A stretch of DNA of 64,000 bases from Winogradskyella sp. J14-2 (GTDB taxonomy: Bacteria > Bacteroidota > Bacteroidia > Flavobacteriales > Flavobacteriaceae): contig NZ_CP019388.1 of NCBI RefSeq assembly GCF_001971725.1, forward strand, positions 1,116,001 through 1,180,000, in the 5' to 3' direction. Position numbers and translations under genes: made by a program. Shown piece after piece: positions 1 through 64,000 of the stretch (the first letter of the stretch is position 1; every line of letters starts with the position of its first letter). The notes below the pieces were generated by a model. It made no database searches. It was not told the DNA's origin and was given only the letters and a program-made list of their open reading frames with translations.

Positions 1-1254
1 AGAGCTTTAAGAGACAAAGCTAAAGCAGATAGTATTATTAGTTTTGTTTCTAAAAAGTATCCAGAAAGCGATTTGGCCCTAAGATCAAAAATTGATGCGT
101 TTTTCGAGGCCAAAGAACTAAGCACCAAAGAAGCCCTCTTTGCGTCTAATAAGGACAGAATATTAAATTCTGATTATGCAAATTATATTGTTAGAGCATT
201 AGCTATGGAACATTTCAATAAAGGGAATACCGAAGCTTTTTACAACTATACCGCCTTAATGAAAAACAATACGGACAAAGCTTCATTGTTCAATTCCATT
301 GCATGGCCCAATGCAGAAAAGGGCCAAAATCTTGAAATTGCATCAGAGCTATCTCTAAAATCTCTTAGCTTAATCGAAGCAGAACAAAAAGAACTCAAAG
401 AAAAACCAGATTATTACAGCCCTAACCAATACAAAAATAGCCTAGAAAACAGCTATAATATGTATGCAGATACATACGCCTTGTTAGCTTTTAAAAAAGG
501 AGATCTTAAAGCGGCTATCAAATATCAAGCTAAAGCTGTAAGCAAAAATTCTAATCCCGAAATGAATGAGCGTTATATTGAATTTTTAGTAGCAGATCAA
601 CAATACGATAAAGCCATAGAAATTGCTAAAACGTACATAGAAGAGGGCAATAGTACAGCTAAACTCAAAACTTATTTTAAGGAGGCCCTATCAAAATCTG
701 ACAATAAAACTAATCCCGAAACTCTTATTGCCGACTTAGAGGCAAAAGCCAAACAAAAGGAACTTGATAACTTAAGAAAAACATTATTAGACGAGGACGC
801 TATTGATTTTACATTAAAAAATTTAGATGGTGAAGAGATAACCCTATCATCTCTTGTAGGAAAAACTGTAGTGCTCGATTTTTGGGCAACATGGTGTGGC
901 CCTTGTATACAGTCCTTTCCAGGTATGCAAAAAGTAGTGGATAAATACAAAGACAACGAAAATGTAGAATTTTTCTTCGTTGACACCTTTGAAGATGGTG
1001 AAACAAGGCTTAAAGATGTTGCCAAATTCATTGAGGATAATGATTATAATTTTAATGTTCTCATTGACCCTAAGGAAGAAAACAGCACTAAATATAAGGT
1101 GGCCAATGCTTATAAAATTTCTGGGATACCAACCAAAATTATAATTGGCCCTAGTGGAAAGATAAAATTTAAATCTGTTGGCTATAGTGGCTCAGCAGAA
1201 AAAATTGTGAGCGAGATAGATGCCATGGTAGCGTTACTAAAAACTAACCCTTAA
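1..1254 (+). CDS. TlpA-family thiol-disulfide oxidoreductase, 5' end outside window
   Basis: The frame is open from base 1, so the start lies upstream of the window and 417 residues are visible. The C-terminal third is a redoxin/TlpA domain: a FTLKNLDGEEITLSSLVGK entry strand, then the active site WCGPC at visible residues 298-302, and a cis-Pro-type SGIPTK segment near the end. The N-terminal two thirds are helical and TPR-like (KAAIKYQAKAVSKN and DKAIEIAKTYIEEGN). Family knowledge: such proteins reduce or isomerise disulfides in the periplasm, often as lipoproteins. The signal region is not visible, so location is inferred. A shared terminator hairpin follows. Confidence 0.85.
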   Translation, partial: RALRDKAKADSIISFVSKKYPESDLALRSKIDAFFEAKELSTKEALFASNKDRILNSDYANYIVRALAMEHFNKGNTEAFYNYTALMKNNTDKASLFNSIAWPNAEKGQNLEIASELSLKSLSLIEAEQKELKEKPDYYSPNQYKNSLENSYNMYADTYALLAFKKGDLKAAIKYQAKAVSKNSNPEMNERYIEFLVADQQYDKAIEIAKTYIEEGNSTAKLKTYFKEALSKSDNKTNPETLIADLEAKAKQKELDNLRKTLLDEDAIDFTLKNLDGEEITLSSLVGKTVVLDFWATWCGPCIQSFPGMQKVVDKYKDNENVEFFFVDTFEDGETRLKDVAKFIEDNDYNFNVLIDPKEENSTKYKVANAYKISGIPTKIIIGPSGKIKFKSVGYSGSAEKIVSEIDAMVALLKTNP

Positions 1255-1270
1255 TTTAGTTAGAGATAAA

Positions 1271-1312
1271 TAACAAAAGTGAGTTTATATAAAAAAGCTC
1301 ACTTTTGTTATT
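1271..1312. terminator. Bidirectional terminator between convergent genes
   Basis: A perfect 13-bp inverted repeat (TAACAAAAGTGAG at 1271-1283 and its complement at 1298-1310) with an A-rich loop lies between the stop codons of the two convergent genes. T runs follow on both strands. The right arm contains the minus-strand stop codon. Confidence 0.8.
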
Positions 1313-2513
1313 TTCCATCCACATAATCCTGTAGATATTTAAAACGCTCTGTCAACTTACCATCTGCAGTTGTAATTTTTGCACGCTTTAAAATACCTCG
1401 TTCGTCATTATTAAAAAAAGCTGGTATAACATGCTCTACAAAGGTTTCTCCAAAACCTTCGCTGGCATCTTTTGGCAATTCACAAGGCAAGTTATCTACT
1501 GCCATAACCGTAATAGCACCTTTAGCATCAAAAGCAACTTCTTGTTCGGTTTGAGGATTGTAACCATAAAATGGGTCTGCTATGGTCGAAGGACGAATGG
1601 TTGAAGCCACAGGACCATCAATATCGCAAGACACATCAGCTACTAAATTAATTCTAAAATCTGGATGCTTGGCGTCTTCTCTTGTAAACAAATAAGGTGC
1701 ATTATTACCATAAAAATGACCAGCTATAAAATAATCCGTTTGTTTAGCGTAAGGCATAAAATTACTCTCGTAACCTGTTGGGTCTTTGTAGAACTGTTGC
1801 TTATTTCCAACTTTACCATCCTTACGTTTGGCGTATTCCATTACATCTGCCATGACGTAAACAGGCTCTGTAAATTCAGATGTTAGATATAAAGCATCGC
1901 TTACTTCTTTTATTCCCAAATGATCTAAAATTTCTTTAGCTCCATACGCTACTTTTCCGGTTCCAGTGAGTAATATTTTTATATTTGGAATTGTGATTTT
2001 ATCCAATTCAGCTTTTACTTCTTCCAAGTCAGCAAGTGTTTCAACTTTTGGCAGATTAAATAATCCGTCTCTAAGTCCTAAAGCTCTAAAACCGTTGTAT
2101 GCACCAACCAAACCAGCATAACGCCCAAAACCAATTAAACGCGCTCCACTCTGCTTAACTATGGTTTCGTGGTCGTACATTTCTATATTTTTCTCTAGCA
2201 TTGCTTTTAGCAACTTTCGGTTGTATGGCTGCTTTTTAATGGTATGTGAAAAATAGAAGTACTTTTTATTCGGAATTAAATTCTCAACTGGGACTTCCTT
2301 TACACCAATCATCACATCTGCATCAGACACATCATCTGTTACTGTAAATCCTAATTTGGCATAAGCCTCATCTGGAAACACACGTATATCTGAAGATTCT
2401 ACAACAAACTCAGCTTCTGGAAACTTTTCTCTGGCTTCTGCTAAGGTTTCTGGTGAGAATACAACACGTCTGTCTGGTGGATTTTTACGTTCTTTTATAA
2501 TCGCGAATTTCAT
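1308..2513 (-). CDS. NAD(P)-dependent saccharopine/alanine dehydrogenase-type oxidoreductase
   Basis: 401 residues beginning MKFAIIKERKNPPDRRVVFSP, which is the N-terminal domain shared by alanine dehydrogenase, transhydrogenase alpha and fungal-type saccharopine dehydrogenase. A Rossmann segment follows (IKILLTGTGKVAYGAKEIL, about residue 180), then SCDIDGPVASTIRPSTI and a VDNLPCELPKDASE motif near residue 345 that is typical of lysine-forming saccharopine dehydrogenase relatives. The length fits that family. The substrate cannot be decided from sequence: lysine/saccharopine metabolism is likely but alanine dehydrogenase-like activity is possible. It is a single gene with an ATG start. Confidence 0.75.
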   Translation of the reverse strand: MKFAIIKERKNPPDRRVVFSPETLAEAREKFPEAEFVVESSDIRVFPDEAYAKLGFTVTDDVSDADVMIGVKEVPVENLIPNKKYFYFSHTIKKQPYNRKLLKAMLEKNIEMYDHETIVKQSGARLIGFGRYAGLVGAYNGFRALGLRDGLFNLPKVETLADLEEVKAELDKITIPNIKILLTGTGKVAYGAKEILDHLGIKEVSDALYLTSEFTEPVYVMADVMEYAKRKDGKVGNKQQFYKDPTGYESNFMPYAKQTDYFIAGHFYGNNAPYLFTREDAKHPDFRINLVADVSCDIDGPVASTIRPSTIADPFYGYNPQTEQEVAFDAKGAITVMAVDNLPCELPKDASEGFGETFVEHVIPAFFNNDERGILKRAKITTADGKLTERFKYLQDYVDGK

Positions 2514-2533
2514 ACTTATTATAACTTTAAAGT

Positions 2534-2604
2534 TGTCACATTGAGCACAGTTGAAATGTATTTAATTATTAACTAAAGATTTCTCGACTACGCTCGAAAT
2601 GACA
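2534..2604. repeat. Dispersed palindromic repeat (TGTCA...TGACA class)
   Basis: Imperfect inverted ends, TGTCACATTGAGC on the left and GCTCGAAATGACA on the right, enclose a short spacer. The right end contains the CTCGACTACGCTCGA module that recurs at about 23840. It is non-coding here and sits upstream of the dehydrogenase gene. Confidence 0.6.
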
Positions 2605-2682
2605 GAAATATAATATTTTGTCCAAATTCTAAATCTGGGATAATTTTGCACGAAAATAAGTTTATTTAAAGGTGTTTACAAA

Positions 2683-2895
2683 TCAATCTGCGCGTTCTAC
2701 TTCACTTTCACTTTTTAGTACGTAATCGCCATCATCTTGCTTAATGTACAGTGCTTTATCGCCAGTTTTACCATCTCGCGTTACTTTGCTACCCTTAATG
2801 GTTTTTGTTACTTTTTCTGTGTAGGTTTCTTGCACCTCGCCTTTGGCTGTTCCGTTTCCCCATTTCCACTTTACTGTTGCTCCTTTTTGTATCAT
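2683..2895 (-). CDS. DUF2945 (TUDOR-like) small protein
   Basis: A 70-residue protein with ATG start. It has the DUF2945 pattern: GATVKWKWGNGTAKGEV at the N-terminus, then a KTIKGSKVTRDGK segment and the ALYIKQDDGDYVLKSESEVE ending. Members are short, cytosolic, beta-rich, single-domain proteins annotated as 'hypervirulence-associated TUDOR domain'; their biochemical role is not established. It stands alone. Confidence 0.75.
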   Translation of the reverse strand: MIQKGATVKWKWGNGTAKGEVQETYTEKVTKTIKGSKVTRDGKTGDKALYIKQDDGDYVLKSESEVERAD

Positions 2896-3006
2896 TATAA
2901 TCTGTTTTGTTTGAAAATAGATATTAATACTGACATTTTTTCTTAATGCTTTGATAAAATAGTCTTGGTATGGCTTTTGATTTAATAATTTTAGTAATTT
3001 CGCACA

Positions 3007-3180
3007 CCTTTGGGCAATGGTTACTGTTCATTGGTAGGTGCGTTAGGGATGGAAGCGGCATCCTTTTTTACGTCAGTTCGAGTGTTTCGCTTTTGAGTGA
3101 AATGTATCGAGAACAAGTAAAAAAGATACAGCGGACAGCCCGACTCTATGAAGTTTAACGTAGTAGAGTAACGCCCAAAT
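3007..3180 (+). ncRNA. Structured small RNA, 6S-like candidate
   Basis: This non-coding stretch folds as one long rod. The outer stem TTTGGGC (3009-3015) pairs with GCCCAAA (3173-3179), and GTTACT (3020-3025) pairs with AGTAAC (3167-3172). An inner block starts with TTAGGGATGGAAGCGGCATCC (from 3043) and ends GATACAGCGGACAGCCCGAC (to 3144); these flank an open central region, with a CTTTTTTAC / GTAAAAAAG terminal stem between them. Closing stem, central bubble and apical stem is the architecture of 6S RNA. I recall the GGGATGGAAGCGGCATCC ... AGCCCGAC pair as conserved in flavobacteria. A -7-like TAATTTCG (2995-3002) fits a start near 3007. Assignment to 6S rather than another family is inference. 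Confidence 0.6.
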
Positions 3181-3203
3181 TATTTTATCATTTAACGATG
3201 AGT

Positions 3204-3222
3204 CCCTGAAACAAGTTCAGGG
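3204..3222. repeat. REP-like palindrome CCCTGAA-ACAAG-TTCAGGG
   Basis: A perfect 7-bp inverted repeat with a 5-nt spacer. It is one of several CTGAA(A/G)C(A/G)AGTTCAG elements in the window (also near 26110, 27555 and 29350). Between the 6S-like RNA and tmRNA it could also act as a weak terminator, though no T run follows. Confidence 0.55.
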
Positions 3223-3243
3223 TTAATTCGATAACGCAAAACA

Positions 3244-3251
3244 TAGTTTTG
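3244..3251 (+). promoter_or_regulatory. Possible tmRNA -7 element TAGTTTTG
   Basis: It matches the Bacteroidota -7 consensus TAnnTTTG and would start a transcript a few bases before the mature tmRNA 5' end, leaving a short RNase P-trimmed leader. No good TTTG lies 19 nt upstream, so support is weak. Confidence 0.35.
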
Positions 3252-3263
3252 CTATCTCATTAA

Positions 3264-3660
3264 GGGGTCGACTGGTTTTGACAGCGAGATTAATTAAATG
3301 GTAAGCACGTCGTGTAATGGTTTTGATACACGTAAAAGGCTAGACCAAATTTTAAACGGCGAGAATAACTACGCTTTAGCTGCTTAATCTGAATTATAGT
3401 AAGATTTTAAGCTACATTCCTACAAGGTAGGAAGGCTAAATGTCTCCAGAAAGCCTTGGTTAATGGCGTTCTTTTTAGAGGCATCGTAAAAATTGACCAA
3501 GATTGGGTAGTGCTTTGATGCCCTTTTGAGATTAAAAAGCTAAGTGTAAAGTAGGCTGTCTTTAGCCAGCTTTGCATCGAAAAAATAAGAAAAGACTAAA
3601 CGTGTAGAAAGCCCTTTGGTTACTTGTTTGGACGAGAGTTCGATTCTCTCCGACTCCACA
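3264..3660 (+). ncRNA. ssrA: tmRNA (ssrA)
   Basis: The 5' end GGGGTCGACTGGTTTTGAC pairs with the 3' CGACTCC to form the acceptor stem. The T-arm is GAGAGTTCGATTCTCTC near the 3' end. The tag reading frame begins with GGC at 3358 and reads GENNYALAA followed by TAA at 3385-3387, the form expected for flavobacteria. It rescues stalled ribosomes together with SmpB (not in this window). About 397 nt is a normal length. A TTTGAC/GGTTTTGAC 5' box and pseudoknot-like segments between the tag and the 3' end are present but not folded in detail. Confidence 0.97.
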
Positions 3661-3666
3661 TTAAAG

Positions 3667-3686
3667 TCCAACTTTGTTGGGTTTTT
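3667..3686 (+). terminator. Rho-independent terminator after tmRNA
   Basis: TCCAAC (3667-3672), loop TTT, then GTTGGG followed by TTTTT. It sits 6 nt after the tmRNA 3' end. A second hairpin (AAGCT...AGCTT, 3696-3725) follows. Confidence 0.7.
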
Positions 3687-3960
3687 AAACATAATAAGCT
3701 CATCAAGTTATATTTGATTGAGCTTTGTTGTTTAAAAGCGTTGGACTGAAGGCATAAAAAGTTGCATTTGGAGGATGGAAGACATTAGAGGCTAATAGAG
3801 TTAATCTCTCCGAATCCATTATGCTCCCTATCAGTGATGTGTATTAAGACATTTGTTTTGCAAATGCAAGCTATTGATCGATAGCTTTAAAGCTATTAGC
3901 CAAAATAAAATTAACAACTCTAGCTCCTTTAAAAAGAAATCTTGTTACGGCTATAAATTA

Positions 3961-3998
3961 AAAAAACTCAGTAGTTACAACTTACTGAGTTTTTTTAA
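3961..3998. terminator. Terminator hairpin downstream of mscS
   Basis: AAAAAACTCAGTA and TACTGAGTTTTTTT form a hairpin with A/T tracts on both sides, 20 nt past the stop of the minus-strand mscS gene. It can work in either direction. Confidence 0.75.
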
Positions 3999-4017
3999 TT
4001 ATGTTTTTGTATAATTT

Positions 4018-4878
4018 TTAATTCTGTTTTTGAATTAGTGTTCTTATTGGGAAAGGTATGTCGATGCCATGCTTATCAAAAGCCTCTTTTAATGTCATTA
4101 TAGCTTCACTTTTTACCTGTATTGCTGTTAAATTTTTTGTAGCATCAACCCAAAAGCGCAACATAAAATTTATAGAGCTATCGCCAAACTCATTAAAGTA
4201 CATTTCTATTTCTTCGTCTTTGTTGGGTGGAAACGTTGCTTCTATAGCATCAATGGCAATTTTCTTTACTTCTCTTAGGTTAGAGTCGTACGCTACACCA
4301 CAGGTGATGGTAGTTCTAATACGAGAAGTAAGTGCGTAATTTTTAAAAGGATTCTCTACAATTTGTTTGTTTGGTATTACAACTATGTTGTTATCGGCTT
4401 CTTTTACTTTAGTGTTTCTAAGCGTTATTTCCATAACTTCTCCGCTAAATCCGTTGGTTTCTACCCAGTTACCTACCTTAATGACGTCGTTTAACGCTAA
4501 ATAAAATCCTGATAATGTATTAGACAGCGTGCCTTGCAGCGCTAAGCTTACAGCAAGACCTGCAACACCTGCACTTGCTAATATTGTATTGAGTGCATCG
4601 TCTAAATTCATGACAGATAAGCCAAGAATAAGACCTAAAAACAAAATAATTACTGATAGTATTTTGGCAACAAGTCCTCTAATTGAAGGCTGTTTAATTC
4701 GTTTTTTTAATAACCTATTTATAAAATTATCGGTCTGGCCAGATAGCCAGTAAAATATAATAAAAACTACAATAGCAATGAGTAGATTTGGTAAATTTAA
4801 AACTACAGTATCTACCCAACTCGAAAGTTTTTCTGAAAGTTTATCCCATGAGGACTCTAAGGTGTCTTGTATTTGCAT
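4018..4878 (-). CDS. mscS: Small-conductance mechanosensitive channel MscS
   Basis: 286 residues. There are three transmembrane helices: LLIAIVVFIIFYWLSG at about 32-47, a second at about 70-90, and the pore-lining TM3 with the Gly/Ala-rich pattern ASAGVAGLAVSLALQGTLSN at about 101-120. The beta domain follows (GNWVETNGFSGEVMEITLRNTKV), with IPNKQIVENPFKNY and an alpha-beta C-terminal domain. Size and order match E. coli MscS. The homoheptamer opens under membrane tension to release solutes on osmotic downshock. Single gene with its own terminator. Confidence 0.93.
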   Translation of the reverse strand: MQIQDTLESSWDKLSEKLSSWVDTVVLNLPNLLIAIVVFIIFYWLSGQTDNFINRLLKKRIKQPSIRGLVAKILSVIILFLGLILGLSVMNLDDALNTILASAGVAGLAVSLALQGTLSNTLSGFYLALNDVIKVGNWVETNGFSGEVMEITLRNTKVKEADNNIVVIPNKQIVENPFKNYALTSRIRTTITCGVAYDSNLREVKKIAIDAIEATFPPNKDEEIEMYFNEFGDSSINFMLRFWVDATKNLTAIQVKSEAIMTLKEAFDKHGIDIPFPIRTLIQKQN

Positions 4879-5006
4879 AATGGAAAAATAAAATATTTAC
4901 TGGAAATGAGTTTTGTTGCCAACTTATTGCGTTAGATTAGTTGCAGCAACTTTTAAATAAATTGAGTGTGTTGATTTTTTTTAAGATAACAACTCTTAAA
5001 AAATAT

Positions 5007-5039
5007 TAGGGTGTCACCAAACATAATGTTGACACCCTA
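5007..5039 (-). terminator. Terminator for the 5063-5350 gene
   Basis: TAGGGTGTCA (5007-5016) pairs with TGACACCCTA (5030-5039). On the minus strand a T-rich run (ATATTTTTTAAG) follows, so it terminates the coiled-coil gene. Confidence 0.75.
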
Positions 5040-5062
5040 GATTAATTATATAATTATGCCTA

Positions 5063-5350
5063 TTAGCTGTTAAATTTAGATTTTAAATCGTTAAAACTAT
5101 TCTTAACGCCATCCGCTGCTGATGAAAATGCATCTTTAGCATTTTCCCAATTATCCTCTGCCGAGTTCTCTAGTTCGTTCCATTTTTTTTCCAGATCTGC
5201 TTTTTTAGATTCTAAGCTTTTTATGGTTTCGTCCATTTGATCTTTAGCCTCTTCTTGGGCTGACTCTTTTTGCGCTTTTAACTCATTTATCTTTGCAGAG
5301 ACTTCATCCATAGATTTTTTGGCATGGGCTTTAAATTCTTCTTTAGTCAT
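5063..5350 (-). CDS. Small charged coiled-coil protein
   Basis: 95 residues, with no signal peptide or membrane segment. It is almost entirely helical and Lys/Glu-rich (KINELKAQKESAQEEAKDQM, SLESKKADLEKKWNELE), ending DLKSKFNS with amphipathic AKDAFSSAADGVKNSFNDL repeats that recall apolipoprotein/LEA-like stress proteins. No family is recognised with certainty. Monocistronic, with ATG start and terminator, so it is probably a real abundant small protein; a stress role is inference. Confidence 0.7.
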   Translation of the reverse strand: MTKEEFKAHAKKSMDEVSAKINELKAQKESAQEEAKDQMDETIKSLESKKADLEKKWNELENSAEDNWENAKDAFSSAADGVKNSFNDLKSKFNS

Positions 5351-5465
5351 GTTGAAATATTTAGTGTTAAAAAATTATTGCAAATTGTATTAAAATTCTT
5401 GTACGAAAATAAGTGTTAAATTTTATTTATCATATTAATAAACAGTTAATTAGTGTTAACAGTTG

Positions 5466-6776
5466 TTAAATATAAAAATTTAGATTCTTATACATTACCT
5501 GAAGTTTATTAAGATCTTGTTTAAGTTTAAAGTGATGCTCTGCCGTTTGAAGAATACGACGAGCATATTCTTTTAAAACCGTATGGTGTAGTTTAGAATC
5601 ATCGGACTTTATGAGTTTATCGATAGACGCCATGAGTCTATAAATTATTGCAGGTGTGTTAGCGCCAAATTGGAGTATATCATTAAATGCAGTTTCCAAA
5701 AACCCTTTAAAATCTGTACGAGGTACTATAAGGCGCAGCTCATCTGGGTTATTTGTTACAAAGCGCTGTGGCACATCTGCATTTGCCAATACGCTTAGCG
5801 AAGCTGTTAACTGATCTATACAGTTTATGGCAGTATAAGGGTCGTTAATACCAGGAGATAAAGCTCTAGAAGCAATTTCAACAATTTGAAGAATAGCAAA
5901 TTCTGTATCTTGAAACAGTGACTTACTTCTAAAAACCTCGTAGCAACTGTTCAGCGTTTCTATTTTATCTTGGCTTAATAACATTTCAGTCTTACTTAAC
6001 ACCTCTAAAACAGCTTGATGTTTTATGGTATACGCACCTGGTTTTTCTAAAATTTTAATAATACAGTTATTAGCTTCTGAAAATTTTACAAGTGCTTCTA
6101 AATCAAAATATTGAATATAGCCATGCTTTAATGTTTTTATAGATTGTGTATAATAAAGACCTTCATTAAACGTTTTTGTAAAGCTTTCTTCTATTCCTGA
6201 GTTTAAATCTGGATACAGTTGATCAGATTTTAATTTCAAATTCTTACCCAGCCGATCAATAACTTTACTTGGTTGAATATTTGTACTTACACTATGAATG
6301 TAAAGAATAAGTAAAAATACATTCATAATGGTAAATATAATTGCTACGAGTATAGATTGGTTTGGAATAAAAGAGAACTCACTTCCATCCCTAATAGCGT
6401 TAATTACTATTATACAATACATATATAATCCTAAATATTGACCAAGGACAACCTGATTGATGCGTTGGTACATAAAGTTTTTCAGTAATCGAGGTCCTAA
6501 CTGCGATGTAGCTAATTGTAACACAACAAGTGTTATAGAAAATACAGTGCCTGCTATACCAGCCATACTACCAGATATTAACGATAACACGTTGCGACCA
6601 GACTCTGGGTTTTCTGAGAATATGAGGTTTAAGATACCTTCTGGTTTTAAAGGGTATTCCCTATCAATATAGATAAATAAAATAGCCATTAAAATGTTAG
6701 CCAAAAGGATACTACATGGTAAAAACCAAAAAGTAGATATTAGTTTTTTGTAAAAATATTTTAGTTTAATAAGCAT
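5466..6776 (-). CDS. DUF2254 domain-containing membrane protein
   Basis: 436 residues. Four N-terminal membrane helices lie within the first ~160 residues (FLPCSILLANILMAILFIYI, then AGIAGTVFSITLVVLQLATS, QYLGLYMYCIIVINAI and ILVAIIFTIMNVFLLILYI). A long cytosolic part follows. The sequence ITLVVLQLATSQLGPRLLKNFM and the later ALSPGINDPYTAINCIDQL are hallmarks of DUF2254. Its function is not known. It sits alone between the coiled-coil gene and msrB, transcribed away from the latter. Confidence 0.85.
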   Translation of the reverse strand: MLIKLKYFYKKLISTFWFLPCSILLANILMAILFIYIDREYPLKPEGILNLIFSENPESGRNVLSLISGSMAGIAGTVFSITLVVLQLATSQLGPRLLKNFMYQRINQVVLGQYLGLYMYCIIVINAIRDGSEFSFIPNQSILVAIIFTIMNVFLLILYIHSVSTNIQPSKVIDRLGKNLKLKSDQLYPDLNSGIEESFTKTFNEGLYYTQSIKTLKHGYIQYFDLEALVKFSEANNCIIKILEKPGAYTIKHQAVLEVLSKTEMLLSQDKIETLNSCYEVFRSKSLFQDTEFAILQIVEIASRALSPGINDPYTAINCIDQLTASLSVLANADVPQRFVTNNPDELRLIVPRTDFKGFLETAFNDILQFGANTPAIIYRLMASIDKLIKSDDSKLHHTVLKEYARRILQTAEHHFKLKQDLNKLQVMYKNLNFYI

Positions 6777-6907
6777 AGTCTTATAATCTTTTGCTCAACA
6801 TCCTTTTTAAATAAACGCGTTTAACCATGTAGATAAATGAGCACTCAATTTGTAAGAAATTTACAAAAATTACGTCTACCTTTATAGAGTTTTAAAGAAA
6901 GAAATTT

Positions 6908-7366
6908 ATGCTTACTTGGAAAGACATTATAAGTTTTGCAGTTAACGGTAACCCAATACCAGATCAACGTGTTGAAAAATCGGATACAGAGTGGAAAGAC
7001 CAATTAACACCAGAACAATACAGAATTACAAGACAAAAGGGCACAGAACGACCTCACAGTGGCGCGCTTTGCACTACCTATGATGCTGGTAAATATAATT
7101 GTGTATGCTGTGGTACACCATTATTCGACTCAACCATAAAGTTTAGCTCTGGCACTGGTTGGCCAAGTTTTACACAACCTATTAAGGAAAATGCTATTAA
7201 GTATGAAAAAGACGCGTCTTTTGGAATGGTACGTGTAGAGGTAATGTGCAATACTTGTGATGCGCATTTAGGTCATGTGTTTCCGGATGGTCCAGAACCA
7301 AGTGGTTTACGCTATTGTATTAATTCGGAGTCCATGGTTTTAGAAAAAGAAAATGTAAATGAATAA
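6908..7366 (+). CDS. msrB: Peptide-methionine (R)-S-oxide reductase MsrB
   Basis: 152 residues, no signal peptide, so cytosolic. It reduces methionine-R-sulfoxide in proteins. Visible signatures are two CxxC zinc sites (CVCC in NCVCCGTPLF and CNTC in CNTCDAHLGHVF), the SGTGWPSF substrate loop and the catalytic Cys in RYCINSESM near the C-terminus. Its 3' end overlaps msrA by 8 nt, so the two reductases of opposite stereospecificity are translationally coupled. Confidence 0.96.
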   Translation: MLTWKDIISFAVNGNPIPDQRVEKSDTEWKDQLTPEQYRITRQKGTERPHSGALCTTYDAGKYNCVCCGTPLFDSTIKFSSGTGWPSFTQPIKENAIKYEKDASFGMVRVEVMCNTCDAHLGHVFPDGPEPSGLRYCINSESMVLEKENVNE

Positions 7367-7901
7367 GAATATTAAAATTGCTACAGTTGGCGGAGGCTGC
7401 TTTTGGTGTACAGAAGCTGTTTTTGAAGAAGTAAAAGGTGTAGAAAAAGTAGTTTCGGGTTACATGGGAGGAACTGTTCCTGGCAGACCAACCTACAGAG
7501 AAGTTTGTTCAGGTTTAACAGGGCATGCTGAAGTAGTACAAATTACATTTGATGCTAATGTAATTACGTATCAAGATATTCTTGTCATTTTTATGACAAC
7601 GCATGACCCAACAACGTTAAATCAGCAAGGTGCCGATAGAGGTACACAATACCGTTCTGTGATTTTTTATCATAATGAAGAACAGAAAAAAACCGCAAAG
7701 CTCGTTCTTGATGAATTAGCGGTTTATTTTGAAAAGCCCATAGTAACGGAAATTACTGAAGCTCAAATATTTTTTGAAGCCGAAAAAGAACATCAGGATT
7801 TCTATAAAAACAATCCAGATTATGGCTATTGTACCTTTGTCATAGACCCTAAATTATCTAAATTACGTAAATTACATTCAGATAAATTAAAAGATGTTTA
7901 G
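7359..7901 (+). CDS. msrA: Peptide-methionine (S)-S-oxide reductase MsrA
   Basis: 180 residues with the MsrA active site GGGCFWCTEAVF at residues ~11-22 (nucleophilic Cys in GCFW), the GYMGG motif, TGHAEVVQI, and the THDPTTLNQQGADRGTQYRS block. It reduces methionine-S-sulfoxide. It overlaps msrB by 8 nt upstream and the next small membrane protein by 8 nt downstream, a tight three-gene unit. Cytosolic; resolving cysteines would be near the C-terminus (YGYCTFVIDPK). Confidence 0.96.
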   Translation: MNKNIKIATVGGGCFWCTEAVFEEVKGVEKVVSGYMGGTVPGRPTYREVCSGLTGHAEVVQITFDANVITYQDILVIFMTTHDPTTLNQQGADRGTQYRSVIFYHNEEQKKTAKLVLDELAVYFEKPIVTEITEAQIFFEAEKEHQDFYKNNPDYGYCTFVIDPKLSKLRKLHSDKLKDV

Positions 7902-8133
7902 AATATATATTATAGGAATTGCCATACTTGTAATTGCTATTTTGGCTAATGGTATTGTCTTGAAACTGGGTATAAAATCATGGTACGACTTTATTGGTTT
8001 AATTTCAAATGATGGGTTTTCAGCCTTTAAATCCTTAACATTTATAGACGTATTATGGTTGTTCTTAGGCTACCCAATGGTTTTGGGCTTTGGCTACTGG
8101 CTTGGTGACAAACTTTATAATTTTATTTTTTAA
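7894..8133 (+). CDS. Small two-helix membrane protein in the msrBA operon
   Basis: 79 residues with an N-terminal hydrophobic helix (YIIGIAILVIAILANGIVL) and a second at the C-terminus (VLWLFLGYPMVLGFGYWLG). It overlaps the end of msrA by 8 nt, and its own end overlaps the convergent aldehyde dehydrogenase by 11 nt. No named family is recognised with confidence. The coupling to msrBA suggests co-expression, but no function can be inferred. Confidence 0.7.
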   Translation: MFRIYIIGIAILVIAILANGIVLKLGIKSWYDFIGLISNDGFSAFKSLTFIDVLWLFLGYPMVLGFGYWLGDKLYNFIF

Positions 8134-9484
8134 TATAGACTGTTTTAGCATTCACAAATTCCATAATGCCTTCTTTAGAAAGCTCTCTTCCATAACCAGA
8201 AGCTTTAGTTCCGCCAAAAGGTAATCTAGGGTCGGATTTTACAAGTTCGTTAATAAAGAATGCACCATCAGCGATGTCTCCTATTCGTTTTTTGGATTTA
8301 TCTGTGTTCTTCGTAAATACCATACTACCCAGACCAAATCTAGATTTTGATGCCATCTCGAATGCCTCATCTTCATCTTTAACTTTTATAATTGCAGCCA
8401 CAGGACCAAAAACCTCTTCTTTAAAGACTGGCATTTCTGCAGTTACGTTTTCTAAAATTGTAGGATAGTAGCGTGCATCTTCTCGTTTATTCCCATAAAC
8501 AACTTTAGCACCTTTGTCTAGAGATTTTTTCACTTGTTCTTCTACATCTTCAGCCAAACCAACAGAAGCCATTGTTGCTATTTCTGTTTTTTTATCCATT
8601 GGGTTTCCTACGACATACGATTCTACTTTAGCTTTAAATTTAGATAAGAACTCGCCATAAATATCCTCAACAACTATAAAGCGCTTGGCTGCAATACAAC
8701 TCTGACCAGCGTTTTGCATACGTGCCCAAGCCATAGTCTCTATATGCTTATCTAAATCTGCATCCTTAAGAACGATGCAGGCATTGTTTCCACCAAGTTC
8801 TAAAACTACTTTCTTTAGATTTTTACCTGCTATTTCAGCAATTTTGCGACCTACTCCTTCGCTTCCGGTAAGACTTACAGCCTTTACAATATCATCGCTT
8901 ATAATAGTTTCAATTTGATTGTGCGAAGCCAATAAGGTTTGGAAACAACCTTCAGGAAAACCTGCATCTTCAAACAGCTTTTGAATTTCTAAAGCACACT
9001 GCGTGGTACTTGACGCGTGTTTTAACAGCGCTGTGTTACCAGCCATTAGTGTTGGTGCTGCAAAACGCATAACTTGCCAAAACGGATAATTCCAAGGCAT
9101 AATTGCTAAAATAACTCCCAACGGATCGTAACTAATAAAGCTTTCTTCAGCTTCTGTTTCTATTAATTGATCAGCTAAAAAGTCTTCGGCATTTTTAGCA
9201 TAAAAGTCACACACCCAAGCGCACTTTTCGATTTCAGCGATGCCTTGAGTTATCGGTTTGCCCATTTCCTCAGTCATTAGTTTGGCATAGGTTTCTTTTC
9301 GTTCTATTAAAAGTTCTGCAACTTTATACATTAGGCTGCACCTATCTTTAATTTCAGTTGTTTTCCAACTTTGAAATTGCTTATCTGCAAGATTTAACTT
9401 CTGTTTTAAATCGGCATCACTAATTAGATTATAGGTTTTTAATTCTTCTTGAGTGTATGGATTTATGGTTGTTATCGTGCTCAT
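8123..9484 (-). CDS. NAD(P)-dependent aldehyde dehydrogenase, succinate-semialdehyde type
   Basis: 453 residues, typical of the shorter GabD/Sad-like aldehyde dehydrogenases that start at TTINPYTQEELKTY. Visible motifs are the MPWNYPFWQ oxyanion/cofactor segment, the general base in LELGGNNACIVL, the nucleophilic Cys in NAGQSCIAAKRF, and EEVFGPVAAI and PFGGTKASGYGREL near the end. The enzyme oxidises an aldehyde such as succinate semialdehyde to the acid; the substrate is inferred from overall likeness. Monocistronic with ATG start. Confidence 0.88.
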   Translation of the reverse strand: MSTITTINPYTQEELKTYNLISDADLKQKLNLADKQFQSWKTTEIKDRCSLMYKVAELLIERKETYAKLMTEEMGKPITQGIAEIEKCAWVCDFYAKNAEDFLADQLIETEAEESFISYDPLGVILAIMPWNYPFWQVMRFAAPTLMAGNTALLKHASSTTQCALEIQKLFEDAGFPEGCFQTLLASHNQIETIISDDIVKAVSLTGSEGVGRKIAEIAGKNLKKVVLELGGNNACIVLKDADLDKHIETMAWARMQNAGQSCIAAKRFIVVEDIYGEFLSKFKAKVESYVVGNPMDKKTEIATMASVGLAEDVEEQVKKSLDKGAKVVYGNKREDARYYPTILENVTAEMPVFKEEVFGPVAAIIKVKDEDEAFEMASKSRFGLGSMVFTKNTDKSKKRIGDIADGAFFINELVKSDPRLPFGGTKASGYGRELSKEGIMEFVNAKTVYIKK

Positions 9485-9581
9485 AATTTTTCTTTTTAAA
9501 ATAAGAGATTTTTGAAATCTTAAAGCACAAACTCTGACATTTAGTATAACTTTAGTATTTTGAAAGCTAAATGTTAATTAA

Positions 9582-10310
9582 ATGGAAAAAACGGTTTCTG
9601 AAGCTATAGCGTATAGAAGATCTACACGTGTATATAAAGATGAAGTTATTGATACAAACAAGGTAAAACAGTGCTTGGTTAATGCTTCTTTAGCACCTAC
9701 AAGCAGTAATCTTCAACTTTGGGAATTTTATCATATCACCGATAAAGATGTATTAGAAAAAGTAGCTAAAGCGTGTTTTAGTCAAAGTGCAGCAAAAACA
9801 GCGCAGCAATTAGTTGTTGTGGTTACCAGAAAAGATCTATGGAGACAACGCGCTAAGGCCAATATTGCTTTTTTAAATAAGGTATATGATAAAGAAAATC
9901 TAACTGAACGAGAAGCAAAACGAAAAAAGATGGCTGCCAACTATTACAAAAAATTAATACCAACAGTTTATGCTGACTTTTTTGGTGTTCTTGGAATTCT
10001 AAAATATATCATCTTTCAGATTGTTGGACTTTTTAAACCTATTTACAGGCAAGTTAGACAAAGCGATATGCGTATTGTAGCACATAAAAGTGCTGGTTTA
10101 GCTGCTCAAAATTTTATGACTAGTATGGCTGCTATCGGCTATGATACTTGCCCTATGGAAGGTAGTGATACACTTAGAGTAAAACGTATCTTAAATCTTC
10201 CTAGAGGCGCTGAGATCAACATGATTATTGGCTGCGGCATTAGAGACGAAAAAGGCATCTACGGTCCTCGTTTTAGAGTTCCTTTTGAAGATGTCTATTT
10301 TGAAGTATAA
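9582..10310 (+). CDS. Nitroreductase-family FMN oxidoreductase
   Basis: 242 residues. The N-terminus EAIAYRRSTRVYKDEVID is the classic FMN-binding RRSxR motif of nitroreductases, followed by APTSSNLQLWEFYHI and the C-terminal GCGIRDEKGIYGPRFR. Between them, around residues 125-155, lies a hydrophobic insertion (FFGVLGILKYIIFQIVGLFKP) that may lie at the dimer interface or membrane; similar insertions occur in flavobacterial members. It acts on quinones or nitro compounds; the true substrate is unknown. Its end is 3 nt from the convergent dsbD end. Confidence 0.85.
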   Translation: MEKTVSEAIAYRRSTRVYKDEVIDTNKVKQCLVNASLAPTSSNLQLWEFYHITDKDVLEKVAKACFSQSAAKTAQQLVVVVTRKDLWRQRAKANIAFLNKVYDKENLTEREAKRKKMAANYYKKLIPTVYADFFGVLGILKYIIFQIVGLFKPIYRQVRQSDMRIVAHKSAGLAAQNFMTSMAAIGYDTCPMEGSDTLRVKRILNLPRGAEINMIIGCGIRDEKGIYGPRFRVPFEDVYFEV

Positions 10311-10313
10311 TTA

Positions 10314-12290
10314 CTACTTCTTAAAATTCTCTAAACCGGTTTTTAACCATTCGTAATAAGCATCTGCATCTGGCTCGTATGCTTTTGTAGAATTTAGCAA
10401 TTCAAAATTATGATCTAATAATGCATAATATGGCTGAGAGTTATTCTTAAAATTAATAGTTTGTAGTGTTTGCCACTTGTCACCAACAGTTTCTATCTCT
10501 TTTACAGTGCCATTACTTCTTAAGTATTTAAATTGCTCATCTTCTGGTAGTTTCTTTTTATCATCCACATAAAGTGAAATTATAACATAATCTTCCATTA
10601 AAATATCATACACTTGGGATGTACTCCAAACTTGTTCTTCCATTTTACGGCAATTTACACAAGCCCAACCTGTAAAGTCTAATAAAATAGGCTTATTTTC
10701 AGCCTTAGCTAATGCCAAACCACTTTCTAAATCTTTATCGCAATTAAGGTCTAGAGGACACTCTGATGTTTTTTCATAAATACTGTAAAACATTGGTGGA
10801 GGAAAACCACTGAGCAATTTTAAATTCGCCCATTTTGTGTTGGTTAATCCTGGTATTAAGTAAATGACAAAAGCTATTACTAAAAACGCTGTAGTTAATC
10901 TTCCTTTACTCAACTTTTGCAAAGGACCATCATGCGGAAACTTAATTTTTCCGAATAAATACAAGGCTAAACCAACACCTATAATTATCCAAATTCCTAT
11001 GAATATTTCGCGTTTTAAAAGTCCCCAATGCTGCACTAAATCTGCATTAGATAAAAATTTAAGTGCTAATGCTAATTCTATAAACCCTAAAACAACTTTA
11101 ACCGTGTTTAGCCAGCCGCCTGATTTTGGTAAAGAATTTAACCATTTTGGAAACATAGCAAAAAGCGTAAACGGTAAGGCTAAGGCTAAACCAAAACCAC
11201 TCATTCCCATGGTAAGTTGCGTTGCTCCTCCATCTGCTGTTAAAGAGCTACCCAAAAGCGTTCCTAAGATTGGACCTGTACACGAAAATGACACAATTGC
11301 AAGTGTTAAAGCCATAAAAAAGATACCGATAAAACCTCCAATTTTATTGGCTCTACTATCCATAGCAGCACTCCACGATTGTGGTAAGGTTAATTCGTAA
11401 TACCCAAAAAAGGAAAACGCAAATCCGATAAAAATAGCAAAGAATATAAGGTTAAGCGTCACATTTGTTGAAATGTTATTTAAAATTCCAGGATCTAAAG
11501 TATCTAAGAGATGAAATGGAATACTTAATAATGCATAGATTAAAAAGATGAAGAATCCGTATAACAAAGAGTTGAACAAGCCTTTCTTTGGGTCACCTGC
11601 ACTTTTTGTAAAAAATGAAACCGTTAAAGGAATCATAGGAAATACACATGGAGTCAACAAGGCTATTAAACCACCTATAAAACCAAGAAAGAAAATTGAT
11701 AAATTACTTTTCTCTTCAATAACTTCCGCTTCGTAATTATCCCAACCGGTTACGTTTAGGTTAAGACCTTCTGATAGTTGTTTACTTTTTTCGTCAATTA
11801 CAATGTCTTCTTTAACGATTTCTGAACCATCTAAAGAAAAATTAAAGAGGAAATCACTTGGTATACATTTAGAGTCATCACAAGTTTGGTAGTCTACGGT
11901 AACATCAATCTGTTTTAGCTCTTTATTTATAAGGGTAATATTTTGTTTGAAGATTGCCTGATCCTTAAATTTTTTAACATCCTCCTGAAAAATCTTATCA
12001 TAAATTGTTGGTACGTCTGGCTCTGAAGTTTTACCCTTCAATTGATAATTACCTTCTATATTTTGAAATTCGAAATAGGTTGTTGGCGCAAAACTGTCTT
12101 CAGACTGTTGCTCTTGTGAGTAGATATACCATCCTTTATCTACATTGGCTTTGAAAATTAATACAAACTCGGTATCGGAAATTTTTTCTACTTCGTACTG
12201 CCATGTAACTGGTTGTAATTCTTGAGAACTTAAATTGAACGTAAAGAACAAAGAGAGTAAGCAGTATATAAAGACTTTTTTTGCTGTCAT
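10314..12290 (-). CDS. dsbD: Thiol:disulfide interchange protein DsbD-like
   Basis: 658 residues from ATG at 12290; a longer frame would need a TTG start and would push the signal peptide inward. Domain order: signal peptide (FIYCLLSLFFTFNLSSQ), N-terminal DsbC/D-like periplasmic domain with CDDSKC, eight-helix transmembrane domain with the paired cysteines CTPCVFPMIPLTV and FSCTGPILG, and a C-terminal thioredoxin domain with CVNC (WACVNCRKMEEQVW). It carries reducing power from cytosolic thioredoxin to periplasmic partners. The neighbouring periplasmic thioredoxin-fold proteins are plausible clients. Confidence 0.92.
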   Translation of the reverse strand: MTAKKVFIYCLLSLFFTFNLSSQELQPVTWQYEVEKISDTEFVLIFKANVDKGWYIYSQEQQSEDSFAPTTYFEFQNIEGNYQLKGKTSEPDVPTIYDKIFQEDVKKFKDQAIFKQNITLINKELKQIDVTVDYQTCDDSKCIPSDFLFNFSLDGSEIVKEDIVIDEKSKQLSEGLNLNVTGWDNYEAEVIEEKSNLSIFFLGFIGGLIALLTPCVFPMIPLTVSFFTKSAGDPKKGLFNSLLYGFFIFLIYALLSIPFHLLDTLDPGILNNISTNVTLNLIFFAIFIGFAFSFFGYYELTLPQSWSAAMDSRANKIGGFIGIFFMALTLAIVSFSCTGPILGTLLGSSLTADGGATQLTMGMSGFGLALALPFTLFAMFPKWLNSLPKSGGWLNTVKVVLGFIELALALKFLSNADLVQHWGLLKREIFIGIWIIIGVGLALYLFGKIKFPHDGPLQKLSKGRLTTAFLVIAFVIYLIPGLTNTKWANLKLLSGFPPPMFYSIYEKTSECPLDLNCDKDLESGLALAKAENKPILLDFTGWACVNCRKMEEQVWSTSQVYDILMEDYVIISLYVDDKKKLPEDEQFKYLRSNGTVKEIETVGDKWQTLQTINFKNNSQPYYALLDHNFELLNSTKAYEPDADAYYEWLKTGLENFKK

Positions 12291-12394
12291 AGATTTGGCG
12301 TTAGTACACAAATATGCTTTTTTGGAAATTTTACTATTTCTTAAAAGTCGTCTAAGTTATAAAAACCTAAATAAATATTTGTGGGTAATAAAAA

Positions 12395-12418
12395 AAAACC
12401 GAACGGATGTTCGGTTTT
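12395..12418. terminator. Terminator hairpin between rhodanese gene and dsbD
   Basis: AAAACCGAAC, loop GGAT, then GTTCGGTTTT, a perfect 10-bp stem. It lies just past the minus-strand rhodanese stop, and the minus strand continues with a T run. Confidence 0.85.
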
Positions 12419-12424
12419 AAGTTT

Positions 12425-12835
12425 TTACGACTTTACTTCGATTTTGAGTTTATCAGAATGTTTCCATTTAGAAATACCTCCATCTAAATCATAAACTTTC
12501 TCGAAACCAGCTTCTTTAAGTTTTTTAGCACATTTAGCACTTCTTTTTCCCCCTTTGCAATATAAAATTACAGGTTTTGCTTTATCTAATTTAGAAATAT
12601 CTTCATCAAAAGTAGGAGAATTATAATCTATATTTTGAGAATTAGCTATGCGCTCTTTATTATGCTCTTTAGGTGTACGAACATCTACCAATTGCACATC
12701 TTCTAGCTCAAGAATAGATTGCATCTCTTCTGCTGTTACAAGCTTAACTTCGGTATCTTGTATTTTGCTGTCTACGCAGCTCGTCCCAAAATTAATAGCT
12801 ATTAATAAACAGCTAATTATTAATAATTTTTTCAT
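12425..12835 (-). CDS. Rhodanese-domain lipoprotein
   Basis: 136 residues. A lipoprotein signal (MKKLLIISCLLIAINFGTSC) puts the protein in the periplasm, lipidated at the Cys of the lipobox. A single rhodanese domain follows, with the active loop CKGGKRS (nucleophilic Cys in VILYCKGGKRSAKCAKKL) and the VDVRTPKEHNKERIANSQN entry. It likely handles sulfane sulfur or a redox partner. It lies 31 nt downstream of a second rhodanese gene on the same strand. Confidence 0.87.
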   Translation of the reverse strand: MKKLLIISCLLIAINFGTSCVDSKIQDTEVKLVTAEEMQSILELEDVQLVDVRTPKEHNKERIANSQNIDYNSPTFDEDISKLDKAKPVILYCKGGKRSAKCAKKLKEAGFEKVYDLDGGISKWKHSDKLKIEVKS

Positions 12836-12865
12836 GTGTAAACAGCGTTATTGATTAATTATTTT

Positions 12866-13192
12866 TTAGTCTTTAAAGGCTATATCGCCTTGCCACTCGC
12901 TAAAGCCACCGACCAAATTATAAGTGTTTTTAAAACCCAACTGATTCATAATAGCACAAGCTTGACCGCTGCGACCGCCAGCTTTACAATAAACATAGTA
13001 ATTTTTGGCTTTGTCTAGTTGTTCTACTTCATATATAAATCCCTGCCCTTTAAATATGTCAATATGAATTGCATTTGGAATAATGCCTTCATTAACTTCG
13101 TCTTGGGTTCTAACATCTAAAACAACAGAATTATTGTCTTCCTCTAGTTGTTTTATCCAGTCTTTTTGTGATAAATCCACGTTCTTAAACAA
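12866..13192 (-). CDS. Cytosolic single-domain rhodanese
   Basis: 108 residues, no signal. It has VLDVRTQDEVNEGIIPNAIHID and the active loop CKAGGRSG (YVYCKAGGRSGQACAIM). No in-frame ATG precedes the domain; the best start is TTG at 13190-13192 (a GTG four codons later is also possible), so a non-ATG start is called. Family role: sulfurtransferase or sulfur carrier. It pairs with the rhodanese lipoprotein downstream, suggesting one cytosolic and one periplasmic member. Confidence 0.82.
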   Translation of the reverse strand: MFKNVDLSQKDWIKQLEEDNNSVVLDVRTQDEVNEGIIPNAIHIDIFKGQGFIYEVEQLDKAKNYYVYCKAGGRSGQACAIMNQLGFKNTYNLVGGFSEWQGDIAFKD

Positions 13193-13237
13193 TTCTTTTT
13201 AAAGGCAAAATTAACATTTCTTTATGATATAGACGCA

Positions 13238-13275
13238 AAAAAATCCGCAGTGTTACACTTCGGATTTAATTTTAA
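13238..13275. terminator. Hairpin between redoxin and rhodanese genes
   Basis: AAATCCGCAGTGT (13241-13253) and ACACTTCGGATTT (13255-13267) form a near-perfect inverted repeat with A and T tracts. It ends the minus-strand redoxin transcript. Confidence 0.65.
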
Positions 13276-13308
13276 CATATTTTCTGTTTTTTTACAGTGC
13301 TGTTATCT

Positions 13309-13920
13309 CTAAACTTTTATGGTACAACCAATTGCGCGTGTTTCTTTAACTTCAATTTCTTTACCTTGTAATAAGGCGTCTACAGCATTTTCTACATACT
13401 TAGTTTTTACTGCATTGGCATCTTTATAATTGTCATCTATAGCACCAATGTACTTAACAATATTTCCTTTTTTAGTTTTTTCTAATAAATAGACATGTGG
13501 TGTTTTTGTAGCACCATATTGTGGATATATTTTTTGACCCTTATCCATTAAGTACGGAAAGGTAAATCCTTTTGCTTTTGCTCTTGCCTTCATAGCTTCC
13601 ATATTGTCACCAGGCTTAACGTCTGTGTTGTTTGGCATAATTGCAATTACAGGATAACCTTTAGATGCATATTTCTTATTTAAGGCCTCTACCCTATCTT
13701 CATATGCTACAGCATATGGACAAGTATTACAAGTAAAAACTACAATAAAACCTTTTGCGTCTTTATAATTTGATAAAGACACCATTTTACCGTCAATGTT
13801 TTCTAAACTAAAATCGGTGGCCACATCACCAATTTTATAACCACCTTCTTCTGTGGTTATTGATAAAGCAGATAGTGTAACCGTTAACACCATTACTGCA
13901 AGTAATTTTAGTGTATTCAT
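13309..13920 (-). CDS. Exported thioredoxin-family (redoxin) protein
   Basis: 203 residues with an N-terminal signal peptide (LLAVMVLTVTLSALSI). The redoxin domain starts at IGDVATDFSLENIDGK and carries the active motif CNTCP (VFTCNTCPYAV) and a cis-Pro-like TKTPHVYLL. This resembles the AhpC/TSA-type 'thioredoxin family protein' group rather than classical TlpA. A C-terminal TRAIGCTIKV adds one more Cys. It probably works in the periplasm, 7 nt downstream of a TlpA lipoprotein gene in the same operon. Confidence 0.85.
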   Translation of the reverse strand: MNTLKLLAVMVLTVTLSALSITTEEGGYKIGDVATDFSLENIDGKMVSLSNYKDAKGFIVVFTCNTCPYAVAYEDRVEALNKKYASKGYPVIAIMPNNTDVKPGDNMEAMKARAKAKGFTFPYLMDKGQKIYPQYGATKTPHVYLLEKTKKGNIVKYIGAIDDNYKDANAVKTKYVENAVDALLQGKEIEVKETRAIGCTIKV

Positions 13921-13927
13921 AGTCTTA

Positions 13928-14479
13928 TTAATTTAAAAATTGTTTAAGTTCTGTTTCTAATTCTTCTTTAGTGAACGACCTTTCGTAAAACTGTCGTTTT
14001 TCTTTATTGTAGATAATTGTAGCCGGTATAGCACCAGACCAATCTTTATGAATTGCAGTTATCCACCTATTTTGATCTACATCATCAAAGGCTACAACTT
14101 CTGACTGTAAATTTCTTTTAGCGACAAATGGTATCAATTTAGATTCATAATTCCTTGGAAAGTCTAAGCTTACTAAAAGCACCTCTACATTTTTATCTTT
14201 ATACTCTTGGTTAATTTCTTCAAAATATGGTAACTCTTTTACACAAGGAGCACACCAAGTTGCCCAAAAGTTGACCACATGTACTTTATTGTCGTTTTTA
14301 TTGATTAGAGGCTCTAAACCATCGTAATCATAAATTTCTAAATCAAAATCTACAGTGTTTTCGGTTTTCTTTTCTGTACTTAAAACACTTTTAGATTTAT
14401 CAGATACACTTACATCTTTGTCCTTGTTATTACAAGAACAAATAATTAAAAGAGATAATATAATTAATCGCTTCATCAT
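13928..14479 (-). CDS. TlpA-family disulfide reductase lipoprotein
   Basis: 183 residues beginning with tandem Met codons (MMKR). Lipobox IICSC near residue 16 is followed by an Asp/Lys/Ser-rich linker. The thioredoxin fold has the active site WCAPC (VNFWATWCAPCVKELPYFE) and the cis-Pro region SGAIPATIIYN. A membrane-anchored periplasmic thiol reductase, likely electron-fed by the DsbD homologue nearby. It is divergent from the marR gene, which suggests shared control. Confidence 0.88.
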   Translation of the reverse strand: MMKRLIILSLLIICSCNNKDKDVSVSDKSKSVLSTEKKTENTVDFDLEIYDYDGLEPLINKNDNKVHVVNFWATWCAPCVKELPYFEEINQEYKDKNVEVLLVSLDFPRNYESKLIPFVAKRNLQSEVVAFDDVDQNRWITAIHKDWSGAIPATIIYNKEKRQFYERSFTKEELETELKQFLN

Positions 14480-14529
14480 ATAAAGTTATCAATAGAATTA
14501 TTTAAGATTGAATAATTAACAAAATATTA

Positions 14530-14560
14530 ATTGTATTTATAAAACAAGATTATATATTTG
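14530..14560 (+). promoter_or_regulatory. Promoter of marR-yceI (ATTG-N19-TATATTTG)
   Basis: ATTG at 14530-14533, 19-nt spacer, then TATATTTG at 14553-14560, an exact Bacteroidota -7 element. It predicts initiation around 14565, inside the palindrome that follows. Confidence 0.65.
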
Positions 14561-14561
14561 T

Positions 14562-14580
14562 ATATACAATTGTTGTATAT
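14562..14580. promoter_or_regulatory. Candidate MarR operator palindrome
   Basis: ATATACAA-TTG-TTGTATAT is a perfect 8-bp inverted repeat with 3-nt spacer, just after the -7 element and touching the marR ATG. Position and symmetry fit an autorepression site for a dimeric winged-helix regulator. This is inference from placement. Confidence 0.55.
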
Positions 14581-15037
14581 GAAAGAGATAAAAAAATTAT
14601 TAAAATCTAATGCAGATATACCACTGGCTAAAGCGAGTATTATTAACATTTTTCATACAGCTATGTGGGTTAAAGACGAAATTCTACTACAATTAAAACC
14701 TTACGATTTATCTATAGAACAATTTAATGTTTTAAGGATACTCAGAGGTCAAAAGGGAAATCCTATCAATCTTCAAGACATTCAAGAACGCATGGTTAGT
14801 AAAATGAGTAATACAACACGATTGGTAGATAAGCTTATAAAAAAGGGATTTGTAGATCGTAATATATGCCCAACAAATCGTAGAAAGGTTGAAATAATAA
14901 TTACAAAAAAAGGCCTAAATGCTTTAAAAGAAGTAGATCCAATTGTAGAAGCTACTGAAAACAGCTTAACCAATAACTTAACACATGAAGAATTAGAACA
15001 ATTAAATAAACTTTTAATAACACTTAAAAACAAATAA
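14579..15037 (+). CDS. MarR-family transcriptional regulator
   Basis: 152 residues from ATG at 14579; the frame extends to a TTG upstream, but that codon lies in the promoter -7 element. Winged-helix features: LSIEQFNVLRILRGQKGNPI, recognition region QERMVSKMSNTTRLVDKLIKKGFVDR, and wing RNICPTNRRKVEIIITKKG. It probably represses its own operon through the palindrome over its start, and controls yceI 5 nt downstream. The divergent TlpA operon may also respond. Confidence 0.9.
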   Translation: MKEIKKLLKSNADIPLAKASIINIFHTAMWVKDEILLQLKPYDLSIEQFNVLRILRGQKGNPINLQDIQERMVSKMSNTTRLVDKLIKKGFVDRNICPTNRRKVEIIITKKGLNALKEVDPIVEATENSLTNNLTHEELEQLNKLLITLKNK

Positions 15038-15042
15038 TTATC

Positions 15043-15612
15043 ATGAAAAACAGAAATTCAAAATTCGCTATGCTATTTATCTTAGCATTATCTTTTATGT
15101 CATTTACAATCTTAAAAGACAAAAAAGTAGATGTATCTACAAGTAAAGTAACATGGAAAGGTTACAAAGTTGGTGGTGAGCACGAAGGAACAATTAAACT
15201 AAAAGAAGGTTCTTTATCATTTAATGGAGAGGCTTTAGAAGGTGGTTCATTTACTATTGATATGACTTCCATCAATACAACAGATTTATCTGGTGACTAT
15301 AAAGCGAAGTTAGATGGTCATTTAAAATCTGATGATTTCTTTGGCGTAGAAGAATACCCAACAGCAACTTTAAAGATAACATCTGTTAGTGGTAAAGACG
15401 GCAAATACAACGTAAAAGGAGACATTACCATAAAAGGAATAACAGAATCTATTTCTTTTCCTATGACTGTTACTGAAAATTCTGCAACTGCAAATTTAAA
15501 AATCGACAGAACAAAGCACAAAATCACTTACAAATCGCCTTCATTATTAGAAACGCTAAAAGATAAAGCTATCTATGATGAATTTGATATTAACGTAGAA
15601 TTAAAGTTTTAA
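15043..15612 (+). CDS. YceI-family lipid-binding periplasmic protein
   Basis: 189 residues with an N-terminal hydrophobic signal (FAMLFILALSFMSFTIL). The lipocalin-like YceI domain runs from VDVSTSKVTWKGYKVGGEHEG through MTSINTTDLSG, HLKSDDFFGVEEYPTATLKI and GDITIKGITESISFP to the end. Family knowledge: binds isoprenoid or amide lipids in the periplasm and is often controlled by MarR regulators. It is transcribed with marR (5-nt gap) and closed by a strong terminator. Confidence 0.92.
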   Translation: MKNRNSKFAMLFILALSFMSFTILKDKKVDVSTSKVTWKGYKVGGEHEGTIKLKEGSLSFNGEALEGGSFTIDMTSINTTDLSGDYKAKLDGHLKSDDFFGVEEYPTATLKITSVSGKDGKYNVKGDITIKGITESISFPMTVTENSATANLKIDRTKHKITYKSPSLLETLKDKAIYDEFDINVELKF

Positions 15613-15643
15613 TTCCCTAAGGATTAATAGCAATCCATTTTAT

Positions 15644-15693
15644 AAAGATTCTTGTCCAAGTATATAATTTACATGAAGACAAGAATCTTTTTT
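15644..15693 (+). terminator. Terminator after yceI
   Basis: AAGATTCTTGTC (15645-15656) pairs perfectly with GACAAGAATCTT (15678-15689), followed by a T run. It insulates the trp promoter just downstream. Confidence 0.85.
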
Positions 15694-15702
15694 ATGATAT
15701 AG

Positions 15703-15733
15703 TTTGAAATAAAAATTTTCATTTCTATATTTG
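15703..15733 (+). promoter_or_regulatory. trp operon promoter, exact TTTG-N19-TAnnTTTG
   Basis: TTTG at 15703-15706, exactly 19 nt, then TATATTTG at 15726-15733. Both boxes match the Bacteroidota housekeeping sigma consensus perfectly. The start site should be about 15737-15740, only a few bases before the leader ATG at 15742. Confidence 0.85.
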
Positions 15734-15741
15734 ATGCATCA

Positions 15742-15798
15742 ATGAAAACAATAACAAATCATACTTGGTGGTGGAATTTTGCAAACGCGCGTTCGTGA
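15742..15798 (+). CDS. trpL: trp operon leader peptide (18 codons, WWW)
   Basis: ATG at 15742 opens a short frame reading MKTITNHTWWWNFANARS with TGA at 15796-15798. Three successive TGG codons (15766-15774) in an 18-codon ORF, ahead of a terminator and trpE, are the mark of a transcription attenuation leader. Ribosome stalling at the Trp codons would free the downstream anti-terminator segment. The 5' leader before ATG appears to be only a few nucleotides, so translation may begin almost leaderless. Confidence 0.85.
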   Translation: MKTITNHTWWWNFANARS

Positions 15799-15857
15799 AA
15801 GAAACCTTGTATGTAATATTATAGAAAAAGGCTTGTCATTCACGACAAGCCTTTTTT
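15792..15857 (+). promoter_or_regulatory. trp attenuator with alternative anti-terminator
   Basis: Terminator: GGCTTGTC (15830-15837), loop ATTCAC, GACAAGCC (15844-15851), then six T (15852-15857). Alternative pairing: TCGTGAA (15793-15799, spanning the leader stop codon) with TTCACGA (15839-15845), nested around CCTT (15805-15808) with AAGG (15827-15830). The two structures exclude each other. A ribosome at the stop codon would block the alternative and permit termination; a ribosome stalled at WWW would allow read-through. Confidence 0.8.
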
Positions 15858-15872
15858 AATTTTAAATCATAA

Positions 15873-17273
15873 ATGAAAACATTCAGTCTATACACACATT
15901 ACAAAAAAATACTTGCAGATACCATTACTCCCGTAAGCATTTATCTTAAGATTAGAGATAAATTTCCTAATAGCATTTTGCTAGAGAGTAGCGACTATCA
16001 TGCCAATGACAATAGTTTTTCTTATATCTGTTGCAACCCAATTGCTTCAATAAAAGTTAAGGATGGTTTAATTTCACAAACTTATCCAGACGGAAGTTCT
16101 AAAAACAACTTTGCAGAATCTATAGGTGTGGTAGAAGAAATCAACAAATTTACCCGACGATTTAAGGTAGATTCTAATGAAGACTTCAAATTTATAAATA
16201 ACGGCATCTTTGGCTATACCGCTTACGATGCCGTAAAGTATTTTGAAGATATTGAAATTTCTAAAAAAGAAAACTCTATTGATATTCCAGACATTTATTA
16301 TGCTGTATATCAAAACATCATTGCCATTAACCATTTTAAAAACGAAGCTTACATTTTTGCACATTGTTTTGATACTGATAATAATATTGATGAGATACAT
16401 CAAATTATTCAGACAAGGCAATATGCATCTTACAACTTCAATGAAAAAGGAGATATTCAATCTAACCTAACCGATGAAGAATATAAACACCACGTTGAGC
16501 TTGCCAAAAAACATTGTGCCAGAGGAGATGTCTTTCAACTGGTATTGTCTAAGCAATTCTCACAAGAATTTAGTGGAGATGAATTTAATGTGTACAGAGC
16601 TTTAAGAAGCATTAACCCTTCCCCTTACCTATTCTATTTTGATTACGGAAGTTTTAAAATCTTCGGAAGCTCACCAGAAGCTCAACTCATCGTTAAAGAA
16701 GGGAAAGCCGAAATACATCCTATCGCAGGTACCTTTAAACGAACAGGAAATGACCTTAAAGACGCAGAACTCGCAGAAAAGCTAATTAACGACGACAAAG
16801 AAAACAGTGAACATGTAATGCTTGTTGACCTAGCAAGAAACGATCTTAGTAGGCATGGTTCTAATGTTAAAGTAGAAAATTACAGAGAGGTGCAATTCTT
16901 TTCGCACGTTATTCACTTAGTAAGCAAGGTTACTGGAACCAAACATAAGGAAACCGACACCATGCAAATCGTAGCGGATACGTTTCCTGCAGGAACATTA
17001 AGTGGAGCGCCAAAACATATGGCCATGCAACTCATAGAAAAATACGAAAAAACAAGCCGTAGTTTTTATGGAGGTGCTATTGGTTTTATGGATTTTCAAG
17101 GCAATTTTAACCATGCCATTATGATTAGAACATTTTTAAGTAAAAATCACAAACTATTCTGGCAAGCAGGTGCCGGATTGGTCGCAAAATCTAGCCCAGA
17201 AAATGAACTACAGGAAGTCTATAATAAGTTAGGTGCTTTAACAAAAGCTATTGAACTTGCTAAAGAAATATGA
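15873..17273 (+). CDS. trpE: Anthranilate synthase component I
   Basis: 466 residues. Makes anthranilate from chorismate with glutamine-derived ammonia from TrpG. The N-terminal regulatory domain holds LLESSDYHANDNSFSYI, which includes the LLES tryptophan-binding signature. The chorismate-binding domain has IHPIAGTFKRTGND, LVDLARNDLSRHG, TFPAGTLSGAPKHMAMQLI and FYGGAIGFMDFQGN. Its ATG lies 15 nt after the attenuator T run, so its expression is directly gated by it. The LLES element implies additional feedback inhibition by tryptophan. Confidence 0.95.
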   Translation: MKTFSLYTHYKKILADTITPVSIYLKIRDKFPNSILLESSDYHANDNSFSYICCNPIASIKVKDGLISQTYPDGSSKNNFAESIGVVEEINKFTRRFKVDSNEDFKFINNGIFGYTAYDAVKYFEDIEISKKENSIDIPDIYYAVYQNIIAINHFKNEAYIFAHCFDTDNNIDEIHQIIQTRQYASYNFNEKGDIQSNLTDEEYKHHVELAKKHCARGDVFQLVLSKQFSQEFSGDEFNVYRALRSINPSPYLFYFDYGSFKIFGSSPEAQLIVKEGKAEIHPIAGTFKRTGNDLKDAELAEKLINDDKENSEHVMLVDLARNDLSRHGSNVKVENYREVQFFSHVIHLVSKVTGTKHKETDTMQIVADTFPAGTLSGAPKHMAMQLIEKYEKTSRSFYGGAIGFMDFQGNFNHAIMIRTFLSKNHKLFWQAGAGLVAKSSPENELQEVYNKLGALTKAIELAKEI

Positions 17274-17342
17274 TTAGTGATTAGTGAAAAATTGATTAAG
17301 GATGACAATAAAAACAAATTTTAATATATCAAAAAACAAATT

Positions 17343-17361
17343 CCCTTTCCTCTGGAAAGGG
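17343..17361. repeat. Palindromic repeat before trpG (CCCTTTCC-TCT-GGAAAGGG)
   Basis: A perfect 8-bp hairpin followed by GGGTTAGGGATAGG (17359-17372). It lies directly upstream of the trpG start at 17376 and occupies the usual ribosome-binding region. It is of a type dispersed in flavobacterial genomes. Confidence 0.6.
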
Positions 17362-17375
17362 TTAGGGATAGGCTT

Positions 17376-17942
17376 ATGAAAAAGGTTTTAGTAATCGACA
17401 ATTACGATAGTTTCACTTACAATTTAGTTCATTATTTAGAAGACTTAAATTGTGAAGTCACCGTAAAACGAAATGACAAATTAACACTTGAAGACGTAGA
17501 TGCATTTGATAAAATAGTGCTCTCACCTGGTCCTGGAATACCAGAAGAAGCCGGACTTCTAAAAGACATTATTACTAAATACGCACCAACAAAAAGTATA
17601 CTCGGTGTTTGTTTAGGACAACAAGCTATTGGTGAAGTTTTTGGTGGCACACTAGAAAATCTAGATACGGTGTATCATGGTGTTGCAACACATGTAACGC
17701 TTTCTGTTGATGATGAGCCATTATTTAAGGGTATAGATAAAACCTTTGAAGTTGGCAGATATCACTCTTGGGTAGTGAGCAACAATTTACCAGAGGTATT
17801 AGAAGCTACTTCATTTGATACCAATGGGCAAATTATGTCATTAAGGCACAAAGTTTATGATGTAAAGGGTGTACAATATCATCCCGAATCTGTATTAACA
17901 CCTGATGGGAAAAAGATTTTAGAAAACTGGGTGAATAATTAG
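17376..17942 (+). CDS. trpG: Anthranilate synthase component II (glutamine amidotransferase)
   Basis: 188 residues, class I glutamine amidotransferase. LVIDNYDSFTYNLVHYLE begins the domain; the catalytic Cys is in GVCLGQQAIGE, and the His-Glu pair is in VQYHPESVLTP. It supplies ammonia to TrpE. Its TAG stop codon is the first base triplet of a TAGACTTTAGA repeat that precedes the inserted four-helix-bundle gene, so the extreme 3' end may derive from the insertion. Confidence 0.95.
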   Translation: MKKVLVIDNYDSFTYNLVHYLEDLNCEVTVKRNDKLTLEDVDAFDKIVLSPGPGIPEEAGLLKDIITKYAPTKSILGVCLGQQAIGEVFGGTLENLDTVYHGVATHVTLSVDDEPLFKGIDKTFEVGRYHSWVVSNNLPEVLEATSFDTNGQIMSLRHKVYDVKGVQYHPESVLTPDGKKILENWVNN

Positions 17943-17971
17943 ACTTTAGACACTAGAAAATAGACTTTAGA
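17940..17971. repeat. Direct repeat TAGACTTTAGA before the four-helix-bundle gene
   Basis: Two identical 11-mers at 17940-17950 and 17961-17971, 10 nt apart, the first overlapping the trpG stop codon and the second ending 1 nt before the next ATG. They look like a leader carried by the inserted gene. Confidence 0.65.
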
Positions 17972-17972
17972 T

Positions 17973-18329
17973 ATGAATAATTATAAAGAATTAAAGGTTT
18001 GGCAAAAATCTATGGATTTGGTTGAACTAGTCTACAAGTTGACCTCATTGTTTCCGAAAGAAGAAAAATATGGTCTTATTAGTCAAATTCAGAGATGTGC
18101 TGTCTCAATACCTTCTAATATTGCAGAAGGTGCTGGCAGATATTCAAATAAAGAGTTCAAACATTTCATTAGTATTGCTAACGGATCTTCAAATGAATTA
18201 AGCACTCAATTACATCTAAGTATTCGTGTAGGATACATTAATGAAAATGAAGTAACGGAAATTTTCAAACTACTAACTGAAATTCAGAAAATTAACTATA
18301 CATTAATTAAAAAGTTCTCAAATCTATAG
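17973..18329 (+). CDS. Four-helix bundle protein (23S rRNA intervening-sequence family)
   Basis: 118 residues, all helical. The signature KELKVWQKSMDLVELVYKLT at the N-terminus, LISQIQRCAVSIPSNIAEGAGR in the middle and SSNELSTQL place it in the S23/IVP family (TIGR02436 type), first known from 23S rRNA intervening sequences. The function is unknown; members form pentameric bundles with a charged pore. It interrupts the trp operon between trpG and trpD, preceded by tandem TAGACTTTAGA repeats, so it is probably a hitch-hiking mobile gene and not part of tryptophan synthesis. Confidence 0.92.
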   Translation: MNNYKELKVWQKSMDLVELVYKLTSLFPKEEKYGLISQIQRCAVSIPSNIAEGAGRYSNKEFKHFISIANGSSNELSTQLHLSIRVGYINENEVTEIFKLLTEIQKINYTLIKKFSNL

Positions 18330-18351
18330 TCTTATATCTCAAATCTAACAC

Positions 18352-19347
18352 ATGAAAGAAATTTTAAACAGACTAATAAATCAAGAAAGTATCTCAGCAG
18401 AAGAAGCTAAAAGTGTTTTAGTGAATATCTCAAATGGTGTATACAATCAAAGCCAGATTGCTTCTTTTTTAACAGTCTATATGATGCGAAGTATTACTAC
18501 AGAAGAACTTCGCGGTTTTAGAGATGCCTTGTTAGAGCTTTGTATTCCTGTTGAGCTAGACGGTTATAATACTATTGATTTATGTGGTACAGGTGGTGAT
18601 GGAAAAAATACGTTTAATATATCAACCCTATCCTCGTTTGTTACTGCTGGTGCTGGAGTACATGTAACAAAACATGGTAATTATGGCGTCTCATCTGCAT
18701 CAGGATCCTCTAACGTTATGGAGCATTTAGGTATAAAATTTTCTAATGACATCGATTTTTTAAAACGCAGTTTAGATAAAGCAGGCATTTGTGTTTTACA
18801 CGCACCGCTTTTTCATCCTGCCATGAAAAATGTGGCACCAATACGTAAGGAACTAGGTGTAAAAACCTTTTTCAATATGCTGGGTCCTATGGTTAATCCA
18901 GCATTTCCTAAAAATCAGATGGTTGGAGTTTTTAATTTAGAATTACTCAGACTATATGGTTATTTATATCAAGAAACTGATAAAAATTACGCTATAGTGC
19001 ATGCTTTAGATGGTTATGATGAAATATCGCTAACGGGAAAAACCAAAACAATTACCAATACTTCCGAAACTTTATTTGAAGCTCAAGACATTGGCTTAGA
19101 ACAAATCGATGCTTCAGATATTTATGGTGGATCTACTGTAAAAGAAGCAGCTAAAATTTTCAAAAAAATTATTAACGGAAAGGGAACCGAAGCTCAAAAT
19201 AACGTAGTCTGCGCCAATGCTGGATTGGCCATAGCGACGGTAAAACAGATTTCGCACAAAGACGGTATTGCAATGGCTGAAGAATCCTTAAAAAGTGGTT
19301 TAGCAAAATCTAGCCTTGAAAAATTGATTACGTTGAGCGATAAATAA
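18352..19347 (+). CDS. trpD: Anthranilate phosphoribosyltransferase
   Basis: 331 residues. Transfers phosphoribose from PRPP to anthranilate. Visible: LCGTGGDGKNTFNISTLSS (PRPP-binding glycine loop), VTKHGNYGVSSASGSSNVMEHLG, FFNMLGPMVNPAFPKNQMVGVF and the HALDGYDEISLTG motif. Normal length. It follows the inserted four-helix-bundle gene by 22 nt. Confidence 0.95.
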   Translation: MKEILNRLINQESISAEEAKSVLVNISNGVYNQSQIASFLTVYMMRSITTEELRGFRDALLELCIPVELDGYNTIDLCGTGGDGKNTFNISTLSSFVTAGAGVHVTKHGNYGVSSASGSSNVMEHLGIKFSNDIDFLKRSLDKAGICVLHAPLFHPAMKNVAPIRKELGVKTFFNMLGPMVNPAFPKNQMVGVFNLELLRLYGYLYQETDKNYAIVHALDGYDEISLTGKTKTITNTSETLFEAQDIGLEQIDASDIYGGSTVKEAAKIFKKIINGKGTEAQNNVVCANAGLAIATVKQISHKDGIAMAEESLKSGLAKSSLEKLITLSDK

Positions 19348-19404
19348 GAAATCTGTGTATAGTAAGCAATAAAAACATAATACACTGATTACTAAATACT
19401 TAGT

Positions 19405-19446
19405 ACCGAACACTGAACACTGAATACTGAATACTGAATACTGAAA
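19405..19446. repeat. Heptamer tandem repeat upstream of trpC
   Basis: Six consecutive 7-nt units of ACTGAAT type (ACCGAAC, ACTGAAC, ACTGAAT x3, ACTGAAA) end 1 nt before the trpC ATG at 19448. Confidence 0.8.
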
Positions 19447-19447
19447 C

Positions 19448-20236
19448 ATGAACATCCTAGATAAAATAGTAATTGACAAACGCAAAGAAGTTGCACTTCG
19501 AAAAAGCCTTATTCCTTTAAAACAATTGGAAACTTCAGTGCTTTTTGAAAGATCAACAATCTCGCTCTCTGAGCGTTTAAAAAACAGCACTTCAGGCATC
19601 ATTGCAGAGCACAAGAGACGTTCACCATCAAAATCTACAATCAACCAAAACTTGAATGTGCAAGATGTTGCTAAGGGTTATGAAGATGCTGGTGTTTGTG
19701 GCATGTCTGTGCTTACAGATGGAAAATATTTTGGTGGTTCTTTAGACGATTTATTATTAGCTAGAGCCAGTTGCAATTTGTCACTATTACGCAAAGAATT
19801 TATTATTGACACCTATCAAATCTTAGAAGCTAAAGCTTATGGAGCTGATGTCATTTTGTTGATTGCGGCAATCCTAACTAAGGAAGAAATAAAGCAATTT
19901 TCAGAATTAGCTAAAAGCCTAGATCTAGATGTTTTGCTTGAGGTTCATAATTTAGAAGAGCTTCAAAAGTCCATTATGCCAACCATTGACATGCTAGGTG
20001 TTAATAACAGAAATTTAAAAACTTTTGAAGTAAGCCTAGAAACATCAAAAACATTGAGCAATCACATTCCTGATGATTTTGTAAAAGTTTCAGAAAGTGG
20101 TATCAGTTCTATTGAAGCCATAAAGGAATTGCAACCTTATGGATACAAAGGTTTTTTAATTGGTGAAAATTTTATGAAAACTGATAATCCTGGAGAGAGT
20201 GCAACAAAATTTATAAAAGACCTAGCAGGTTTTTAA
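19448..20236 (+). CDS. trpC: Indole-3-glycerol phosphate synthase
   Basis: 262 residues, TIM barrel. Visible: IIAEHKRRSPSKS with the catalytic Lys (from EFKRxSPS), DVAKGYEDAGVCGMSVLTD, KEFIIDTYQILEAKAYGADVILLIAAIL, DMLGVNNRNLKTFEV and VSESGISS. Closes the indole ring from CdRP. The last codons (KDLAGF plus TAA) fall inside an AGACCTAGCAGG repeat, so the C-terminus may have been supplied by that element. Confidence 0.95.
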   Translation: MNILDKIVIDKRKEVALRKSLIPLKQLETSVLFERSTISLSERLKNSTSGIIAEHKRRSPSKSTINQNLNVQDVAKGYEDAGVCGMSVLTDGKYFGGSLDDLLLARASCNLSLLRKEFIIDTYQILEAKAYGADVILLIAAILTKEEIKQFSELAKSLDLDVLLEVHNLEELQKSIMPTIDMLGVNNRNLKTFEVSLETSKTLSNHIPDDFVKVSESGISSIEAIKELQPYGYKGFLIGENFMKTDNPGESATKFIKDLAGF

Positions 20237-20249
20237 AACCTAGCAGGTC
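20219..20249. repeat. Inverted repeat overlapping the trpC 3' end
   Basis: GACCTAGCAGGTTTT and AAAACCTAGCAGGTC form a hairpin with a small AGC/AGC internal loop. The trpC stop lies within it. A shorter module, ATTCCTGCCTTTGCAG (20265-20280), follows before trpF. Confidence 0.65.
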
Positions 20250-20294
20250 TAAAACAAAACACAGATTCCTGCCTTTGCAGTAATGACAGAAATT

Positions 20295-21002
20295 ATGAAA
20301 ATCAAAATCTGCGGAATGAAATATAACACAGCCGAAGTTGCAAAATTGCAACCAAACTATCTTGGCTTTATATTTTACAAAAAATCATCTCGTAATTTTG
20401 AAGGTGACATTCCAGAGTTACCAAAAACCATCAAAAAAGTTGGTGTTTTTGTTGATGAGGCAATTGAAGTCATTATGCAAAAAATTGAAAAATACGACCT
20501 TGATGCAATTCAGCTACATGGTAATGAATCTCCTGATTATTGTAAAGTCCTGAAGCGTCATTACGAGAAGCGGAGCGACGAAGTAATCTCATCAAAAGAG
20601 ACAAATTGCCACGCCCTGACAAAAAGCATCAGGACTCGCAATGACAAATTAATTGAAATCATCAAAGTCTTCAGCATCAAAGATAAATTCGACTTTAGTC
20701 AACTGCAACCTTATGAAGACTATGTAGATTATTTTCTATTCGACACCAAAGGAAAGTTACCAGGCGGAAATGGCTACACCTTTAATTGGGATGTATTAAA
20801 AGACTATCCATCAACAAAACCTTACTTTTTAAGTGGTGGTATTGGGTTAGAAGAAATGGACAATGTTTTGTCATTCATGCAGAGAGAGGAATCTAAATAT
20901 TGCCATGCCATTGATATCAACAGTAAATTTGAAATAAAACCTGGTTTGAAGGCTATTGAAAAACTAGAAGAATTTATAACCAATTTGTCATTCCGCACTT
21001 GA
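20295..21002 (+). CDS. trpF: Phosphoribosylanthranilate isomerase with in-frame repeat insertion
   Basis: 235 residues from ATG at 20295 (MKIKICGMK, the canonical TrpF start); an ATG at 20283 lies in repeat-derived sequence. Catalytic features: Cys in KICGMK and Asp in YFLFDTKGKLPGGNG. Between IQLHGNESPDYCKVLK and IEIIKVFSI lie about 30 extra residues (RHYEKRSDEVISSKE ... TRNDK) encoded by an 89-bp palindromic repeat. Without them the protein would be about 205 residues, the usual size. The insertion falls at a helix-to-strand loop and keeps the frame. The final NLSFRT is encoded by another repeat. Confidence 0.92.
   Translation: MKIKICGMKYNTAEVAKLQPNYLGFIFYKKSSRNFEGDIPELPKTIKKVGVFVDEAIEVIMQKIEKYDLDAIQLHGNESPDYCKVLKRHYEKRSDEVISSKETNCHALTKSIRTRNDKLIEIIKVFSIKDKFDFSQLQPYEDYVDYFLFDTKGKLPGGNGYTFNWDVLKDYPSTKPYFLSGGIGLEEMDNVLSFMQREESKYCHAIDINSKFEIKPGLKAIEKLEEFITNLSFRT
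20557..20645. repeat. 89-bp palindromic element inserted in frame in trpF
   Basis: Ends are inverted: GTCATTACGAG on the left and CTCGCAATGAC on the right (10 of 11 match). Inside are GGAGCGACGAAGTAATCTC and a CCTGAC...GTCAGG-like hairpin. It resembles the dispersed GTCATTGCGAG...AAGCAATCTC class of bacterial palindromes. It adds about 30 codons without a stop. Confidence 0.8.
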
Positions 21003-21047
21003 TGCGGAATCCACAATTAAAACTTTGAGATTCCTGCCTTCGCAGGA
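20990..21047. repeat. Two palindromes spanning the trpF 3' end and trpB leader
   Basis: ATTCCGCA-CTTGA-TGCGGAAT (20990-21010) covers the trpF stop codon (21000-21002). TTCCTGC-CTTC-GCAGGAA (21031-21047) ends 8 nt before the trpB ATG. Confidence 0.75.
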
Positions 21048-21055
21048 ACAAGACT

Positions 21056-22243
21056 ATGAAAAACACATACAACATCAACGACAAAGGCTACTACGGTGAA
21101 TTTGGTGGAGCCTTTATTCCAGAAATGCTCTACCCAAATGTAGAAGAACTACGCCAAAACTATCTAAAAGTAATGGCAGAACCGTCTTTTCAAGAAGAGT
21201 TTAATCAACTGCTTAAGGATTATGTTGGTCGTCCTTCTCCGCTCTATTTTGCCAAGCGCCTTTCAGAAAAATACAACACTAAAGTATATTTAAAACGTGA
21301 AGATTTAAATCATACTGGTGCGCATAAGGTTAATAACACCATTGGGCAAATCCTTATGGCAAAACGTTTAGGTAAAAACAGAATCATTGCCGAAACTGGT
21401 GCAGGACAACATGGAGTTGCTACAGCGACAGTTTGTGCACTTATGGGAATGGAATGCATTGTTTACATGGGAGAAATTGATATTGCCAGGCAAGCACCAA
21501 ACGTTGCTCGTATGAAAATGTTAGGTGCGGAAGTGAGACCAGCATTGTCAGGAAGTAGAACACTAAAAGATGCAACCAACGAAGCGATTAGGGATTGGAT
21601 TAATAATCCAGTTGACACACATTACATTATTGGCTCAGCTATTGGGCCTCATCCTTATCCTGATATGGTGACGCGATTTCAGTCTGTTATTTCAGAAGAA
21701 ATAAAATGGCAACTCAAAGAAAAAGAAGGTAAAGAAAATCCTGATTATGTGGTGGCTTGTATTGGTGGTGGTAGTAACGCAGCTGGAACGTATTATCACT
21801 TTTTAGAAAATGAAAGCGTTGGTATTATTGCTGTAGAAGCTGCAGGTAAAGGTATTCATTCTGGTGAAAGCGCTGCGACTTCAGCATTAGGCAAAGAAGG
21901 TATAATTCATGGTTGTAAAACCTTATTAATGCAAACTGACGATGGTCAAATCACAGAACCTTACTCAATTTCGGCAGGTCTAGATTATCCTGGTGTTGGT
22001 CCATTACATTCGCATTTGTACAAGTCTGGTCGTGGTGAATTTTACTCTGCCACAGATGATGAAGCTATGCAAGCTGGTTTAGAATTAACCAAATTGGAAG
22101 GTATTATTCCTGCAATAGAAACAAGCCACGCTTTAGCTGTTTTTAAGCACAAAACCTTTAAACCAGATGATATTGTTGTCATTAGTTTATCTGGTCGTGG
22201 CGACAAAGATTTACAGAATTATATTGATTATTTTAAACTTTAG
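21056..22243 (+). CDS. trpB: Tryptophan synthase beta chain
   Basis: 395 residues, standard TrpB1. PLP lysine in LNHTGAHKVNNTIGQ, the phosphate-binding CIGGGSNAAGTYYHF, ETGAGQHGVATATV with catalytic Glu region, and SGRGDKDLQNY at the end. Condenses indole with serine. It is followed by trpA; an 8-nt spaced palindrome sits directly before its start. Confidence 0.97.
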   Translation: MKNTYNINDKGYYGEFGGAFIPEMLYPNVEELRQNYLKVMAEPSFQEEFNQLLKDYVGRPSPLYFAKRLSEKYNTKVYLKREDLNHTGAHKVNNTIGQILMAKRLGKNRIIAETGAGQHGVATATVCALMGMECIVYMGEIDIARQAPNVARMKMLGAEVRPALSGSRTLKDATNEAIRDWINNPVDTHYIIGSAIGPHPYPDMVTRFQSVISEEIKWQLKEKEGKENPDYVVACIGGGSNAAGTYYHFLENESVGIIAVEAAGKGIHSGESAATSALGKEGIIHGCKTLLMQTDDGQITEPYSISAGLDYPGVGPLHSHLYKSGRGEFYSATDDEAMQAGLELTKLEGIIPAIETSHALAVFKHKTFKPDDIVVISLSGRGDKDLQNYIDYFKL

Positions 22244-22291
22244 CAGTATTCAGAAATGAGATATTAGATATGAGATCTCTCAAACTAATTT

Positions 22292-22333
22292 CTCAATACT
22301 CAATACTCAATACTCAATACTCAATACTCAATA
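22292..22333. repeat. Heptamer tandem repeat upstream of trpA
   Basis: Six perfect copies of CTCAATA (equivalently ACTCAAT), ending 7 nt before the trpA ATG at 22341. It differs by one base per unit from the ACTGAAT array before trpC, and has the same copy number. Confidence 0.85.
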
Positions 22334-22340
22334 CTATAAT

Positions 22341-23105
22341 ATGAACAGAATAAACCAAAAGCTAAAAGAAGATAAAAAACTACTGTCTATATACTTTACA
22401 GCAGGTTACCCAAATATAGATGACACTGTGTCAATTATTCAGAATTTAGAACAAAGTGGTGTGGATATGATAGAAATTGGCCTGCCTTTTAGCGATCCAC
22501 TTGCTGATGGACCTACCATACAAGCCAGTTCTACAGCTGCACTAAAAAATGGTATGACTACCGAAAAACTATTCGAACAACTTAAAGATATTCGGAAATC
22601 GGTTTCACTTCCTTTAATCATAATGGGCTATTTTAATCCTGTGTTGCAATATGGTGTCGAAGCCTTTTGTAAAAAGTGTCAAGAGATCGGTATCGATGGA
22701 CTAATTCTTCCTGATTTACCTGCAGATGTTTATGACGAGGCATACAAAGCTATCTTTGAAAAATATGGTCTTATCAATGTGTTTTTAATTACACCTCAAA
22801 CTTCAGAAGAACGCATTAGATATATCGATTCTATTTCAAACGGATTTATATACATGGTAAGTTCTGCGAGTACAACTGGTGCGCAATCTGGTTTTGGAGA
22901 AACACAAACCAATTATTTTGAACGTATTTCAAAAATGAACTTAAACAATCCGCAAATTGTTGGGTTTGGCATTTCTAATAACGACACATTTACAAAAGCA
23001 ACCGCTTATGCTAAAGGTGCTATTATTGGGAGTGCTTTTATAAAATATATTACACAAAGAGGCACGCACGCTATCCATGATTTTGTGAATTCAGTTATAA
23101 AGTAG
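22341..23105 (+). CDS. trpA: Tryptophan synthase alpha chain
   Basis: 254 residues, TIM barrel. Visible: catalytic Glu in DMIEIGLPFSDPLADGPTIQ, ILPDLPADVYDEA with catalytic Asp, FIYMVSSASTTGAQ and VGFGISNNDTF with the phosphate-binding region after it. Cleaves indole-3-glycerol phosphate to indole, which is channelled to TrpB. Last gene of the trp operon; no clear terminator hairpin seen before the next gene. Confidence 0.96.
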   Translation: MNRINQKLKEDKKLLSIYFTAGYPNIDDTVSIIQNLEQSGVDMIEIGLPFSDPLADGPTIQASSTAALKNGMTTEKLFEQLKDIRKSVSLPLIIMGYFNPVLQYGVEAFCKKCQEIGIDGLILPDLPADVYDEAYKAIFEKYGLINVFLITPQTSEERIRYIDSISNGFIYMVSSASTTGAQSGFGETQTNYFERISKMNLNNPQIVGFGISNNDTFTKATAYAKGAIIGSAFIKYITQRGTHAIHDFVNSVIK

Positions 23106-23147
23106 ATATTTACGCCTTTCAACAATTTAACTTTTAAACAAAATACT

Positions 23148-23558
23148 ATGGAATGGTACCTCACGGTAGTAAAAGAGAACTATGCTAATTTTTCTGGAAG
23201 AGCACGTCGTAAAGAATATTGGATGTTTACATTAATAAATACCTTAATCATCTTTGGCCTTGGTATTTTTACGAGTCTTCTTGCTGATACTACTGCGGTT
23301 TTCATACCTGCTGTAACCCTTGGGCTTTATATTTTAGCCATGTTTATACCCAACTTAGCGGTTACTGTTAGAAGGTTTCACGACACAGGCAAAAGCGGTT
23401 GGTATTATTTATTATCGCTTATTCCTTATGTAGGAGGTCTCATCTTAATCATTATGATGGCTCAAAATGGCGATAATGGCACCAACAAATATGGTCCGGA
23501 CCCTAAAGCTCCTAATAGCGATGAGATTGAAGACATCGGAAAACCTCTCTTAGATTAG
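23148..23558 (+). CDS. DUF805 inner-membrane protein
   Basis: 136 residues. The pattern NYANFSGRARRKEYWMFTLIN, three membrane helices and RRFHDTGKSGWYYLLSLIPYVGGLILI is that of DUF805 (YhaH/YhaI-like) proteins. The function is unknown. It begins 42 nt after trpA on the same strand and might be co-transcribed, but has no known link to tryptophan. Confidence 0.88.
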   Translation: MEWYLTVVKENYANFSGRARRKEYWMFTLINTLIIFGLGIFTSLLADTTAVFIPAVTLGLYILAMFIPNLAVTVRRFHDTGKSGWYYLLSLIPYVGGLILIIMMAQNGDNGTNKYGPDPKAPNSDEIEDIGKPLLD

Positions 23559-23606
23559 TTTTCTTATATGAAGCAGCCTATAGTAGATAAAATAAGTCTT
23601 TTATAA

Positions 23607-23819
23607 ATGAAAGTCTTAAATAATCTGCCAATAGTAATACTACTCTGCTCAACCCTTGGCTTAGCTCCATTTTTCCCAATGCCACATATTGTTGGTAAGC
23701 TAAGATGGATTGCTGGAGGTGCTAATGGTATGACTATAATGGATTATTTTGATGTATTGCTCCATGGATTTCCTTTTGTATTATTGTTGAGATTGATAAT
23801 CGTTAAACTTAAAAAGTAA
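23607..23819 (+). CDS. Small hydrophobic membrane protein
   Basis: 70 residues, ATG start, with two membrane segments (LPIVILLCSTLGLAPFFPMP and GFPFVLLLRLIIVKL). The LGLAPFFPMPH pattern recalls short flavobacterial proteins labelled as RND transporter-like, a label not supported by its size. Function not recognised. Confidence 0.6.
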   Translation: MKVLNNLPIVILLCSTLGLAPFFPMPHIVGKLRWIAGGANGMTIMDYFDVLLHGFPFVLLLRLIIVKLKK

Positions 23820-23820
23820 G

Positions 23821-23869
23821 GTTCTGAAACAACACTCCGACTGCGCTCAGTGTGACAGTTCAGAATGAC
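23821..23869. repeat. Dispersed palindromic repeat before trmL
   Basis: Outer TTCTGAA (23822-23828) pairs with TTCAGAA (23859-23865); inner CACT pairs with AGTG around a CCGACTGCGCTC core. It includes an upstream start codon option for trmL (23865), which argues for the later ATG. Confidence 0.6.
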
Positions 23870-23876
23870 AATTATT

Positions 23877-24329
23877 ATGGCATTAAACATTGTCCTTATA
23901 GAACCCGAAATACCAAACAACACGGGTAATATTGGTCGTTTAGCTTTGGCTACAGGATCTCGACTGCACTTGGTAAAACCTTTTGGTTTTGAAATTGATG
24001 ACAAACGTCTAAAACGTGCTGGACTTGATTATTGGCAACATCTTGAAGTTATTTATTACGAAAACAAAGATGAATTCTTCAACCAAAATGAAGATAAAAA
24101 GATGGCTTTTCTGAGCAGTCATGGTACTAAATCGTATTGGGATATTAATTTTGAAGATGATATGTTTCTTGTTTTTGGTAAAGAATCTGTTGGTCTTCCA
24201 AAACCTTTAATTAAAGAACGAAAAGAAGACTTGTTTAAAATACCAATGTACAGTGAAAACATTAGAAGTCTTAATCTATCAAATGCCGTGAGCATTATCG
24301 TATACGAAGGTCTAAGGCAACTTCGTTAA
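23877..24329 (+). CDS. trmL: tRNA (cytidine(34)-2'-O)-methyltransferase
   Basis: 150 residues from ATG at 23877 (MALNIVLIEPEIPNNTGNIGR, the usual TrmL start). SPOUT fold: the trefoil-knot motifs are FLVFGKESVGLPKPLI and IRSLNLSNAVSIIVYEGLRQ, both clearly present. Methylates the 2'-O of the wobble base of tRNA-Leu isoacceptors. An earlier ATG at 23865 lies in repeat sequence and is not preferred. Confidence 0.93.
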   Translation: MALNIVLIEPEIPNNTGNIGRLALATGSRLHLVKPFGFEIDDKRLKRAGLDYWQHLEVIYYENKDEFFNQNEDKKMAFLSSHGTKSYWDINFEDDMFLVFGKESVGLPKPLIKERKEDLFKIPMYSENIRSLNLSNAVSIIVYEGLRQLR

Positions 24330-24400
24330 AAATATCACAAAACAGAAATAGCAGTTAAACATTTTTAAAATTTAGAAGTCATAGAGATGTTCATTAACAT

Positions 24401-24421
24401 ATACTGAACGTGTTTCAGTAT
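24401..24421. repeat. Short palindrome upstream of the EF-hand gene
   Basis: ATACTGAA-CGTGT-TTCAGTAT, of the CTGAA...TTCAG class, 17 nt before the EF-hand gene start. Confidence 0.5.
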
Positions 24422-24438
24422 TAAAACACACAAAAAAT

Positions 24439-24858
24439 ATGATTTCAAAAACATTAAAATTAGGCGTATTAGTTATCGCAATTTGCGCTGTATCATTTAC
24501 AGAGGCACAAGAAAGACAACGTAAACACAAACCAAGTCCTGAGGAGTTATTTCAAAAATTAGACGCTAATGATGATGGAGCATTATCGTTAGATGAATTT
24601 AAAGACAAACGTCAGCGAGAGGAAATAAAGGAAGAAACAATTAGCGAACACTTTAAAGACTTAGATACCGATTCTAATGGCTCATTATCAGAAGAAGAAT
24701 TTACAGCCAGAAAAGAAGTAATGAAGCAAAAACGCATTGAAGAACGTTTTTCAGAAATGGACAAGGATGGTAACGGAACTATTGATTTAGACGAATATAA
24801 AGCCTTTGTAGAAAACCGCAAAAAAGAAAGACCAAAGCGCAAACATGGTAAACACTAA
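24439..24858 (+). CDS. Secreted EF-hand protein
   Basis: 139 residues with signal peptide (LGVLVIAICAVSFTEAQ). Three calcium-binding loops of EF-hand form are visible: DANDDGALSLDEF, DTDSNGSLSEEEF and DKDGNGTIDLDEY. Highly charged Lys/Arg-rich tail KKERPKRKHGKH. Likely periplasmic or secreted Ca-binding protein; partner unknown. ATG start, own gene. Confidence 0.87.
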   Translation: MISKTLKLGVLVIAICAVSFTEAQERQRKHKPSPEELFQKLDANDDGALSLDEFKDKRQREEIKEETISEHFKDLDTDSNGSLSEEEFTARKEVMKQKRIEERFSEMDKDGNGTIDLDEYKAFVENRKKERPKRKHGKH

Positions 24859-24868
24859 ATATATTTTT

Positions 24869-24996
24869 AAGAGGCTATCTAAAAAGTAGGAGAATCTGTT
24901 ATTCTGAATTTATTTCAGAATCTCAACAAGCTGATTTTTTAAGAATCTAAAACGAGTTTAGATTGACAAAAACATTAACTTTTTAGATAGCTTCTT
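24869..24996. mobile_element. MITE-like element with 19-bp inverted ends
   Basis: AAGAGGCTATCTAAAAAGT (24869-24887) and ACTTTTTAGATAGCTTCTT (24978-24996) are inverted with one mismatch. Inside are two hairpins: ATTCTGAA...TTTCAGAAT (about 24901-24920) and AATCTAAA...TTTAGATT (about 24945-24966). No ORF. The GAGGCTATCTAAAAAGT-type terminus resembles IS ends such as GAGGCTGTCT-type. A clear target duplication is not seen. It could also terminate the EF-hand gene. Confidence 0.55.
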
Positions 24997-25077
24997 TCTT
25001 TTTTAACCAATTAATTGTTTTGATTTTGTACCTTTTAGTTTTAATAAAAACAGGAATTATTGAAACACGCAAAATCC

Positions 25078-25950
25078 ATGAAAATTATTTCAGAGTATGT
25101 TCAAATTATTTTTGGTATCATATTAGCAAGTATTGGTTTAAAAGCTTTTTTATTGCCTAATGGTTTTTTAGATGGTGGTGTTACTGGTATCGCACTTTTA
25201 ATAAGTTCTGTTTTAGATATTAATATTTCTATACTTCTGATACTTTTCAGCATACCTTTTTTAATCTTAGGTTTTTATACGGTTTCAAAACGAATTGTCA
25301 TAAAATCCATAATTAGTATTCTCGGTTTAGCGCTGTTTATTCAATTTGAAAACTTTAGTACAATTACAGAAGATAAGCTATTAATATCCATTTTTGGTGG
25401 TTTATTTCTTGGAGCTGGTATCGGGATTGCCATAAGAAATGGTTCTGTTTTAGACGGTTCTGAAATTTTGGGTATTTATCTAAATGATAAATTTGGTATT
25501 AGTATTGGCCAAATTATCTTAATTTTCAATATAGTTCTATTTAGTATTACCGCGTTAGTACTTTCAGTAGAAGTTGCGCTCTATTCTATATTAACTTACA
25601 TCGTGACTGCAAAAGTAACAGATCTAATTATAGAAGGATTTGAAGATTTTATTGGTGTTACTATTGTTTCAAAAAAATTTGAAGCAATTGAAGTTGCTAT
25701 AACAGAAGAATTGGGTACTGGTATGACACTTTATAAAGGAACAAGAGGTTTGGGCAGTTCTGGAAAAACAGAAGACTTTGACATTATACATACTATTGTT
25801 AATCGTATAGATATAAAAAAATTGTATCGTGTTGTCGATAAGATAGATCCAAAAGCTTTTATTGTTGAGTTTGATGTTAATACTGTAAAAGGAGGTGTTC
25901 TACGCCATTATCTTGATAAGAAAAAGAACAAAGTACTACCTAAGTTATAA
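25078..25950 (+). CDS. YitT-family membrane protein (DUF161/DUF2179)
   Basis: 290 residues from ATG at 25078 (an in-frame TTG lies six codons upstream). Five hydrophobic helices, with the DUF161 signature LKAFLLPNGFLDGGVTGIALL and GLFLGAGIGIAIRNGSVLDGSEILGIYL. The cytosolic C-terminal DUF2179 domain has GTGMTLYKGTRGLGSSGKTEDFDIIHTIV. Function unknown; possibly transport. It ends 6 nt into the convergent next gene. Confidence 0.9.
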   Translation: MKIISEYVQIIFGIILASIGLKAFLLPNGFLDGGVTGIALLISSVLDINISILLILFSIPFLILGFYTVSKRIVIKSIISILGLALFIQFENFSTITEDKLLISIFGGLFLGAGIGIAIRNGSVLDGSEILGIYLNDKFGISIGQIILIFNIVLFSITALVLSVEVALYSILTYIVTAKVTDLIIEGFEDFIGVTIVSKKFEAIEVAITEELGTGMTLYKGTRGLGSSGKTEDFDIIHTIVNRIDIKKLYRVVDKIDPKAFIVEFDVNTVKGGVLRHYLDKKKNKVLPKL

Positions 25951-26634
25951 ATACTCAGAGTACTGCATCACTCTAAAATCAAACGTATTAAACTCTGGAT
26001 TACTGGCTTTTAACTGTCTGTATAATGGTAATCTACTTATTGATATATTGGCTGCTCCAGATGCTGAAGTTAGTGAGACGGTTTTTATAGTTCTCTCATG
26101 CTCTTTATGAGATCCTGAAGCGAGTTCAGGATGACATAGCGTAAATTTATGAATTCTTGGCAGTTCATTAGTTACTAATTCTAGTTTCAACTTGTAGTCT
26201 CTTAGATGCTTTCTAAAGAAATATTCTGGTCCATTTTTACTATTTCCTCCTGTGAATAAAATGGTTTTAATATTAGGATACTGTTTAAGATAACCAACAA
26301 TGTCTCTCAATTTCACATTTCTCATTCCTAGATCTGAGGGATCAATTTTTTCACGTTCGCATGATGCTACAATATCGCAAACACCTATTTTGTTTTTAAT
26401 CAAAAACTGTTTGCGTTGTGTTATGGCTTTTTCAGAATTGTCGTATCTAAAATTAAGGTTATGAATCTTCTCTATAAACAGCCATAACGAATTGTAATAA
26501 CTTCCATAACAAAAATCAACATCTTGTTCTAATAAATCTCCTGTAGAAAATCTTGGAGGTGGTAAAGTGCCAACAATTAGTTTTTCGGTATCATGCTTTA
26601 TAAATGGTGAATATGGATGTTTGTGAAGAAACAC
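25945..26634 (-). CDS. Uracil-DNA glycosylase superfamily protein with repeat-derived insertion
   Basis: 229 residues, GTG start overlapping the yaaA stop (TAGTG). The N-terminus KLIVGTLPPPRFS is a UDG-superfamily-like motif I, and TILFTGGNSKNG is in the middle. Near residues 165-175 the sequence CHPELASGSHK is encoded by a TCCTGAACTCG... palindrome (26109-26137), so a dispersed repeat has been absorbed in frame. Activity on uracil is not proven. Coupled to yaaA. Confidence 0.75.
   Translation of the reverse strand: MFLHKHPYSPFIKHDTEKLIVGTLPPPRFSTGDLLEQDVDFCYGSYYNSLWLFIEKIHNLNFRYDNSEKAITQRKQFLIKNKIGVCDIVASCEREKIDPSDLGMRNVKLRDIVGYLKQYPNIKTILFTGGNSKNGPEYFFRKHLRDYKLKLELVTNELPRIHKFTLCHPELASGSHKEHERTIKTVSLTSASGAANISISRLPLYRQLKASNPEFNTFDFRVMQYSEYL
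26109..26137. repeat. REP-like palindrome inside the UDG-family gene
   Basis: ATCCTGAAGCGAGTTCAGGATGACA: inverted ATCCTGAA / TTCAGGAT with flanking GAG and TGACA. On the minus strand it encodes CHPELASGS in frame. Confidence 0.8.
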
Positions 26635-27392
26635 TATCTCGTAAACACCAGCTCTTTTTCAGAGGATAATTCTTCGCTATAACCATAGTTTTCATAGTTA
26701 AACCCTTTAACGTCGTCTAATGTTTTTGCATCTGTGTCAATAATGTACCTTGTCATTAATCCACGCGCTAATTTTGCAAAAATGGCAATGGTTTTGTATT
26801 TACCATCTTTAAACTCTTTAAAGTTTACATCAACTACAGGTACTTTCAATGCTTTTTTATCCACGGCTTTTGAGTACTCGTTACTAGCAAGATTTAAAAA
26901 CAGTTCGTCTTCGTCCAACTCGTCATTAAGTGCTTTAGTCACTTTCTTTTGCCAAAAATCGTAAAGATTTTTATTCTTACCTACAGGCATTTTTGTTCCC
27001 ATTTCTAATCGGTATGGCTGTATTAAATCCAAAGGTTTTAAAATACCATACAAACCAGAAATTATACGAACCGTATCCTGCACCTTATCCAACTTTTTAG
27101 TATCAATGGTATAAGCGTCTAAACCTCTGTACACATCGCCATTAAAAGCATAAATAGCTTGCCTGGCATTATCCTTGGTAAATGGCAATTCCCATTCTTG
27201 GTTACGCTCATAATTAAGCTGACCTAGATTGTCTGATATATGCATGAGTTTAGACAAACTTTTTGCAGACTTCTTTTTTAGTAACTTATTAAGTCTTTCT
27301 GCTTCTGCTAAAAAACAACCTTCAGAAGTTTTTGTAGTTGGCAATTTGCTTTCGTAATCTAAAGATTTTGCAGGTGATAGTATTAGTTTCAT
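26634..27392 (-). CDS. yaaA: Peroxide stress protein YaaA
   Basis: 252 residues from ATG at 27392 ([15 protein letters not shown], the family start; an upstream GTG would add two residues). Family motifs: [32 protein letters not shown] and [36 protein letters not shown] and [10 protein letters not shown]. In E. coli YaaA limits intracellular free iron and DNA damage under H2O2. It is coupled to the UDG-family gene, so the pair may serve oxidative DNA protection (inference). Confidence 0.94.
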
Positions 27393-27550
27393 CGACACTA
27401 TTTTGTCGTTCCCATAACAACTGGAAACGCATTAATTAAACAATTTCATTTAAGAGTAAAAATACGATGTAAAGCATAGAGTTTCAAGTATCAATAAAAA
27501 CTTATTTTAATAGTGTTATAAGTAGCTTCTATTTGATATTTAGTAGATGT

Positions 27551-27589
27551 TGAGATACTGAAACAAGTTCAGCACAAGTAAATTCAGCA
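27551..27589. repeat. REP-like palindrome (CTGAA-ACAAG-TTCAG)
   Basis: ATACTGAAACAAGTTCAGCAC with a second truncated TTCAGCATGA next to it, between the rluD-like gene end and yaaA start. Non-coding. Confidence 0.55.
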
Positions 27590-27608
27590 TGATAAAAAAC
27601 TTACGTTC

Positions 27609-28643
27609 TTACTGACTTTGATGCTTGGCATAGCTTCTCCACTTCTCTATGCATTGCTGCATATCTTCAGGAATTTCGGTTGAAAAGCTTAACCATTCGC
27701 CAGTTGTTGGATGCTCAAAACCAAGAGTTTTAGCGTGGAGTGCTTGTCGCGGCAACACTTTAAATGCGTTTTCTACAAACTGCTTATACTTGGTAAAGGT
27801 TGTGCCTTTTAAGATTTTTTCACCACCATAACGCTCGTCATTAAAAAGCGTATGCCCAATATGTTTCATGTGTACACGGATTTGGTGTGTACGGCCAGTT
27901 TCGAGTTTACAACTTACTAAAGTGACATAGCCTAAGCGTTCTAAAACTTTATAATGTGTTACTGCTGGTTTTCCTTTATAAGCTTCGTCTCCTTCATAAA
28001 CAGTATTTTGAAGTCTATTTTTAGGATGACGTCCAATATTGCCTTCAACTGTGCCTTCTTCTGCTTCAATATTTCCCCAAACTATAGCCACGTATTCGCG
28101 TTCGCTAGTTTTTTCAGCAAACTGATTGGACAAATGTGTCATGGCTTGTTCGGTTTTAGCAACAACTAAAAGTCCGCTGGTATCTTTATCTATACGATGT
28201 ACTAAACCTGGTCGGTTACTTGAATTGTTTGGGAGGTTTTCAAAATGATAGATTAATCCATTAATCAATGTGCCCGAGTAATTACCATGACCAGGATGCA
28301 CTACCATACCCGCAGGTTTATTCACCACCAACAACTCGTCATCTTCGTAAACGATATCAATAGGAATATCCTCTGCAACCAATAAATATTCATGTGGTGG
28401 ATGCTCAAATTTTACGGTAATGTGGTCATTAGGTTTAACCTTGTAATTAGATTTTACGGGTGTTCCGTTTACAAAAATACTACCATCTTTTGCTGCTTGT
28501 TGAATTTTGTTTCGCGTGGCATTTTCAACAAAATTCATTAGGTATTTATCAATACGAAGTGGTTGCTGTCCTTTCTCAACCTTAAAAGCATAATGCTCAT
28601 AAAGCTCGTCTTCTTCCTCAGACATGTCTATGATATCTGCCAT
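27609..28643 (-). CDS. rluD: RluA-family rRNA pseudouridine synthase (RluD-like)
   Basis: 344 residues. N-terminal S4 RNA-binding domain (RIDKYLMNFVENATRNKIQQAAKDGSIFVNG) then the catalytic domain with the RluA-class motif LVHRIDKDTSGLLVVAKTE (catalytic Asp in HRID). Late GRTHQIRVHMKHIGHTLFND and HAKTLGFEHP. Most similar in size and order to RluD, which modifies helix 69 of 23S rRNA. It lies 4 nt downstream of the PASTA gene on the same strand. Confidence 0.92.
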   Translation of the reverse strand: MADIIDMSEEEDELYEHYAFKVEKGQQPLRIDKYLMNFVENATRNKIQQAAKDGSIFVNGTPVKSNYKVKPNDHITVKFEHPPHEYLLVAEDIPIDIVYEDDELLVVNKPAGMVVHPGHGNYSGTLINGLIYHFENLPNNSSNRPGLVHRIDKDTSGLLVVAKTEQAMTHLSNQFAEKTSEREYVAIVWGNIEAEEGTVEGNIGRHPKNRLQNTVYEGDEAYKGKPAVTHYKVLERLGYVTLVSCKLETGRTHQIRVHMKHIGHTLFNDERYGGEKILKGTTFTKYKQFVENAFKVLPRQALHAKTLGFEHPTTGEWLSFSTEIPEDMQQCIEKWRSYAKHQSQ

Positions 28644-28647
28644 GTAA

Positions 28648-29199
28648 CTAACGATTTCCGTTTCCTAAAACGACGTCTATTGTAGATGTTAGTGGTAATA
28701 ATGTTCCTGGTTTTAGGGTTTTACCTTTGTGTTTCATTCCTAATACCACATCCTTTCCAATATTATCGATATATGTAATTTCACCTATTTTAAATTCTAA
28801 AGCTTCCAATTGTGGTTTGGCTTGTCTAAAGGTACGTTTTAAAACATTTGGAACCTCGACTTTACGGTAACCAGAAGGATTAAGGATTAAATATATTTTT
28901 CTATTTTCCTTTACCTGAGCACCTGCTACTGGGTTTTGTTCTATAACAGAATATTTAGGATAATTAGGATTGTAATTGGCAGAATCTTGAATCTCCATTC
29001 TTAAATCGTTATCATTCAACTCTATTTCTACAGTTGCCAGAGATTTACCTTTTAAGTCAGGGACAGTTACAAATTCGCCATGATTGGTTGTTATATCTAA
29101 CCATTTTAGAATTAAAAAACTAATAACAACAATGGCAACAATGGCCAATGCTAATTGCTTAAAAAACACCTTGCTGGTTAAAAATTTTACAATACTCAT
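28648..29199 (-). CDS. PASTA-domain membrane protein
   Basis: 183 residues from ATG at 29199 (an upstream TTG start would add seven residues). One N-terminal membrane helix (LALAIVAIVVISFLILKWL) then two to three PASTA repeats in the periplasm: VTVPDLKGKSLATVEIELNDND, YSVIEQNPVAGAQVKENRKIYLILNPSG and VEVPNVLKRTFRQAKPQLEALEFKIG. PASTA domains bind peptidoglycan fragments. No kinase domain is present here. Its operon with rluD and proximity to ddl suggests an envelope role (inference). Confidence 0.88.
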   Translation of the reverse strand: MSIVKFLTSKVFFKQLALAIVAIVVISFLILKWLDITTNHGEFVTVPDLKGKSLATVEIELNDNDLRMEIQDSANYNPNYPKYSVIEQNPVAGAQVKENRKIYLILNPSGYRKVEVPNVLKRTFRQAKPQLEALEFKIGEITYIDNIGKDVVLGMKHKGKTLKPGTLLPLTSTIDVVLGNGNR

Positions 29200-29273
29200 A
29201 TACGGCTTACTTGTTGACAAATCTAAATAAATAATCTAACGTTAAAAAATTAATATACGTATGCTACCTTTCA

Positions 29274-29304
29274 TTTAGATTATTGAAAATAAATGATACT
29301 TTTA
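29274..29304 (+). promoter_or_regulatory. Possible ddl promoter (TTTA-N19-TACTTTTA)
   Basis: Both boxes differ by one base from TTTG-N19-TAnnTTTG and the spacing is exactly 19. The predicted start is near 29309. Confidence 0.4.
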
Positions 29305-29350
29305 CGTATAGTATAATATTGAAGTTATCATAAGCTAAAGCTTAGTATAG

Positions 29351-29370
29351 ATACTGAAACAAGTTCAGCA
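29351..29370. repeat. REP-like palindrome upstream of ddl
   Basis: ATACTGAAACAAGTTCAGCA lies 3 nt before the ddl ATG, so the untranslated leader ends in a hairpin in place of a ribosome binding site. Confidence 0.6.
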
Positions 29371-29373
29371 TAA

Positions 29374-30351
29374 ATGAAAAAAAATATTGCCATAATTATG
29401 GGAGGTTACTCTAGCGAATATAAAATTTCGCTTAAGAGTGGCAACGTTGTATACAATAATTTAAACGCCGATAAGTATAATGCTTATCGTATTCATATTT
29501 TTAAAAATAAATGGGTTTATGTTGATGAAAATGATAACGAATTCCCTGTAGACAAGAATGATTTTTCGATTACGGTAAAGGGTCGTAAGGTAATATTTGA
29601 TTGTGTTTTTAATGCTATCCATGGCTCGCCTGGTGAGGATGGCTACATGCAGGCATACTTTAAATTATGGGGCTTGCCACAAACAAGTTGTAATATGTAC
29701 CAAGCCGCCTTAACATATAATAAACGAGATTTGTTAGCAACACTTAAGCCCTATGGGATAAAGACTGCTGAGAACTATTATCTTAACCTTGGTGATGCGA
29801 TTAATGAAGATGCCATAATATCTAAGGTAAGCTTACCATGCTTTGTAAAAGCCAACAAAGCTGGCAGCAGTTTTGGTATAACTAAGGTTTATAAAAAAGA
29901 AGATCTTAAAGCTGCTATAGAAGAATCCTTTAAAGAAGATAATGAAATTATAATTGAGCAGTTTTTAGACGGTGTAGAGGTTTCTGTTGGTGTTATTTCG
30001 TACAAAGGCAAAATTACTGTATTACCCATTACAGAGATTGTATCGGAAAACGACTTCTTTGATTATGCTGCAAAATATGAAGGAAAATCACAAGAAATAA
30101 CTCCTGCAAGAATTTCTGAAGATGACGCTAATAAAGTGAGGACACAAGCAAAAAAGATCTACGAAGTATTAGGAATGACTGGCTTTTCTCGTAGTGAATT
30201 TATTTTTAAAAATGGTGAGCCACATCTATTAGAAATGAATACGGTACCAGGACTTACCAAAGAAAGTATCTTACCTCAGCAAGCTGCTGCTGCAGGTATA
30301 AGCATACAAGATTTGTTTAGTAATGCTATTGAGGAAGCCATGAAGAATTAA
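29374..30351 (+). CDS. ddl: D-alanine--D-alanine ligase
   Basis: 325 residues, ATP-grasp. Opening IAIIMGGYSSEYKISLKSG matches the Ddl N-terminal (GGxSxE) motif. Later: FNAIHGSPGEDGYMQAYF, CFVKANKAGSSFGITKVYK (ATP site), IIEQFLDGVEVSVGVI and LEMNTVPGLTKESILPQQAA (metal-binding ExN). Makes the D-Ala-D-Ala dipeptide of peptidoglycan. Followed at 36 nt by coaD on the same strand. Confidence 0.96.
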   Translation: MKKNIAIIMGGYSSEYKISLKSGNVVYNNLNADKYNAYRIHIFKNKWVYVDENDNEFPVDKNDFSITVKGRKVIFDCVFNAIHGSPGEDGYMQAYFKLWGLPQTSCNMYQAALTYNKRDLLATLKPYGIKTAENYYLNLGDAINEDAIISKVSLPCFVKANKAGSSFGITKVYKKEDLKAAIEESFKEDNEIIIEQFLDGVEVSVGVISYKGKITVLPITEIVSENDFFDYAAKYEGKSQEITPARISEDDANKVRTQAKKIYEVLGMTGFSRSEFIFKNGEPHLLEMNTVPGLTKESILPQQAAAAGISIQDLFSNAIEEAMKN

Positions 30352-30387
30352 TAAGTATCTTTGAAGCAACAAACGGAAATATTATAA

Positions 30388-30846
30388 ATGAAACGTGCAC
30401 TTTTTCCAGGATCTTTTGATCCTATTACCAACGGACATTACGACATTATAAAACGTGGCGTAAAGCTTTTTGATGAAGTTGTTGTTGCAATTGGTATTAA
30501 TGCCGATAAAAAATATATGTTTTCTATTGAGGAACGTAAAGCTTTTATTGAAGACGCTTTTAAAAACCAACCAAAAGTTAAGGTTACGACCTATGAGGGT
30601 TTAACTGTGGACTACTGTAAAGACATTAATGCAAAATTTATTTTAAGAGGCTTACGTAATCCTGCAGATTTTGAGTTTGAAAAAGCCATTGCCCATACCA
30701 ACAGAAAGCTCTCAAAAATTGAAACGGTCTTTCTATTAACAGCAGCTAAAACCTCTTATATTTCCTCTTCGATTGTACGCGATGTAATACGGAATAATGG
30801 AGACTACACGGTTTTGGTACCTGAGAGTGTAAGGGTAAAATCTTAA
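30388..30846 (+). CDS. coaD: Phosphopantetheine adenylyltransferase
   Basis: 152 residues. Nucleotidyltransferase motif FPGSFDPITNGHYDII near the N-terminus (TNGH catalytic His), RGLRNPADFEFEKAIAHTN, and the C-terminal SYISSSIVRDVIRNNGD. Fourth step of coenzyme A synthesis. Downstream of ddl, likely same transcript. Confidence 0.96.
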   Translation: MKRALFPGSFDPITNGHYDIIKRGVKLFDEVVVAIGINADKKYMFSIEERKAFIEDAFKNQPKVKVTTYEGLTVDYCKDINAKFILRGLRNPADFEFEKAIAHTNRKLSKIETVFLLTAAKTSYISSSIVRDVIRNNGDYTVLVPESVRVKS

Positions 30847-30862
30847 GTATTTAAACTTATAT

Positions 30863-30897
30863 TGTCACGAGAATCCTAAACCAAGTTTAGGACACCA
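30863..30897. repeat. REP-like palindrome between coaD and response regulator
   Basis: TCCTAAAC-CAA-GTTTAGGA preceded by TGTCACGAGAA, a variant of the same palindrome class. It lies between convergent genes and may also help termination. Confidence 0.55.
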
Positions 30898-30914
30898 ACA
30901 ATTAATCTTTGTTG

Positions 30915-31559
30915 TTAGATAATATTATTGCGTTTAGCCTTTTCTACTGCTTCAAGCTTATTATGCACCTGTAGTTTGCGGTAGATATTTTCAATGTGTT
31001 TTCTAATTGTTCCTGTGGAGAGAATTAAATTTTCTGCAACAGCATTATAACTTAGACCTTTACTTAATTGCTCTAAAACATCTATTTCTCTACCTGTGAG
31101 TTTTATTTCTTCCCTTTCTTTTTCTTCTACAAAGGGATTTCTAAGTAATTTTAAGGTTTTTAATGCAATTGAAGGATTCATGGCTGCACCACCATTTAAA
31201 GTTTCTAAAATACCACAATGTAAATCGCCAGCGTTGATTTCTTTTAGCAAATAGCCATCAGCACCAGCCTTAATGGCATTAAAGATATTCTCGTCATTAT
31301 CAAAAACCGTAAGCATTATAATTTTTATGTGAGGATACTTTTGCTTTACTAGATATGTTGCTTCAATACCATCCATTATAGGCATTTCTATATCCATTAA
31401 AATAAGATCAATATTATGATTCTCTTCTAACTTTTCTAGTAAGTTCTCACCATCTGTAGCGGTAAATCTTACCTGTAAATCTTCAAAAAAAGAAAGCTTT
31501 TCTTCTACTGCTTTTATTAGAAACGTGTTATCGTCTACTATGGCTATTCTGGTTTTCAT
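30915..31559 (-). CDS. NarL/LuxR-type response regulator
   Basis: 214 residues. Receiver domain with phospho-Asp in LILMDIEMPIMDGIEA (start IAIVDDNTFLI carries the acidic pocket; conserved Lys in YLLKEI), then the C-terminal helix-turn-helix (LTGREIDVLEQLSKGLSYNAVAENLILSTGTIRKHIENIYRKL). It lies 10 nt downstream of the TPR histidine kinase and is its clear cognate. Target genes are unknown. Confidence 0.95.
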   Translation of the reverse strand: MKTRIAIVDDNTFLIKAVEEKLSFFEDLQVRFTATDGENLLEKLEENHNIDLILMDIEMPIMDGIEATYLVKQKYPHIKIIMLTVFDNDENIFNAIKAGADGYLLKEINAGDLHCGILETLNGGAAMNPSIALKTLKLLRNPFVEEKEREEIKLTGREIDVLEQLSKGLSYNAVAENLILSTGTIRKHIENIYRKLQVHNKLEAVEKAKRNNII

Positions 31560-31569
31560 AAGCTAAATT

Positions 31570-33531
31570 TTAAATGATGAGATCTATTGATGTGCCTTTA
31601 CCCAAGGCTGCATCTATTTTTAATGTTCCATTAATTTCAGAAGCTCTCTTTTCCATATTAGTTAATCCATTTCCTCTTGTTATGGAAGACATATCAAAAC
31701 CGTTTCCATTATCTGAGATTTTAAACAATAAGTTTGAAACATTTTTAGATACCTGCACTGTAATCTTTGATGCCTTAGCATATTTTAAGCTGTTGTGTAT
31801 AGCTTCTTGTATAATCCTTAAAATATTCATGCCTTCAACAGATGAAAATCGCTTTAAGGTATCTACACTATCTGCTACGTTAAATTGAAATTCTATATCG
31901 TTTGCAGAGATATTTGCTTTATCTATAAAATTTGAAATCCGAGTTTGAAGATCTTCAAAGGTAACCTCACTTTTGTTCATAGCCCAAATTGTATCTCGTA
32001 ACTCATTGATGGTGCATGATGTAAACTCACTAATGGTTTCTAATTTGTGTGTTAGTTTATGGTTCTTTATATCAAACCTATATTTTAAATTATCTATAGA
32101 TGAAATTATAAAGGTAAGTTGAGCACCTATATTGTCGTGTAAATCTCTGCTGATACGCAAGCGCTGTTCTTGTAACTTATTCTGAGTTTCGATTTTTAGC
32201 AATGCATCTTTAAGTTCATTTTCTTTCTGTAATTGTTCATTTTTTAGCTTTTGTTGGTTATAAAATAGAAACCCTAATACGCTGAGTATTATGATTAAAA
32301 AAACCAACCCATAAAGCTGGTAGTTTCGTTTTTGAATTACTAAGTTCTGCTCGGCAAGTTCTGCACGTTGTATGAGAATTTCCTTTTCTTTTTTTTCGGT
32401 TTCGTACTTTACTTCTAGATCTGCTATTTTTAGGGCATTTTTTTCTGAGAAGATGGAGTCTTTTAGTTTTATATACGTTTGTTTTTGTTCTCTGGCCTTG
32501 TTGTAGTTTCCGAGCATATAATTACTTTCTGCTGCAGTTAAATGTAGATCTGCAGAAACCATTTCTATTTCGGGATATTTTTTAACCAAATTAAAACCTT
32601 CATCTGTATAGCGCTTGGCTACTTTGGGCAGATTTTTTTCGTTGTAGAGTGTTGCTATATTATTGTATGTAGAGAGCATTCCTCGTTCATCACCTTGGTA
32701 ATTTTCTTTCTTTTTTAAAGCCTCTAAGTAAGTATTTAATGCTAAGTCTTTATTGCCTTTTTCGTAATATGCATTTGCCAGATTGTCTAGTATTCTATAA
32801 TAGTCTATACGGTTGTCTAGTTGTTTTGCCAGCGTTAATCCTTTTGTAAAAGACACGATAGCTTCATCTAATCTACCTAAGTCTTTTAAATTTATACCAA
32901 TATTATTGTGTGATGCTATTTGCTCGTTTTTAAGATTGTATTTTTCTCTAACTCTTAATGCTTTTTTGTGGTATTCTAGAGCTTTGTCATTAAGATTCAT
33001 TTCTTGGTAAATGAGGCCAATATTGTTTAATGAAGATGATGTGGATTTTTCGCTTTTTAAGGCCTCATCCATTTGTAAAGATTGAAAGAAGTAATCTAAA
33101 GCTTCATCGTAGTGGCCTTTATTCCAATTAAACATTCCTAAATTATTTAGGCACATTGACTCTATATTTTTAAAGCCATACGCTCTGCTCATACTTAAAG
33201 CTTCTTTAAAATAGAATGATGCCGAGTCTGACTTGCCTATGATATCCATATATATGCCATGAGTGTTTACTAACTCGGTTAGACCAAAATTAAAATTAGT
33301 CTTCTTTGCAGACATCTTTCCTTCCTTAATAACCGCTAGCGCTTTGTCCGTATTATTAAAAATATAACCAAATGCAACTTTATTAAACATTCTAATTCTT
33401 ACCGAGTCATTTTTGGTGCTGCGGGCAACGGTGAGTAAGCTATCAAGGTTCTGAGAGTGGGTTGCTATATTTACAAACATACTTAAGAATACAAGTAGGC
33501 TTAGCTTTAAAGTGCTAAAAGAAAAAAGCAT
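31570..33531 (-). CDS. TPR sensor histidine kinase (NarX/LytS-like)
   Basis: 653 residues from ATG at 33531, chosen because it gives a signal peptide (TLKLSLLVFLSMFVNIATHS); the frame remains open to a TTG at 33696 and an ATG at 33597. Periplasmic TPR array (repeats such as SSLNNIGLIYQEMNLNDKALEYHKKALRV), one membrane helix (YGLVFLIIILSVLGFLFY), coiled coil, HisKA_3-type phosphoacceptor in ISRDLHDNIGAQLTFI and a HATPase domain (DNGNGFDMSSITRGNGLTNM). Cognate regulator follows by 10 nt. The start codon lies in a hairpin. Confidence 0.93.
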   Translation of the reverse strand: MLFSFSTLKLSLLVFLSMFVNIATHSQNLDSLLTVARSTKNDSVRIRMFNKVAFGYIFNNTDKALAVIKEGKMSAKKTNFNFGLTELVNTHGIYMDIIGKSDSASFYFKEALSMSRAYGFKNIESMCLNNLGMFNWNKGHYDEALDYFFQSLQMDEALKSEKSTSSSLNNIGLIYQEMNLNDKALEYHKKALRVREKYNLKNEQIASHNNIGINLKDLGRLDEAIVSFTKGLTLAKQLDNRIDYYRILDNLANAYYEKGNKDLALNTYLEALKKKENYQGDERGMLSTYNNIATLYNEKNLPKVAKRYTDEGFNLVKKYPEIEMVSADLHLTAAESNYMLGNYNKAREQKQTYIKLKDSIFSEKNALKIADLEVKYETEKKEKEILIQRAELAEQNLVIQKRNYQLYGLVFLIIILSVLGFLFYNQQKLKNEQLQKENELKDALLKIETQNKLQEQRLRISRDLHDNIGAQLTFIISSIDNLKYRFDIKNHKLTHKLETISEFTSCTINELRDTIWAMNKSEVTFEDLQTRISNFIDKANISANDIEFQFNVADSVDTLKRFSSVEGMNILRIIQEAIHNSLKYAKASKITVQVSKNVSNLLFKISDNGNGFDMSSITRGNGLTNMEKRASEINGTLKIDAALGKGTSIDLII

Positions 33532-33575
33532 CAGGTATATGCCGCGTAATGTGGCTTTTATAACTGATGCTTTTT
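33523..33575 (-). promoter_or_regulatory. Hairpin enclosing the histidine kinase start codon
   Basis: AAAAAGCATCAG (33523-33534) and CTGATGCTTTTT (33564-33575) form a perfect 12-bp stem with an inner GCC/GGC pairing. The minus-strand ATG (33529-33531) sits in the distal arm and is followed by six T. It looks like a terminator or attenuator that overlaps the start of translation. Confidence 0.5.
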
Positions 33576-33715
33576 GGAAAAAATTGATTAATAGCATTTT
33601 CAATTTAATAGTTTTTATTAGTAATTTGGTTTTTATTCGATTAAGATACAATTTAAGAAGATTAAGCGTAACTAAGGTTGCTACGCCTAATCTCAATAAA
33701 GCTTATCGACGATTT

Positions 33716-35617
33716 CTATTTCTTAAGGCTATAAGCATCAATAGTACTATCATTAGCCTTATAGTAGAGATAACCTGCATATTCATCTACTTTATACTCT
33801 GGTTTTTTATCTTTTAATAAAATTTCTTTTTCTATTTTACCTGAGTCCTTATTTACTTTAACCAGGCCTACTCCGTTATCTAATTTTGTTAAGATAAATT
33901 GTGAATCTTCTGTGGCAGCAGACGCTTTAAAGCGTTGAGACATCATATCAAAAGATGCACCTGCAATAGAGGCAAACATATCTGATGCACGCTTGGCTTC
34001 CTTACCGTAGTCGTTATAGTTTCTTAGATTATTCATACTTATGCCGTTATTATTCATTCCGGCAGCATATGCTGTTGATACCGTTGCAACCATGGATGCC
34101 GCTGCTACAACACCACCAACTATCTTCATAAAGCCACTTTTACCTGGTGATTTATAATATTCGTGATATATTTCTGAGCCATTGCCATCTAATGCCATCA
34201 TGTTTTGAGAAGAACTTAAAAATATATTTCCATTTCTTATCTCCATTGTGCTTGGAGATTCTTTTTCTTCAAATTTCAGTTTTGAAAATTCTGAAACTTC
34301 ACCAGAATTAGCATTTACTGCATATACTATATCCTCTGTTGCAATGAGGTATCTATTATTAGTGCTATCGTAAGTGGAAGCTACAGAAGCAGTATTCTTA
34401 TATTTTAATGGTTTATCCCAGATCTGTTCTCCTGTTTCCAGATTTACAATGTTTGCATCTTCACCTGTAATATAAATGAGTCCTTGTGGTGTATGTGCCA
34501 TTATCATAATATTTTCGCCCGTTTTTAAAGGTTTTTTAAACAGTGTTTTACCATCGAACGAAATTTTATTGATTCCGCCTGAGTATATTCCGAATAAAAT
34601 ACCATCTTCCATGGTGTAAAAATGCTGCACATAGCCCTTTGTTTTTGGGGCCTTTTCCCAAAGATCTTCTCCTGTTGCTGCACTAAACATGGTTATTTTA
34701 GACTCGGATTTGGCGGCAAATGCTCCATCTCCACCTGCAACATCACTTACAACAGCCAAGCCTTGCGGTAAAATTTCGAATTTAGATACAATACCTTTTA
34801 CTTTTCGGTCGTCTTCCCATAGTTCTTCACCTTTAACACCTATTTTGTGTATTCTTGTGTTTTTGCCGTTGGTGGTAGTTTCAAAACCATAAATTTCTTG
34901 TTCGGTTTTATCTGCTACTAGCCAAGTAATACGTTTAATTTTATTGGTCCAAAGCTCTTCACCTGAGTGTGTCTTTGCAATGAGGCCTTGAGCGGTTGGT
35001 ATAATTAAGAAATCCTTTAACAGTAAAGGTGTTCCGGTAACACTAAAGTCTTTTCCAACACCTATACGTCCTGGTGTGTCCAAAAAGAAACTATAATCTA
35101 ATTTTGATGTGTTAAGGTCATAGACTGCAACTTTTGGTGTTATCTTGTCGGCTTTGCTTCCTGTTTTTTGAATACCACTTACAATAAGTTTATTCTGAGG
35201 TAGCACAACGTCGCAGGTGTAAATTTGATTCCAGCTGTCATCGTCAGAATTAAAAATCACTTTACCTTGCATATAATCTATAACAGCGCGCTTAGTCTTT
35301 GCTATACCAGCAAATTTAGAGCCTGCGCCTTGAGAAACAACAATATAAGGTGATCCTGAAATAAATTCGGTTTCTTCTGGTTTCAGTTTTCCAAAATTAT
35401 TGAAGGTAAACACAGGCTGGCTCTGCTCTGGTTTTATACCTGTAAGACCATTGTTAGTAGCAACAACAAGTACACCTCCAACTGTTAATGTCATCTCATT
35501 TATCTTTGCCCCAAGATCATAGCTTTGGTATGAATTTTCTTGAGCCAGTAATGATGTAGCGCTTACAAAAAGTACTAGCATCATTAACGTTTTAATTTGA
35601 GTGGATAGCGTTTTCAT
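33716..35617 (-). CDS. Exported PQQ-like beta-propeller protein
   Basis: 633 residues with signal peptide (LMMLVLFVSATSLLAQ). Repeated WD40/PQQ-like blades of the form 'GEELWEDDRK', 'ATGEDLWEKAPKTKGY', 'ETGEQIWDKPLKYKN' and 'NSGEVSEFSKL' point to an eight-bladed propeller. A hydrophobic insert (GFMKIVGGVVAAASMVATVSTAYAAGM, about residues 490-520) is unusual in a secreted propeller. No catalytic motif recognised; likely a binding or scaffold protein. Transcribed with the lipoprotein gene upstream (11 nt gap). Confidence 0.78.
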   Translation of the reverse strand: MKTLSTQIKTLMMLVLFVSATSLLAQENSYQSYDLGAKINEMTLTVGGVLVVATNNGLTGIKPEQSQPVFTFNNFGKLKPEETEFISGSPYIVVSQGAGSKFAGIAKTKRAVIDYMQGKVIFNSDDDSWNQIYTCDVVLPQNKLIVSGIQKTGSKADKITPKVAVYDLNTSKLDYSFFLDTPGRIGVGKDFSVTGTPLLLKDFLIIPTAQGLIAKTHSGEELWTNKIKRITWLVADKTEQEIYGFETTTNGKNTRIHKIGVKGEELWEDDRKVKGIVSKFEILPQGLAVVSDVAGGDGAFAAKSESKITMFSAATGEDLWEKAPKTKGYVQHFYTMEDGILFGIYSGGINKISFDGKTLFKKPLKTGENIMIMAHTPQGLIYITGEDANIVNLETGEQIWDKPLKYKNTASVASTYDSTNNRYLIATEDIVYAVNANSGEVSEFSKLKFEEKESPSTMEIRNGNIFLSSSQNMMALDGNGSEIYHEYYKSPGKSGFMKIVGGVVAAASMVATVSTAYAAGMNNNGISMNNLRNYNDYGKEAKRASDMFASIAGASFDMMSQRFKASAATEDSQFILTKLDNGVGLVKVNKDSGKIEKEILLKDKKPEYKVDEYAGYLYYKANDSTIDAYSLKK

Positions 35618-35628
35618 AATATAACCTG

Positions 35629-36165
35629 TTACTGCACTTGTTTATTAAGATTAAACGAACCATTTGTGATTGTTTTTACAGACTGATCACCATTGAGGTT
35701 TTTACAGGTAAACTCAAAGGTTCCTATTAGTTTATTATCAGTTTCTTCAGAAATACTCAAAGAGCCAACCATAGAATTATCGTATGGTGCTTGCCAAATT
35801 TCTGTAGTTGAATTTTGTGGATTATTAAGATCTACGTCTGTTTCTGTGTAAGACGCCACGTTGACGTTACCAATGACAGAACCGTCTAGATCATACGTTC
35901 CCACTCCTTGATAACCCCAAATTGTAAACGAAAACGCATTGCCATCACTATTAGAGGCTATAATTATTAAGTTATTTCCATTGTTTGCTATTGTTGCGGA
36001 AGAAGATATCTCCCAAGATTCGTAGTTTGTACCATCTACTTTTGCGACTAAAGTGCCAGAAGGAGCATTACCACCACTTCCACCATCGTCATCACTACTA
36101 CACGATGTTAATGTTGCTAAAGAAAATGCCATTACTAATAACATAACGTTTTTTAAAGTTCTCAT
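35629..36165 (-). CDS. Outer-surface lipoprotein (DUF6252-like)
   Basis: 178 residues. Lipobox LATLTSCSSDDDGGSGG near residue 22 (Cys followed by Ser/Asp run typical of exported flavobacterial lipoproteins). The remainder is a beta-rich domain (LVAKVDGTNYESWEISSSATI, GTYDLDGSVIGNVNVASY, GTFEFTCKNLNGDQSVKTITNGSFNL) resembling DUF6252-type domains. Function unknown. Upstream of the PQQ-propeller gene in the same operon. Confidence 0.78.
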   Translation of the reverse strand: MRTLKNVMLLVMAFSLATLTSCSSDDDGGSGGNAPSGTLVAKVDGTNYESWEISSSATIANNGNNLIIIASNSDGNAFSFTIWGYQGVGTYDLDGSVIGNVNVASYTETDVDLNNPQNSTTEIWQAPYDNSMVGSLSISEETDNKLIGTFEFTCKNLNGDQSVKTITNGSFNLNKQVQ

Positions 36166-36284
36166 TGTTGATTTAATTTATTGGTTAATACTGAGGCAAA
36201 TCTCAACAATAAGAAGATGGCAAAACATACGATAAATTGCGTATATTTATTTAAAATATTGTTTTTCAAATACTTAGATGTATT

Positions 36285-37235
36285 CTAAAACAGAATATGT
36301 GGGTATTTTCTCTGTAAATCAGTAATTTCTAAATGAAGTTTTGTTAAAAATTTTTGATGTGCTTCTGAATTTTGATTAAACGGACGATGCGCTTTCTTAG
36401 TTTGAATACTAGCTATCTTTTCTGAGATTTCTTCAGCATCTTCTGATAACCAAACGGTTTTAAACGTTTCCCAAATGTAGTCTATCGCTAAATGATTTGG
36501 GTGTATCATATCTTGATTATAAAACCTGTAGTCTCTTAATTCGTCCATCATAATTTCATAAGATGGAAAATAGAATAGTTGCTTTCTGGGCTCTACAACC
36601 TGATGAATTGCTGACAATAAATGGGCCTTACTCCTATTGTTTTCTATAAAACCATCTTTGAGATGCCTTACCGGAGATACCGTAAAAATGAAATTAACTT
36701 TAGGGTTTACACGTCGTACTAAAGCAATTATAGATTCTAATGACGCAACAACATCTTCAACAAATAACAACTCTTTTAGAAATTGTTTTTGAGGTATTTT
36801 ATGGCAATTAGCAACAATCTTATCAGTTGTAATATGTCTATAAACCCAAGCTGTACCGAGTGTAATAATGATGTGCGATGCAGACTTAACCTTATTTAAT
36901 GTTTTAGTTAATTGCGCATTTAAACGCTCTAGTAATTGTGTTTTAGAAAGCGCATTTAATTTTGAATGCGCATCAAAACAGCAATAAATTTCATTGTGAT
37001 GTAAAATCTCTTCTTCACTATAGAAATCTTCATTTATACTTCTAGTGATTAGGTTTTCTATAGCTACAGGATGAAATAAAATTCCGAATGGATTTACCTC
37101 AGATTGAAACTTATGATACTCAAACTTACTACCAATATTCTCAGAAAAACATGATCCTAATAAGATCATTTTAGACGTGTAATCTATTTGATGATGTGGT
37201 TGTTTTTGTAGTTTTATGTTGGTTTGTAGCTTCAT
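36285..37235 (-). CDS. GSCFA-domain protein
   Basis: 316 residues. The eponymous motif is in MILLGSCFSENIGSKFEYHKF near the start, and the domain continues with NPFGILFHPVAIENLI, THLLQL-like and IHPNHLAIDYIWETFKTVWL near the end. Related to SGNH hydrolases by family knowledge; the exact activity is unknown. It is common next to alaS in Bacteroidota. Here the gap to alaS holds an inserted GxxExxY cassette. Confidence 0.92.
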   Translation of the reverse strand: MKLQTNIKLQKQPHHQIDYTSKMILLGSCFSENIGSKFEYHKFQSEVNPFGILFHPVAIENLITRSINEDFYSEEEILHHNEIYCCFDAHSKLNALSKTQLLERLNAQLTKTLNKVKSASHIIITLGTAWVYRHITTDKIVANCHKIPQKQFLKELLFVEDVVASLESIIALVRRVNPKVNFIFTVSPVRHLKDGFIENNRSKAHLLSAIHQVVEPRKQLFYFPSYEIMMDELRDYRFYNQDMIHPNHLAIDYIWETFKTVWLSEDAEEISEKIASIQTKKAHRPFNQNSEAHQKFLTKLHLEITDLQRKYPHILF

Positions 37236-37237
37236 TA

Positions 37238-37761
37238 TTTCTCGCTAAGGCGCAGAGGCGTAAAATTTTTATAAGATTTATAACCCGTTAACAATTCTTG
37301 TAATTCCTGTTTTAATTAAAGGGCTATTAAAGTTTATGAGTAGCCCAAGTTTTAATCCTGACAACTTTAAATAGGTTAATAATTGTTTTGGATGAACAGG
37401 ATGAATCTCTTGAACGGATTTTATTTCAACAATAACTTTATGTTCTACAATTAAATCAGTTCTGTAACTCAAATCTAATGCTTTACCTCTCCAAATTACA
37501 GGCAAAGGTTTTTGCCTTTCAACAATTAAACCTTCATTTTTAAGTTCTTGAAACAAAATCTCCTCATAAACAGATTCTAATAAACCTGGACCAAGCTCTA
37601 CATGAATTTTATAACAAACGTCAACTATGATTCTAGAAATATCATTTTCGGTCATATCATGTATTTTTTCTCAGCATTAAATTTACTTCTTGCTAAAAGA
37701 AACTTAAACTTATAACGTATTAGTCTAAAAAATCTTAGCGACTCTGCGTCTTTGCGAGAAG
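37238..37761. mobile_element. GxxExxY gene cassette bounded by inverted repeats
   Basis: The left end TTCTCGCTAAGGCGCAGAGG (from 37239) and the right end, read in reverse complement as TTCTCGCAAAGACGCAGAGT (ending 37760), match at about 17 of 20 bases as an inverted pair. Between them is only the GxxExxY gene. The cassette spans almost precisely the space between the GSCFA start codon (37235) and the alaS stop (37768). Confidence 0.65.
37278..37655 (-). CDS. GxxExxY protein (PDDEXK-like)
   Basis: 125 residues. The family-naming motif is in VELGPGLLESVYEEILFQEL (G-x-x-E-x-x-Y: GLLESVY). A nuclease-like core follows: LSYRTDLIVEHKVIVEIKSVQEI, which keeps the D...ExK arrangement of PD-(D/E)XK enzymes, and VHPKQLLTYLKLSGLKLGLLINFN. 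Family function unproven. It lies inside a cassette with inverted ends and is transcribed like its neighbours. Confidence 0.9.
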   Translation of the reverse strand: MTENDISRIIVDVCYKIHVELGPGLLESVYEEILFQELKNEGLIVERQKPLPVIWRGKALDLSYRTDLIVEHKVIVEIKSVQEIHPVHPKQLLTYLKLSGLKLGLLINFNSPLIKTGITRIVNGL

Positions 37762-37767
37762 CATCAA

Positions 37768-40380
37768 CTAAAGATAATTCTTTGCATCTTCCAAAGCTTC
37801 CTCAATGCCTGCTGGATTTTTACCACCTGCTGTTGCAAAGAAAGGCTGACCTCCGCCTCCACCTTGAATGTGCTTACCTAATTCTCTAACAATCTGACCT
37901 GCGTTTAAGTCTTTTTCTGCAACCAGATTTTTAGAAATATAGCAAGACAATAACGCCTTACCATTATTATCTGCACCAAACAGAGCAAAAAGATTATCAA
38001 CTTCACCGCCTAACTCAAAACATAAGTCTTTAATACCAGAAGCATCTAAATCTACTTTTTTGGCAATGAAATTCACGCCATTAAGCGCTGTGATTTCATT
38101 TTTAAGATCGCCTTTTAAGTTCTTAGCTTTATCCTTTAATAGTTGTTCTATCTGCTTTTTTAAACTCGCATTTTCGTCTTGTAAATTTTGAAGTGCTTTT
38201 ACAGGTTCTTGAGCATTGTTTAATAGGTCTTTCATTTCAAAATACGCTCTGTTATTTTCAAAATAAAAGTCTTTAACAGCATCATAAGTAATGGCTTCTA
38301 TACGACGAATTCCGGCTGCAACTGCACCTTCAGATACAATTTTAAAATGCCAAATATCTCCTGTATTCTTCACATGTGTTCCACCACAAAGTTCTATAGA
38401 TTGTCCAAATCTCACAGTTCGAACTGTGTCTCCATATTTTTCACCAAACAAAGCCATAGCACCATCAGAAATCGCCTTGTCCATAGGTACGTTTCTTTGC
38501 TCTTCTAATGGTAATTTTCCGTCGATACGTGCATTTACAAAATTTTCAACATCTCTTAATTCTTCAACTGTTAGTTTAGAAAAATGAGAAAAATCGAATC
38601 GTAAATATTTAGAATGCACTGCAGACCCTTTTTGCTCTACATGTGTCCCTAACACTTCGCGTAGAGCTTGGTGCAACAAGTGTGTTGCTGTGTGGTTACA
38701 CTCGGTTCTAAAGCGTTGTTTTTGATCCACAACAGCTTTAAACGTATCGTTAAGATCGTCTGGTAAATTTTTAGTAAAATGAATAATGACGTTATTCTCT
38801 TTCTTGGTGTCAATGATGTAAACCGTATCTCCATGATTGTCTTGCAAGTATCCTTTATCACCAACTTGTCCTCCACCTTCAGCATAAAAGGGTGTAAGAT
38901 TAAACACCAACTGAAACATGTCACCTTCTTTTTTTGAAGTGACTTTTCTGTAGCGTGTAATTTTTACGTTGGCTTCAAGCGCGTCGTAACCGATAAATTC
39001 TTGCTCTGCATCATCAACTAAAATCGTCCAATCTTCAGTAGAAGTTTCACTTGCTTTACGCGAACGATTTTTTTGAATTTGAAGTTGTTCTTCAAATCCT
39101 TTTTCATCTAATTTTAAATTCTTTTCGGACAGAATTAAAGCTGTTAAATCTATAGGGAAACCATAAGTATCATACAGTTCAAATGCCTTTTCACCCGAAA
39201 CTGTATCTCCTTTTGTGTCGCTAACAATACCATTTAGCAAAATTAGACCTTGCTCTAATGTTCTTAAGAAAGAGGCTTCTTCTTCCTTAATGACGTTTTC
39301 TATCAATTGTTTTTGCGCTTTAATCTCAGGAAAAGCGGTTCCCATTTTTTTGCTCAACACATCTACCAAACGGTAGATAAATGGTTCTTTTTTATCTAAA
39401 AATGTAAAACCATATCGCACGGCTCTACGTAAAATTCGACGTATAACGTAACCTGCACCAGTGTTACTTGGCAACTGACCATCTGCTATAGAAAACGCTA
39501 CAGCTCTAACATGATCTGAGATGACTCTAATGGCTACATCTATTTTTTCATCTTTACCATAATCCTTATTGGTAATGGTTTCAATCTCACGAATTATTGG
39601 TGTAAACACATCTGTATCGTAATTAGATTGCACGCCTTGAAGCACCATACACAAACGCTCAAAGCCCATTCCTGTATCGATATGCTTGTTTGGCAATACG
39701 TCTAGAGACCCATTGGCTTTGCGGTTGTATTGCATAAATACCAAGTTCCAGATTTCTACAACCTGAGGATGGTCCATGTTTACCAAAGACTTACCATCAA
39801 CTTTAGCCTTTTCTTCAGCCGAACGAATATCTACGTGGATTTCACTACATGGTCCACAAGGACCTTGGTCTCCCATTTCCCAGAAATTGTCCTTCTTATT
39901 TCCCATAAGAATACGATCTTCAGAAATGTATTGTTTCCAAATATCGTAAGCCTCTTGGTCCATTTTTAGTTTATCGTTATCATCGCTACCTTCAAAAACG
40001 GTAACGTAAAGAATATCTTTATCGATTCCGTATACTTCAGTTAACAGTTCCCAAGCCCAAGCAATGGCTTCCTTCTTAAAATAATCTCCAAAACTCCAAT
40101 TACCAAGCATTTCAAAAAGCGTATGATGATACGTATCGTAGCCTACTTCTTCTAAGTCATTATGCTTACCAGAAACTCTTAAACATTTTTGAGTATCTGC
40201 AATTCTGTTATTTTTTGGTTCACTATTACCAAGAAAAAATTCTTTAAAAGGTGCCATACCAGAATTGACAAACATTAAGGTAGGGTCATTTTTTAAGACC
40301 ATTGGTGCAGAGGGCACTACAAGGTGTTTTTTACCTTCAAAAAAACTCAAAAACTTAGAACGAATATCTTGAGACGTCAT
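37768..40380 (-). CDS. alaS: Alanyl-tRNA synthetase
   Basis: 870 residues, the full AlaRS order: class II catalytic core ([36 protein letters not shown]), tRNA recognition domain, editing domain with the zinc-binding HxxxH ([21 protein letters not shown]) and CGGTHV, and the C-terminal DHHA1 part ([17 protein letters not shown]). Attaches Ala to tRNA-Ala and clears Ser/Gly errors. Start ATG at 40380; divergent from the M23 gene. Confidence 0.97.
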
Positions 40381-40434
40381 ATACTGAAATTATAGCTTGT
40401 TTCGTTAATATTACCACAATTGCAAAACAATCTT

Positions 40435-40442
40435 TATATTTG
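40435..40442 (+). promoter_or_regulatory. Possible -7 element for the M23 peptidase gene
   Basis: TATATTTG matches TAnnTTTG exactly, 66 nt before the M23 gene start. The -33 box is weak, so this is tentative. Confidence 0.35.
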
Positions 40443-40508
40443 AAAGTTCGCAAAGTTTGCAGAACATTTAATGTGCATTATTGCTGCAAAAATAGTATAA
40501 ATTAGAAC

Positions 40509-41480
40509 ATGGCTAAGGTAAAATATTATTATGATGCTGAGACACTTTCTTATCGTAAGATAAAGCGAAAAAAGCGCACAACTTTTAAGTATGCGTTTGT
40601 CTTTTTACTAGCCGCTGCCCTTTTTGCTTTTTTATTTGTCTTTATTGCAGGCCAATACATTGAATCTCCTAAAGAGCGTCAGTTGGCGCGAGAGCTTCAA
40701 AACATGCAAATTCAATACGAATTATTGAACAAACGTATGGACGATGCTATTGCAGCTTTAGAAAATGTTGAAGAACGCGATAATGCCATCTACAGATTAT
40801 ATTTTGAAGCTAATCCTATTCCTGAAGAACAGCGACGTGCAGGGTTTGGTGGTGTAAACCGTTATAAAAAATTTGAAGGCTATGACAACTCTCAACTAAT
40901 TGCAGAAAGCAACAAACGCCTCGATATTTTAGAAAAAGCTATTGTGGTACAATCGAAATCACTAGACGAAATTGCGAAATTGGCCGAAGACAAGGAAAAA
41001 TTTTTAGAAGCTATACCAGCTATACAACCTGTAAGAAATGAAAACCTTACGCGTATGGCTTCTGGTTATGGTTACAGAACCGATCCTTTTACAAAAGCCA
41101 GGAAATTTCATTTTGGAATGGACTTTACAGCACCAAGAGGCACTCCAATTTACGCTACCGGAAACGGAATTGTAACACGCGCAGACAATACGGCATCTGG
41201 TTATGGCAAACACATTCGTATAGATCATGGTTATGGTTACATATCTTTATATGCACATTTATATAAGTATAACGTACGTGTTAATCAGCGCGTAAAACGT
41301 GGTGATCTTATCGGTTATGTTGGCAGTACAGGTCGATCAGAAGCTCCACATTTGCATTACGAAGTTTTTAAAGATGGTGAGCGCATAAATCCTATTAACT
41401 TTTATTACGGCAACCTATCGGCTTCTGAGTTTAATGAATTATTAAGAAAAGCCTCTCTAGAAAACCAATCTCTCGATTAA
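40509..41480 (+). CDS. M23-family peptidoglycan endopeptidase
   Basis: 323 residues: N-terminal membrane helix (FVFLLAAALFAFLFVFIAGQ), a coiled-coil region (residues ~55-165), then a LytM/M23 domain. Zinc ligands are seen as HFGMDFTAPRGTPIYATGNG (HxxxD), SLYAHLYKYNVRV and EAPHLHYEVFKDG (HxH). It cleaves peptide cross-bridges in the periplasm. The merR gene starts 1 nt after its stop, so the two are coupled. Confidence 0.93.
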   Translation: MAKVKYYYDAETLSYRKIKRKKRTTFKYAFVFLLAAALFAFLFVFIAGQYIESPKERQLARELQNMQIQYELLNKRMDDAIAALENVEERDNAIYRLYFEANPIPEEQRRAGFGGVNRYKKFEGYDNSQLIAESNKRLDILEKAIVVQSKSLDEIAKLAEDKEKFLEAIPAIQPVRNENLTRMASGYGYRTDPFTKARKFHFGMDFTAPRGTPIYATGNGIVTRADNTASGYGKHIRIDHGYGYISLYAHLYKYNVRVNQRVKRGDLIGYVGSTGRSEAPHLHYEVFKDGERINPINFYYGNLSASEFNELLRKASLENQSLD

Positions 41481-41481
41481 T

Positions 41482-41811
41482 ATGCATATAGATCTCCCAG
41501 AAAAACGCTATTACGGTATTGGTGAAGTGGCTAAAGCTTTTAAAGTGAATGCCTCCTTAATTCGGTTTTGGGAAAAGGAATTTGATATTATTAAGCCAAA
41601 AAAAAATGCTAAGGGTAACAGAAAGTTTACACCAGAAGACATCAAAAACCTTAAATTTATTTATCATCTTGTTAAAGAAAGAGGCTTTACGCTTGAAGGT
41701 GCTAAAATTCATCTAAAAGAAGAAAAGAAGCAATCGCTCGAAAAATTTGAAATCATTGAAAAGTTAGAGAGCATAAAAGCGCAACTTATTAAAATAAAAA
41801 CACAACTTTAA
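41482..41811 (+). CDS. MerR-family transcriptional regulator
   Basis: 109 residues. N-terminal MerR winged helix: YYGIGEVAKAFKVNASLIRFWEKEFDIIKPKKNAKGNRKF, then TPEDIKNLKFIYHLVKERGFTLEGAKIHL and a short coiled-coil tail. No effector domain follows, so the signal is not evident. It begins 1 nt after the M23 peptidase stop, and lemA follows 12 nt later. Confidence 0.92.
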   Translation: MHIDLPEKRYYGIGEVAKAFKVNASLIRFWEKEFDIIKPKKNAKGNRKFTPEDIKNLKFIYHLVKERGFTLEGAKIHLKEEKKQSLEKFEIIEKLESIKAQLIKIKTQL

Positions 41812-41823
41812 AACTTATCAATT

Positions 41824-42420
41824 ATGAAAAAATGGTTAATCCCTCTAATTGTTATTACTATAATTGGATTTGGCATCTACCAATGGGCAGTTGGCATTAA
41901 CAATACATCAGTAGAGCTAGAAGCAAATGCTAAAACAGCTTGGTCTAATGTAGAAAGTACTTACCAAAGAAGAAATGATCTTTATAGTACAGTAATTAAA
42001 ACAGTACAAGGTGCTGCCGATTTTGAAAGAAAAACATTGAATGAAGTTATAGAAGCGAGATCCAAGGCTACCTCGATGAATATTAATGTTGATGATTTAA
42101 CACCAGAAAATTTAGAGAAATTTCAACAAGCCCAAAGTCAATTAAGCGGTTCTTTTAGCCGATTGATAGCTTCTTTTGAACGTTATCCAGACTTAAAAGC
42201 TTCTCAGCAATTTAGAGATTTTCAAGCGCAACAAGAAGGCACAGAAAACCGAATCAACATTGCAAGAGATCGTTATAATGAAGCTGTAAATAAGTATGAT
42301 ATATACACAACTAAATTCCCAAATAAACTTTTAGCAAGTTGGTTTGGTTTTAAAGAAATGGCGAGATATAAAGCAGATCCTGGAAGTGAAAAAGTTCCAG
42401 ATGTAGAATTTAACTTTTAA
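41824..42420 (+). CDS. lemA: LemA-family protein
   Basis: 198 residues. One N-terminal membrane helix (WLIPLIVITIIGFGIYQWAV) then helical LemA domain: AKTAWSNVESTYQRRNDLYSTVIKTVQG, the segment with ARSKATSMNIN and NRINIARDRYNEAVNKYDIYTTKFPN. Function unknown; LemA is often paired with TPM/YgcG proteins as here. Signature at the C-terminus (ADPGSEKVPDVEF). Confidence 0.94.
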   Translation: MKKWLIPLIVITIIGFGIYQWAVGINNTSVELEANAKTAWSNVESTYQRRNDLYSTVIKTVQGAADFERKTLNEVIEARSKATSMNINVDDLTPENLEKFQQAQSQLSGSFSRLIASFERYPDLKASQQFRDFQAQQEGTENRINIARDRYNEAVNKYDIYTTKFPNKLLASWFGFKEMARYKADPGSEKVPDVEFNF

Positions 42421-42431
42421 CCTTTCATAAC

Positions 42432-42869
42432 ATGCCACACATTGAGGACTTCCTAACACAACAAGAAGAGCAGGAGATCATTGAAGCTATTCGTATTGCA
42501 GAACGCGAAACTTCTGGTGAAATCCGTGTGCACATAGAACAAAAGTGCAACATGGATATCTACGAGCATGCCTTGGAAGTTTTTCATTACTTAAAAATGG
42601 ACAACACAAAGGAACAAAATGGTGTGCTTATTTATGTGGCAGTAGATAATAAGGCTTTTGTTATTTATGGTGATAAAGGTATTAATGATATTGTCGGAAC
42701 AGATTTTTGGAATTCTACAAGAGATAAGATTGTTTTTCAATTTAAAAATGGCAATTTTAAACAAGGTCTTATAGATGGTATTATTGAAGCTGGTAAAGTG
42801 CTTGCTTTACATTTTCCTTGGAAACATGGAGATCATAACGAACTAGATAATTCAATTTCTAAAGGGTAA
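42432..42869 (+). CDS. TPM-domain protein, soluble
   Basis: 145 residues without a signal peptide. TPM (Repair-PSII) domain: RIAERETSGEIRVHIEQ, NGVLIYVAVDNKAFVIYGDKGINDIVG and FKQGLIDGIIEAGKVLALHFP. It follows lemA by 11 nt and precedes a membrane-anchored TPM paralogue. In cyanobacteria and plants the domain has phosphatase-like activity; in this setting the role is unknown. Confidence 0.88.
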   Translation: MPHIEDFLTQQEEQEIIEAIRIAERETSGEIRVHIEQKCNMDIYEHALEVFHYLKMDNTKEQNGVLIYVAVDNKAFVIYGDKGINDIVGTDFWNSTRDKIVFQFKNGNFKQGLIDGIIEAGKVLALHFPWKHGDHNELDNSISKG

Positions 42870-42877
42870 AATTCAGT

Positions 42878-43732
42878 ATGCAGTTTTCAGTAAGCAGTAA
42901 TCGGTTAAAAACGCAAACAAAAGCGCTGTTATTTATTGCGTTTCTTTGTGTTTTACAATCTGTTAATGCTCAATTTAAAATTCCGCCAAAACCAAAAGAT
43001 GCTAAGCAACATTTTGTTTACGATTACTCTAATTTATTAACTAAACAAGATAGCTCTGCACTTAATGTGAAGCTCAGGAGGTATGCAGATACAACCTCAA
43101 CACAAATTGTAGTAGCCATTATTAATTCTACCGAAGGCGAATACATAAATTATCTTGGCGCGCAATGGGGCGAAAAATGGGGAATCGGACAAGAAAAGGA
43201 AGATAATGGTGTGCTGATTCTATTAGCAAAAAACGATAAAAAAATAGCTATTAACACTGGTAAAGGTGTAGAACACTTACTTACAGATGCTTTAAGTAAA
43301 CGTATAATCGATAGAGAAATTATCCCTTACTTTAAACGTAATGACTATTACGGTGGACTGAACAGAGGTGTTGATGTCATTTTTGAAGTCATGAAAGGTG
43401 AATACAAAAGCTCTAGAAAAAGTAACAATAGCGAGTTTCCGGTTGCTTTTTTCATCATACTACTTATCTTTTTTATAATTTTTATTATAGCTATCTCAAA
43501 AACACGAGGTGGTGGACGAGGTGGCAATAAAGGCAACCGAAGAGATGACGATGCCAGAAGTATACTTGAAGCGATAATACTAAGCAATATGGGACGTGGC
43601 AGCTATTCTAGAGGATCATCTGGAGGAGGTATTTTTGGAGGCTCTTCATCTGGCGGAAGCTTTGGCGGAGGTTTCGGTGGAGGCTTTGGTGGAGGTAGCT
43701 TTGGTGGCGGAGGTGCTTCAGGTGGCTGGTAA
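42878..43732 (+). CDS. TPM-domain protein, exported with Gly-rich tail (YgcG-like)
   Basis: 284 residues. Signal peptide (LLFIAFLCVLQSVNAQ), TPM domain (VYDYSNLLTKQDSSALN, STQIVVAIINSTEGEYI, NGVLILLAKNDKKIAINTGKGVEHLLTD), a membrane helix (FPVAFFIILLIFFIIFIIAI) and a low-complexity Gly/Ser tail ending GGGGASGGW. The domain should lie in the periplasm. Third member of the lemA-TPM-TPM unit. Confidence 0.9.
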   Translation: MQFSVSSNRLKTQTKALLFIAFLCVLQSVNAQFKIPPKPKDAKQHFVYDYSNLLTKQDSSALNVKLRRYADTTSTQIVVAIINSTEGEYINYLGAQWGEKWGIGQEKEDNGVLILLAKNDKKIAINTGKGVEHLLTDALSKRIIDREIIPYFKRNDYYGGLNRGVDVIFEVMKGEYKSSRKSNNSEFPVAFFIILLIFFIIFIIAISKTRGGGRGGNKGNRRDDDARSILEAIILSNMGRGSYSRGSSGGGIFGGSSSGGSFGGGFGGGFGGGSFGGGGASGGW

Positions 43733-43802
43733 AATAAAGCTACAGCAAACACTATAAAATCCATAATGAAGTATTATTTAAACTTCCAATAAAAAAGGTA
43801 AC

Positions 43803-46580
43803 TTAAAAAAAGAAGAAATCATCATCACCAGTTTCCCCTTTAGAACCTAAGCTGTTGAACTTATAACTAAAGCCTAGCATAAAGTATTGTCTTAATACTG
43901 TACTTTGCGAATCTTGTATATAATCTTGCGTTGCTACACGTCTTGCATTGGTGTTTTGGTTAAGTAAATCATATACCTTTAAAGAAATTAAACCTTTATC
44001 TTTAAGAATGCTATAGGTTAGGGATGAGTTCCAAAACCAAGCACTTTTTTGAAATCCTTCAGCAACATTGGGATTATAATTAAATCTAATATCGTTTTCC
44101 CATTCGAGCTTTTTGGGTAAGAATGTTGCTGTTCTTAATCCTGCGTTATGGCGTGTAAAGTTTCTGTCTTCAAAAGCATCAATATCATAGGCGTTGTTTG
44201 AAATTACTAATTCGTAATATGGTTTTATATCCATAACCTTATTCCATATAAAATCAATACCCAAACGCGGCGTAATATTATTTATAGTACTTGCATATTG
44301 CACATCGTTATTAAAATTAATGTTTCTACTTCTATTATAGCGTGCTCTTAAATTAAACTTTACAGATTTTAGAGTATCCATTTTTACTTCTTTACTATAC
44401 GTAGCAGATACACCAAAGTTATAATTACCATCTACATTTTCGTAAGTAGTAGTCCTTACGAGTGTCTCAGGATCTATTATTGTTTTAGATATTACCTGAT
44501 TGTTTGTGAAGTTAGCATTGAAGTTTGTATAAAAGCCTGTTCGTTTTTGCCAATCAAAACCATTATAACCTCCATAAAAACTGTGCCTGTTAGATGGCTC
44601 TAAATTAGGGTTACCAATTACAATACTCAATGGATTAGACACATCTGTAAAGGCCTGTAACTGACGTATAGCAGGCGGATTATTTCTTAAAGTATAGCCG
44701 CCATACAGAGACGCTTTTGGGCTAAATCTATAATTTACTCTGTAACTTGCCTCTAGGTTTTTAAATTGGCGTTCTACATTAAACTGTGGACGCAGTAAAT
44801 CATTATTTTCTAAGGTTCTAATGTTATAGCCTACATCTAATCTAGAATAGAATTTTTCTCCATTGTAAGTCGCTCCTATTGTGGGTATACTTCTAGTATC
44901 TCTGTATTCAAAATCCGTGCTTAGCTCTGTATTAAAGTCTGTAAAATCTTGCTCTACATCATTAAAATCAAAAGTACTTTGTCTATTTTTATCCTTGTCT
45001 ACCGAAAACTGATATTCAAAATTTAAGAAAAACTTCTTATCAATTATTGGTAATCGATACGTAAACTCCGCAGAAAGACCATAACTATTATTATCTCCTT
45101 CTGTAAACTGATCTCTAATTATTGTCTCTGATTGGGCACCAAAAATCTCCGCAACAGAATTGAGCATATCTTCGCGTTCTTGCTTACTAACATCTGTATT
45201 TATTGCCGCTCTTACAAAGCCGCCTTTGCTACCAAAACGCTTTGTAGCAGATATATCAGTAGAAAAATCCCTCGCATAACTTTCTACATCAGAATTAACC
45301 AAAGATTGGTTTGTTAACAATAAATCTTCGTCTAAAGTCTCATCGTTACTATTAAAAAGTGTTCTGCTCTTAGAATACCGGAATGAAGGCTCTATGTTGA
45401 GTTGAAATGTTGAATCTGTTTCAATCTCAAATTCGAGATTTGCAGAATGGCTATTGGTATCGCTATTTGATGTTGAACGTGAATTTGTAAAAAATCTTGA
45501 ATCCGCCAATATGGTTTCGCGTTCGGTAATGGTTTCATTTTCAGAGTTACTTGATGAATTAAAGTAATCTGCGGCAATATCTACTGTTTCTCCTATAATA
45601 TCAGCATAGTTTAAACCTGTACTTCTAGATGTTGTAATTCCTTGTCCGCCGCCAAAAGACCTCCCGTCAAAATTAAATGAGCCATTGCTATTAATTGAAA
45701 TCATACTTGCTCCACCAAACATTTTATTTAGCTCGCCAAAACTAAATCCTGGTGAATTAATATTATTTCCTCCTGCAAGGGCACTAATGCGTCTATCGTT
45801 ATCAAACAAATTTACCATTCCAGCATATTCATAACGCTCATCTGTTCCATACCCTCCTGCAACACGTCCAAAAACACCTCTATTGTTTTCTTCCTTTATA
45901 GTAAGGTTTATAGTTTTATTATCTTTATCACCTGCTTCACCAGTAAATGCTTCAGACTTGGTTTTAGTATCTACAATCTGAATTTTCTCAACAATGTCCT
46001 TAGTTAAATTTTTGGTTGTTATGGTTGGATCGTCACCAAAAAAAGGCTTACCGTTTACTAAAATTTTATTGACTGCTCTACCATTTACCGTTATTTTACC
46101 CTCTTCATCCACCTCTACACCTGGTAGCTGCTTCAATAGATCCTCTACGGTTGCGTCTTTTTTTGTTTTAAAAGACTTTACATTAAATTCTAAGGTATCC
46201 CGCTTTATGGTTATTGGAGCTGTAGATTTTATCACTACTTCTTTGAGCTGATTGTCTAGCTTCATGGTAATGGTGTTTAAATCTATTTTTTCGTTATCAA
46301 TATCTATTTTTTTTAGATATGACCCATAGCCCACGTAAGATGCATAAAAGTTTAGACTTTCGTCGAAGGTTCTCCCTTCCATTTTAAAAAATCCGTTTTC
46401 ATCAGAAATGGTGTAAGTAACAATACTGCTATCCTTTACACGCTCTAAGTATACTGTTGCAGATTCTATAGGCAGATTAGAATCTTCTGCAATGAGTTTA
46501 CCGGTAATTGTGAAGGTTTTTTCTTGAGAAAACGCAAAAAGGGAGAAACATAATGTAAAAACTAAGCTTAGTTTTTTCAT
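43803..46580 (-). CDS. Outer-membrane beta-barrel protein, TonB-receptor-like
   Basis: 925 residues. Signal peptide (LVFTLCFSLFAFSQ), carboxypeptidase-regulatory-like domain (FTITGKLIAEDSNLPIESATVYL), a plug-like domain (KSFKTKKDATVEDLLKQLPGVEVDEEGKITVNGRAVN) and a long beta-barrel that belongs to the OMP beta-brl_3 family. The plug has the VNGKPFFGDDPTI motif. No clear TonB box or SusD partner nearby, so the cargo is unknown. The C-terminus ends in a Phe run after GETGDDD. Confidence 0.9.
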   Translation of the reverse strand: MKKLSLVFTLCFSLFAFSQEKTFTITGKLIAEDSNLPIESATVYLERVKDSSIVTYTISDENGFFKMEGRTFDESLNFYASYVGYGSYLKKIDIDNEKIDLNTITMKLDNQLKEVVIKSTAPITIKRDTLEFNVKSFKTKKDATVEDLLKQLPGVEVDEEGKITVNGRAVNKILVNGKPFFGDDPTITTKNLTKDIVEKIQIVDTKTKSEAFTGEAGDKDNKTINLTIKEENNRGVFGRVAGGYGTDERYEYAGMVNLFDNDRRISALAGGNNINSPGFSFGELNKMFGGASMISINSNGSFNFDGRSFGGGQGITTSRSTGLNYADIIGETVDIAADYFNSSSNSENETITERETILADSRFFTNSRSTSNSDTNSHSANLEFEIETDSTFQLNIEPSFRYSKSRTLFNSNDETLDEDLLLTNQSLVNSDVESYARDFSTDISATKRFGSKGGFVRAAINTDVSKQEREDMLNSVAEIFGAQSETIIRDQFTEGDNNSYGLSAEFTYRLPIIDKKFFLNFEYQFSVDKDKNRQSTFDFNDVEQDFTDFNTELSTDFEYRDTRSIPTIGATYNGEKFYSRLDVGYNIRTLENNDLLRPQFNVERQFKNLEASYRVNYRFSPKASLYGGYTLRNNPPAIRQLQAFTDVSNPLSIVIGNPNLEPSNRHSFYGGYNGFDWQKRTGFYTNFNANFTNNQVISKTIIDPETLVRTTTYENVDGNYNFGVSATYSKEVKMDTLKSVKFNLRARYNRSRNINFNNDVQYASTINNITPRLGIDFIWNKVMDIKPYYELVISNNAYDIDAFEDRNFTRHNAGLRTATFLPKKLEWENDIRFNYNPNVAEGFQKSAWFWNSSLTYSILKDKGLISLKVYDLLNQNTNARRVATQDYIQDSQSTVLRQYFMLGFSYKFNSLGSKGETGDDDFFFF

Positions 46581-46678
46581 AGAGATTGATTGATGATGGT
46601 TAACATAATAGCTAATACTACAAACGCAAGAAAAGTGTAAATCGTATGAATTTTCTTTAAAATACTGCGACGTTTGTA

Positions 46679-49108
46679 TTATCGTTTTAAAGTAAAGTGC
46701 CCTTTAAAAACTCTTCCATCAGCCAGTGTTGCTTCAAACCAGTAGTCATCAGATGGTAACAGTTTTCCATTATAATTACCATCCCATTGCGAGTTAGACG
46801 GATTAAGGATTGTGAGGAGTTTTCCGTATCGATTAAAAATTTTAATTGTTGCGGCTGCAGGAAACTGAGAGCTAAATCCCTTTATCTGCCACGTATCATT
46901 TATTGTGTCACCATTTGGTGTAAAAAACTTTGGAAATCCTAAAACTGAGATATCCTCAGAAACAATACCGCAATCTGCCTTTATATCTTTTACATAAACG
47001 GTATGAATGCCTGCAGATACGTCCTCGAAAATATTAGAGACTTGATATGGTCCGTTTTGGTTATCTAGAGCATATACGTATTCGCCCTCACCAGACACTA
47101 AAACGGTTACTGTATTATTTTCTGATATATCGGTTACCTCAATAGTTTCAATAACCGCTGCGCTGGAAGGAAGGACCCTAACAGTTCTTCTATTGGTACA
47201 TCCAGCGGGTCTGGTTACCAATACTTGGTAATCACCTATTTCATTAACGTCAATATTTATAGTGGTTTCTCCTGTTGACCAATCATAGGCATAGTTATTT
47301 GGGATGTCATCCAGTATACCTCCTGAGATAGTAATGGTATCTGGATATGTATTTAAACAATAATACACTTCTTCATATTGTGTAATATTTGGCAGGTCTT
47401 TAACTGTAAGGGTTACTTCATTAATAGCATAACATGTATCATCTATATCTACTCTAGCATAAATGGTTTGGCTATAGGCTACTTCGTTAAAATAATTAGC
47501 AACAATTTCATTAACTTTTAGCAGTGCGTCATTATAGGTTAAATAATAGCCTATAGTCGCATTTACCGGTGAATTTTCTAAAATCTGACTATCAGCTTCT
47601 GTTACATCAAAAAAATTAAAACCATCTACAATGAAATCATCGCACACTTCAATGTTTGCTGCTATTCCGTCTGAAGAGTTGACTTGCAATGTAACTTCAG
47701 AGCTATTAAAACAACCCGTAAACTCATCGCTAACCCTAGCGTATACCATTTGATTATTTGAAGTATTCGTATAACTCGTTCCATCTATAGGAATTGTTAA
47801 ATCCTCATCTGCAAAAAAAGAAATATCCCAAATAGGGATTACCTGACCTTGTTCATTTCTAACGATATCATCTGTATAAGTACTGAGGTTAAAGTTAGAT
47901 AGACCATCAGCAATTTCATCATCACATTGTATTATAGTAATATCATTGGCTATAGGCGTTGTAAAAGCGTTTACAGTAATTGGTATTCTAACACCATTAG
48001 TACAGCCGTTAAATAAAGGCAGTACATAATATGTAGTATTGGTGTCGATAAAAATCTCATAGCTAAAACCTGTATTTATAATTTCAGCAGATGTTTCGGT
48101 AGCATACCAAAATACCTCATCTACATTTGTGGTAAGATTAATTTGTGCCAAACCCTCACCACAAACGTCTGTAGTAGAAATTGATGTCTTTGGCATTACA
48201 ATTACAGAATTACCAGATACATTTATTTCTGGGTCTCCTTCCATGCCACCAAACTCTACAACATAGCCTTGCGGATAATATGGACTTGAAGGGTCATCGC
48301 CTTGATTAGCAAGGTCATTCCAGGATCCCAAGATTCCGATATCAGGATCTGTTATATGCGCATAATCTTCTTCACCTAAATTATTTGGTTCACCATTATT
48401 CCAAAATGAAAACATGCCCTCTGGTGCGCTACCACTTACGGCACCGTTCCAAAAAACCTGACCGGCTTCTGGCCCAGTTTCCCAGCGCCAAACTCCTTCT
48501 TGAGTTTGGTCTGAACCGCCTATCCATCCGGTGCCTTGTGCTTGCTCACCTGTTAATTGCACCTCTTCTGGTGTGGTTATGGTTGCTAAATACCCTTGTA
48601 AACCAAAATATGTTTGCTCAGATGCTGCTTGTCTGGCCGCAGTCCAGCTTATTCCAAGGTCAGATACATAAAAATAATAATGGCCAGTAGCAGGTAGAAA
48701 ATTAGCTTCGCCCAAATTAACAGAGAAAAACTTATCTTGTGTAAAATTACTTTCAGTAGTTTGAAAACGTATATCTCGTATAGCATTTTCAAACGCTGCC
48801 AATGGAGCTGGGCCTGTAAGCGTGAGCAATCCTGTTGCGATAGACCATGACGCTGAAATTTGAGGATGATTACCCATTAAAAAAAGCTCGTCAGATCCAA
48901 GACTATATCCAGTAGCAATCTGAACAAAAACCTCATCTAATGTTCCTTCGCCTCCACTAATATTAACATCCGTAACTATTGGCATTGGCTCCTCACCGCA
49001 ATAGAGTTGATTCCCGTCAACAAAAATTTGCGGTGGACTCTGTGACATACTTATATAACAGCATGCAAAGCAAAATAAAAATATTAAGTTTTGCGATAAC
49101 TTTTTCAT
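46679..49108 (-). CDS. T9SS type B exported adhesin with C-type lectin-like domain
   Basis: 809 residues. Signal peptide (LIFLFCFACCYISMSQ). Residues ~140-285 form a C-type lectin-like domain (GHYYFYVSDLGISWTAARQAA, GYLATITTPEEVQLTG, WIGGSDQTQEGVWRWETGPE, FWNNGEPNNLGEEDYAHI). Immunoglobulin-like repeats follow. The C-terminus is a T9SS type B domain: FPKFFTPNGDTINDTWQIKG, IKIFNRYGKLL, NGKLLPSDDYWFEATLADG. Secreted through the type IX system and attached to or released from the surface; glycan binding is inferred from the fold. Possibly gliding-associated. Confidence 0.93.
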   Translation of the reverse strand: MKKLSQNLIFLFCFACCYISMSQSPPQIFVDGNQLYCGEEPMPIVTDVNISGGEGTLDEVFVQIATGYSLGSDELFLMGNHPQISASWSIATGLLTLTGPAPLAAFENAIRDIRFQTTESNFTQDKFFSVNLGEANFLPATGHYYFYVSDLGISWTAARQAASEQTYFGLQGYLATITTPEEVQLTGEQAQGTGWIGGSDQTQEGVWRWETGPEAGQVFWNGAVSGSAPEGMFSFWNNGEPNNLGEEDYAHITDPDIGILGSWNDLANQGDDPSSPYYPQGYVVEFGGMEGDPEINVSGNSVIVMPKTSISTTDVCGEGLAQINLTTNVDEVFWYATETSAEIINTGFSYEIFIDTNTTYYVLPLFNGCTNGVRIPITVNAFTTPIANDITIIQCDDEIADGLSNFNLSTYTDDIVRNEQGQVIPIWDISFFADEDLTIPIDGTSYTNTSNNQMVYARVSDEFTGCFNSSEVTLQVNSSDGIAANIEVCDDFIVDGFNFFDVTEADSQILENSPVNATIGYYLTYNDALLKVNEIVANYFNEVAYSQTIYARVDIDDTCYAINEVTLTVKDLPNITQYEEVYYCLNTYPDTITISGGILDDIPNNYAYDWSTGETTINIDVNEIGDYQVLVTRPAGCTNRRTVRVLPSSAAVIETIEVTDISENNTVTVLVSGEGEYVYALDNQNGPYQVSNIFEDVSAGIHTVYVKDIKADCGIVSEDISVLGFPKFFTPNGDTINDTWQIKGFSSQFPAAATIKIFNRYGKLLTILNPSNSQWDGNYNGKLLPSDDYWFEATLADGRVFKGHFTLKR

Positions 49109-49123
49109 AGCTGCATAAAGATA

Positions 49124-50428
49124 CTATTTTTTACGCATGTATACACTTACTGGCACACCTGTAAAATCGAAATGATCTCTTAATTGATTTTCTAAAAAAC
49201 GTCTGTATGGATCTTTGATGTATTGTGGTAAATTACAGAAAAAAGCAAACTGAGGTTGTGGAGTTGGCAGTTGCATAATGTACTTTATCTTTACGTACTT
49301 TCCTTTGAAAGCAGGTGGAGGGTTGTGCTCTATGATCGGTAAAAGTATCTCGTTTAAAACACTAGTCTTTATGCGCTTAGCTCGGTTTTTATAGACCTCA
49401 ACAGCCATTTCAATCGCTTTAAATATGCGTTGTTTATTTAATACCGAAATAAACACTATTGGGACATCTGTAAATGGTGCTATTTCTTGTCTGATGTGTT
49501 TTTCAAATTCTTTGGCAGTTTTATTATCTTTTTCAACCAAATCCCACTTATTTACAAGGATTACAATTCCTTTCCTGTTGCGTTCAGCTAACCAAAAAAT
49601 ATTTTGTACTTGGCCATCAAACCCTCGTGTTGCATCTAAAATCAGTAAACACACATCACAATGTTCAATAGCTCTAACACTGCGCATTACAGAATAAAAC
49701 TCTAAATCTTCTTTTACTTTTGATTTACGACGAATACCTGCTGTATCTACTAAATTAAACTCAAATCCAAAACGATTATACTTGGTATCTATAGAATCTC
49801 TTGTGGTACCTGCAATATCTGTAACGATATAACGATCTTCACCTATTAGAGCATTTATAAAGGACGATTTACCAGCATTGGGACGACCAACTACAGCAAA
49901 CCTTGGCAGTTGCTCTTCTTCTACCTCTTCTTTTTCTGGTAAGGCTTCTACAACAGCATCTAATAAATCTCCTGTACCGCTACCATTAATGCTCGCAATG
50001 GTATAGTAGTCTCCTAAACCAAGCGAATAAAATTCAACAGCATCCTCTGCGCGTTTATTATTATCTACTTTATTTACAACAAGGAAAACAGGTTTTTCCA
50101 CTTTTCGCAATAGTTTAGCCACATCCTCATCCATACCAGTAACACCAGTTTCTACATCGACCATAAAAATGATAGCATCAGCTTCATCTATTGCTAGCTC
50201 TACCTGCTTATCAATTTCGGCCTCAAAGATATCATCACTTCCAACTACGTATCCACCTGTATCGATAACAGAAAATTCTCTTCCATTCCAATCGGTTTTA
50301 CCATAATGGCGATCTCTTGTTACACCACTAACGGCATCAACTATAGCTTCGCGTCTTTTAATTAAGCGATTAAAAAATGTTGATTTACCAACGTTTGGCC
50401 TTCCTACTATTGCAACTATATTTCCCAT
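49124..50428 (-). CDS. der: Ribosome-assembly GTPase Der (EngA)
   Basis: 434 residues with the unmistakable double GTPase layout: first P-loop [12 protein letters not shown] at residue 8 and second [12 protein letters not shown] at about 181, [11 protein letters not shown] and [11 protein letters not shown]4 motifs, DTAGIRRK G3, and a C-terminal KH-like domain. Acts in 50S subunit maturation. The era gene lies nearby in the same orientation, separated by a divergent small membrane-protein gene. Confidence 0.97.
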
Positions 50429-50572
50429 AAATTTTTATTTAATCTGCATTACATATCCTGTAAGCGGTAGCAAAGGTAGGGTTTAATTTTAGATATACGT
50501 TTTATCAAATTAGAATTTAAGCCTTGAGTTTCAATAAGAAAATATGTACATTGGTTCTTATATCTTTTTGCA

Positions 50573-51094
50573 ATGGAACTTTCTAACGACATAGTTTTAA
50601 GGCCTCGATTTAAATTCAATGTTAGTCATAGCAATGAAAGCCTGCTTTCTTTATTTGAAACTACAAGTAAAAATCAGTCTGACTTTATTGTAACACGCGT
50701 GGATGACCATGTCTTTATTAAAATACCAAAAGCGAAGCAGCACTTTTGGTCTCCACAGTTACATCTTGAAATTAATGAGGATTACGACAATAAACAGCTA
50801 AGTACCATTTATGGTCTATTTGGTCCTAACCCAACGGTTTGGACCATGTTTATGTTTCTTCATTTTGCCGTTGCTGGTTTCTTTATTGGCTTTGGGATTT
50901 GGGCTTACGTTAATTGGTCTTTAGGAAGTAGTTTTGCCATACAACTTTTTGTCACCTTACTTATGATAATCGTATGGTTTGCTCTCTACTTTAGTGGGAG
51001 ACTTGGTAAAAAAGCTGGTATGGAGCAAATGCATCAATTACATCACTTTATGCGAGATACGTTGCGAAGTAAAGATATACACGCTATAACCTAA
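50573..51094 (+). CDS. Two-helix membrane protein between der and era
   Basis: 173 residues. N-terminal soluble beta part (HVFIKIPKAKQHFWSPQLHLEI), then two membrane helices (WTMFMFLHFAVAGFFIGFGIWAYV and FAIQLFVTLLMIIVWFALYFSG) and a Lys/His-rich C-terminal tail (KAGMEQMHQLHHFM). Conserved family in flavobacteria between these two GTPases by context, but no function recognised. Convergent with era, 1 nt between the two stops. Confidence 0.72.
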   Translation: MELSNDIVLRPRFKFNVSHSNESLLSLFETTSKNQSDFIVTRVDDHVFIKIPKAKQHFWSPQLHLEINEDYDNKQLSTIYGLFGPNPTVWTMFMFLHFAVAGFFIGFGIWAYVNWSLGSSFAIQLFVTLLMIIVWFALYFSGRLGKKAGMEQMHQLHHFMRDTLRSKDIHAIT

Positions 51095-51095
51095 A

Positions 51096-51977
51096 CTACT
51101 TTTGGTTATACCCAAATCGTTTTAACTGTTTTTGATTAGATCGCCAATTTTTGTTCACCTTAACGTACAATTCTAAGTGAATTTGCTTACCAAAAAACTT
51201 TTCTAAATCTTTTCTGGCTTCTACTCCAACACGTTTTAAAGCAGTACCTTTATGACCAATAATAATTCCTTTTTGCGTTTCGCGCTCTACCATAATAACA
51301 GAACGGATTCTAATGATATTTTCTTCTTCGAAAAACTCTTCAGTATCTACCTCAACAGAATATGGGATTTCCTTTTTGTAATGAAGTAATATCTTTTCTC
51401 TAATAGCCTCATTAACAAAAAAACGTTCTGGCTTATCCGTTAACTGGTCTTTAGGATAAAATGGTGGAGACTCTGGCAATAACTCTACAATTCTTTGAAA
51501 TACGTTCTTAACATTAAATCCGTTAAGCGCAGAAATTGGATAAAACTCAGCATTGGGCACCTTACTTTGCCAAAGCTCTGCTTGTTCTTCTAGTTGTTCT
51601 TGATTAGAAGTATCAATTTTATTCAGTAGTAATAATACTGGTATTTTAGAGTTGGTAATTTTCTTAAAAAAGGCTTCATCCTTAAGTTCCTTCTCACCTA
51701 TTTCTACCATGTAAATCAATACATCAGCATCTTCAAAAGCAGATTTTACAAAATCCATCATAGAGGCTTGCAACTCATAAGCTGGTTTTATGATTCCTGG
51801 TGTATCACTTAACACAACTTGGAAGTCTTCACCATTAACAATTCCCAAAATTCGGTGTCTTGTCGTTTGTGCTTTAGAGGTTATAATGGACAGCTTTTCT
51901 CCAACAAAAGCATTCATCAAGGTAGATTTACCAACGTTTGGATTACCAATAATATTTACAAAACCAGCTTTATGCAT
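51096..51977 (-). CDS. era: GTPase Era
   Basis: 293 residues. GTPase domain: P-loop GNPNVGKSTLMN at residue 11, G2/G3 SDTPGI, NKID G4. C-terminal KH domain: MVERETQKGIIIGHKGTALKRVGVEARKDLEKFFGKQIHLELYVKV. Binds the 3' end of 16S rRNA in 30S assembly. Start ATG at 51977. Confidence 0.97.
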   Translation of the reverse strand: MHKAGFVNIIGNPNVGKSTLMNAFVGEKLSIITSKAQTTRHRILGIVNGEDFQVVLSDTPGIIKPAYELQASMMDFVKSAFEDADVLIYMVEIGEKELKDEAFFKKITNSKIPVLLLLNKIDTSNQEQLEEQAELWQSKVPNAEFYPISALNGFNVKNVFQRIVELLPESPPFYPKDQLTDKPERFFVNEAIREKILLHYKKEIPYSVEVDTEEFFEEENIIRIRSVIMVERETQKGIIIGHKGTALKRVGVEARKDLEKFFGKQIHLELYVKVNKNWRSNQKQLKRFGYNQK

Positions 51978-52037
51978 GTATTAAAATTTTAACAAAGGTA
52001 ATATTATTAATGATGACATTTTAAAATAACGACGATT

Positions 52038-52070
52038 CATAAGAAATGAACTAAAAAACCATTTCTTATG
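52038..52070 (+). promoter_or_regulatory. Inverted repeat enclosing the 52068 start codon
   Basis: CATAAGAAATG (52038-52048) and CATTTCTTATG (52060-52070), a perfect 11-bp inverted repeat with 11-nt spacer. The ATG of the next gene is the last three bases of the right arm. It could hide the start codon in RNA or be a protein-binding palindrome. Confidence 0.55.
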
Positions 52071-52823
52071 TATCGCTTTAAAACCCTAATCTTATTAATT
52101 TTAATATGTGCTCTAACAGCCTGCTCATCGGATGATAACAACAATCAAAACATTAACAACCGCGAATCTTCTTGTATCAATGCTATAGGTTACACAGGCT
52201 TATACTGGGATTTTGCCAATGCCAGACCAACAGGTTTATCTCAAGTACCCGTAATTCAAAATCCAGGTCAGCAATTTATCCATAGCCTACAACCACTCTT
52301 AGGTTTTACAATTCCACAAGGCTTTACGGCTTTTGAGTTAACAGATCCGCAAACCCAAACCATTGGTGTTAATGTATTTAGAAATGATAATGAAGTTCTC
52401 TTTCGTTGGGTACCTTCTAGTTCCGTGATTGGACAACAAATTCCTTCTCAAAATTTTATTGCCAATGAGATTAATACCCTATTCAACTTTTATGGCTTTA
52501 ATGGCACACCAGAAGTCCTTTGCTCAGAATTTAAACAACAGGTTTTTGCTACAATTCCCATGGAATTTAATGCAAGACTGCTTCGCTTTGATGGTCGTAT
52601 AGCACAAGTTTGGGTTATTACAACTTATGCTGCAAGCTCAACTTACATTACAGTTTCTGTAGTTACTGCACCAGAAGCTGAATACGATGCTCAAGTTGCC
52701 AATACATTTTTACCTATAAATTATCAACTCTACGTCAACGAGAGTGGTGGTATTGTAGATAATGACATGGATGGATTTGATATTCTAAGAGATCCTGATG
52801 ATAACGATCCTAACGTACCGTAA
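52068..52823 (+). CDS. Lipoprotein with C-terminal Asp-rich motif
   Basis: 251 residues. Lipobox LTACSSDDN near residue 19. The C-terminus DNDMDGFDILRDPDDNDPN matches Ca-binding thrombospondin-type-3-like repeats, common in surface lipoproteins. Family of the middle part not recognised. First of three exported lipoprotein genes ahead of the sigma/CHAT operon; the start codon lies in a hairpin. Confidence 0.72.
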   Translation: MYRFKTLILLILICALTACSSDDNNNQNINNRESSCINAIGYTGLYWDFANARPTGLSQVPVIQNPGQQFIHSLQPLLGFTIPQGFTAFELTDPQTQTIGVNVFRNDNEVLFRWVPSSSVIGQQIPSQNFIANEINTLFNFYGFNGTPEVLCSEFKQQVFATIPMEFNARLLRFDGRIAQVWVITTYAASSTYITVSVVTAPEAEYDAQVANTFLPINYQLYVNESGGIVDNDMDGFDILRDPDDNDPNVP

Positions 52824-52873
52824 ACCGTGTTAGTCAATTAATGTTATACAAGTATCATAAAACCAAACATATT

Positions 52874-54034
52874 ATGAAAGTTAGCGTCATTAAAATATTA
52901 AGTGCATTACTCCTTTTATGCTTTTCTTGTAAAGGCGAACAGCAAAATCCAAACATAAATGATTTAGCAAATGGAGATACTATTGAAGTTGAAAACGACC
53001 TTACAGAACCACAAAACCAACAGCAGGATGTAACAGAGCAAAAGAATCATACAGGTAATTATCAATATTTTGAAAATTTCGACCCTACTGTAAATATGGT
53101 CTCTGGAAGAATTGCATTACCAAAAGGCTGGAAACGACTAAAAAACGATAAACAATACCAATATGAAGGTCCAAACGACATGAAGATTGGCAGGATACAA
53201 ATATCTAATCTGTACTCTTACACTGAAGATTATGCAATGCTACAAACCTACCAAATGTCAGGAACTCCTAACCAATATCCAATGTCTATAAATCAAATCG
53301 TTGAAACGTTCTTTATGCCTTATGCTAATGAAAACAATCTAAAATTTATAGGATCATTTTCACTTCCAAAAGTTGCAGAAAAGTCTAAAGCCTTTTTAGA
53401 CTTAAATTTTAAATCACAACCAACACAAATAGAAACTCAGAGTGCTGGCTTAGAATGGCAGGATGATAAGGGCAGAAAATACCTCACCATCTTAAGAAAG
53501 ACCATTTACAAAACATACAATCAGCTCTCTTGGGGATTTTTAAATCAACATATTGAATCGCCAGCATCAAAATTTGAAGATGCCAAGAAGATATTAATAG
53601 ACATGACCTTAAGCGAACAGCACAATACAGATTGGTTATATCGTAAAAATCAAATTGCAGCCCAAAAGGCAAATCAACAATTCAGGGCACACCAAGCAAG
53701 GATGGATGCAATAAAGCTCAACAGTTCTAATTCTGGTTTCTCATCTAGTGTTGCCAATACATATAGCGACATATTAGATATTAGCCATTCAGGTTACCTA
53801 AAGCGTAGCGATATGACATCTCACGGCCAATCTAAAACTGTAAATATGATTGGTGAACGCAACATCATATCCAATCACAACACAGGTGAACATTATAACG
53901 TACAAGCTGGTAGCAAATATTATTGGGTTAATAATAATGGAAAATATTTTGGAACGGATAACCCAAATTACGATCCACGAGCAGACCAGAGAATCAACCA
54001 AACAGAATGGTCGCAATTCAATATTGAAAATTAA
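52874..54034 (+). CDS. Hypothetical lipoprotein
   Basis: 386 residues from ATG at 52874; the upstream in-frame ATG (52841) would put eleven residues before the signal. Lipobox LLLLCFSCKGE near residue 17. Mostly beta-type with an amphipathic QKANQQFRAHQARMDAIKL segment; no named domain recognised. Follows the first lipoprotein gene closely on the same strand. Confidence 0.65.
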   Translation: MKVSVIKILSALLLLCFSCKGEQQNPNINDLANGDTIEVENDLTEPQNQQQDVTEQKNHTGNYQYFENFDPTVNMVSGRIALPKGWKRLKNDKQYQYEGPNDMKIGRIQISNLYSYTEDYAMLQTYQMSGTPNQYPMSINQIVETFFMPYANENNLKFIGSFSLPKVAEKSKAFLDLNFKSQPTQIETQSAGLEWQDDKGRKYLTILRKTIYKTYNQLSWGFLNQHIESPASKFEDAKKILIDMTLSEQHNTDWLYRKNQIAAQKANQQFRAHQARMDAIKLNSSNSGFSSSVANTYSDILDISHSGYLKRSDMTSHGQSKTVNMIGERNIISNHNTGEHYNVQAGSKYYWVNNNGKYFGTDNPNYDPRADQRINQTEWSQFNIEN

Positions 54035-54093
54035 TTTGATGACAAAAAGCACCATTTACGATTTAAAACAAAAACCACTTATAACAATTTATT

Positions 54094-54810
54094 ATGAAAA
54101 AAATTATCTACACCACAGTAATTGCATTACTCTTGTTCAACTGTTCATCTGAAGACAGTGACAATGAAAACAATATGGATCCGGGTATTTTTTCCGCAAA
54201 CACCATAGACATAAGATTTGATGGAGCAACAATTGAATGGACCGAATCTCTAGATCCTGATGGAGATGACGTCACTTATGCTATTATTTTAGATGGACAA
54301 GAAATAGCATCCGGAGGAACGACTTTATCCTATAGTTTTTCGGGCTTGGAACCTGAAACATTATACGAAGGCTATGTAGAAGCAAGAGACGGCAATGGTG
54401 GCACTTCTCAGGCAACGTATTTTTTCACCACAGAACCAGAAGTTATCATCTTTGAAGTAGATATTGAATGCAGATGGTGGGAAGGTGCAGGCGGTTATGG
54501 CATAGTTAATTATTTTGAAATAAATGCTGTTGAAGATGCCATAAGTTATCATGTAGAAATTTTAGATTACGCTCCAGACCCTATACCATCTAATGTAGGA
54601 AGAACATATTCTTGGACACCAGAATCTAACTTGCCAACAGGAAATAATGTAGGTTCTGGATCTAGCCATCTAACAGAATATACACCAGGAGTTTACCATG
54701 CTAATACAAGTACAGGTAGCGGTTCGCTAGTTTACTTAGAAAGTGCAATAGCCAATTGTGAAGCCGTTGATGCCACAGCCAGAGTAACCATAATTGTTGG
54801 CCAACAATAA
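54094..54810 (+). CDS. Lipoprotein with fibronectin type III domain
   Basis: 238 residues. Lipobox LLLFNCSSED (residues ~9-18). Fibronectin type III fold: DIRFDGATIEWTESLDPDGDDVTYAIILDGQEIASG, YSFSGLEPETLYEGYVEARDGNGGTSQATYFFTTEP, then a second beta module. Surface-exposed lipoprotein. The gene ends at an 18-bp perfect hairpin that likely stops transcription before the sigma factor gene. Confidence 0.78.
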   Translation: MKKIIYTTVIALLLFNCSSEDSDNENNMDPGIFSANTIDIRFDGATIEWTESLDPDGDDVTYAIILDGQEIASGGTTLSYSFSGLEPETLYEGYVEARDGNGGTSQATYFFTTEPEVIIFEVDIECRWWEGAGGYGIVNYFEINAVEDAISYHVEILDYAPDPIPSNVGRTYSWTPESNLPTGNNVGSGSSHLTEYTPGVYHANTSTGSGSLVYLESAIANCEAVDATARVTIIVGQQ

Positions 54811-54831
54811 TGATTAAAACTAAGATTTGAT

Positions 54832-54874
54832 AACACTTTAATCAGATAAGATTCTTTTATCTGATTAAAGTGTT
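54832..54874. terminator. Perfect 18-bp hairpin after the FN3 lipoprotein gene
   Basis: AACACTTTAATCAGATAA (54832-54849) and TTATCTGATTAAAGTGTT (54857-54874) with a 7-nt loop. A weak T run follows (GTTTCA). Good stem, modest tail. Confidence 0.65.
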
Positions 54875-54891
54875 GTTTCACCTCATAACTA

Positions 54892-54922
54892 TTTGTGTTA
54901 AAATGAAATAATCGTATCTTAC
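54892..54922 (+). promoter_or_regulatory. Promoter of the sigma/CHAT operon (TTTG-N19-TATCTTAC)
   Basis: TTTG at 54892-54895, spacer exactly 19 nt, then TATCTTAC at 54915-54922. The -7 box keeps TAnnTT only. Predicted start about 54926, 15 nt before the sigma factor ATG. Confidence 0.5.
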
Positions 54923-54940
54923 TCATGATTAGCTATTAAC

Positions 54941-55519
54941 ATGAGGGAAGCATACAAAACCAACAATACACTACAAATGGTTGATGCGATAAAGCGTAAT
55001 GACGCTATTACACTAAAACGCATATACAATAACAACTACCCAAAAATTGAAATTTTAGTTCTAAAAAACAACGGTACCAAAGCGTATGCTAAAGATATTT
55101 ACCAAGAGGCCTTTTTGGCCGTTTGGCAAAATGTAAAACAAGATAAATTTATTCCTCAAAGTGAAGCATCTATTAATGGCTATTTGTACACCATAGCTAA
55201 GAATAAATGGATGGATGTTCTGCGCTCGCAAGGCTATAAAAAAACTATTGTGGCGTCTCAAATGTCCTATTTTGAAATAAAAGATGAAGAAAACAATGGT
55301 ATAGATGATGACATTTTAAAAGATAAACGATTAGAAGATGTAATGCATGCCTTTAAAAATTTAGGTGATGCCTGCAAAAGCTTACTGCGTAAGTTTTATT
55401 TCGAAAAGAAATCTATGAAAAATATTGCCAAGGAATTGCAATTGGATGCTGCCTCAACACGAAATAAAAAATACCGTTGTATGCAAAAATTGAGACAAAT
55501 AGCCCTAAATAATAATTAA
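54941..55519 (+). CDS. Sigma-70-family (ECF-type) RNA polymerase sigma factor
   Basis: 192 residues. Region 2: KAYAKDIYQEAFLAVWQNV with INGYLYTIAKNKWMDVLRSQG as the -10 recognition helix; region 4: SKSLLRKFYFEKKSMKNIAKELQLDAASTRNKKYRCMQKLR, a helix-turn-helix. No region 3 or 1.1. Lies 5 nt before a membrane protein with the shape of an anti-sigma factor, and then the TPR-CHAT gene; the operon probably controls itself. Target promoters unknown. Confidence 0.9.
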   Translation: MREAYKTNNTLQMVDAIKRNDAITLKRIYNNNYPKIEILVLKNNGTKAYAKDIYQEAFLAVWQNVKQDKFIPQSEASINGYLYTIAKNKWMDVLRSQGYKKTIVASQMSYFEIKDEENNGIDDDILKDKRLEDVMHAFKNLGDACKSLLRKFYFEKKSMKNIAKELQLDAASTRNKKYRCMQKLRQIALNNN

Positions 55520-55524
55520 TAGCA

Positions 55525-56259
55525 ATGAACTTAAATAATATAACACAAGACGAATTTGAGCGCATTGAAGCCTATTTAAATAATTCGCTTTCAAAAGAAG
55601 ACTTGCAAATTTTTAAAAACCGATTACAGAACGAAGAAGGATTCGCCACAAAAGTTGACAATATCAAAACCGTTTTAACAGGTATTGAAACCCAAGCGCT
55701 AAAAGAACAGCTCGATAGATTTCATAATGATCTCACAGCTAACGATAAAGACACCATTTCGTTTAACCCAAAAGTAAAATCCCTGCAATGGAAAAAAATT
55801 GCAGTAGCCGCTGCTTTCATTATAGCAGCAGGTAGTTTTTGGTTCTTAAACAGAAAATCTAACGCGCAATTATATGCTGATTTTTATACACCAGATCCTG
55901 GCTTACCAACAACTATGGGTACTAATGACAATTATGCATTTTATGAAGCCATGGTGTCTTACAAACAAGGACATTACAGAGAAGCTCTAAAAACATGGAC
56001 CAATGGACTTAAGACCAAAATTAATAATGACACACTAAATTATTTTGTAGGTTCGGCTTTATTAGCAGATAAAAAGGAAAACGAAGCTGTTTCTTATTTT
56101 CAAAATGTTACCAAACAAGAGCATTCAATATTTAAAAGTGAAGCATATTATTATCTCGGATTAATCTATTTAAAAAACAACAACATAGAAAACGCCAGAG
56201 AATATTTGGGCAAATCTAATTTTACCAAGGCAAAAGACCTACTCAAAAAATTAAATTAA
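55525..56259 (+). CDS. Anti-sigma-like membrane protein with TPR tail
   Basis: 244 residues. Residues ~1-80 are soluble (DEFERIEAYLNNSLSKEDLQIFKNRLQNEEGFATKV), similar in pattern to a cytosolic anti-sigma N-terminus; one membrane helix (KIAVAAAFIIAAGSFWFL, about 91-108); then TPR-like helices outside (GHYREALKTWTNGLKTKINND, EAYYYLGLIYLKNNNIENAREYLGKSN). Position between a sigma factor and a TPR-CHAT protein, with 5-nt and 2-nt gaps, suggests a regulatory partner. Anti-sigma function is inference; no classic ASD motif is certain. Confidence 0.65.
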   Translation: MNLNNITQDEFERIEAYLNNSLSKEDLQIFKNRLQNEEGFATKVDNIKTVLTGIETQALKEQLDRFHNDLTANDKDTISFNPKVKSLQWKKIAVAAAFIIAAGSFWFLNRKSNAQLYADFYTPDPGLPTTMGTNDNYAFYEAMVSYKQGHYREALKTWTNGLKTKINNDTLNYFVGSALLADKKENEAVSYFQNVTKQEHSIFKSEAYYYLGLIYLKNNNIENAREYLGKSNFTKAKDLLKKLN

Positions 56260-56261
56260 AG

Positions 56262-59200
56262 ATGTACAAACCTAAATATATAACGCTTCTACTTTTGGTA
56301 TTAGTGGGTGTTTTTAATGGCTTAAATTCTCAAAATTTTCATCAAAACAATCTAAGAACATTAGACGGATTTTTAAAAAATGATGCGTATAACGTCGCAA
56401 AAATATTCACAAAAAATCAGATGGATTCGCTCATTGATGCAAATCAATTTTATGAGCTTATGGACTATGTTTATTATTTAGGTCAGATAGAATCTAAAAT
56501 CAATAATACAACCTCAGCAATAAAAGTTATTGAAGATTTTGAAACTAGAATTGAAGCATTAACCAACAACCAAAAAGCACTTAGGCAATTAGCATTAGAA
56601 ACAGGATCGTTTTATGAATCTATTGGTGATTCTGAAACTGCAAAAGATTATAATCTAAAAGCTTTGAGGATTACCAAGAAAATGCCCGAAGCAACGGGTA
56701 AAGATTTAGCTATGATTGAAAGTAACCTAGGTGTGTTTTATTCGCGGTTGGGTGATTTAACAACGGCCACAAAATATCACAAAAAAGCTTTGAGTTCATT
56801 AAAAAGCGACGCTACCTCAACCCAAGACAGCTATTATATAACCTACAATTCCTTGGGTGCTATGATGTGGTATACCTCTAAATTTGATAGCGCTATCTAT
56901 TATTACAAAAATGCAGATAAGACATTAAAATCTCTAGAGCAAACACCTTGGAACAAGTACTATAGATCAGCATCATTAAATAATAACATTGCCGGTATTT
57001 ATAGTATAAAAGGGGATTTAGATGCTTCTATTAATGCTATGCGTACAACAGTTAATAATCTTAATGCGTTTTTAAAAGAAGATATTAGCGATGCAAGACG
57101 AACACATGCCCAAGAATTCTTGTTTCAGGCCATAGAGAACTACGCTGGTTTATATAAAGATATTGGAGATTACAAAAAGGCTAAACAATTACTTAACTAT
57201 GCATTTCGATTAAAACGTAAGAACCTAACACCCGAAAGTTCAGAAATAGCCAAAGGAAAAGTTCTTTTAGGAAAAATAGAAGTAGCTCTTAAAAATTTTG
57301 AAGAAGCCGAACACCTATTAAACGAAGGCATAGAAAAACTCAACAATACTAACGGAGATTATAACTTTTGGTTGGCCGATGCTTATTATGGCAAAGCATT
57401 AATTCACTCAGAACTAAATCACAAAGACAAAGCCCAAACCTACTTCAATAAAAGCGAAGAATACTTTAAGGTCTCGCTCGGAAACTATTACGACGAACAA
57501 TACTTAAATTTTACAATTAATGCTTCTAATTTCTTTTCAAAAATCAATAACAAGGAAAAAGCTCTCTCTATGGCAAACGAAGCCTTAGAATACATTAAAA
57601 CCAATCAAGGCGAAAAAACACTTTTAGAGTATTATCAGGTATTGAATTTAGCAGACATCTATTACCAAAACAAAGATTACAACAACGCTCTGCTCTATAG
57701 TAACAAAGCGTTAGACTTAATCAATTCTAAAGAATTTATAAAAAACAGTAAACTAAATACCTTAAAGTTAGAAAGCAGTAAAGTAAGTGCTATTATGACC
57801 AAAGTGAAAATCAATTTAAAATTGAATACCACAGAAAATGAAGCCTTTTTAAAAGCCCAACTATTAGAAATTGAAAATGCTATACAACTTTTAGAAAACC
57901 AAAAATCTTTGATCTCAGGAGATAATACTGCAGCCATCTTAATACAAGATAACCTAGATGTTTTTATGGTTGCTAAAATATTAAACTTAAAACTCTACAA
58001 ACTTACCAAAAACAAGGATTACCTCAAAGCACTATTAAGCTACCATGAGTCTATGATTTATCATAAAATTAGAAATCGGCTTAATTCAAAATCTACGGAG
58101 TTAACGGCAAATTTACCGAGTGAAATCTTAGAAAAGGAAAGACAATTAAAAGAGAACCTCAATACATTTTTAGACGATAACTCATCAATTAGTAGTTATA
58201 TAAATAATGAAAAAAAATGGTTAAATTTTTTAGATGAGCTAAAGACAGATTACCCGAAATATTATAGCTTAAAATATGCATCAATCTCGCAAACTTTAAA
58301 CAACCTAAACCAAAACATTTCTGAATCGTCAACTCTGGTAAGGTATATGTTTATTGAAGATAGACTTTATGCATTTGTAGTAAATGCTTTTTCTGTTGCT
58401 ATGGCAGAATTAGAATCAAAAAATATTAAGTCATTAGTAGCTCAACTTAATGGCAAAACTGAGGCACTTCAACCCACCTTTCAACTTCAATCAGAATTAT
58501 ATAACATCCTCTGGAAACCAATTAAAAATCAAATTAAAACAGAAAAAGTAATAATTATCCCAGACAAAGAACTTTTTAATCTAAGCTTTGAGTTACTAAC
58601 CTCAAAAAAATGTAAGGATTATAAAGATTTTAGTATGCATAGTTTATTGGCTAAGCATACTATTTCCTATAATTATAGCTTGTTTCTTATAGATAAAAAT
58701 AGCCAACCTATTGGCTACGATTCTAATTTTATTGGGTTTGCACCAGAGTTTAACGAAGCTATGAAAACCAATTATAAAATTGCCATAAAGGATACGGTAG
58801 AGTTAGATTATAGCTATTTAAAACTACTATCTCAACCCTTTGCTAAAAATTTAACTAAAAGTTATTCAAGGTTATTTAATGGCAATTCATTTTTAAACGA
58901 ACAAGCCTCAAAACGTATTTTTACAGAAAATGCGAGAGAACATAAAATCATTCATATTGGCACTCACGCCGAGTCAGATAATATTTCGCCCGAGTTTTCG
59001 AGATTAATCTTTGCAAAAAATACAGATGAAGATGATAACTCATTATACACCTACGAAATTTACAATCAAAACTTAGCCTCTAATCTTGCCATTTTAACAG
59101 CCTGTGAAACTGGGAAACCAAGCTACCAACCCGGAGAAGGCATGATATCATTAGCACATGCCTTTAATTATGCTGGTAGCGAAAGTATTTTAACAAGTCT

Positions 59201-59489
59201 ATGGAAAATTGACGAACAATCTAGTAGTAAAATTCTCGAATATTTTTATGACAATATCTCAAAAGGTTTAGAAAAAGATAAAGCCCTAAAAGCTGCAAAG
59301 CTCACATATATTTCTACTGCAGAAGGCAGAACTGTTGCGCCTCAATATTGGGCTGGTTTAGTTTTAATAGGCGATACTACAGCAATTGATTTAGAGGTTA
59401 GCAACAACTGGTGGGTTTGGATAATTTTGATTATTGCTATTGTCTTTATTCTTTATTTTATGTTGAGAAACAGAAGTGCTAAGACCTAG
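56262..59489 (+). CDS. TPR-CHAT caspase-like protease, membrane-anchored
   Basis: 1075 residues. N-terminal signal peptide (LLLVLVGVFNGLNSQN), about ten TPR repeats (~residues 60-490: e.g. YYSKALSSL-type, ISGDLDASINAMRT, KDYNNALLYSNKALD), a helical linker, then a CHAT peptidase domain: catalytic His902 in IIHIGTHAESD and Cys948 in LAILTACETGKPS, followed by MISLAHAFNYAGSESILTSLWKIDE. C-terminal membrane helix (WVWIILIIAIVFILYFML). The bulk should face the periplasm. Overlaps the convergent methyltransferase gene by 11 nt. Confidence 0.88.
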   Translation: MYKPKYITLLLLVLVGVFNGLNSQNFHQNNLRTLDGFLKNDAYNVAKIFTKNQMDSLIDANQFYELMDYVYYLGQIESKINNTTSAIKVIEDFETRIEALTNNQKALRQLALETGSFYESIGDSETAKDYNLKALRITKKMPEATGKDLAMIESNLGVFYSRLGDLTTATKYHKKALSSLKSDATSTQDSYYITYNSLGAMMWYTSKFDSAIYYYKNADKTLKSLEQTPWNKYYRSASLNNNIAGIYSIKGDLDASINAMRTTVNNLNAFLKEDISDARRTHAQEFLFQAIENYAGLYKDIGDYKKAKQLLNYAFRLKRKNLTPESSEIAKGKVLLGKIEVALKNFEEAEHLLNEGIEKLNNTNGDYNFWLADAYYGKALIHSELNHKDKAQTYFNKSEEYFKVSLGNYYDEQYLNFTINASNFFSKINNKEKALSMANEALEYIKTNQGEKTLLEYYQVLNLADIYYQNKDYNNALLYSNKALDLINSKEFIKNSKLNTLKLESSKVSAIMTKVKINLKLNTTENEAFLKAQLLEIENAIQLLENQKSLISGDNTAAILIQDNLDVFMVAKILNLKLYKLTKNKDYLKALLSYHESMIYHKIRNRLNSKSTELTANLPSEILEKERQLKENLNTFLDDNSSISSYINNEKKWLNFLDELKTDYPKYYSLKYASISQTLNNLNQNISESSTLVRYMFIEDRLYAFVVNAFSVAMAELESKNIKSLVAQLNGKTEALQPTFQLQSELYNILWKPIKNQIKTEKVIIIPDKELFNLSFELLTSKKCKDYKDFSMHSLLAKHTISYNYSLFLIDKNSQPIGYDSNFIGFAPEFNEAMKTNYKIAIKDTVELDYSYLKLLSQPFAKNLTKSYSRLFNGNSFLNEQASKRIFTENAREHKIIHIGTHAESDNISPEFSRLIFAKNTDEDDNSLYTYEIYNQNLASNLAILTACETGKPSYQPGEGMISLAHAFNYAGSESILTSLWKIDEQSSSKILEYFYDNISKGLEKDKALKAAKLTYISTAEGRTVAPQYWAGLVLIGDTTAIDLEVSNNWWVWIILIIAIVFILYFMLRNRSAKT

Positions 59490-59937
59490 GCTTATCTATA
59501 CCTCTATCATACATTACAATACTACCAGCAACCGATACATTTAGGCTTAGTTGCGATTTAAATTTTACTAAAAAATGACTCTTATCTATGGCTTGCTTAG
59601 AGAGCCCATGGTCTTCTGCTCCCAAAAGATATACACATCGTCTTGGATGATGAAACGTCTCTAATTCTACTGCTTCATCCGTTAATTCTACACCTACTAA
59701 CCTGGCACCTTTAGGCAAATTATTAAAAAACTCATCAAACGTGTCGTAATGAAAATAAGGCATGGATTTTACAGCATTGTGTGTATCACACGCTTGCTTA
59801 GCATATCTATTACCAATGGTAAAAATAAAACTGGCACCTAAGTTTTGTGCTGAGCGCCATAGTACGCCAAGATTCTCTGGGGTTTTGCCATTTTGTATGC
59901 CAATACCAAAAAATTCGTTTACAAAATTGTCTGTCAT
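59479..59937 (-). CDS. SpoU/TrmH-family RNA 2'-O-methyltransferase
   Basis: 152 residues from ATG at 59937 (an upstream TTG-type frame would add nine residues). SPOUT domain: IGIQNGKTPENLGVLWRSAQNLG at the start, YLLGAEDHGLSKQAIDKSHFLVK and LSLNVSVAGSIVMYDR at the end (knot motifs). A shortened family member lacking an N-terminal RNA-binding extension. Substrate RNA not determined. Confidence 0.87.
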   Translation of the reverse strand: MTDNFVNEFFGIGIQNGKTPENLGVLWRSAQNLGASFIFTIGNRYAKQACDTHNAVKSMPYFHYDTFDEFFNNLPKGARLVGVELTDEAVELETFHHPRRCVYLLGAEDHGLSKQAIDKSHFLVKFKSQLSLNVSVAGSIVMYDRGIDKPRS

Positions 59938-60037
59938 AGTCGCAAAAATAAGACATACTGACAAAATGTAAGTTCATACTGAAATGGCATTTTCTTTGAT
60001 TTTAAGAAGAGCGAAGTCTAATTTAAAATTGATAGAA

Positions 60038-60568
60038 ATGAAAAAAGTAATGCTCTTTTTATTTGTAGCAATTTTAGCTACAAGCTGTAATGCACAAGAC
60101 ACTGAGAATTCTTCCAAAAATCCTTCAGATTTAGAAATTCAAAGAGACAGCCTTCAAAAACCAAAAGCTAATTGGGAAGTAAATAAAGAAGTAGATGAAA
60201 ACGGGAATATTATTCGTTACGATTCTATTTATAGTTGGTCCTCTTCCGGAAACATAAAAGGTATGGAGAATGATAGCATTTTTAACCAAATGCACACCAT
60301 GATGCAAAAGCGTTTTTCTATGCTACAGTCTCCTAACCTAAATGATTTCGCAGAACACGACTCGATTATGAAACAGTTTTTTTATGATGACTTTTTTAAA
60401 GACGATTTCTTTTCTAATCGTATGCCTACTGGATTCCTAAATATGGATGAAATAATGAAGCAAATGGAAGCGATGCGACAAAACTTTTTTAACAACGAGA
60501 ACAGATACATTATCCCACCAGAACCTAAAGAAAATAAAACTAAGACCATCGAAAAAAAGCAGGTGTAA
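60038..60568 (+). CDS. Hypothetical lipoprotein
   Basis: 176 residues from ATG at 60038, the Met that begins a lipoprotein signal (MKKVMLFLFVAILATSCNAQ); an earlier in-frame ATG would put the signal inside. The mature part is charged and Met-rich (MQKRFSMLQSPNLNDF, DEIMKQMEAMRQNFF). No domain recognised. It is followed 36 nt later by a 60-residue ORF. Confidence 0.62.
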   Translation: MKKVMLFLFVAILATSCNAQDTENSSKNPSDLEIQRDSLQKPKANWEVNKEVDENGNIIRYDSIYSWSSSGNIKGMENDSIFNQMHTMMQKRFSMLQSPNLNDFAEHDSIMKQFFYDDFFKDDFFSNRMPTGFLNMDEIMKQMEAMRQNFFNNENRYIIPPEPKENKTKTIEKKQV

Positions 60569-60604
60569 TAATTTTTATGGTTTAATTTTTAAAACAATTA
60601 GATT

Positions 60605-60787
60605 ATGAAGAAACAACCTATTGAAGTTAGATTAGTTAGTAAAAAAGGAAATGCTTACCTTATTAAATTCCCTAATCTAGAAATCCCAGTTAAGGTAAAC
60701 GAACATCTTTACTACAAAATGCTTCACAGTCCAGAATATCAATTTAGATTTTCTAATGCCGTGGCCAAACAACCGCATTTAGCTTAG
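60605..60787 (+). CDS. Small hypothetical protein
   Basis: 60 residues, ATG start. Pattern RLVSKKGNAYLIKFPNLEIPVKVNEHLYYKMLHSPEYQFRF suggests a small beta-rich cytosolic protein. No family recognised. Supported by its own strong terminator immediately after. Confidence 0.55.
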   Translation: MKKQPIEVRLVSKKGNAYLIKFPNLEIPVKVNEHLYYKMLHSPEYQFRFSNAVAKQPHLA

Positions 60788-60801
60788 CTTTTTTTACAAT
60801 T

Positions 60802-60838
60802 AAAAATGATTGCTCAAAAGTGAGCAATCATTTTTAAC
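60802..60838 (+). terminator. Rho-independent terminator
   Basis: AAAAATGATTGCTCA and TGAGCAATCATTTTT (15-bp stem, loop AAAG) with a T run, after the 60-residue gene. Confidence 0.9.
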
Positions 60839-60955
60839 TTCAACAAAATTTAACACTAACCTTCTGTTAATTAATTTTTTAGCTGACAAATATCATAAGA
60901 GGTTTTAAATCTTAGTGATAACTTTAAATACTACGAACCATAAAATCCTCTGATT

Positions 60956-61789
60956 ATGTTATCTGTCTTATTACCTACCGATTTTTCAAAAAATTCTGAA
61001 AATGCTATTATCTATGCCTTAGAATTGTATAAAAATGAAGACTGTAAATTTCACTTTTTACACTGCTACCCTCCAGTCATTTTTTCATATGAATATCAAA
61101 TAGAAAAAGGATTAATAGGAAAGGATGTTCACAAACTTCTCCAAGAAGAATCTAAAGAGCGGCTTTATGAATTTGCATTGTCTTTAATGCACAAACACGG
61201 TAAAAACCAAGAGTTTGAAGTAGAAGTCGTAAGTGGTTTTTTGCCAGATCGTATCTCTAACACAGTATTAAACAACAATATTGATATTATCGTTATGGGA
61301 ACCAAAGGTGCAACAGACTCTGACCGCGTGGTTTTTGGTAGCAACACCATACAGGTTATAAACAAACGTTGTTGCCCAGTCATAGCTATACCAGATGACT
61401 ATAAGCTTGTAGGCTTGGAGAATATATTATTCCCATCAGATTTAAACATTACGTTTAGAAATAAGCATTTTCTACCTATACTAAACATATTAAAATTACA
61501 TAAAAGCAGTATCAATCTTCTGCATGTTTCAATATTAGGGCTTACATCCAAACAAAAAGTACATAAAGAATTCATCAAAGAAACATTTACAGATTACAAT
61601 ACCTCATTCGAGATATTAAAAGAAAAAGACATTACAGAGGTTGTCTATAATTACCAGCAAAAATATAAGTCTGAACTTCTGGTAATGATAAATAATAAAC
61701 ATACATTTTTTGAAAATCTTTTCTTTAAACCAACAATTTCAAAAATTGCTATGCACCTAAACACACCATTTATGGTGATACCAGCATAA
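60956..61789 (+). CDS. Tandem universal stress protein (UspA family)
   Basis: 277 residues in two Usp halves. First half: VLLPTDFSKNSENAIIYALEL, later NIDIIVMGTKGATDSDRVVFGSNTIQVINKRCCPVIAIP, which has the ATP-binding GxxGxxxxVVFGSNT-type loop. The second half starts ENILFPSDLNI and ends at HLNTPFMVIPA. Cytosolic stress-related nucleotide-binding protein. A paralogue is encoded opposite at 61928-62761. Confidence 0.93.
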   Translation: MLSVLLPTDFSKNSENAIIYALELYKNEDCKFHFLHCYPPVIFSYEYQIEKGLIGKDVHKLLQEESKERLYEFALSLMHKHGKNQEFEVEVVSGFLPDRISNTVLNNNIDIIVMGTKGATDSDRVVFGSNTIQVINKRCCPVIAIPDDYKLVGLENILFPSDLNITFRNKHFLPILNILKLHKSSINLLHVSILGLTSKQKVHKEFIKETFTDYNTSFEILKEKDITEVVYNYQQKYKSELLVMINNKHTFFENLFFKPTISKIAMHLNTPFMVIPA

Positions 61790-61927
61790 GGCTCCTAATC
61801 CAAAAACTTTATAGAATTAATGCGTAAATTTTCTGTAGTATCTACAACACTTAGAGCATTACATCTTAAAAAAGGCTTAACCTCTAAAAGTAAAATGATA
61901 AAGTCTTAAATTATAACTATGGTGTGT

Positions 61928-62761
61928 TTAAACATGAAAGACTAACAAAGGAGCTCTTAGTTTTTTACTAATCTCTGTTGTTGATGAACCAGTAAAGAAT
62001 CTTTCGAAAAGACTTTCTCTCTGCACCAGCAAAGCAATTAAATCTATACTATGCGTTTGCACATAAGCGTTTACGACATGATGCATAGACGCGTTGTTAA
62101 CAACATGATACTTGTAGTTAAAACCGATCAAATATGTTTCTAAATATTGTTGGTCTTTAAGTTCCTCTGTTGAAACTTCATTGTTTGGTTTTATCCTTAA
62201 AATATGGAGCTTTTTAGAGTGTGTTTTTGCAAAGGTTAGTAGATTCGAAAACGCATTACCATTAATAGAATTATTTAAATCCAATGGTAATAAAATTTCT
62301 TCTGCAGGCCTATACTCAAAATTCTCAGGGATTACGAGTGTTGGGCAAGCAACCTTTCTAATAACGTTTATAGTATTACTGCCAAATATAACCTCTTTAG
62401 CTCCAGTAGCACCATTGGTTCCCATAACGATTAGATCGATGGCTCTAGAGGCTACCACCTGATTAATTGAATCTACAAACACATCATGGTCTATAAGCAT
62501 TTCAAAATTATAAGCTTCATAACGAGATAACGCTTCTAAATCTGTAACGATATTTTTTAATTTGTTCTTGGGCGTTTTAACTAGTGAATCGTAAATGCTT
62601 TTATTACCTGTGGTCATTAAATCATCCGTTAAAAATGAATTGGCAACTTCAACATGCAATACGATAAAATTACAATTAGTGCCACTGAACAACTTTAAAG
62701 CAAAGTGTAGAGCATTTATAGAATTTTTTGAAAAATCAGTAAGCAAAAGTATATTTTTCAT
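61928..62761 (-). CDS. Tandem universal stress protein (UspA family), paralogue
   Basis: 277 residues, same length and layout as the neighbour. ILLLTDFSKNSINALHFALKLF at the start, IDLIVMGTNGATGAKEVIFGSNTINVIRKVACPTLVIP in the middle, AEEILLPLDLNNSINGNAFSNLL, then RAPLLVFHV. The pair is convergent (138 nt apart), so they probably arose by local duplication but have separate promoters. Confidence 0.92.
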   Translation of the reverse strand: MKNILLLTDFSKNSINALHFALKLFSGTNCNFIVLHVEVANSFLTDDLMTTGNKSIYDSLVKTPKNKLKNIVTDLEALSRYEAYNFEMLIDHDVFVDSINQVVASRAIDLIVMGTNGATGAKEVIFGSNTINVIRKVACPTLVIPENFEYRPAEEILLPLDLNNSINGNAFSNLLTFAKTHSKKLHILRIKPNNEVSTEELKDQQYLETYLIGFNYKYHVVNNASMHHVVNAYVQTHSIDLIALLVQRESLFERFFTGSSTTEISKKLRAPLLVFHV

Positions 62762-63059
62762 ACATTAAAAGTAGTAATCATTATCTAGACTAAGCATGAT
62801 TTTAGTCATCCTTTTGGTTATCTTTTTAGTATTAGAAACTTCTCATTTTTATTAAAATGGAAGTCATCTTAACAAACCAAATTAACAATACCATTAGTTT
62901 TCATTTTATTTAATGTTTAAAATCACTAATTGTTTTTTTACTTGTGATTAAATAAAAAAATAAAGCTCCAAAATTGGAGCTTTATAACTAACACAAAAAT
63001 TAAAATTGCAATGAAGAATTTTAATGTGCTTTTTGAAGCTTAAATAAGCTTAAAACGAT
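62762..63059. other. Gene-free stretch before the partial surface-protein gene
   Basis: About 298 bases without an ORF. Contains a hairpin (TAAAGCTCCAA/TTGGAGCTTTA, 62961-62985) whose minus strand continues with a T run; it is the terminator of the 63060 gene. The rest is AT-rich and should hold the promoter of the universal stress protein gene on the minus strand. Confidence 0.6.
62961..62985 (-). terminator. Terminator of the partial surface-protein gene
   Basis: TAAAGCTCCAA, AAT loop and TTGGAGCTTTA, with a T run on the minus strand. Confidence 0.8.
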
Positions 63060-64000
63060 TTACTTAATAGTTAAGTTTAACGAAAATACAGTTATGGATG
63101 TTGTTCCTGATCCTGTTAGCCGTTGTCCCCAAATTTCAATATAATCATTTGGTGCAAGCTCAACAGTTCCTGATATTGAGTTACTAGATATGTCTGATGT
63201 ATTGTTTACACGCATAAGCGTATTTGTTTCTGTCAATGTTGTAGAGCCGTTTTTTCTAATAAAAAAGGCGTAAAAATCGCCAACGCCAGAGTTGCCTCTA
63301 ATAGATAATGCTGCATTGAGCTGAAATGTTCTCGTTTTTTTTCCGGTATACGTTATTCTATTGTCTTGAGTTGACATTGTTCTTAAAGCATTTACTAAAG
63401 TTGTGGTATTAGAATTACTGTTTCCTCTTAAGTTTAACGGACTGTTATTAGTAACCGATTGAACAAAACCTGTTGTGATAGTGCCATCGTAGTAGATGTT
63501 ACCACCACTAACCTCGTCTGATTCTACTGGTATTCCTGGGCAATTCACATTCCACGAATTATTAAAATTATATCCTGTATATGTACCTACCGTATATCCA
63601 TCTACATACTGGCTACTGGTACCAGAAAAACTCACGCCAGTAAGAACAGCATTTAGTACTGTTGGGCTATTACTAACATCGATACCTTTTGCAGATCCAT
63701 TGACAACCATAAACCCACCTTGTTTTTGTATAAACTCAAAAGTACCTGTGTACGTTTCGTAAGTACCAGAGTTATTGGATTGCCATCCTGTATTGCTAAT
63801 TAAAAGATCAGTAATATCTGTATATGTAAGGCCATTAGCGTTATTTAAAAATTGTACGATACTAAAAAACACCAATTTATAGCCTGCAATAGCACCAACT
63901 GCATTAGAGTTTGCAATAACAGCATCTCTTACAATAAGATTTTGGGAAGTTGTACCGTTAAGTCCAAAAACAGTACCTCCTGGAGCAGAAAGCGTTACAT
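63060..64000 (-). CDS. Beta-rich surface-type protein, 5' end outside window
   Basis: The frame stays open past the window edge on the minus strand, so the gene is truncated upstream (313 codons visible). The visible part is Ser/Thr/Asn-rich beta structure (e.g. NGTTSQNLIVRDAVIANSNAVGAIAGYK, GNIYYDGTITTGFVQSVTNNSPLNL, FAFFIRKNGSTTL-type, DYIEIWGQRLTGSGTTSITVFSLNLTIK). No family is recognised; the final ~100 residues resemble a C1q/TNF-like or phage-fibre-like beta sandwich. Possible secreted or surface protein. Confidence 0.6.
   Translation of the reverse strand, partial: VTLSAPGGTVFGLNGTTSQNLIVRDAVIANSNAVGAIAGYKLVFFSIVQFLNNANGLTYTDITDLLISNTGWQSNNSGTYETYTGTFEFIQKQGGFMVVNGSAKGIDVSNSPTVLNAVLTGVSFSGTSSQYVDGYTVGTYTGYNFNNSWNVNCPGIPVESDEVSGGNIYYDGTITTGFVQSVTNNSPLNLRGNSNSNTTTLVNALRTMSTQDNRITYTGKKTRTFQLNAALSIRGNSGVGDFYAFFIRKNGSTTLTETNTLMRVNNTSDISSNSISGTVELAPNDYIEIWGQRLTGSGTTSITVFSLNLTIK

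Follow-up and report, generated by a model that had tools for sequence, protein, structure and literature searches.

The trpF gene of Winogradskyella sp. J14-2 carries a palindromic element within its reading frame, which raises the question of how such an element could settle in an enzyme gene without breaking the protein. We analyzed a window of 64,000 nucleotides around this gene (positions 1,116,001 to 1,180,000 of contig NZ_CP019388.1, forward strand), together with the whole genome and its relatives. The features of the window used below are as follows, with palindrome families designated by letters.

20264..20287, minus strand: type P palindrome in the trpC/trpF gap, overlapping the first possible trpF start codon
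20283..21002, plus strand: trpF, phosphoribosylanthranilate isomerase, 239 amino acids, Pfam PRAI
20556..20646, plus strand: in-frame palindromic element in trpF, type A inverted dimer, encoding RHYEKRSDEVISSKETNCHALTKSIRTRND
20556..20590, plus strand: left unit of the type A dimer, CGTCATTACGAG...GAAGTAATCTC, with half-unit matches elsewhere in the genome
20604..20646, minus strand: right, inverted unit of the type A dimer, TGTCATTGCGAG...GGCAATT
20986..21013, plus strand: type S palindrome TGTCATTCCGCACTTGATGCGGAATCCA, providing the TrpF C-terminus LSFRT and the stop codon
21029..21052, minus strand: type P palindrome in the trpF/trpB gap, forming an inverted S/P pair with the type S palindrome at 20986..21013
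25945..26634, minus strand: uracil-glycosylase-like gene by resemblance (no Pfam match at 0.001), host of an in-frame palindrome
26111..26135, minus strand: type B palindrome in frame in the uracil-glycosylase-like gene, read as CHPELASGS

The open reading frame of trpF (20283-21002) was uninterrupted across the palindromic element, and its likely true start is the ATG at 20295, which gives a protein of 235 amino acids. The outer arms of the element, GTCATTACGAG at 20557-20567 and CTCGCAATGAC at 20635-20645, match at 10 of 11 positions, and type A tags are found at its ends (CGTC at 20556-20559 and, on the opposite strand, TGTC at 20643-20646). An earlier note, made from the letters of this DNA alone, had described an in-frame palindromic insert at 20557-20645 that adds approximately 30 residues to TrpF. 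The open frame and the matching arms confirm the insert, and the loop length confirms the added residues, as the loop of the window TrpF has 39 residues, 29 more than the 10 of the nearest clade with an empty loop; the shortest loops have 8. The net in-frame gain was approximately 87 nt; the span of 89 nt is not divisible by three. As single-stranded DNA, the 89-nt element showed a modest fold (−12.8 kcal/mol, z −2.05, 5 of 200 shuffles equally good). The motif GTCATTGCGAG, with up to two mismatches, was not enriched in the window (9 found, 8.7 expected). Since this frequency is at the chance level, the case for the element rests on its composite structure and on the relatives.

The inverted S/P pair was found 3′ of trpF in 11 of 94 TrpF loci. 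The stretch of the window that holds it (20969-21068) gave a match to the Francisella small RNA FtrB (33.1 bits, E 0.024), and this identity was not used because the score is under the Rfam threshold of 66. At the end of trpC, a short inverted repeat was observed at 20218-20250 (AGACCTAGCAGGTTTT / AAAACCTAGCAGGTCT, arms 81% complementary and 1 nt apart), which is either terminator-like or another repeat.

The position of the insert in the protein was determined using an AlphaFold model of the window TrpF, built on an alignment of 59 sequences. The model is a TIM barrel with a mean pLDDT of 87.9 and agrees with solved TrpF structures. Residues 96-114 are its least confident part (pLDDT below 50), and the loop with the insert is probably floppy or disordered. 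The earlier note had assigned the insert to a loop between the third helix and the fourth strand; it does lie in a loop, but in the model this loop connects the fourth helix (80-90) with the fifth strand of the barrel (121-127). Loops on this face of the TIM barrel point away from the active site. The 38 columns that are invariant in the 59 TrpFs flank the insert on both sides, and none falls inside it. The genome consists of one contig of 3,349,669 bp, in which the gene at 20283..21002 was the sole trpF match; we therefore infer that the enzyme with the insert must work if the strain makes tryptophan. The neighbors of trpF are intact-looking trp genes.

We compared the same loop in relatives. 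TrpF was obtained from 62 of the 68 genus genomes (six had no TrpF match) and from named relatives, giving 94 distinct proteins; 11 loci that yielded no TrpF by motif (L091, L093, L095, and L097-L104) were left out. Scoring with family consensi placed 19 palindromes in the loop, spread over 16 of the 94 TrpFs and belonging to families A, B, C, and P. Type A is carried by four proteins, B by nine, and C by three further ones, and among the nine B loops one adds an inverted P and one adds an inverted B plus C. In the set used for the tree (91 proteins, without L092, L094, and L096), 50 loops are short, 16 hold a palindrome, and 25 are longer with no family assigned. No loop stretch of the short class (24-26 residues) scored above shuffles. 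When C consensi were made from non-trpF copies only, the same four TrpFs scored at least 34. The loops of L017, L049, L052, L055, and L066 gave weak C scores of 19-23, equaled by 0-5 of 500 mononucleotide shuffles, and were not counted. Three other loops, from Gelidibacter algens (L044), Aestuariivivens (L054), and L107, resemble type A and share its start codon, but failed the A score test. Family E in L085 and family D in L043 were rejected, as literal D motifs had no matches and E was not above the control. The 13-mers over-represented across the TrpF loci were mostly conserved coding words.

The start positions of the elements, counted in codons after a conserved Cys, recur. Seven A or A-like proteins start at +5 (three of them A-like by eye only), 13 B, C, or similar elements from several genera start at +7, and B starts at +4 in L047 and L048. 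Parsimony on a tree of the TrpF core, from which the loop had been removed, required at least 13 family changes (11 for presence, 8 for B, and 4 each for A and C); this is a quick tree in which 36 of the 88 inner branches are open, and the counts are blind to the direction of gain versus loss. The earlier note had held that the additional residues would speak against its reading if distant TrpFs shared them at the same place. The same insert was found in three other TrpFs of the genus, and in additional members of the family the place is taken by other palindromes. Since different palindromes occupy the same place in relatives, the reading as a mobile element is favored.

A second spot in TrpF, before the last strand, is the only place outside the loop that scored for palindromes. 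A type P palindrome is read there as SFLRRQES in 12 of 94 TrpFs; in L016, where it covers nt 487-512 counted from the start codon, it is perfect (25 of 25), and in the window it is degenerate (approximately 20866-20895). The length of this spot equals that of relatives with AFKESPASK there, and it may represent either an in-place replacement or an ancient insert.

Close pairs of genomes allowed a finer comparison at trpF. The type A insert is present in the window genome (G000), its sister G036, G017, and one of two copies in G004, and the next relatives G001, G026, and G070 carry type B in the same loop. Between G000 and G001, the 30 nt before the loop are 97% identical and the 30 nt after it 93%; the corresponding values are 80% and 93% for G026 and 83% and 97% for G070. 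Over longer distances, G000 and these three relatives are 85-87% identical in the 210 nt before the loop and 88-92% in the 300 nt after it. Between G000 and G001, the best of these pairs, the change is restricted to the loop. G004 has a tandem trpF (L012, 1504-2199 and 2531-3142), in which one copy carries type A and the other is empty; the two copies are 91% identical over 210 nt before and 96% over 300 nt after the loop, but over the last 30 nt ahead of it the identity falls to 73%.

Among the A carriers, amino-acid conservation was 0.59-0.69 in the insert versus 0.70-0.84 in the flanks, except in the closest pair, G000 and G036 (0.87 in the insert, 0.84 and 0.93 in the flanks). Where amino acids were unchanged, the proportion of identical codons was 0.83-1.00 in the insert versus 0.49-0.83 in the flanks. 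This high codon identity hints at selection on DNA or RNA, youth, or exchange, rather than plain neutrality. We read the A insert as probably free of constraint at the protein level, and as young, exchanged, or constrained as a nucleic acid.

We searched the window genome for further copies. The full 89-bp dimer had no second full-length copy in the genome; five partial matches were found, three of them with 80-88% identity across 38-40 bp. With up to three mismatches, the type A half-unit pattern occurred at 11 places including trpF, type B (GTCATNCTGAACTTGTTTCAGNATC) at 52, and type P (GTCATTCCTGCGNAGGCAGGAATC) at 17, and the backward-read control gave no match for any of the three. Nine of the ten half-units outside trpF cluster within 17 kb, alongside type I restriction-modification genes; the remaining one is located at 691 kb within the gene of a chorismate-binding enzyme. 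Types B and P are more scattered than A, and both include regular arrays. The earlier note had described the insert as a dispersed palindrome and had taken a lack of other genomic copies to speak against its reading. The description holds in part: other families are scattered and lie in frame in housekeeping genes, and the half-unit has ten other places, whereas type A is scarce and clustered and the full 89-bp dimer is unique.

The densest stretch of A, B, and P in the genome is 9.2 kb long and starts just 5′ of trpF. It contains seven matches with neighbors collapsed, a number reached by none of 5000 random placements. A generic scan for GTCAT palindromes gave five matches in the window versus none in the reversed sequence, and eight matches versus ten reversed in a 400-kb sample of the genome, where three of the eight resemble B or S. 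Because the generic scan of the sample was no better than its reversed control, only family-specific patterns discriminate. Regular arrays were seen for type B at G000:C1:541985-543749, with spacing in multiples of 196 bp, and for type P at G000:C1:934106-934429, with a spacing of 100 bp. The locus L198 (G000:C1:128001-148000) has dense repeats with type A units at spacings of 40, 151, and approximately 180 bp. It also contains type I restriction-modification genes, including HsdS, and a GIY-YIG-like open reading frame; apart from the HsdS Pfam match, these gene names are our assignment by resemblance.

The B unit consists of a ATTCTGAA stem and the loop CTTGT. B, S, and P units have 8-bp stems, 4-5-nt loops (for P by inspection), and a TGTC tag, and 16 of the 20 best B copies in the window genome have perfect stems. 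The type A unit of trpF, read from its sequence, has an ATTAC/GTAAT pair and then no continuous stem. The transposase domain Y1_Tnp had one match in the window genome, at 24.5 bits against a cut-off of 23, in a frame of 514 amino acids, and 40 of the 68 genus genomes had none above the cut-off. As the sole match in the window genome is weak, the Y1_Tnp search yielded no mobilizer there.

Palindromes in frame were also found in other proteins of the window genome. In MetG, the palindrome covers residues 499-507, within the Anticodon_3 match (399-549), and in TilS it lies between the two Pfam matches. Further in-frame palindromes occur in the chorismate-binding enzyme, in a Methyltransf_30 protein, which we take to be MnmD-like, and at the C-terminus of an HsdS-like Methylase_S protein. 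The gene at 25945..26634, presumably uracil-glycosylase-like, has other families or none recognizable at the site 26111..26135 in other species. We surveyed three of these proteins, with sites defined by alignment, in the best 30 of 68 (MetG), 66 (TilS), and 38 (uracil-glycosylase-like) matching genomes. Palindromes were located at one site in 22 of the best 30 MetG proteins (19 B, 3 S), in 14 of the best 30 TilS proteins (B and C; two at the score threshold of 26), and in 14 of the best 30 uracil-glycosylase-like proteins (B, C, and one A), and some other relatives have short loops there. Four more TilS proteins and one more uracil-glycosylase-like protein gave D-like scores, with a typed consensus that has one match with three mismatches in the window genome. 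Matches outside the main sites were not included in these counts: three type C near frame ends in MetG, three type B with scores of 26-27 located 21 residues before the anchor in TilS, and three type P at the N-terminus of the uracil-glycosylase-like open frame. The reversed-sequence control for the three proteins gave no matches, and trpB, which adjoins trpF, had no palindrome matches in 101 fragments (107,709 bases). Among elements that start with TGTCA, stems were perfect in 11 of 15 for MetG, 8 of 11 for TilS, and 4 of 9 for the uracil-glycosylase-like protein. In TilS, 30 of the 66 matches across the genus had one TGA in the matched stretch, possibly located at its C-terminal end.

MetG provided two cases of change at the site itself. 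G003 has an S unit and G068 a B unit, with flanks 97% (90 nt) and 95% (60 nt) identical; the units differ by four changes, in which two base pairs are altered on both sides. Compensatory evolution could account for this switch, and so could an S copy that replaced the unit. In G000, MetG carries an intact copy of the B consensus, and a decayed form is found in G036, G070, and G001 on one side of it and in G026 and G083 on the other, in a tree with G084 and G023 as the outgroup. The decayed unit has 7-10 differences in 30 nt, whereas the 120 nt that adjoin it on each side are 88-96% identical. On this tree, the simplest reading would be that G000 regained its unit by copying; parallel decay in the relatives or recombination are the alternatives. 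The TilS and uracil-glycosylase-like trees pair G000 with G036, unlike the MetG tree, which makes a regain in MetG more, not less, likely.

These results are best explained, with high probability in our view, by REP-type repeats, similar to the Rickettsia palindromic elements (RPEs), that are tolerated in permissive loops and whose families turn over in place. A REP-type palindrome, an inverted dimer of a GTCATTRCGAG family, would have entered trpF in frame, and would be translated into a surface loop, disordered in the cell as in the model, that connects helix 4 with strand 5 on the side of the barrel opposite the active site. Length would hardly matter in this loop, so that the insert may be neutral, or close to neutral, with respect to the enzyme. 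The loop is a recurrent acceptor that holds different families across the Flavobacteriaceae and stands empty in many lineages, and close relatives differ in the family they carry, with almost no change in the gene around it. MetG, TilS, and the uracil-glycosylase-like protein behave likewise. Such loops may be regarded as sockets where repeats, moved or copied by some mechanism, come and go with the protein unbroken. Points against this explanation are the lack of a second full-length dimer, the generic scan that failed to exceed its control, the high codon identity within the A insert, the lower similarity just before the loop in G026 and G070, the weak Y1_Tnp match, the open branches of the quick tree, and the 25 long loops with no family assigned.

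It is possible, although we hold it only tentatively, that CGTC-type repeats without a transposase persist by short-tract exchange at resident repeats, with the loops as standing sockets. One repeat would then give way to another copy or family, or be refreshed from it, with the frame kept. This idea draws on the MetG switch between G003 and G068, the intact MetG copy of G000, and the A versus B difference in trpF with its 97% and 93% identical flanks. Of these, the MetG switch is also what compensatory selection on a hairpin could produce, whereas A versus B in trpF is not.

In an alternative that we consider unlikely, the palindromes in and around trpF are domesticated RNA or DNA hairpins that act in the trp mRNA, through its stability or through attenuation in the trpF/trpB gap, and this role is the reason why the insert has been retained. 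The dense cluster at trpF, the recurrent S/P pair 3′ of the gene, and the codon identity within the A insert are consistent with it, and so are the many perfect stems in the three other proteins and in the B copies of the genome, although young or renewed copies would also give perfect stems. It accords poorly with the 50 of 91 loops that are short and have no palindrome, and with the occupation of unrelated genes by the same families. A single ancient insertion that diverged into seemingly different families would account for the recurrent start codons at +5 (seven proteins, including Gelidibacter and Aestuariivivens) and +7 (13), and for the difference between B and S, which amounts to two base pairs, both compensated. 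We nevertheless regard it as rather improbable, as A (approximately 90 nt) and B (approximately 28 nt) share little beyond GTCAT, B also starts at +4, and A and B occupy the same loop of G000 and G001 despite their nearly identical 30-nt flanks. At least for trpF, these sequences favor recurrent occupation over divergence of one insert.

The recurrence of exact codon positions might also be taken as target-specific insertion by a transposase that recognizes the sequence of the site. The use of three start codons, the other host proteins with other flanks, and a Y1_Tnp match that is weak in the window genome and missing above the cut-off in 40 of the 68 genus genomes argue against this, and we judge it very unlikely. 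Finally, an assembly artefact or a decaying pseudogene is hardly credible: the open frame lies on a single 3.35-Mb contig in the only trpF match of the genome, the insert is flanked on each side by invariant columns but contains none, three other assemblies contain the same insert, and no point in favor was found.

We compared the repeats of family turnover in permissive loops with known systems. GTAG REPs and REPINs, which are tied to the transposase RAYT (TnpA-REP), are short dispersed palindromes that often form inverted pairs. The repeats described here differ from these RAYT-mobilized elements, as their tag is CGTC or TGTC rather than GTAG and the genome has no strong Y1_Tnp gene.

A closer likeness is found with the CGTC-tagged REPs. 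Bacteroidetes and G. forsetii are named among their hosts, and these repeats are described with a CGTC, TGTC, or CCTC tag, an 8-9-bp stem starting with AT, and a 4-5-nt loop (Di Nocera et al. 2013, PMC3733652). They are predominantly inverted (HH) dimers, are known within open reading frames, and had no dedicated transposase found (PMC3733652). B, S, and P fit this description in tag, 8-bp stem starting with AT, and 4-5-nt loop. The type A element of trpF shares the tag and the inverted-dimer layout but has no such 8-9-bp stem, and is therefore called REP-like and not a CGTC REP. The earlier note had considered in-frame palindromes of this kind to be rarely described in Bacteroidota, a view that needs qualification since CGTC-tagged REPs of Bacteroidetes are already in print (PMC3733652). 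For recB, the same study reports that two Xanthomonas species have different REPs at approximately one site, and for other genes that the sites differ (PMC3733652), whereas here four proteins hold different repeats at one main site across a genus or family.

The comparison with Rickettsia RPEs made in the earlier note is supported as regards an in-frame palindrome in a structural loop of TrpF. As described in PMC3767692, RPE-4, RPE-6, and RPE-7 are in-frame palindromes in protein genes with frequent ATGAC (= GTCAT) ends, and different RPE groups occur near one another in orthologues. Similarly, in-frame palindromes were found here in trpF, MetG, TilS, the chorismate-binding enzyme, the methyltransferase, and the uracil-glycosylase-like gene. 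The hosts of RPEs are obligate intracellular Alphaproteobacteria and those here marine Bacteroidota. Both a hotspot and divergence of one insert are offered as explanations for RPE-4, RPE-6, and RPE-7 (PMC3767692), and the close trpF pair with nearly identical flanks separates these two possibilities.

In-frame REPs and RPEs are thus already known. As far as the literature searched shows, what is new is the breadth, with one main site per protein occupied by several unrelated families in several housekeeping proteins of a free-living Bacteroidota genus, and the close pairs that localize the change to the repeat. Our literature search, which had most subscription papers outside its reach and is no proof of absence, returned no account of such palindromes in Winogradskyella.

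The spread of CGTC REPs, apparently without a dedicated transposase, is presented as an open question by Di Nocera et al. (PMC3733652). Winogradskyella is free-living and has described species, and its before/after pairs would make insertion, exchange, and loss readable base by base. The loops that accept approximately 10-30 extra residues may also serve as a natural map of insertion tolerance.
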